In this document: piece by piece, positions 1 to 11,982 of the stretch
How positions within the stretch are numbered: the first letter of the stretch is position 1
Layout: the number at the start of each line of letters is the position of its first letter
Translations under genes and position numbers: made by a program
Assembly: GCA_028875335.1 (NCBI GenBank)
Contig: JAPPEF010000227.1
Location: 1 to 11,982 of the forward strand
Direction: 5' to 3'
Source: Gemmatimonadota bacterium
GTDB lineage: Bacteria; Latescibacterota; UBA2968; UBA8231
DNA: 11,982 nucleotides
The notes under the pieces: generated by a model
What the model saw: only the letters and a program-made list of their open reading frames with translations
What the model was told of the DNA's origin: nothing
The model's database searches: none

Positions 1-35
1 GGAACCCAGTGGCCATACCCCTGAAAGAGAGAATA

Positions 36-173
36 ATGAGCTCGCAAGACTTACAGACTCAAAGCTTGGCGGAATTCGATCTTACAGTTGCCAGTACGCT
101 CCATTATCTGATTGCAGTCAGCGTTGCCTGCGCGGGACTCTGGGTCATCATCATCGCGACCCTCGGCATCTGA
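36..173 (+). CDS. Small single-span membrane peptide upstream of znuC
   Basis: This reading frame encodes 45 residues. Residues 1-20 are polar and the C-terminal half (about 21-45, beginning TLHYLIAVSV) is one hydrophobic helix, so the product would sit in the inner membrane with almost nothing beyond the helix. A purine-rich GAGAG lies about five bases before the ATG at 36. The stop is 15 bases before the ATPase start, which suggests membership of the same zinc-uptake transcript. I do not recognise a family. The frame is open back to the window edge, so this could instead be the C-terminal end of a longer protein that begins outside the window. Another frame ends in TGA at 22-24 and could be the end of an upstream gene, which would favour the ATG at 36. 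Confidence 0.55.
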   Translation: MSSQDLQTQSLAEFDLTVASTLHYLIAVSVACAGLWVIIIATLGI

Positions 174-188
174 GTCCGACAGAGGCCG

Positions 189-950
189 ATGGCGAATCCA
201 ATGCTCCTTTCGGCAACTGGACTCTCGCTCGGCTATGGGACCGAGACCGTCGCTGAAGACGTCGCGTTCAACCTTGCGCTCGGCGATGTGCTTGCTGTTG
301 TCGGTCACAACGGATCGGGAAAATCGACCCTGATCAAAACACTGTTGGGCACCTTGCCGCCGCTTGCCGGCACGCTCAACTGGCCCATCGGGCGGCCACC
401 GACAATTGCCTATCTAGGCCAGAGGACCGAGTTCGACAGCCGCTTTCCCATCCGGGTCCGCGACCTGGCGGCAATGGGTGCTTGGCCCAACTTGGGGTTT
501 CTCGGCCGCATCGATAGTGAGTGCCGGGCTCGGATCGGGTGCGCGCTCGAGCGCACAGGCACCGCCGAGATCGCCGATATGCCCTTGCACAAACTATCCG
601 CGGGTCAGCTGCAACGGGCGCTATTTGCCCGGACCATGGTTCAGGATGCGCCGCTGATCCTATTGGATGAGCCGTTTACGGCCGTCGACCAGACAACGGA
701 AGCGGCTCTGCTGACGCTGATCGATCACTGGGCCGCGGAAGGACGCACCATAATCCTCGTTCTGCACGACCTTTCCGCCGTTCTACAACATTGCAGCTCA
801 GCGCTTCTCCTAGGAGATGGCCGCGCGCTTTTCGGTGCCCCGAAAGAAACGCTTACGCCCGACAATCTGGTCGTTCACCGGTACCTGTCGCAAAGTCAGG
901 CCGCCTGGATCGAAGACATGTACTCGCAATCGAAAGCAGACGATGTTTGA
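189..950 (+). CDS. znuC: Zinc-type metal ABC transporter, ATP-binding protein (ZnuC family)
   Basis: The 253-residue product is the cytoplasmic ATPase that would drive metal import through the permease encoded next to it. All ABC landmarks are visible in order: Walker A GHNGSGKST at residues 39-47, Q-loop glutamine at 78, signature LSAGQ at 136-140, Walker B LILLDEP at 156-162 and the switch histidine at 193. The length is normal for ZnuC/MntB-type ATPases. The ATG at 189 follows AGAGG by about four bases; an ATG at 201 is an alternative start. The gene overlaps the permease gene by 8 bases, which implies translational coupling. The assignment to metal transport comes mainly from its neighbours, a cluster A-I binding protein and a Fur-family regulator. 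Zinc is preferred over manganese because of the ligand set in the binding protein. Confidence 0.93.
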   Translation: MANPMLLSATGLSLGYGTETVAEDVAFNLALGDVLAVVGHNGSGKSTLIKTLLGTLPPLAGTLNWPIGRPPTIAYLGQRTEFDSRFPIRVRDLAAMGAWPNLGFLGRIDSECRARIGCALERTGTAEIADMPLHKLSAGQLQRALFARTMVQDAPLILLDEPFTAVDQTTEAALLTLIDHWAAEGRTIILVLHDLSAVLQHCSSALLLGDGRALFGAPKETLTPDNLVVHRYLSQSQAAWIEDMYSQSKADDV

Positions 951-1821
951 GTGGCTCGACTACGCGTTCATGGTCCGGGCACTGACCGCGACGACGGTGC
1001 TGAGTTTCTCCGTCGCCCCGGTCGGAGCATTCCTAGTGCTCAGGCGCCTGTCGCTCGCCGGCGAGGCGATGGCTCACGCTATTGTGCCGGGAATCGTCAT
1101 CGCTTTCGTGATTGCCGGTCTGTCGGTGGGATCCATGATCGTTGGCGGGTTGACCGCCGGTATCACCGTCGCCGCGCTGACCAGCCTGCTCGCCCGTATG
1201 ACAATCATCCGCGAGGATGCGAGTCTGGCGTCGCTCTACCTGACCGCCCTCGCCCTCGGCATCTTCATCCTGTCCGCCGCCGGCTCGGCGGTGCCGCTGA
1301 AGAGTTTCCTGTTCGGTTCGATCCTCGGCATCAACGACGAAAGCCTCCTGCTGATCGGGATGACGGCTACAATCACATTGGTGAGCTTCGCGCTGATCAT
1401 CAGGCCGCTGATCATCAGTACAATCGATCCGGTCTTCCATGAGAGCCAGTCCAAGCACCCAGGCCTCGTGGCCCACTGGTTCATGTTTCTGGTCGTGCTC
1501 AATCTGTTGGGCGCCTTCAAGGCGCTCGGCACGCTGATGGCGGTCGGGCTGATGATCCTGCCGGCGACGGCGGCGCGTTATTGGGTCTCGACAATCACCG
1601 GCTATTTGATCGTGACCTTCATATTCGCGCTGCTGAGCGGCTGGATCGGGCTGATCGTTTCGTTCTATTTGTCGGACGTGCCTTCAGGTCCCGCAATCGT
1701 GCTGGTTGCGGCGGTCTTTTTCTTTTTAAGCCTGATCTTCGCACCGCAAGGATTTCAGGTCGGCGCACGCCTCAACCCGTACCGCCGCGAACCTCTGACC
1801 ATCAACAGAAACTCAATGTAG
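943..1821 (+). CDS. znuB: Zinc-type metal ABC transporter, permease (ZnuB family)
   Basis: The 292-residue product is a polytopic inner-membrane protein of the ABC-3 metal permease family, which forms the import channel as a dimer. The family-typical cytoplasmic stretch LRRLSLAGEAMAHAIVPG is at residues 33-50, and the late membrane segment around MAVGLMILPATAARYW (199-214) is also characteristic. Several further hydrophobic spans are obvious (about 12-32, 51-82, 97-113, 133-160, 179-195, 220-242, 250-267). I start it at the ATG at 943, inside the end of znuC, rather than at an upstream ATG at 817. The upstream start would add 42 residues that are only an alternative-frame reading of znuC, whereas MFEWLDYAFM is a normal family N-terminus. 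The TAG stop at 1819-1821 shares bases with the ribosome binding site of the next gene. Confidence 0.92.
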   Translation: MFEWLDYAFMVRALTATTVLSFSVAPVGAFLVLRRLSLAGEAMAHAIVPGIVIAFVIAGLSVGSMIVGGLTAGITVAALTSLLARMTIIREDASLASLYLTALALGIFILSAAGSAVPLKSFLFGSILGINDESLLLIGMTATITLVSFALIIRPLIISTIDPVFHESQSKHPGLVAHWFMFLVVLNLLGAFKALGTLMAVGLMILPATAARYWVSTITGYLIVTFIFALLSGWIGLIVSFYLSDVPSGPAIVLVAAVFFFLSLIFAPQGFQVGARLNPYRREPLTINRNSM

Positions 1822-1833
1822 GAGCAAAAAACC

Positions 1834-2715
1834 ATGAAACGACTCTTCAGCGCACTGCTGGTAGCGGGCCTGGCGTTGACCTCAATCCCGGCGGCCGCCG
1901 AGGACAGAATCAAGGTTGTCGCCAGCTTCTCCATCCTCGGCGATATGGTGCGCCAGGTCACCGGCGATTTAGCCGCGGTGACAACCATTGTCGGCCCGGA
2001 CGCGGACGCGCACGTTTACATCCCCAACGCGGCCGACGCCAAAGCAGTGACCAACGCCGAGGCGATCTTTGTCAACGGTCTGGGCTTCGAGACCTGGTCG
2101 CAAACCCTGATCGAGACATCCGCTACCCAGGCCAAAGTGTTCGTCGCGACGGATGGCATAACGCCTTTGAAGGTTGACGGCGCAATCGACCCGCACGCCT
2201 GGAACTCGCTCACAAACGGCATGAAGTATGTCGCCAATATTGCGGACGGCATGGCGGAAACCGATCCGCAAAACGCGGCAGCCTACAAGGCCAATGCCCG
2301 CGCCTACACCGCGAGACTAAAGGCATTACACGACCGCGCGCTCGGCCAACTCAAAAGACTGCCCGCCGGCCAGCGTACGGTCGTGACCGCCCACGACGCC
2401 TTTGGGTATCTGGAGGCAGCCTATGGGCTCACATTTCTGGCCCCGGTCGGGATCGACACCGATGCCGAGCCGTCGGCACGGGACCTCGCCAAGCTGATCG
2501 ATCACCTGAAGGCCGTCGGCGCCGGCGCACTGTTCGTTGAGAACATCACCAGCCCATCCCTGATTCAGCAGATCGCGCACGAAACCGGAATTCAGATCGG
2601 TGGCCGGCTGTTCTCCGACGCACTCTCGGAACGCGGCGGCCCGGCGACCAGCTACGAGAAGATGTTTGAGCACAATTTGGCAACGCTGATTCAAGCGCTC
2701 AGCCAAAAAGCGTAA
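1834..2715 (+). CDS. znuA: Periplasmic zinc-type metal-binding protein (ZnuA/AztC, cluster A-I)
   Basis: The 293-residue product is the secreted solute-binding component that hands metal to the permease. Residues 1-22 form a Sec signal peptide (basic start, LLVAGLALTS core, cleavage likely after AAA). The likely metal ligands are H60 (DAHVYIP), H121 (DPHAW), H187 (TAHDAFGY) and D262 (LFSDALS), a three-histidine, one-aspartate set as known for zinc-binding members such as AztC; manganese-type members usually have Glu in the third place. The His-rich loop found in many ZnuA proteins between the first two ligands is absent. Start choice is clear: AGGAG at 1820-1824, overlapping the znuB stop, lies nine bases before the ATG. 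The gene is co-directional with znuCB and the Fur-family gene 52 bases downstream. Confidence 0.93.
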   Translation: MKRLFSALLVAGLALTSIPAAAEDRIKVVASFSILGDMVRQVTGDLAAVTTIVGPDADAHVYIPNAADAKAVTNAEAIFVNGLGFETWSQTLIETSATQAKVFVATDGITPLKVDGAIDPHAWNSLTNGMKYVANIADGMAETDPQNAAAYKANARAYTARLKALHDRALGQLKRLPAGQRTVVTAHDAFGYLEAAYGLTFLAPVGIDTDAEPSARDLAKLIDHLKAVGAGALFVENITSPSLIQQIAHETGIQIGGRLFSDALSERGGPATSYEKMFEHNLATLIQALSQKA

Positions 2716-2767
2716 TTCGCCACAACTAGGGCCGATCCGGCATCCGGCAGACCAAGGAGGCATCTCC

Positions 2768-3148
2768 ATGAGCAACAGACGCACCAGCCAACGCAGCGCC
2801 ATCGTGCGGGTTATTCGCGACGCCCCCGGCCCACTTCGCCCCTTGGAAATCCTCGACCTGGCGTCCCCCATAGTGCCGACGCTGGGCATTGCAACAGTCT
2901 ATCGGCAGCTCAGGCGCCTGCAAGACGCCGGTGAAGTGCGGGCCGTGGATTTGGGCGTCAATGATGTGCGCTACGAGCCGACCGACCGGGGTCATCATCA
3001 CCATTTTCTCTGTCGCGAGTGCGACGAAGCCTTCGACATCCACGGGTGTGCCGAGGGTATCGAGCAGCTAGCGCCGCCGGGCTTCGAGCTCGAAGGGCAC
3101 GAGATCACGCTGTACGGACAATGCAGCGATTGCAGCGCGGACAAGTGA
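2768..3148 (+). CDS. zur: Fur-family metal-dependent repressor, probably Zur
   Basis: The 126-residue product is a cytoplasmic dimeric repressor that binds operator DNA when loaded with metal. The recognition-helix signature GIATVYRQLRRL is at residues 40-51. The metal-binding half has HHHHF at 76-80, a CxxC pair at C82/C85, H92, H111 and a second CxxC pair at C119/C122. The two CxxC pairs make the structural zinc site typical of Zur and many Fur proteins. A four-histidine run in place of the usual HHDH of iron-type Fur, together with the znuCBA context, favours Zur, but the metal cannot be settled from sequence. AAGGAGG at about 2754-2760 is a strong ribosome binding site for the ATG at 2768. 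The spacer between znuA and this gene has no obvious operator, so it is probably transcribed with znuCBA. Confidence 0.9.
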   Translation: MSNRRTSQRSAIVRVIRDAPGPLRPLEILDLASPIVPTLGIATVYRQLRRLQDAGEVRAVDLGVNDVRYEPTDRGHHHHFLCRECDEAFDIHGCAEGIEQLAPPGFELEGHEITLYGQCSDCSADK

Positions 3149-3235
3149 AACAGGCTTGAACAGGATGATTTGAACGAATTACCCGACGAGCGGGAGATCG
3201 AGCTGGATCAAGTAGGGGTATCGAATATTCGGTAT

Positions 3236-3264
3236 TTGACTTGCCCAAAAAATGATAATGAATT
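3236..3264 (+). promoter_or_regulatory. Putative promoter for the flavoprotein operon
   Basis: TTGACT at 3236-3241 matches a sigma-70 -35 box well, and TGAATT at 3259-3264, 17 bases later, is a poor -10 match (three of six). The -10 region lies inside the Fur-type operator, as expected for metal repression by blocking RNA polymerase. A small perfect palindrome, CGAATATTCG at 3222-3231, sits just upstream of the -35. The spacer between zur and the flavoprotein has no recognisable intrinsic terminator, so read-through from the znu operon is also possible. Confidence 0.4.
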
Positions 3265-3273
3265 ATCATTATC
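3251..3273 (+). promoter_or_regulatory. Fur-type operator (Fur/Zur box)
   Basis: AATGATAATGAATTATCATT at 3251-3270 is an inverted repeat with perfect 9-base arms and a 2-base centre. A second, overlapping repeat (GATAATGA / TCATTATC, 8-base arms, 4-base centre) spans 3254-3273. Read on the minus strand, 3273 to 3254 is GATAATGATAATTCATTATC. That is the classical 19-bp Fur consensus GATAATGATAATCATTATC with one extra T, or in hexamer notation two forward GATAAT units, a 2-base gap and one reverse unit. It sits 200 bases before flavoprotein 1, in an AT-rich island of an otherwise GC-rich spacer. The binding protein could be Fur or the Zur-like protein encoded just upstream. Confidence 0.75.
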
Positions 3274-3310
3274 GGTTCAAAAGTTGCCGCCCTCGCTTGA
3301 TTCGCGGTCG

Positions 3311-3337
3311 GTTTGCGGTAGCGTCTCGCTACCAAAC
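3311..3337 (+). other. Hairpin in the flavoprotein 5' leader
   Basis: GGTAGCG at 3317-3323 and CGCTACC at 3327-3333 form a perfect 7-bp stem with a TCT loop. It can be extended by GTTT (3311-3314) pairing with AAAC (3334-3337) across a 2-base bulge. There is no T tract after it, so it is not a normal intrinsic terminator. It falls between the putative promoter and the leader peptide, where it could affect mRNA stability or translation; the role is inference. Confidence 0.45.
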
Positions 3338-3377
3338 AAACCGGAGTTTGCTGCTCCACACCTGGACGAAAACCCCG

Positions 3378-3476
3378 ATGACACTCGAAGAAATACCCCC
3401 TCGCGACGATCCCCGCTGGGCAGGGCTTCCGAACCCCTTCCCCGAGCTTGAAATGGTCGAAGGAACGGGCGAATGA
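3378..3476 (+). CDS. Possible 32-residue leader peptide overlapping flavoprotein 1
   Basis: An ATG at 3378 opens a 32-residue frame (starts MTLEEIPPRD, ends EMVEGTGE) that is acidic, proline-rich and has no membrane segment, cysteine or histidine. Its stop overlaps the flavoprotein start as ATGA at 3473-3476, the same arrangement used by later genes in this operon, and the flavoprotein ribosome binding site (AAGGAA at 3460-3465) lies inside it. The frame is open further upstream to an ATG at 3252, but that start lies inside the operator and ahead of the hairpin, so it is unlikely. No convincing ribosome binding site precedes 3378. I recognise no family. It may be a real small protein, a coupling leader, or chance. 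Confidence 0.4.
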   Translation: MTLEEIPPRDDPRWAGLPNPFPELEMVEGTGE

Positions 3477-4600
3477 GCGCCTCGACTACAGATCACGTGT
3501 ACGACGCGGTCGTCATCGGTGGCGGCGCGGCCGGTGTGGGCGTCGCGGTCGCCCTTGGGCATGCGGGCATCGAGAGCTTCCTCGTGCTCGAGCGTCAAAC
3601 CGTTGGCGCGTCCTTCGCCTCGTGGCCGGCCGAGACGCGCTTCATCACGCCCTCGTGTACGACCAACTCCATCGGCATGCTCGACCTGAACTCCGTCGTG
3701 ATTGGCACCTCGCCCGCATACACGATAGGGGTCGAGCATCCGACGGGACGGGAGTACTCGGCCTTCCTGAAGGCGACGGTGACGCACTTCGAACTGCCGG
3801 TCCGTGAACACACCGACGTGACGAGCATCGCCCGACAGGGAGACGAGTTCGCGATCGAAACGGGGGATGGGACCGTGCGGGCCCGCCACGTCATCTGGGC
3901 GGCAGGCGACTTCCAGTACCCGCGATTGGACGGATTTGCAGGCAGCTCCCTGTGCCGACACACCGCCACGATCCCCAGCTACGCCGAGCTGGACGGCGAC
4001 GACTTCATCGTCGTCGGCGGCTACGAGAGCGGCGTTGACGTCGCCTGCCACCTCGCCGAACGGGGCAAGCACGTGCGGCTCTTCGACAGGGGCAATCCCT
4101 GGGAATCGAAGAGTTCGGACCCCAGCGTGGCGCTGTCGACGTATTCGCTCGAACGTCTGCGTCGATCCGACTTCACTGAACATGTGGAACTGATCCCGGA
4201 CTCACCCGTCGAGTCGGTCGCCCTGTCGGACTCCACGTACGAGGTCGTCACGCAGGACGGGCGTCGGTTCTACACGCCTGCGCCGCCGCTGCTCGCTGGC
4301 GGATTCGAGGGAAGCCATACGCTCGTCTCAGACCTGTTTGAACAGCGGGAGGACGGCTTTCCGCTGCTGAACGAGCACGATGAATCGACGCTCGTCCCGG
4401 GGATCTTCCTCTGCGGGGCGGCCGTTCGGCACGACAACCTCATCTTCTGCTTCATCTACAAGTACCGACAGCGCTTCGCCGTCGTCGCCAAGGCGATCGC
4501 AACATCGCTGGGACTGCCGGCGGAGGGTCTAGAGATGTACCGTATGTGGGGCATGTACCTGGACGACCTGTCCTGCTGCGGCCAAGAATGCGAATGCTGA
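3473..4600 (+). CDS. FAD/NAD(P)-dependent oxidoreductase with Cys-rich C-terminal tail
   Basis: The 375-residue product belongs to the two-dinucleotide-fold flavoproteins (thioredoxin-reductase/YpdA/flavin-monooxygenase-like). The N-terminal FAD site is VVIGGGAAG (GxGxxG at 16-21) with acidic E40 ending the second strand. The second, NAD(P)-type site is VVGGYESG around 181-187, where a Tyr occupies the middle Gly position. A FLCGAAVRHDNLIFCFIYKYRQ stretch near 312-333 probably closes over the flavin. There is no CxxC redox pair in the position used by thioredoxin reductases. The last eight residues hold four cysteines (C368, C369, C373, C375; CCGQECEC), a possible metal or thiol site. AAGGAA at 3460-3465 supports the ATG at 3473. 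A Fur-type operator upstream suggests expression under metal starvation. Substrate unknown; there is no visible signal peptide, so it is probably cytoplasmic. Confidence 0.85.
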   Translation: MSASTTDHVYDAVVIGGGAAGVGVAVALGHAGIESFLVLERQTVGASFASWPAETRFITPSCTTNSIGMLDLNSVVIGTSPAYTIGVEHPTGREYSAFLKATVTHFELPVREHTDVTSIARQGDEFAIETGDGTVRARHVIWAAGDFQYPRLDGFAGSSLCRHTATIPSYAELDGDDFIVVGGYESGVDVACHLAERGKHVRLFDRGNPWESKSSDPSVALSTYSLERLRRSDFTEHVELIPDSPVESVALSDSTYEVVTQDGRRFYTPAPPLLAGGFEGSHTLVSDLFEQREDGFPLLNEHDESTLVPGIFLCGAAVRHDNLIFCFIYKYRQRFAVVAKAIATSLGLPAEGLEMYRMWGMYLDDLSCCGQECEC

Positions 4601-4821
4601 CCGGCCGTGGCAATGGTACCAACTCCATGACGCCGCGGCGAAGCCGGGTCGAACGGGCACTTCGCCCCGAGTGGCTCGGCCAGACGGCGGCCAGCGTGTG
4701 CTGGATCGGCAGCATGTTCGTCTACGGGATCAGCTCCGGAGGGGACTGGTTGCAGCTGTGCGCCGCGTCGGCCTGGTTGCTGGCCAATATCGCAACGGTG
4801 GCGACTGCCAAGGCTGATTGA
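4594..4821 (+). CDS. Small two-span membrane protein
   Basis: The 75-residue product has a basic N-terminal stretch (TPRRSRVERALRPEW, about 13-27), then two hydrophobic segments (about 29-46, QTAASVCWIGSMFVYGIS, and about 52-72, WLQLCAASAWLLANIATVATA) joined by a short SSGGD turn. Both ends would lie on the same side of the membrane, the cytoplasm by the positive-inside rule. The ATG at 4594 overlaps the flavoprotein stop at 4598-4600; another ATG at 4588 adds two residues. Base composition matches the flavoprotein, so the two probably form one ancestral unit. I recognise no family. Its 3' end is part of the 40-bp repeat that recurs just before flavoprotein 2. It could be a membrane anchor or partner for one of the flavoproteins. 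Confidence 0.6.
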   Translation: MLTGRGNGTNSMTPRRSRVERALRPEWLGQTAASVCWIGSMFVYGISSGGDWLQLCAASAWLLANIATVATAKAD

Positions 4822-4840
4822 GATGTCGGCGGCACTGGAT
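4801..4840 (+). repeat. Junction repeat, upstream copy
   Basis: This 40-bp stretch is identical at 30 of 40 positions to 10831-10870, with an exact ten-base match GGCACTGGAT at its 3' end. It covers the last codons and TGA stop of the small membrane gene, one G, then ATG and the first six codons of what looks like a broken copy of flavoprotein 2. Similarity drops to chance on both sides (1 of 10 just upstream). The two copies bracket the low-GC cassette. Confidence 0.65.
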
Positions 4841-4852
4841 AGGATCGAGTAA
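4823..4852 (+). pseudogene. Truncated start of a flavoprotein-2 homologue
   Basis: ATG at 4823 is followed by codons for SAALDRIE and then TAA at 4850-4852. The intact gene at 10853 or 10859 begins with (M)SMALDWLIIGGG, so the first six codons correspond (MSAALD against VSMALD) before the frame diverges and stops. The position, one base after the TGA of the small membrane gene, is the same as at the downstream junction. I infer a remnant left when the exporter/receptor cassette entered; the stretch is short, so chance cannot be excluded. Confidence 0.4.
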
Positions 4853-4882
4853 TTACCGCCGATCTATTGAACCTGTTTTACC

Positions 4883-5584
4883 ATGCTTGAAACCATAAGC
4901 CTATCGAAAACGTACGGCACCCATAAGGCCTTGAAAGACCTCACGATGACCGTGAAAGCAGGGGAGGTCTTTTGCTTGTTAGGTGCCAATGGAGCGGGTA
5001 AGACGACCACGATCAACCTGTTCCTCAACTTCATCAAGCCCACGCATGGCGAGGCGAGGATCAATGGCATTCCCGTCGCTCAAGAGCCCATAGAAACCAA
5101 GCGATACGTAGCCTATATCCCCGAAAATCTGATCCTCTACCCGGATTTAACGGGGTTGGAGAATCTGGCGTATTTCTCCGCCCTAGCCGGCAAAACCACA
5201 AGCAAAGAAGAAATGATGCTGCTGCTCATCCGCAGCGGCCTGCAAGAAGCTGACATCACCCAACGAGTAGCTAGTTACTCCAAGGGAATGAGACAAAAAG
5301 TCGGTATTGCCATCGCACTGGCCAAAGAGGCCAAAGCTTTGTTATTGGACGAGCCAACTTCCGGCTTGGACCCCAAGGCCAGCAATGAGTTTTCAGACCT
5401 TCTTAAAAGACTCAGCGCCGATGCCATAGCCATCCTCATGGCTACCCATGATCTCTTCCGCGCGCAAGATACGGGAAGTCACATTGGTATCATGAAAGAA
5501 GGACAGCTACTCGAAAATATGGCTGCGTCAGAGATCCCCCTGGCGGAGCTGGAAAAGCTGTACTTACACCACATGAACGATTGA
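4883..5584 (+). CDS. ABC-2 type transporter, ATP-binding protein
   Basis: The 233-residue product is the cytoplasmic ATPase of an export-type (ABC-2, NosF/GldA/CcmA-like) complex whose membrane parts are the next two genes. Walker A GANGAGKTT is at residues 34-42, the switch histidine is H189 (MATHD), and Walker B with the D-loop is ALLLDEPTSGLDP at 152-164. The Q-loop position carries E81 (AYIPEN) and the signature is YSKGM (132-136) rather than LSGGQ; both are common variants in ABC-2 ATPases. The ATG at 4883 starts a normal family N-terminus (MLETISLSKTYG) but has no clear ribosome binding site. It begins the low-GC cassette, 61 bases after the small membrane gene, with no recognisable promoter in the gap, so it probably depends on transcription from upstream. 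Confidence 0.92.
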   Translation: MLETISLSKTYGTHKALKDLTMTVKAGEVFCLLGANGAGKTTTINLFLNFIKPTHGEARINGIPVAQEPIETKRYVAYIPENLILYPDLTGLENLAYFSALAGKTTSKEEMMLLLIRSGLQEADITQRVASYSKGMRQKVGIAIALAKEAKALLLDEPTSGLDPKASNEFSDLLKRLSADAIAILMATHDLFRAQDTGSHIGIMKEGQLLENMAASEIPLAELEKLYLHHMND

Positions 5585-5586
5585 CA

Positions 5587-6999
5587 ATGGTAGGACGCGT
5601 AGCCCAACACGAGCTAATAAGATTTTGCCGCAATGGACGTGCACGCAGCCTGTTCTTTGTTGTCGTGGTGCTACTGGTTGCGGCGTTGGTCTTGAGTCTG
5701 AGAGACTATCAACTGGCCTACGAGCACTATGAGGACAATGTCCGTCAAGCCAGGGCCAATTGGGAGGCACAGACGGCAAAAGACCCACACGATGCGGCGC
5801 ATGATGGTACCTACATCATCAAGCCCATTCATCCACTGGCCCTATTGGATGCTGGTCTCCGGCCGTTCTCGGGTCAAGTCGTGCACTTAAGCGCCCATCA
5901 GCGCAAGCAGGGCAGTCTGCATGAGTCAAAGGATCATTCCGGGATGTTTCGCTTTGGCACCATGACCCCCACTTTCGTTTTGATCTATGTCCTGCCGTTG
6001 CTGCTCATCTTCGTCGGCTATCAGACCGTGACGGAGGAACGGGAGCGCCAGACCATTCGCCTGCTGCTCGTACAGGGAATTTCTTCCCGCCAACTCCTGC
6101 TGGGTAAGTGGATGGCGCTGGCCATCATTATGCTGCCGCTCTGGCTCCTCTTCTTTGCAAGTGCTGGCATCGCTTATGAGGCCGTAACAAAGATGGTCTC
6201 TGTTTCACCCATTGAGTGGGCTGCGATGGCGGGCATTTACTTAGCCTACTTTCTCATCTTTATCAATTTCATTGTTTGGATTTCAGCAACTGCGAAGTCT
6301 TCGGGTATAGCACTGACCGTCCTACTCACTATCTGGATTGTGGTAACTTTAATTGTGCCTAAGATCTCTACCAACCTGGCCGGCACGTTCTATCCCTTTC
6401 CAACACTGCAAACATTCCGCGATGCCATCAACAAGGATCAAGTCAATGGCCTGAATGGGCACAATTTTTGGAATGAAGCGGCCCAGGATTTCCAGCAACA
6501 GGTGCTTGAAGAATACGGTGTAGAGCGCATTGAGGATCTGCCTGTCGCTTACAGTGGGTTATTGCTGGCAGAAGGAGAAAAATACGAATCCGCGGTCTAC
6601 ACCAAGCACTTTGACTTGCTGCAGGATCAATACGAAAAGCAGCGAGAAGTGTACCGCTGGTGCAGTATCCTGTCCCCACTGCTGCCCGTACGGTTTGTTT
6701 CGATGGCTTTGGCACGAACGGACTATGGCTTCCTGTGGCACTTTGAGGATGAAGTCGAAGCTTATCGGGTAGTACTGAACACCGCGTTGAATATGAACAT
6801 CGCCGAGAACGCCAAAGGCGTAGAAAAATACCAAGCGGGCACAGACCTTTGGGAGACTATGCCAGTGTTCGACTATACATGGCAAGCACCGGGCCACATC
6901 ACCCGCGCCCATGCAATTGAGCTGCTGCTGATCGTATTATGGGCGTTTCTCAGCTTCGTGGGTTTTCTGCTATTCACGCGCGACATCAAAGCCCTATGA
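5587..6999 (+). CDS. ABC-2 permease with large periplasmic loops (DUF3526-like), subunit 1
   Basis: The 470-residue product is an inner-membrane protein with six predicted spans at about 21-38, 129-145, 175-195, 212-232, 240-258 and 443-463. The two long stretches between spans 1 and 2 (about 40-128) and between spans 5 and 6 (about 260-440) should face the periplasm, an arrangement typical of DUF3526 permeases. The first loop contains the motif DPHDAAHDGTY (67-77) and eight histidines between residues 48 and 117, a possible metal-binding surface, although part of this motif is, from memory, usual for the family. The cytoplasmic TEERERQTIRLLLVQGISSRQLLLGKW stretch (149-175) is the expected ATPase-coupling region. 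ATG at 5587 follows the ATPase stop by two bases; a TTG at 5581 would add two residues. It likely pairs with subunit 2. What it transports is unknown. Confidence 0.85.
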   Translation: MVGRVAQHELIRFCRNGRARSLFFVVVVLLVAALVLSLRDYQLAYEHYEDNVRQARANWEAQTAKDPHDAAHDGTYIIKPIHPLALLDAGLRPFSGQVVHLSAHQRKQGSLHESKDHSGMFRFGTMTPTFVLIYVLPLLLIFVGYQTVTEERERQTIRLLLVQGISSRQLLLGKWMALAIIMLPLWLLFFASAGIAYEAVTKMVSVSPIEWAAMAGIYLAYFLIFINFIVWISATAKSSGIALTVLLTIWIVVTLIVPKISTNLAGTFYPFPTLQTFRDAINKDQVNGLNGHNFWNEAAQDFQQQVLEEYGVERIEDLPVAYSGLLLAEGEKYESAVYTKHFDLLQDQYEKQREVYRWCSILSPLLPVRFVSMALARTDYGFLWHFEDEVEAYRVVLNTALNMNIAENAKGVEKYQAGTDLWETMPVFDYTWQAPGHITRAHAIELLLIVLWAFLSFVGFLLFTRDIKAL

Positions 7000-8438
7000 A
7001 CCAAAGCTACCAGCGGTTGATCCGATTGGAGTTGCTACAACTCCTTAGAAATAGGTCACATGTTACGCTGATAGCCATTCTCCTGGTGCTCATGACTGCC
7101 GCTACTTGGAATACCTCCCGAACGCTGAAAGCAAAAATGGCGGAAGTTGACAGGCAAACGGATCTCGTCCGGGCCAATGATCAGCAGTTGGGAGCGGAAA
7201 TTGATTCACTCGCACAGGGATTGGCGACCTACGAAACCAGCTACACCTTGCCGACTAGCGGGGTACGACTCACCTACGACAATCACCGCGTGACCACCCT
7301 TCCCTTCTCACCCTTTTCGGTGGTAGCTATTGGGCAAGGCGATCTGCACAGCAACTACAAAAAGATCGTTTTGTATTTTGATACTTCATACGAGATGTAT
7401 TCGGAGGAATTGATCAGTCCCTTGGAGCAACTCTTTGGCCAGCTGGATCTCGCGTTTGTTTGGACCTACCTATTGCCACTCATCATCTTGCTCGTGTCGT
7501 TCAACCTGCTCTCCCTGGAAAGAGAAACCGGCAGGCTGCCCTTGATCGAGTCTCAGCCGCTGGCCGTCTCTCGTTGGTTATTGCTGAGAATCGGCTTGCG
7601 TTTCTTGGTGCTTTTCTCCTCCATCGCCTTAGGCGCGCTGGCATTGCTGGCGATCTTCGCGGCGGGTGCCTTCGGATCTGCAAAAGCGATTGGTCAGTTG
7701 CTCATTATTCTATTCTGCTACTGCGCTTTCTGGTTCTCGCTCAGTTTCCTCGTCAACCTGGCAGGCTACTCCTCGGGAAATGCACTGATAGTGCTGACGA
7801 GCACCTGGGCCCTGCTGGTTTTTCTAGTGCCCTCGGTAGTGAACCAACTCGGCAAGGAAATTCATCCCATTCCCTCTCGGTTGGAAGTGATCAATCATCA
7901 CCAGGCCATATACAACGAGATAGAACACCACCTCGAGGAGGAAATGGCAGGCCTGTTTCAATTGCATCCCGACTGGTATTCAGACGATCCAGTGACGCAA
8001 AGCCTATCAAACTCCACTGGATGGAATATCAATTATCTGGCTAAGCAATATCTAGCGCAGGTCAAACACCAGCCCTTTGCTGCAGAGTACGAAAAGCAAA
8101 TAGATGCGCGCAATGCCTGGTTGCTGAATTTGCGGTTCTTGTCACCTGCATTGATTCTGCAAAATGCGCTGACAGACCTGGCAGGCAGTTCAGTACGACA
8201 CTACCGAAATTTCCTGCAGCAGTCGATTGAATACGCCCAGCAGTATCGCATGTACGTATTCGGTGGACTCTTCTCAAACCATGCATTCACCTCGCAGGAA
8301 ATCAAAAACCTACCAGTGTTCGAGTTTGATAGTAGCCGTGTGCCCAACAGATTCGCTGTCGATTTTCTGGGCCTTGTGACCTATCTGCTGTTGCTACTGG
8401 TAGCCTCACCAATCATCATACGAATCAATAGCAAATGA
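6996..8438 (+). CDS. ABC-2 permease with large periplasmic loops (DUF3526-like), subunit 2
   Basis: The 480-residue product repeats the plan of subunit 1: spans at about 22-38, 152-172, 199-222, 232-254, 261-280 and 453-472, with long periplasmic stretches at about 39-150 and 281-452. The coupling region LLSLERETGRLPLIESQPLAVSRWLLLR (171-198) matches the equivalent part of subunit 1 (ERERQTIRLLL...). Residues 45-75 of the first loop are strongly helical and may form a coiled coil. Overall identity to subunit 1 is low by eye, so they are old paralogues that probably form a heterodimer with the single ATPase. The start at 6996 overlaps the previous stop as ATGA; an ATG at 6939 in the same frame would only read the end of subunit 1 in another frame. 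The stop again overlaps the receptor start as ATGA. Confidence 0.85.
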   Translation: MNQSYQRLIRLELLQLLRNRSHVTLIAILLVLMTAATWNTSRTLKAKMAEVDRQTDLVRANDQQLGAEIDSLAQGLATYETSYTLPTSGVRLTYDNHRVTTLPFSPFSVVAIGQGDLHSNYKKIVLYFDTSYEMYSEELISPLEQLFGQLDLAFVWTYLLPLIILLVSFNLLSLERETGRLPLIESQPLAVSRWLLLRIGLRFLVLFSSIALGALALLAIFAAGAFGSAKAIGQLLIILFCYCAFWFSLSFLVNLAGYSSGNALIVLTSTWALLVFLVPSVVNQLGKEIHPIPSRLEVINHHQAIYNEIEHHLEEEMAGLFQLHPDWYSDDPVTQSLSNSTGWNINYLAKQYLAQVKHQPFAAEYEKQIDARNAWLLNLRFLSPALILQNALTDLAGSSVRHYRNFLQQSIEYAQQYRMYVFGGLFSNHAFTSQEIKNLPVFEFDSSRVPNRFAVDFLGLVTYLLLLLVASPIIIRINSK

Positions 8439-10816
8439 AAGGACAAACCGTGAAAGCGCTGATATGCAAATTGGTGTTAGCATTTGTCGTAATTGCCGGC
8501 ACGGCCCTGGCCCAGTCCAATACCGGGAGCATCGCAGGCAAAGTGACCAACAGCACCGGCCAACCTGAAGAGGACGTGCATATTTCCCTCACGCAGAACC
8601 AGTTTGGGGCCAGTACGAATACGGACGGAGCATTTGCCATAGGAGGGATCCCTGCGGGTGATTATCTGTTGGCCATTACCAAGGTAGGATTCGAAGAGCA
8701 AGTCGTCGCCGTGAACATTGCCTCGGGCGCCACAACAGACGTCAGCATCACCCTCCAGGAGGCCACTTTTCACCTCGATGAGGTAACTGTTTACGGTCAA
8801 AGAAGGAAGACGATCTACGCCACCCGCTTGAATGCACCACTGGATCAAACGCCTCTCTCGGTCAACATCGTCTCGAGGGAATTGCTAAACCAGCAACGGG
8901 CCATCTCTCTCGAAGACGCCTTGAGGAATGTAAGCGCCGTCTCCAAATTCGGCTCTTATGGAGTCAGCGATAATATCAACATTCGGGGATTCGACATTGG
9001 CCTATCGGGCGGATCAGAAAACTACCGGGTGAACGGCGTAATGCTCAGGACGCCTTATTCCGATTATATCGAGGAAGTACAGGTACTGAAGGGGCCCACC
9101 TCAATACTTTACGGCGATGTGGAGCCTGGTGGAGTAATCAACTACGTCACCAAAAAACCCAAAGGGTTTAGTCATGCCTCCCTTGAAATGAAGGTCGGAG
9201 GATACGGTCTGTATCGACCCTCCATTGATGTGGGCGGAACGGTGGGAGACCGCTTGAGCTATCGCCTCAATACGGTATACCACAGCTCGGAAAGTTTCCG
9301 GGATGATGTTACCAGCGAGCAATTCATGATAGCCCCAAGCATGGCCTGGCAGTACGACGAAAGGACGTCACTGACCTTAGAAGGTCTCTTCATGAACAAC
9401 GAGGTCACGATTGACTGGGGCATGCCCGTCGGACTACCACTGGACCGCGCCGGGCAGTTGGACGACACCAACTTTTACGGTTATCCAGACGGCACCTCTG
9501 AGGGCAGAAACAACATGCTCTCCGCCACCTTCCAGCATACGTTCGACAACTTGCAGATACGAAATGTTACTGCCTTTTCTAACCAGCGACGCCTTATTCA
9601 CGATGTATATCCCGTATATAATGCAGCTACAGATAGTGTGGACTATAGCTATGGGGACTACCGTGAGTTGAGCAGGACCAATACATACTCGAACTTCCTG
9701 GATATCACGGGGATGGTGACGACAGGTACCATTCGCCACAGACTGCTGGCTGCCTTGGACGTGTCAAGGGTCTCGCGTCCAGTAGCCTTCAACTTTGTAT
9801 TCCCCATTTCATTCAGTACGTCGCTCGCTAATCCGGAATGGCAGAATATGGCCTTGAGTTCCACCCCTATTCTCGATGACGACGCCCTGCCTTTTACCAG
9901 CCGGATAGGCGTTAATATCCAGGACCTTGTGTCGCTGCGCGATGACCGGCTCAATATCCTCATCGGAGGTCGCTACAGCCGTTTTACGAATGGAACGGAT
10001 TTCAGAGGAGACGCTGAAGAACCCGACGATTACGAGGACACCAATAAATCGCGATTCACACCGCGCGTCGGATTGACATACGAAATTGTTGACGATGTGG
10101 CGCTATATGGAAGCTATGCAGAGTCTTTTAGTTCAGTGGCTCCCCAGCCGGGTAGAGGCTTAGAAGATCCAGAACCCCTCATTGGGAACCAGCTAGAATT
10201 TGGTGTGAAGCAATCGCTTTTTCAGGAGCGCCTGGGGATCACTGTTTCCTACTTCGATTTGAATCGAAAAAATGTGCTGCAATTTGAAATTATCGACCCG
10301 AATGGCAGCATTTCCGACCCCGATAATTTTCGAGCCAATCAGTCCGCTGAGCACTCCAGCCAAGGGGTAGAGGTAGATGTCAATGGGAAGTTGCTGCCCA
10401 ACTGGCAAATCTATGCCGCCTTCTCGTATTTCGGGACCGAAGTAGTGGACGAGGTGACACAAAGCGGGGATTCTGAACCGGTGGATTTCTCAGGCCTGGA
10501 GCTTCCCAATAATCCAAATACCAAACTCAGCCTGTGGACCCATTACACACTCACGCAAGGCATACCTGGTCTCGCATTGGGTGCGGGTATATTTCATCAG
10601 GGCGACATGTTTGGCGATCGCTTGAATACGAAAGAAAGCGTTATTGATGGTTTCACAAGGTTGGATGCTATGGTCAGCTATGAATACAAGCATCTGAAAT
10701 TTCAGGTCAATGCACAGAATCTAAATGGCGTGAAAACTTTCCAGCGGTCCATTTTCGATTCGTTCGTACCTCAGCCCCCGAGTAGGGTGCTTGGATCAAT
10801 TGGCTTCAGATTTTAA
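8435..10816 (+). CDS. TonB-dependent siderophore-type outer-membrane receptor
   Basis: The 793-residue product is a gated outer-membrane beta-barrel that would import a metal chelate using TonB energy. In order: signal peptide 1-26 (cleavage near ALA|Q), a carboxypeptidase-regulatory-like beta domain at about 31-108 (GSIAGKVTNSTGQPEEDVHI), a TonB-box-like DEVTVYG at 115-121, the plug at about 135-241 (INIRGFDIG at 181-189, EVQVLKGPTSILYGDVEPGG at 214-233), and a barrel from about 242 to the terminal Phe. The NIRGF and LKGPxSxLYG motifs and the final RVLGSIGFRF place it with FhuA/FpvA-type siderophore receptors. The N-terminal regulatory-like domain is most common in Bacteroidota receptors. 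The ATG at 8435 overlaps the permease stop; a GTG at 8450 with AAAGGA before it is also credible and gives a shorter signal peptide. The ligand cannot be read from sequence. Confidence 0.93.
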   Translation: MKGQTVKALICKLVLAFVVIAGTALAQSNTGSIAGKVTNSTGQPEEDVHISLTQNQFGASTNTDGAFAIGGIPAGDYLLAITKVGFEEQVVAVNIASGATTDVSITLQEATFHLDEVTVYGQRRKTIYATRLNAPLDQTPLSVNIVSRELLNQQRAISLEDALRNVSAVSKFGSYGVSDNINIRGFDIGLSGGSENYRVNGVMLRTPYSDYIEEVQVLKGPTSILYGDVEPGGVINYVTKKPKGFSHASLEMKVGGYGLYRPSIDVGGTVGDRLSYRLNTVYHSSESFRDDVTSEQFMIAPSMAWQYDERTSLTLEGLFMNNEVTIDWGMPVGLPLDRAGQLDDTNFYGYPDGTSEGRNNMLSATFQHTFDNLQIRNVTAFSNQRRLIHDVYPVYNAATDSVDYSYGDYRELSRTNTYSNFLDITGMVTTGTIRHRLLAALDVSRVSRPVAFNFVFPISFSTSLANPEWQNMALSSTPILDDDALPFTSRIGVNIQDLVSLRDDRLNILIGGRYSRFTNGTDFRGDAEEPDDYEDTNKSRFTPRVGLTYEIVDDVALYGSYAESFSSVAPQPGRGLEDPEPLIGNQLEFGVKQSLFQERLGITVSYFDLNRKNVLQFEIIDPNGSISDPDNFRANQSAEHSSQGVEVDVNGKLLPNWQIYAAFSYFGTEVVDEVTQSGDSEPVDFSGLELPNNPNTKLSLWTHYTLTQGIPGLALGAGIFHQGDMFGDRLNTKESVIDGFTRLDAMVSYEYKHLKFQVNAQNLNGVKTFQRSIFDSFVPQPPSRVLGSIGFRF
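8438..8443 (+). promoter_or_regulatory. Ribosome binding site favouring an internal GTG start of the receptor
   Basis: AAAGGA lies six bases before GTG at 8450, whereas nothing comparable precedes the ATG at 8435. A start at 8450 would give a signal peptide beginning MKALICKLVLAFVV, a very typical n-region. The overlap-coupled ATG at 8435 and this GTG are both plausible; the mature protein is the same. Confidence 0.4.
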
Positions 10817-10830
10817 GAACGAGGCCTAGT

Positions 10831-10870
10831 GCACCTGGCGAAGCCGAATGAGGTGTCGATGGCACTGGAT
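10831..10870 (+). repeat. Junction repeat, downstream copy
   Basis: This copy matches 4801-4840 at 30 of 40 positions over an offset of 6030 bases. In the same frame as the end of the small membrane gene it reads APGEAE then TGA, against ATAKAD then TGA upstream. It then has one G and GTG TCG ATG GCA CTG GAT, against ATG TCG GCG GCA CTG GAT. Thus it looks like the end of a second small-membrane-gene homologue followed by the intact flavoprotein 2 start. Similarity stops abruptly at its left edge, where the low-GC cassette begins. Confidence 0.65.
10850..10855 (+). promoter_or_regulatory. Ribosome binding site deciding the flavoprotein 2 start
   Basis: GAGGTG at 10850-10855, with GAGG five bases before ATG at 10859, supports ATG as the start. 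A GTG at 10853 in the same frame overlaps this motif and would add two residues. It is the base-for-base counterpart of the ATG at 4823. Confidence 0.5.
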
Positions 10871-11982
10871 TGGCTGATCATCGGCGGCGGGATTCACGGC
10901 GTGCACATCGCCGCGCGCCTGCTTGGGGAATCCGGTGTCGCCCCCGAACGACTCCGCATCGTGGACCCGGGCGACCGGCTGCTCGCGCACTGGCGTAGCT
11001 GCGCCGCCACGACGGGGATGACCCACCTGCGCTCACCGGGAGTCCATCACCTGGACCTCGACCCCTTCTCGCTCCTACACTTCGCGGGCAAACGCAAGAA
11101 ACGCAAGCGCCGAAAGACCGGGCTGTTCGCCCCGCCCTACGACCGGCCCGCCTTGGCCCTCTTCAATGCGCACTGCGACCGGGTGGTGGAGACCTTCGGG
11201 CTCGCCAACCTCCACATCCAGGATCGGGCCACGAAGTGCTCGGTCGACCGTGACGGCGTCGGCGTTCAGCTCTCGAGCGGGCGCGAGATCGCAGCGCAGC
11301 ACCTCGTATTGGCCATCGGCGCGAGCGAACAGCCCGAGTGGCCGGATTGGGCACTGCGCAGTCACGCCCGCGTCCACCATGTCTTCGAGCCGGGGTTCGA
11401 CGGGTGGCCGTCGTCAAGCGAGACCGTCGTGGTCATCGGCGGCGGTATCTCGGCGGTCCAGGTGGCGCTCCGCCTCGTGGAGGAAGGGCATCGCGTCCAT
11501 CTCGTCTCGCGCCATGCCCTGCGCCAGCACCAATTCGACAGCGATCCGGGCTGGCTCGGTCCGAAGTGCATGGAGCGCTTCCACCGCGAACGGGATTTTG
11601 ATCGTCGGCGGACCCTGATCGCTGAAGCGCGCCACAAAGGTTCGGTGCCCCCCGACGTCCGGCGCGCGCTGCGCCGGTCCATCGCAGGGGGCCAGCTGCT
11701 CTGGCACGAGGGCGAGGTTGAAGGGTTCGATGCGCGCCGCGATGTCCTCGCGCTGCGGCTCGCTACCCACTCAGGGCTGGAAGCGGAGCGCGTTCTGCTC
11801 GCGACCGGGTTCGCATCGAACCGCCCTGGCGGAGCGATGGTCGATGCGTTGATCGCCTCGGCCTCGTTGCCGTGCGCGCGCTGCGGCTACCCCATCGTGG
11901 ATTCCGCGCTTCGCTGGCATCCGCGCATTCACGTCTCGGGCCCTCTCGCCGAGCTCGAGCTGGGGCCCGCGTCCCGCAACAT
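10859..11982 (+). CDS. FAD/NAD(P)-binding oxidoreductase or monooxygenase, partial at window end
   Basis: 374 residues are visible and the frame runs off the window. The FAD site is LIIGGGIHG (GxGxxG at 9-14), and the second nucleotide site is VVVIGGGISA (194-199). LLATGF at 313-318 is the conserved ATG(Y/F) element of N-hydroxylating and Baeyer-Villiger type flavin monooxygenases. GPLAELELGP near the end is, from memory, typical of a family of stand-alone FAD-NAD(P)-binding proteins; only a short tail should be missing. Two features stand out: a very basic run RKKRKRRK at 79-86 before the APPYDRP motif, and a C339-A-R-C342 pair close to the C-terminus. Codon use is strongly GC-ending, like flavoprotein 1 and unlike the receptor gene 42 bases upstream. 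The catalysed reaction is unknown; redox handling or modification of a metal chelate would fit the neighbours. Confidence 0.85.
   Translation, partial: MALDWLIIGGGIHGVHIAARLLGESGVAPERLRIVDPGDRLLAHWRSCAATTGMTHLRSPGVHHLDLDPFSLLHFAGKRKKRKRRKTGLFAPPYDRPALALFNAHCDRVVETFGLANLHIQDRATKCSVDRDGVGVQLSSGREIAAQHLVLAIGASEQPEWPDWALRSHARVHHVFEPGFDGWPSSSETVVVIGGGISAVQVALRLVEEGHRVHLVSRHALRQHQFDSDPGWLGPKCMERFHRERDFDRRRTLIAEARHKGSVPPDVRRALRRSIAGGQLLWHEGEVEGFDARRDVLALRLATHSGLEAERVLLATGFASNRPGGAMVDALIASASLPCARCGYPIVDSALRWHPRIHVSGPLAELELGPASRN

Follow-up and report, generated by a model that had tools for sequence, protein, structure and literature searches.

The DNA analysed here, a window of 11,982 nucleotides, probably consists of two modules, namely a host zinc-starvation locus and, inserted into it, a transport unit that resembles ZnuK/ZnuGHI. 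The order of the host module is znuCBA and a putative zur, followed by an operator, flavoprotein 1, a 75-aa membrane protein and flavoprotein 2 (Table 1). Gene order, the operator, conservation and recurrent zinc-related neighbours suggest that this module serves in zinc starvation. ORF, domain and motif scans confirmed the genes, the single direction, the minimal gaps and the Fur-type operator of the original prediction, all the named parts lying on the plus strand with short gaps or overlaps. Not noted in that prediction, and for the most part beyond its coordinates, were the znuC, znuB, znuA and Fur-family genes (189–3148), a COG0523 stub and a drop in GC.

Table 1. Features of the window and of the module inserted into it. 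L015 is the corresponding locus in the closest genome compared, G001.
Feature	Position	Strand	Remarks
znuC, zinc ABC importer ATPase (host module)	189..950	+	PF00005 78 bits; 99% identical in L015
znuB, zinc ABC importer permease	943..1821	+	PF00950 161 bits
znuA, periplasmic zinc-binding protein	1834..2715	+	PF01297 268 bits
Fur-family regulator	2768..3148	+	PF01475 66 bits; adjoins znuCBA
Operator ATGATAATGAATTATCAT, candidate Zur box	3252..3269	.	sole match in window
COG0523 (cobW/zigA-type) C-terminal stub, gene remnant	3378..3476	+	stop overlaps flavoprotein 1 start
Flavoprotein 1, NAD(P)H/FAD-type, four-cysteine C-terminal tail	3473..4600	+	Pyr_redox_3 PF13738 312 bits
75-aa membrane protein, two moderately hydrophobic segments	4594..4821	+	start overlaps flavoprotein 1 stop
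Degenerate 39-bp direct repeat, left copy	4805..4843	+	remnant of flavoprotein 2 start; aligned to empty site and right copy
Inserted module, ~6.0 kb	4844..10834	+	absent at corresponding place in G001/L015
ABC ATPase of inserted ABC-2 system	4883..5584	+	PF00005 101 bits
ABC-2 permease 1, PF12679 and DUF3526 (PF12040)	5587..6999	+	81.7 and 100 bits
ABC-2 permease 2, DUF3526 (PF12040)	6996..8438	+	72.9 bits; Bacteroidota relatives
TonB-dependent receptor, N-terminal carboxypeptidase-regulatory domain	8435..10816	+	PF00593 158, PF07715 62 bits
39-bp direct repeat, right copy	10835..10873	+	flavoprotein 2 start intact
Flavoprotein 2, incomplete at window end	10853..11982 (start 10853/10859)	+	PF13454 67, PF13738 56.5 bits

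The module is regarded as an insertion because G001 holds the host locus uninterrupted, in DNA that is 97–99% identical and without the ABC-2 and receptor genes. In the only other genome of that genus with flavoprotein 1, the module was likewise absent from the stretch examined. GC is 0.505–0.521 within the module as compared to 0.603–0.691 outside it, the drop spanning 4883–10816, and GC3 breaks as well. The nearest clusters of the receptor and the second permease were 63–77% and 53–72% identical, respectively, and the closest clusters that carry a taxon in their name (three receptors and three permeases) were all from Bacteroidota/Bacteroidetes. In 64 genomes of the phylum of G001 permease identity was at most 30% among the matches listed. 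Judged from these sequences, the module probably came from Bacteroidota.

Flavoprotein 2 was found in six of 32 flavoprotein 1 loci (L015, L016, L017, L019, L025 and L043). In none of the six does the ABC-2/receptor cassette separate flavoprotein 2 from the membrane protein; in L015 a 98% identical flavoprotein 2 directly follows the membrane protein. An ancestral module lost from G001 through recombination between the 39-bp repeats would likewise leave one copy behind, but the six uninterrupted loci and the form of the left repeat, a degenerate fragment of the flavoprotein 2 start as a duplicated insertion site predicts, together with the foreign GC, make such a deletion most unlikely. Also quite unlikely is an assembly chimera in which G001-like DNA was joined to Bacteroidota DNA at both module ends. 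Sharp composition borders and a near-identical receptor cluster reported on a single 11,186-base contig would fit such a chimera, but the two junctions lie within an operon and show a degenerate repeat, not an exact overlap, both borders are intergenic with unchanged reading direction, and four contigs, of up to 1.38 Mb, are given for the second-permease cluster by number and length only. The original prediction was that the flavoproteins, the membrane protein, the ABC-2 pair and the receptor may form a single system to import, redox-process and export or recycle a metal chelator, and it had proposed co-occurrence in other genomes as a check. A shared strand, tight spacing and a single operator are consistent with one system, as are a related ABC-2 trio beside fur-cobW-flavoprotein 1-2 in L019 and DUF3526 genes somewhere in 16 of the 32 flavoprotein 1 genomes. 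The trio was however seen in the flanks of that one locus out of 32, the same arrangement in none, and BLAST detected neither flavoprotein in the 24 DUF3526 regions examined. This outcome largely agrees with the one that the prediction itself had named as refuting it. On the empty site in the closest genome and the lack of recurrence, with the module differing in GC and ancestry, a single system whose parts evolved together was rejected and is held to be very unlikely. Metal control and the receptor/ABC-2 unit thus survive from the predicted chelator redox and export system, while the claim of one undescribed system does not.

In the inserted module, hydropathy analysis separated the first membrane segment of the two permeases from the second by 87 and 112 residues. 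The predicted unity of receptor and ABC-2 pair was borne out by 37 longest-contig sizes common to 56 receptor and 60 permease clusters and by a neighbouring receptor in 8 of 10 plasmid relatives, in Aureibacter with one gene between. A survey of Alphaproteobacteria for the first permease gave one of 240 genomes, with the gene at a contig edge where its context was uninformative, and one of two genomes in that family, the same genome. The receptor scored 221.8 bits with the siderophore receptor family TIGR01783, a near miss of the cut-off of 223.5, and beside it no periplasmic binding protein or inner-membrane importer of its own was found in the window, where only the zinc-type ZnuA/ZnuB occur, more than 5 kb upstream. 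Siderophore import was rejected on these grounds, in line with the earlier view that this is not a standard siderophore operon.

The module is not undescribed, since its composition matches that of znuK-znuGHI of Caulobacter crescentus (CC1517–CC1520), published in 2014 as a Zur-repressed TonB receptor and ABC-2 trio, of which znuK is reported to be required for growth at low zinc (PMC4176598, in the parts covered). The likeness is one of composition and comprises a TonB receptor, one ABC ATPase, two ABC-2 permeases and an association with zinc regulation. In the same parts of that paper one Zur site is listed for both znuK and znuG, read from opposite strands, whereas in the window the four genes are co-directional, with the receptor last, and lie within the operon of the host, where no separate operator is visible for them. 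Among 14 control genomes, Caulobacter vibrioides was the sole positive for PF12040.

The operator fits ATGATAAT-NN-ATTATCAT perfectly and lies about 200 bp 5' of flavoprotein 1; at up to three mismatches 0.01 matches are expected by chance. Its 14-bp core is also found in L015, ahead of flavoprotein 1 and ahead of dsrE-hisI; a degenerate copy precedes a TonB receptor, and in L016 an operator-related site lies 5' of cobW-flavoprotein 1. A TTGCA-NN-TGCAA palindrome was observed near fur/cobW in 12 of the 32 flavoprotein 1 loci and at other places in L034 and L035. Sequence and position suggest that the Fur-family regulator is probably Zur; it reached no NCBIfam equivalog cut-off. The metal control that had been predicted is supported, with the neighbouring genes pointing to zinc rather than iron, although the candidate operator could respond to Fur. 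No operator was found in the 64 bp ahead of the inserted module, the one palindromic operator lying 1.6 kb 5' of it at the operon head. Transcription of the module, for which no separate operator is visible, probably runs from the zinc operator of the host.

Co-regulation of the distant clusters of DUF3526 genes in genomes that bear flavoprotein 1 was considered and rejected, the TTGCA-type palindrome being present in none of 14 DUF3526 regions (L101–L114). A common operator ahead of plasmid ABC-2 modules was also rejected after 11 upstream stretches had been scanned, and since the 10 plasmid relatives had no consistent upstream operator, the link of such modules to zinc is unproven beyond the present locus and Caulobacter. 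In Aureibacter the only palindrome exceeding all shuffles sits between genes and resembles a terminator hairpin.

Flavoprotein 1 recurs in zinc-related company. A COG0523 zinc-chaperone gene lies directly 5' of it in 18 of the 32 loci and directly 3' in one, and a Fur-family gene is present in 17. The COG0523 stub of the window aligns with the C-terminal 15–28 residues of full-length COG0523 ORFs from other loci at E values from 1e-4 up. A relative of the 75-aa membrane protein adjoins flavoprotein 1 in 28 of the loci, and in 31 its neighbour is either a FeoB-like gene or one for a small membrane protein; the best 17-residue hydropathy means of the 75-aa protein are 1.58 and 1.30, and neither Pfam nor NCBIfam gave a match to it at E 0.1. 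The island at L015 holds ZrgA, COG0523, HisI and a receptor, and on named plasmids the neighbours are S14, L33, HisI and FeoB-like genes. The family is also found in archaea, including haloarchaea, and in Paenibacillus near S14, HisI or FeoB-like genes, with a COG0523 or Fur gene in none of six archaeal loci within the flanks examined. Its distribution is patchy, with two of 64 genomes of the phylum of G001 positive at E 1e-60.

A four-cysteine C-terminal tail was present in all 33 flavoprotein 1 sequences, from Gemmatimonadota to Euryarchaeota, 22 of them spaced CCx3CxC and 11 spaced CCx3CxxC; the first cysteine was replaced by tyrosine in 11 of 120 relatives among the matches listed. The cysteines of the protein in the window are at 62, 161, 192, 314, 326, 368, 369, 373 and 375, none with the CxxC spacing of thioredoxin reductase. 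In the 11 sequences named, CxxC closes the tail and thus stands at the C-terminus. With the thioredoxin reductase model TIGR01292 flavoprotein 1 scored 36 bits against a cut-off of 343. A full-length match and the tail cysteines place it in the 3d1c-like Pyr_redox_3 family. Its best fold match was PDB 3d1c of Staphylococcus aureus, which is about 36% identical and matched over residues 12–375 including the cysteine-rich C-terminus (253 bits, E 3e-74). In the predicted model the next-best fold was bacillithiol disulfide reductase Bdr/YpdA (TM 0.70/0.80), also the best NCBIfam match (TIGR04018, 80.3 bits, far under the cut-off of 339.9). Bdr/YpdA is about 20% identical, and flavoprotein 1 extends further at the C-terminus, where the cysteine tail lies. 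Apart from the conserved cysteines, the basis for a cysteine arm is a tail with pLDDT values below 50 in a model of pLDDT 77 that was built from a shallow alignment; an alignment-free model with a pLDDT of 36.8 was discarded. The C-terminal dithiol of mercuric reductase and of large thioredoxin reductases is comparable in principle to such an arm.

Alternatively, both flavoproteins could be N-hydroxylating or Baeyer-Villiger-type monooxygenases that make or break a zincophore, with the ABC-2 pair as its exporter. ABC-2 systems are usually exporters, 3d1c carries the name putative flavin-containing monooxygenase, two flavoprotein 1 relatives (P0260 and P0279) bear the NCBI name SidA/IucD/PvdA family, and flavoprotein 2 reaches the lysine/ornithine N-monooxygenase family PF13434 at 27.0 bits, covering only positions 141–262 of 339. 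Flavoprotein 1 itself, however, scored 18.7 bits with PF13434, under the cut-off of 21.3, and by fold it falls beside the disulfide reductases. No synthetase was found among the scanned genes of the window or 11 scanned ORFs of L015, and the occurrence of the family in archaea and Paenibacillus, in the company described above, also speaks against this alternative, which we consider unlikely.

We propose instead that flavoprotein 1 may be a zinc-starvation thiol or zinc-handling flavoenzyme. In the portions of the zinc-regulon literature covered, no function is reported for the family (PMC2823685, PMC6103462, PMC2770081, PMC10957091, PMC13339975, PMC7174638), and a term search of PMC6336718 for a flavoprotein in the zinc regulon gave nothing. 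A likeness is offered by cg0794/cg0795 of Corynebacterium glutamicum, a COG0523 GTPase and an oxidoreductase under Zur control (PMC2823685, in part); those genes are however divergent, and cg0795 is likened by description only. In an expression table of Mycobacterium smegmatis the flavin-containing monooxygenase gene MSMEG_5022 is a precedent by name only.

Upon zinc scarcity, Zur would leave the operator and the flavoprotein operon would be expressed. Flavoprotein 1 would take electrons from NAD(P)H and hand them via FAD to thiols, either of proteins or of low-molecular compounds; the flexible cysteine tail would serve as a relay or as a site of zinc hand-over near the membrane partner and COG0523 chaperones. 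Through the inserted receptor zinc, as such or chelated, may enter the periplasm, and the ATP-driven large-loop ABC-2 complex would work on that metal or its carrier. Tentatively, and with a rather low probability, we extend this to a widespread bacterial and archaeal zinc-starvation flavoenzyme whose swinging cysteine arm would redox-control zinc loading and release between a two-span or FeoB-like membrane partner and COG0523 GTPases; here the operon would have lost its COG0523 gene and captured, behind the same operator, an entire zinc-import module of Bacteroidota type.

A complete module for metal uptake, with its outer- and inner-membrane parts, has probably moved between phyla into an existing operon of zinc type, and a close relative still shows the empty insertion site. 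The flavoprotein family, which is common and has a conserved cysteine tail, goes along with genes of zinc starvation in bacteria as well as in haloarchaea. Should it indeed handle zinc by thiol redox chemistry, an enzymatic step would be added to a field that deals mostly with importers, GTPases and spare ribosomal proteins.

All parts named in the original prediction are present in the window, with znuCBA and a regulator gene located ahead of its start coordinate. Its reading of the flavoproteins, membrane protein, ABC-2 pair and receptor as one undescribed metal-chelate system was however not borne out, as the same site is uninterrupted in the nearest genome, the insert is bracketed by a repeat and its GC content differs. 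In the nearest genome (G001), window positions 1-4843 (97%) and 10842-11982 (99%) adjoin on one contig, and the ABC-2/receptor genes are absent at this site. The same layout was observed in the MAG Gemmatimonadetes bacterium SB0661_bin_36 (L015); at the uninterrupted site the membrane-protein gene is followed directly by the start of flavoprotein 2. In the window the insert is flanked by a 39-bp direct repeat (30/39 identical); flavoprotein 2 begins functionally in the right copy, whereas the left copy is a degenerate remnant. The repeat alignment scored 21 vs a maximum of 16 in 296 random pairs of window stretches (0/296 reached 21). GC of the four inserted genes was 0.505-0.521 vs 0.603-0.691 for the seven other window genes. 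The window is two modules rather than one system.

Features of the window
Feature	Position	Strand
znuC	189-950	+
znuB	943-1821	+
znuA	1834-2715	+
Fur-family gene	2768-3148	+
Operator ATGATAATGAATTATCAT	3252-3269	
Flavoprotein 1	3473-4600	+
75-aa membrane protein	4594-4821	+
ABC ATPase	4883-5584	+
DUF3526 permease, first	5587-6999	+
DUF3526 permease, second	6996-8438	+
TonB receptor	8435-10816	+
Flavoprotein 2	from 10853/10859, runs past window end	+

Modules of this type are known already; what is new is where the insert lies. In composition and regulation it is like znuK/znuGHI (CC1517-CC1520) of Caulobacter, a likeness that is not a claim of orthology. In Caulobacter crescentus, znuGHI encodes an ABC-2 ATPase and two ABC-2 permeases and adjoins the receptor gene znuK, all of these genes are Zur-repressed, and znuK is required at low zinc (PMC4176598). 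Out of 14 control genomes, only Caulobacter vibrioides had a PF12040 match. A further match of the first permease is to PF12679 (82 bits), whose superfamily includes NosY-type permeases; this suggests, as one possible way in which the ABC-2 unit might work, that it passes energy mechanically to a carrier of metal in the periplasm.

Excluding the window's own cluster, the 56 best receptor relatives were 63-77% identical, and the three with a taxon in their name were all Bacteroidota; below these, identity was 35% or less (best 120 of 232). The closest relatives of the second permease were 53-72% identical, the three with a named taxon all being Bacteroidota/Bacteroidetes. Against 64 genomes of G001's phylum its identity was at most 30% among matches listed; DUF3526 genes as such gave profile matches in 26 of the 64. 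In G051, from G001's genus, 15 of 16 DUF3526 matches fall within ~52 kb (C1:5208813-5260673), an unusually dense ABC-2 permease array. As 37 longest-contig sizes were common to the 56 receptor clusters and 60 permease clusters, receptor and permease appear to travel together. Relatives of the first permease were found on 12 plasmid records, and in 8 of the 10 regions examined a receptor was a neighbour (7 by annotation, Novosphingobium by BLAST), with one gene between module and receptor in Aureibacter; by the same means none was found in the Methylocystis and Variovorax regions.

The host operon was evaluated across 32 loci encoding flavoprotein 1 relatives. The membrane protein lies beside flavoprotein 1 in 28; of the other four, L020 ends 97 bases downstream of flavoprotein 1, and in L041, L042 and L044 its place is taken by a nearby FeoB-like gene. 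A COG0523 GTPase gene is directly upstream in 18/32 loci and directly downstream in L044, while L027, L043 and L046 have <40 bases upstream and are hence uninformative. A Fur-family gene was present in 17/32 (weak match in L017), flavoprotein 2 followed the flavoprotein 1 unit in six, and DUF3526 genes occurred in one (L019, beside fur). No COG0523 or Fur gene was seen in the flanks examined for the six archaeal loci, which is evidence against a universal zinc link of flavoprotein 1. A conserved protein of ~200 aa, adjoining the flavoprotein or its partner, is encoded downstream of flavoprotein 1 in L034, L035, L037, L042 and L045 and upstream in L044; the L037 member had no Pfam match at E 0.01.

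At window 3378-3476 lies the coding sequence of a 32-residue peptide, identical in L015/G001, which aligns with the final 15-28 residues of full-length COG0523 proteins from other loci (best E 1e-4). The stop of this stub and the start of flavoprotein 1 overlap, an arrangement also seen in L016. The operon was thus probably once ordered cobW-flavoprotein 1-membrane protein-flavoprotein 2. L015 retains another COG0523 gene, located 5.6 kb downstream, preceded by ZrgA, ABC and FtsX-like genes and followed by the same operator core, DsrE-like and HisI genes, then a receptor. This region (L015:13317-21125) is a zinc island with copies of the window's operator, encoding a ZrgA-like protein, ABC ATPase, FtsX-like permease, COG0523 protein, DsrE-like protein, HisI and TonB receptor. 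A 45-aa ORF (window 36-173) with a single hydrophobic stretch ends shortly 5' of znuC and may belong to the zinc operon as a small membrane protein.

The window has a single match to the operator, against 0.01 expected by chance at ≤3 mismatches. Its 14-bp core was found twice in L015, a degenerate form lies upstream of the L015 receptor gene and a related site upstream of cobW in L016. Judging by the genes that follow these sites, and by znuCBA next to it, the window's candidate operator would answer to zinc rather than iron. Twelve loci (L019-L026, L028, L029, L031 and L040) each hold one TTGCA-NN-TGCAA palindrome close to where cobW-flavoprotein 1 begins, between the fur and cobW genes or in their vicinity; it may represent a second type of Zur operator.

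Flavoprotein 1 is patchy in G001's phylum, as at E 1e-60 only 2 of 64 genomes encode it, namely G001 and G043 of the same genus. It too may have been transferred from one lineage to another. The G043 locus holds cobW, a flavoprotein 1 gene whose product is 71% identical, and the membrane protein; flavoprotein 2 and ABC-2/receptor genes were not matched in the surrounding 10.95 kb. Relatives were found on 538 plasmid records, including 499 Klebsiella and 20 Escherichia records (40% identity among matches listed). Five were examined in context: Haloferax and Halocatena have COG0523-type GTP-binding protein, ribosomal S14 and FeoB-like neighbours, Haloferax in addition HisI and a protein related to flavoprotein 2 at 34% identity; Paenibacillus has GTPase, S14, FeoB-like and L33 genes; two Acaryochloris plasmids have zigA and a Fur gene, one also a FeoB-like gene.

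With each sequence taken up to its own stop, all 33 (32 loci plus the window) terminate in CCx3C and a final Cys, separated by one residue in 22 and by two in 11. Among the 120 relatives listed, the one-residue spacing was present in 65 and the two-residue spacing in 44; 11 had Tyr in place of the first Cys. C326 is invariant (33/33), as is C161 in the 31 rows reaching that position. The alignment-based model (pLDDT 77, tail <50) matched 3d1c best, then bacillithiol disulfide reductase; by sequence search 3d1c was matched through the last residue (E 3e-74). Assignment as YpdA or as thioredoxin reductase failed in both tests. We propose that flavoprotein 1 would be a thiol or zinc-handling flavoenzyme with the mobile tail as its working end, and the flavoprotein family is the part of the locus deserving experiment.
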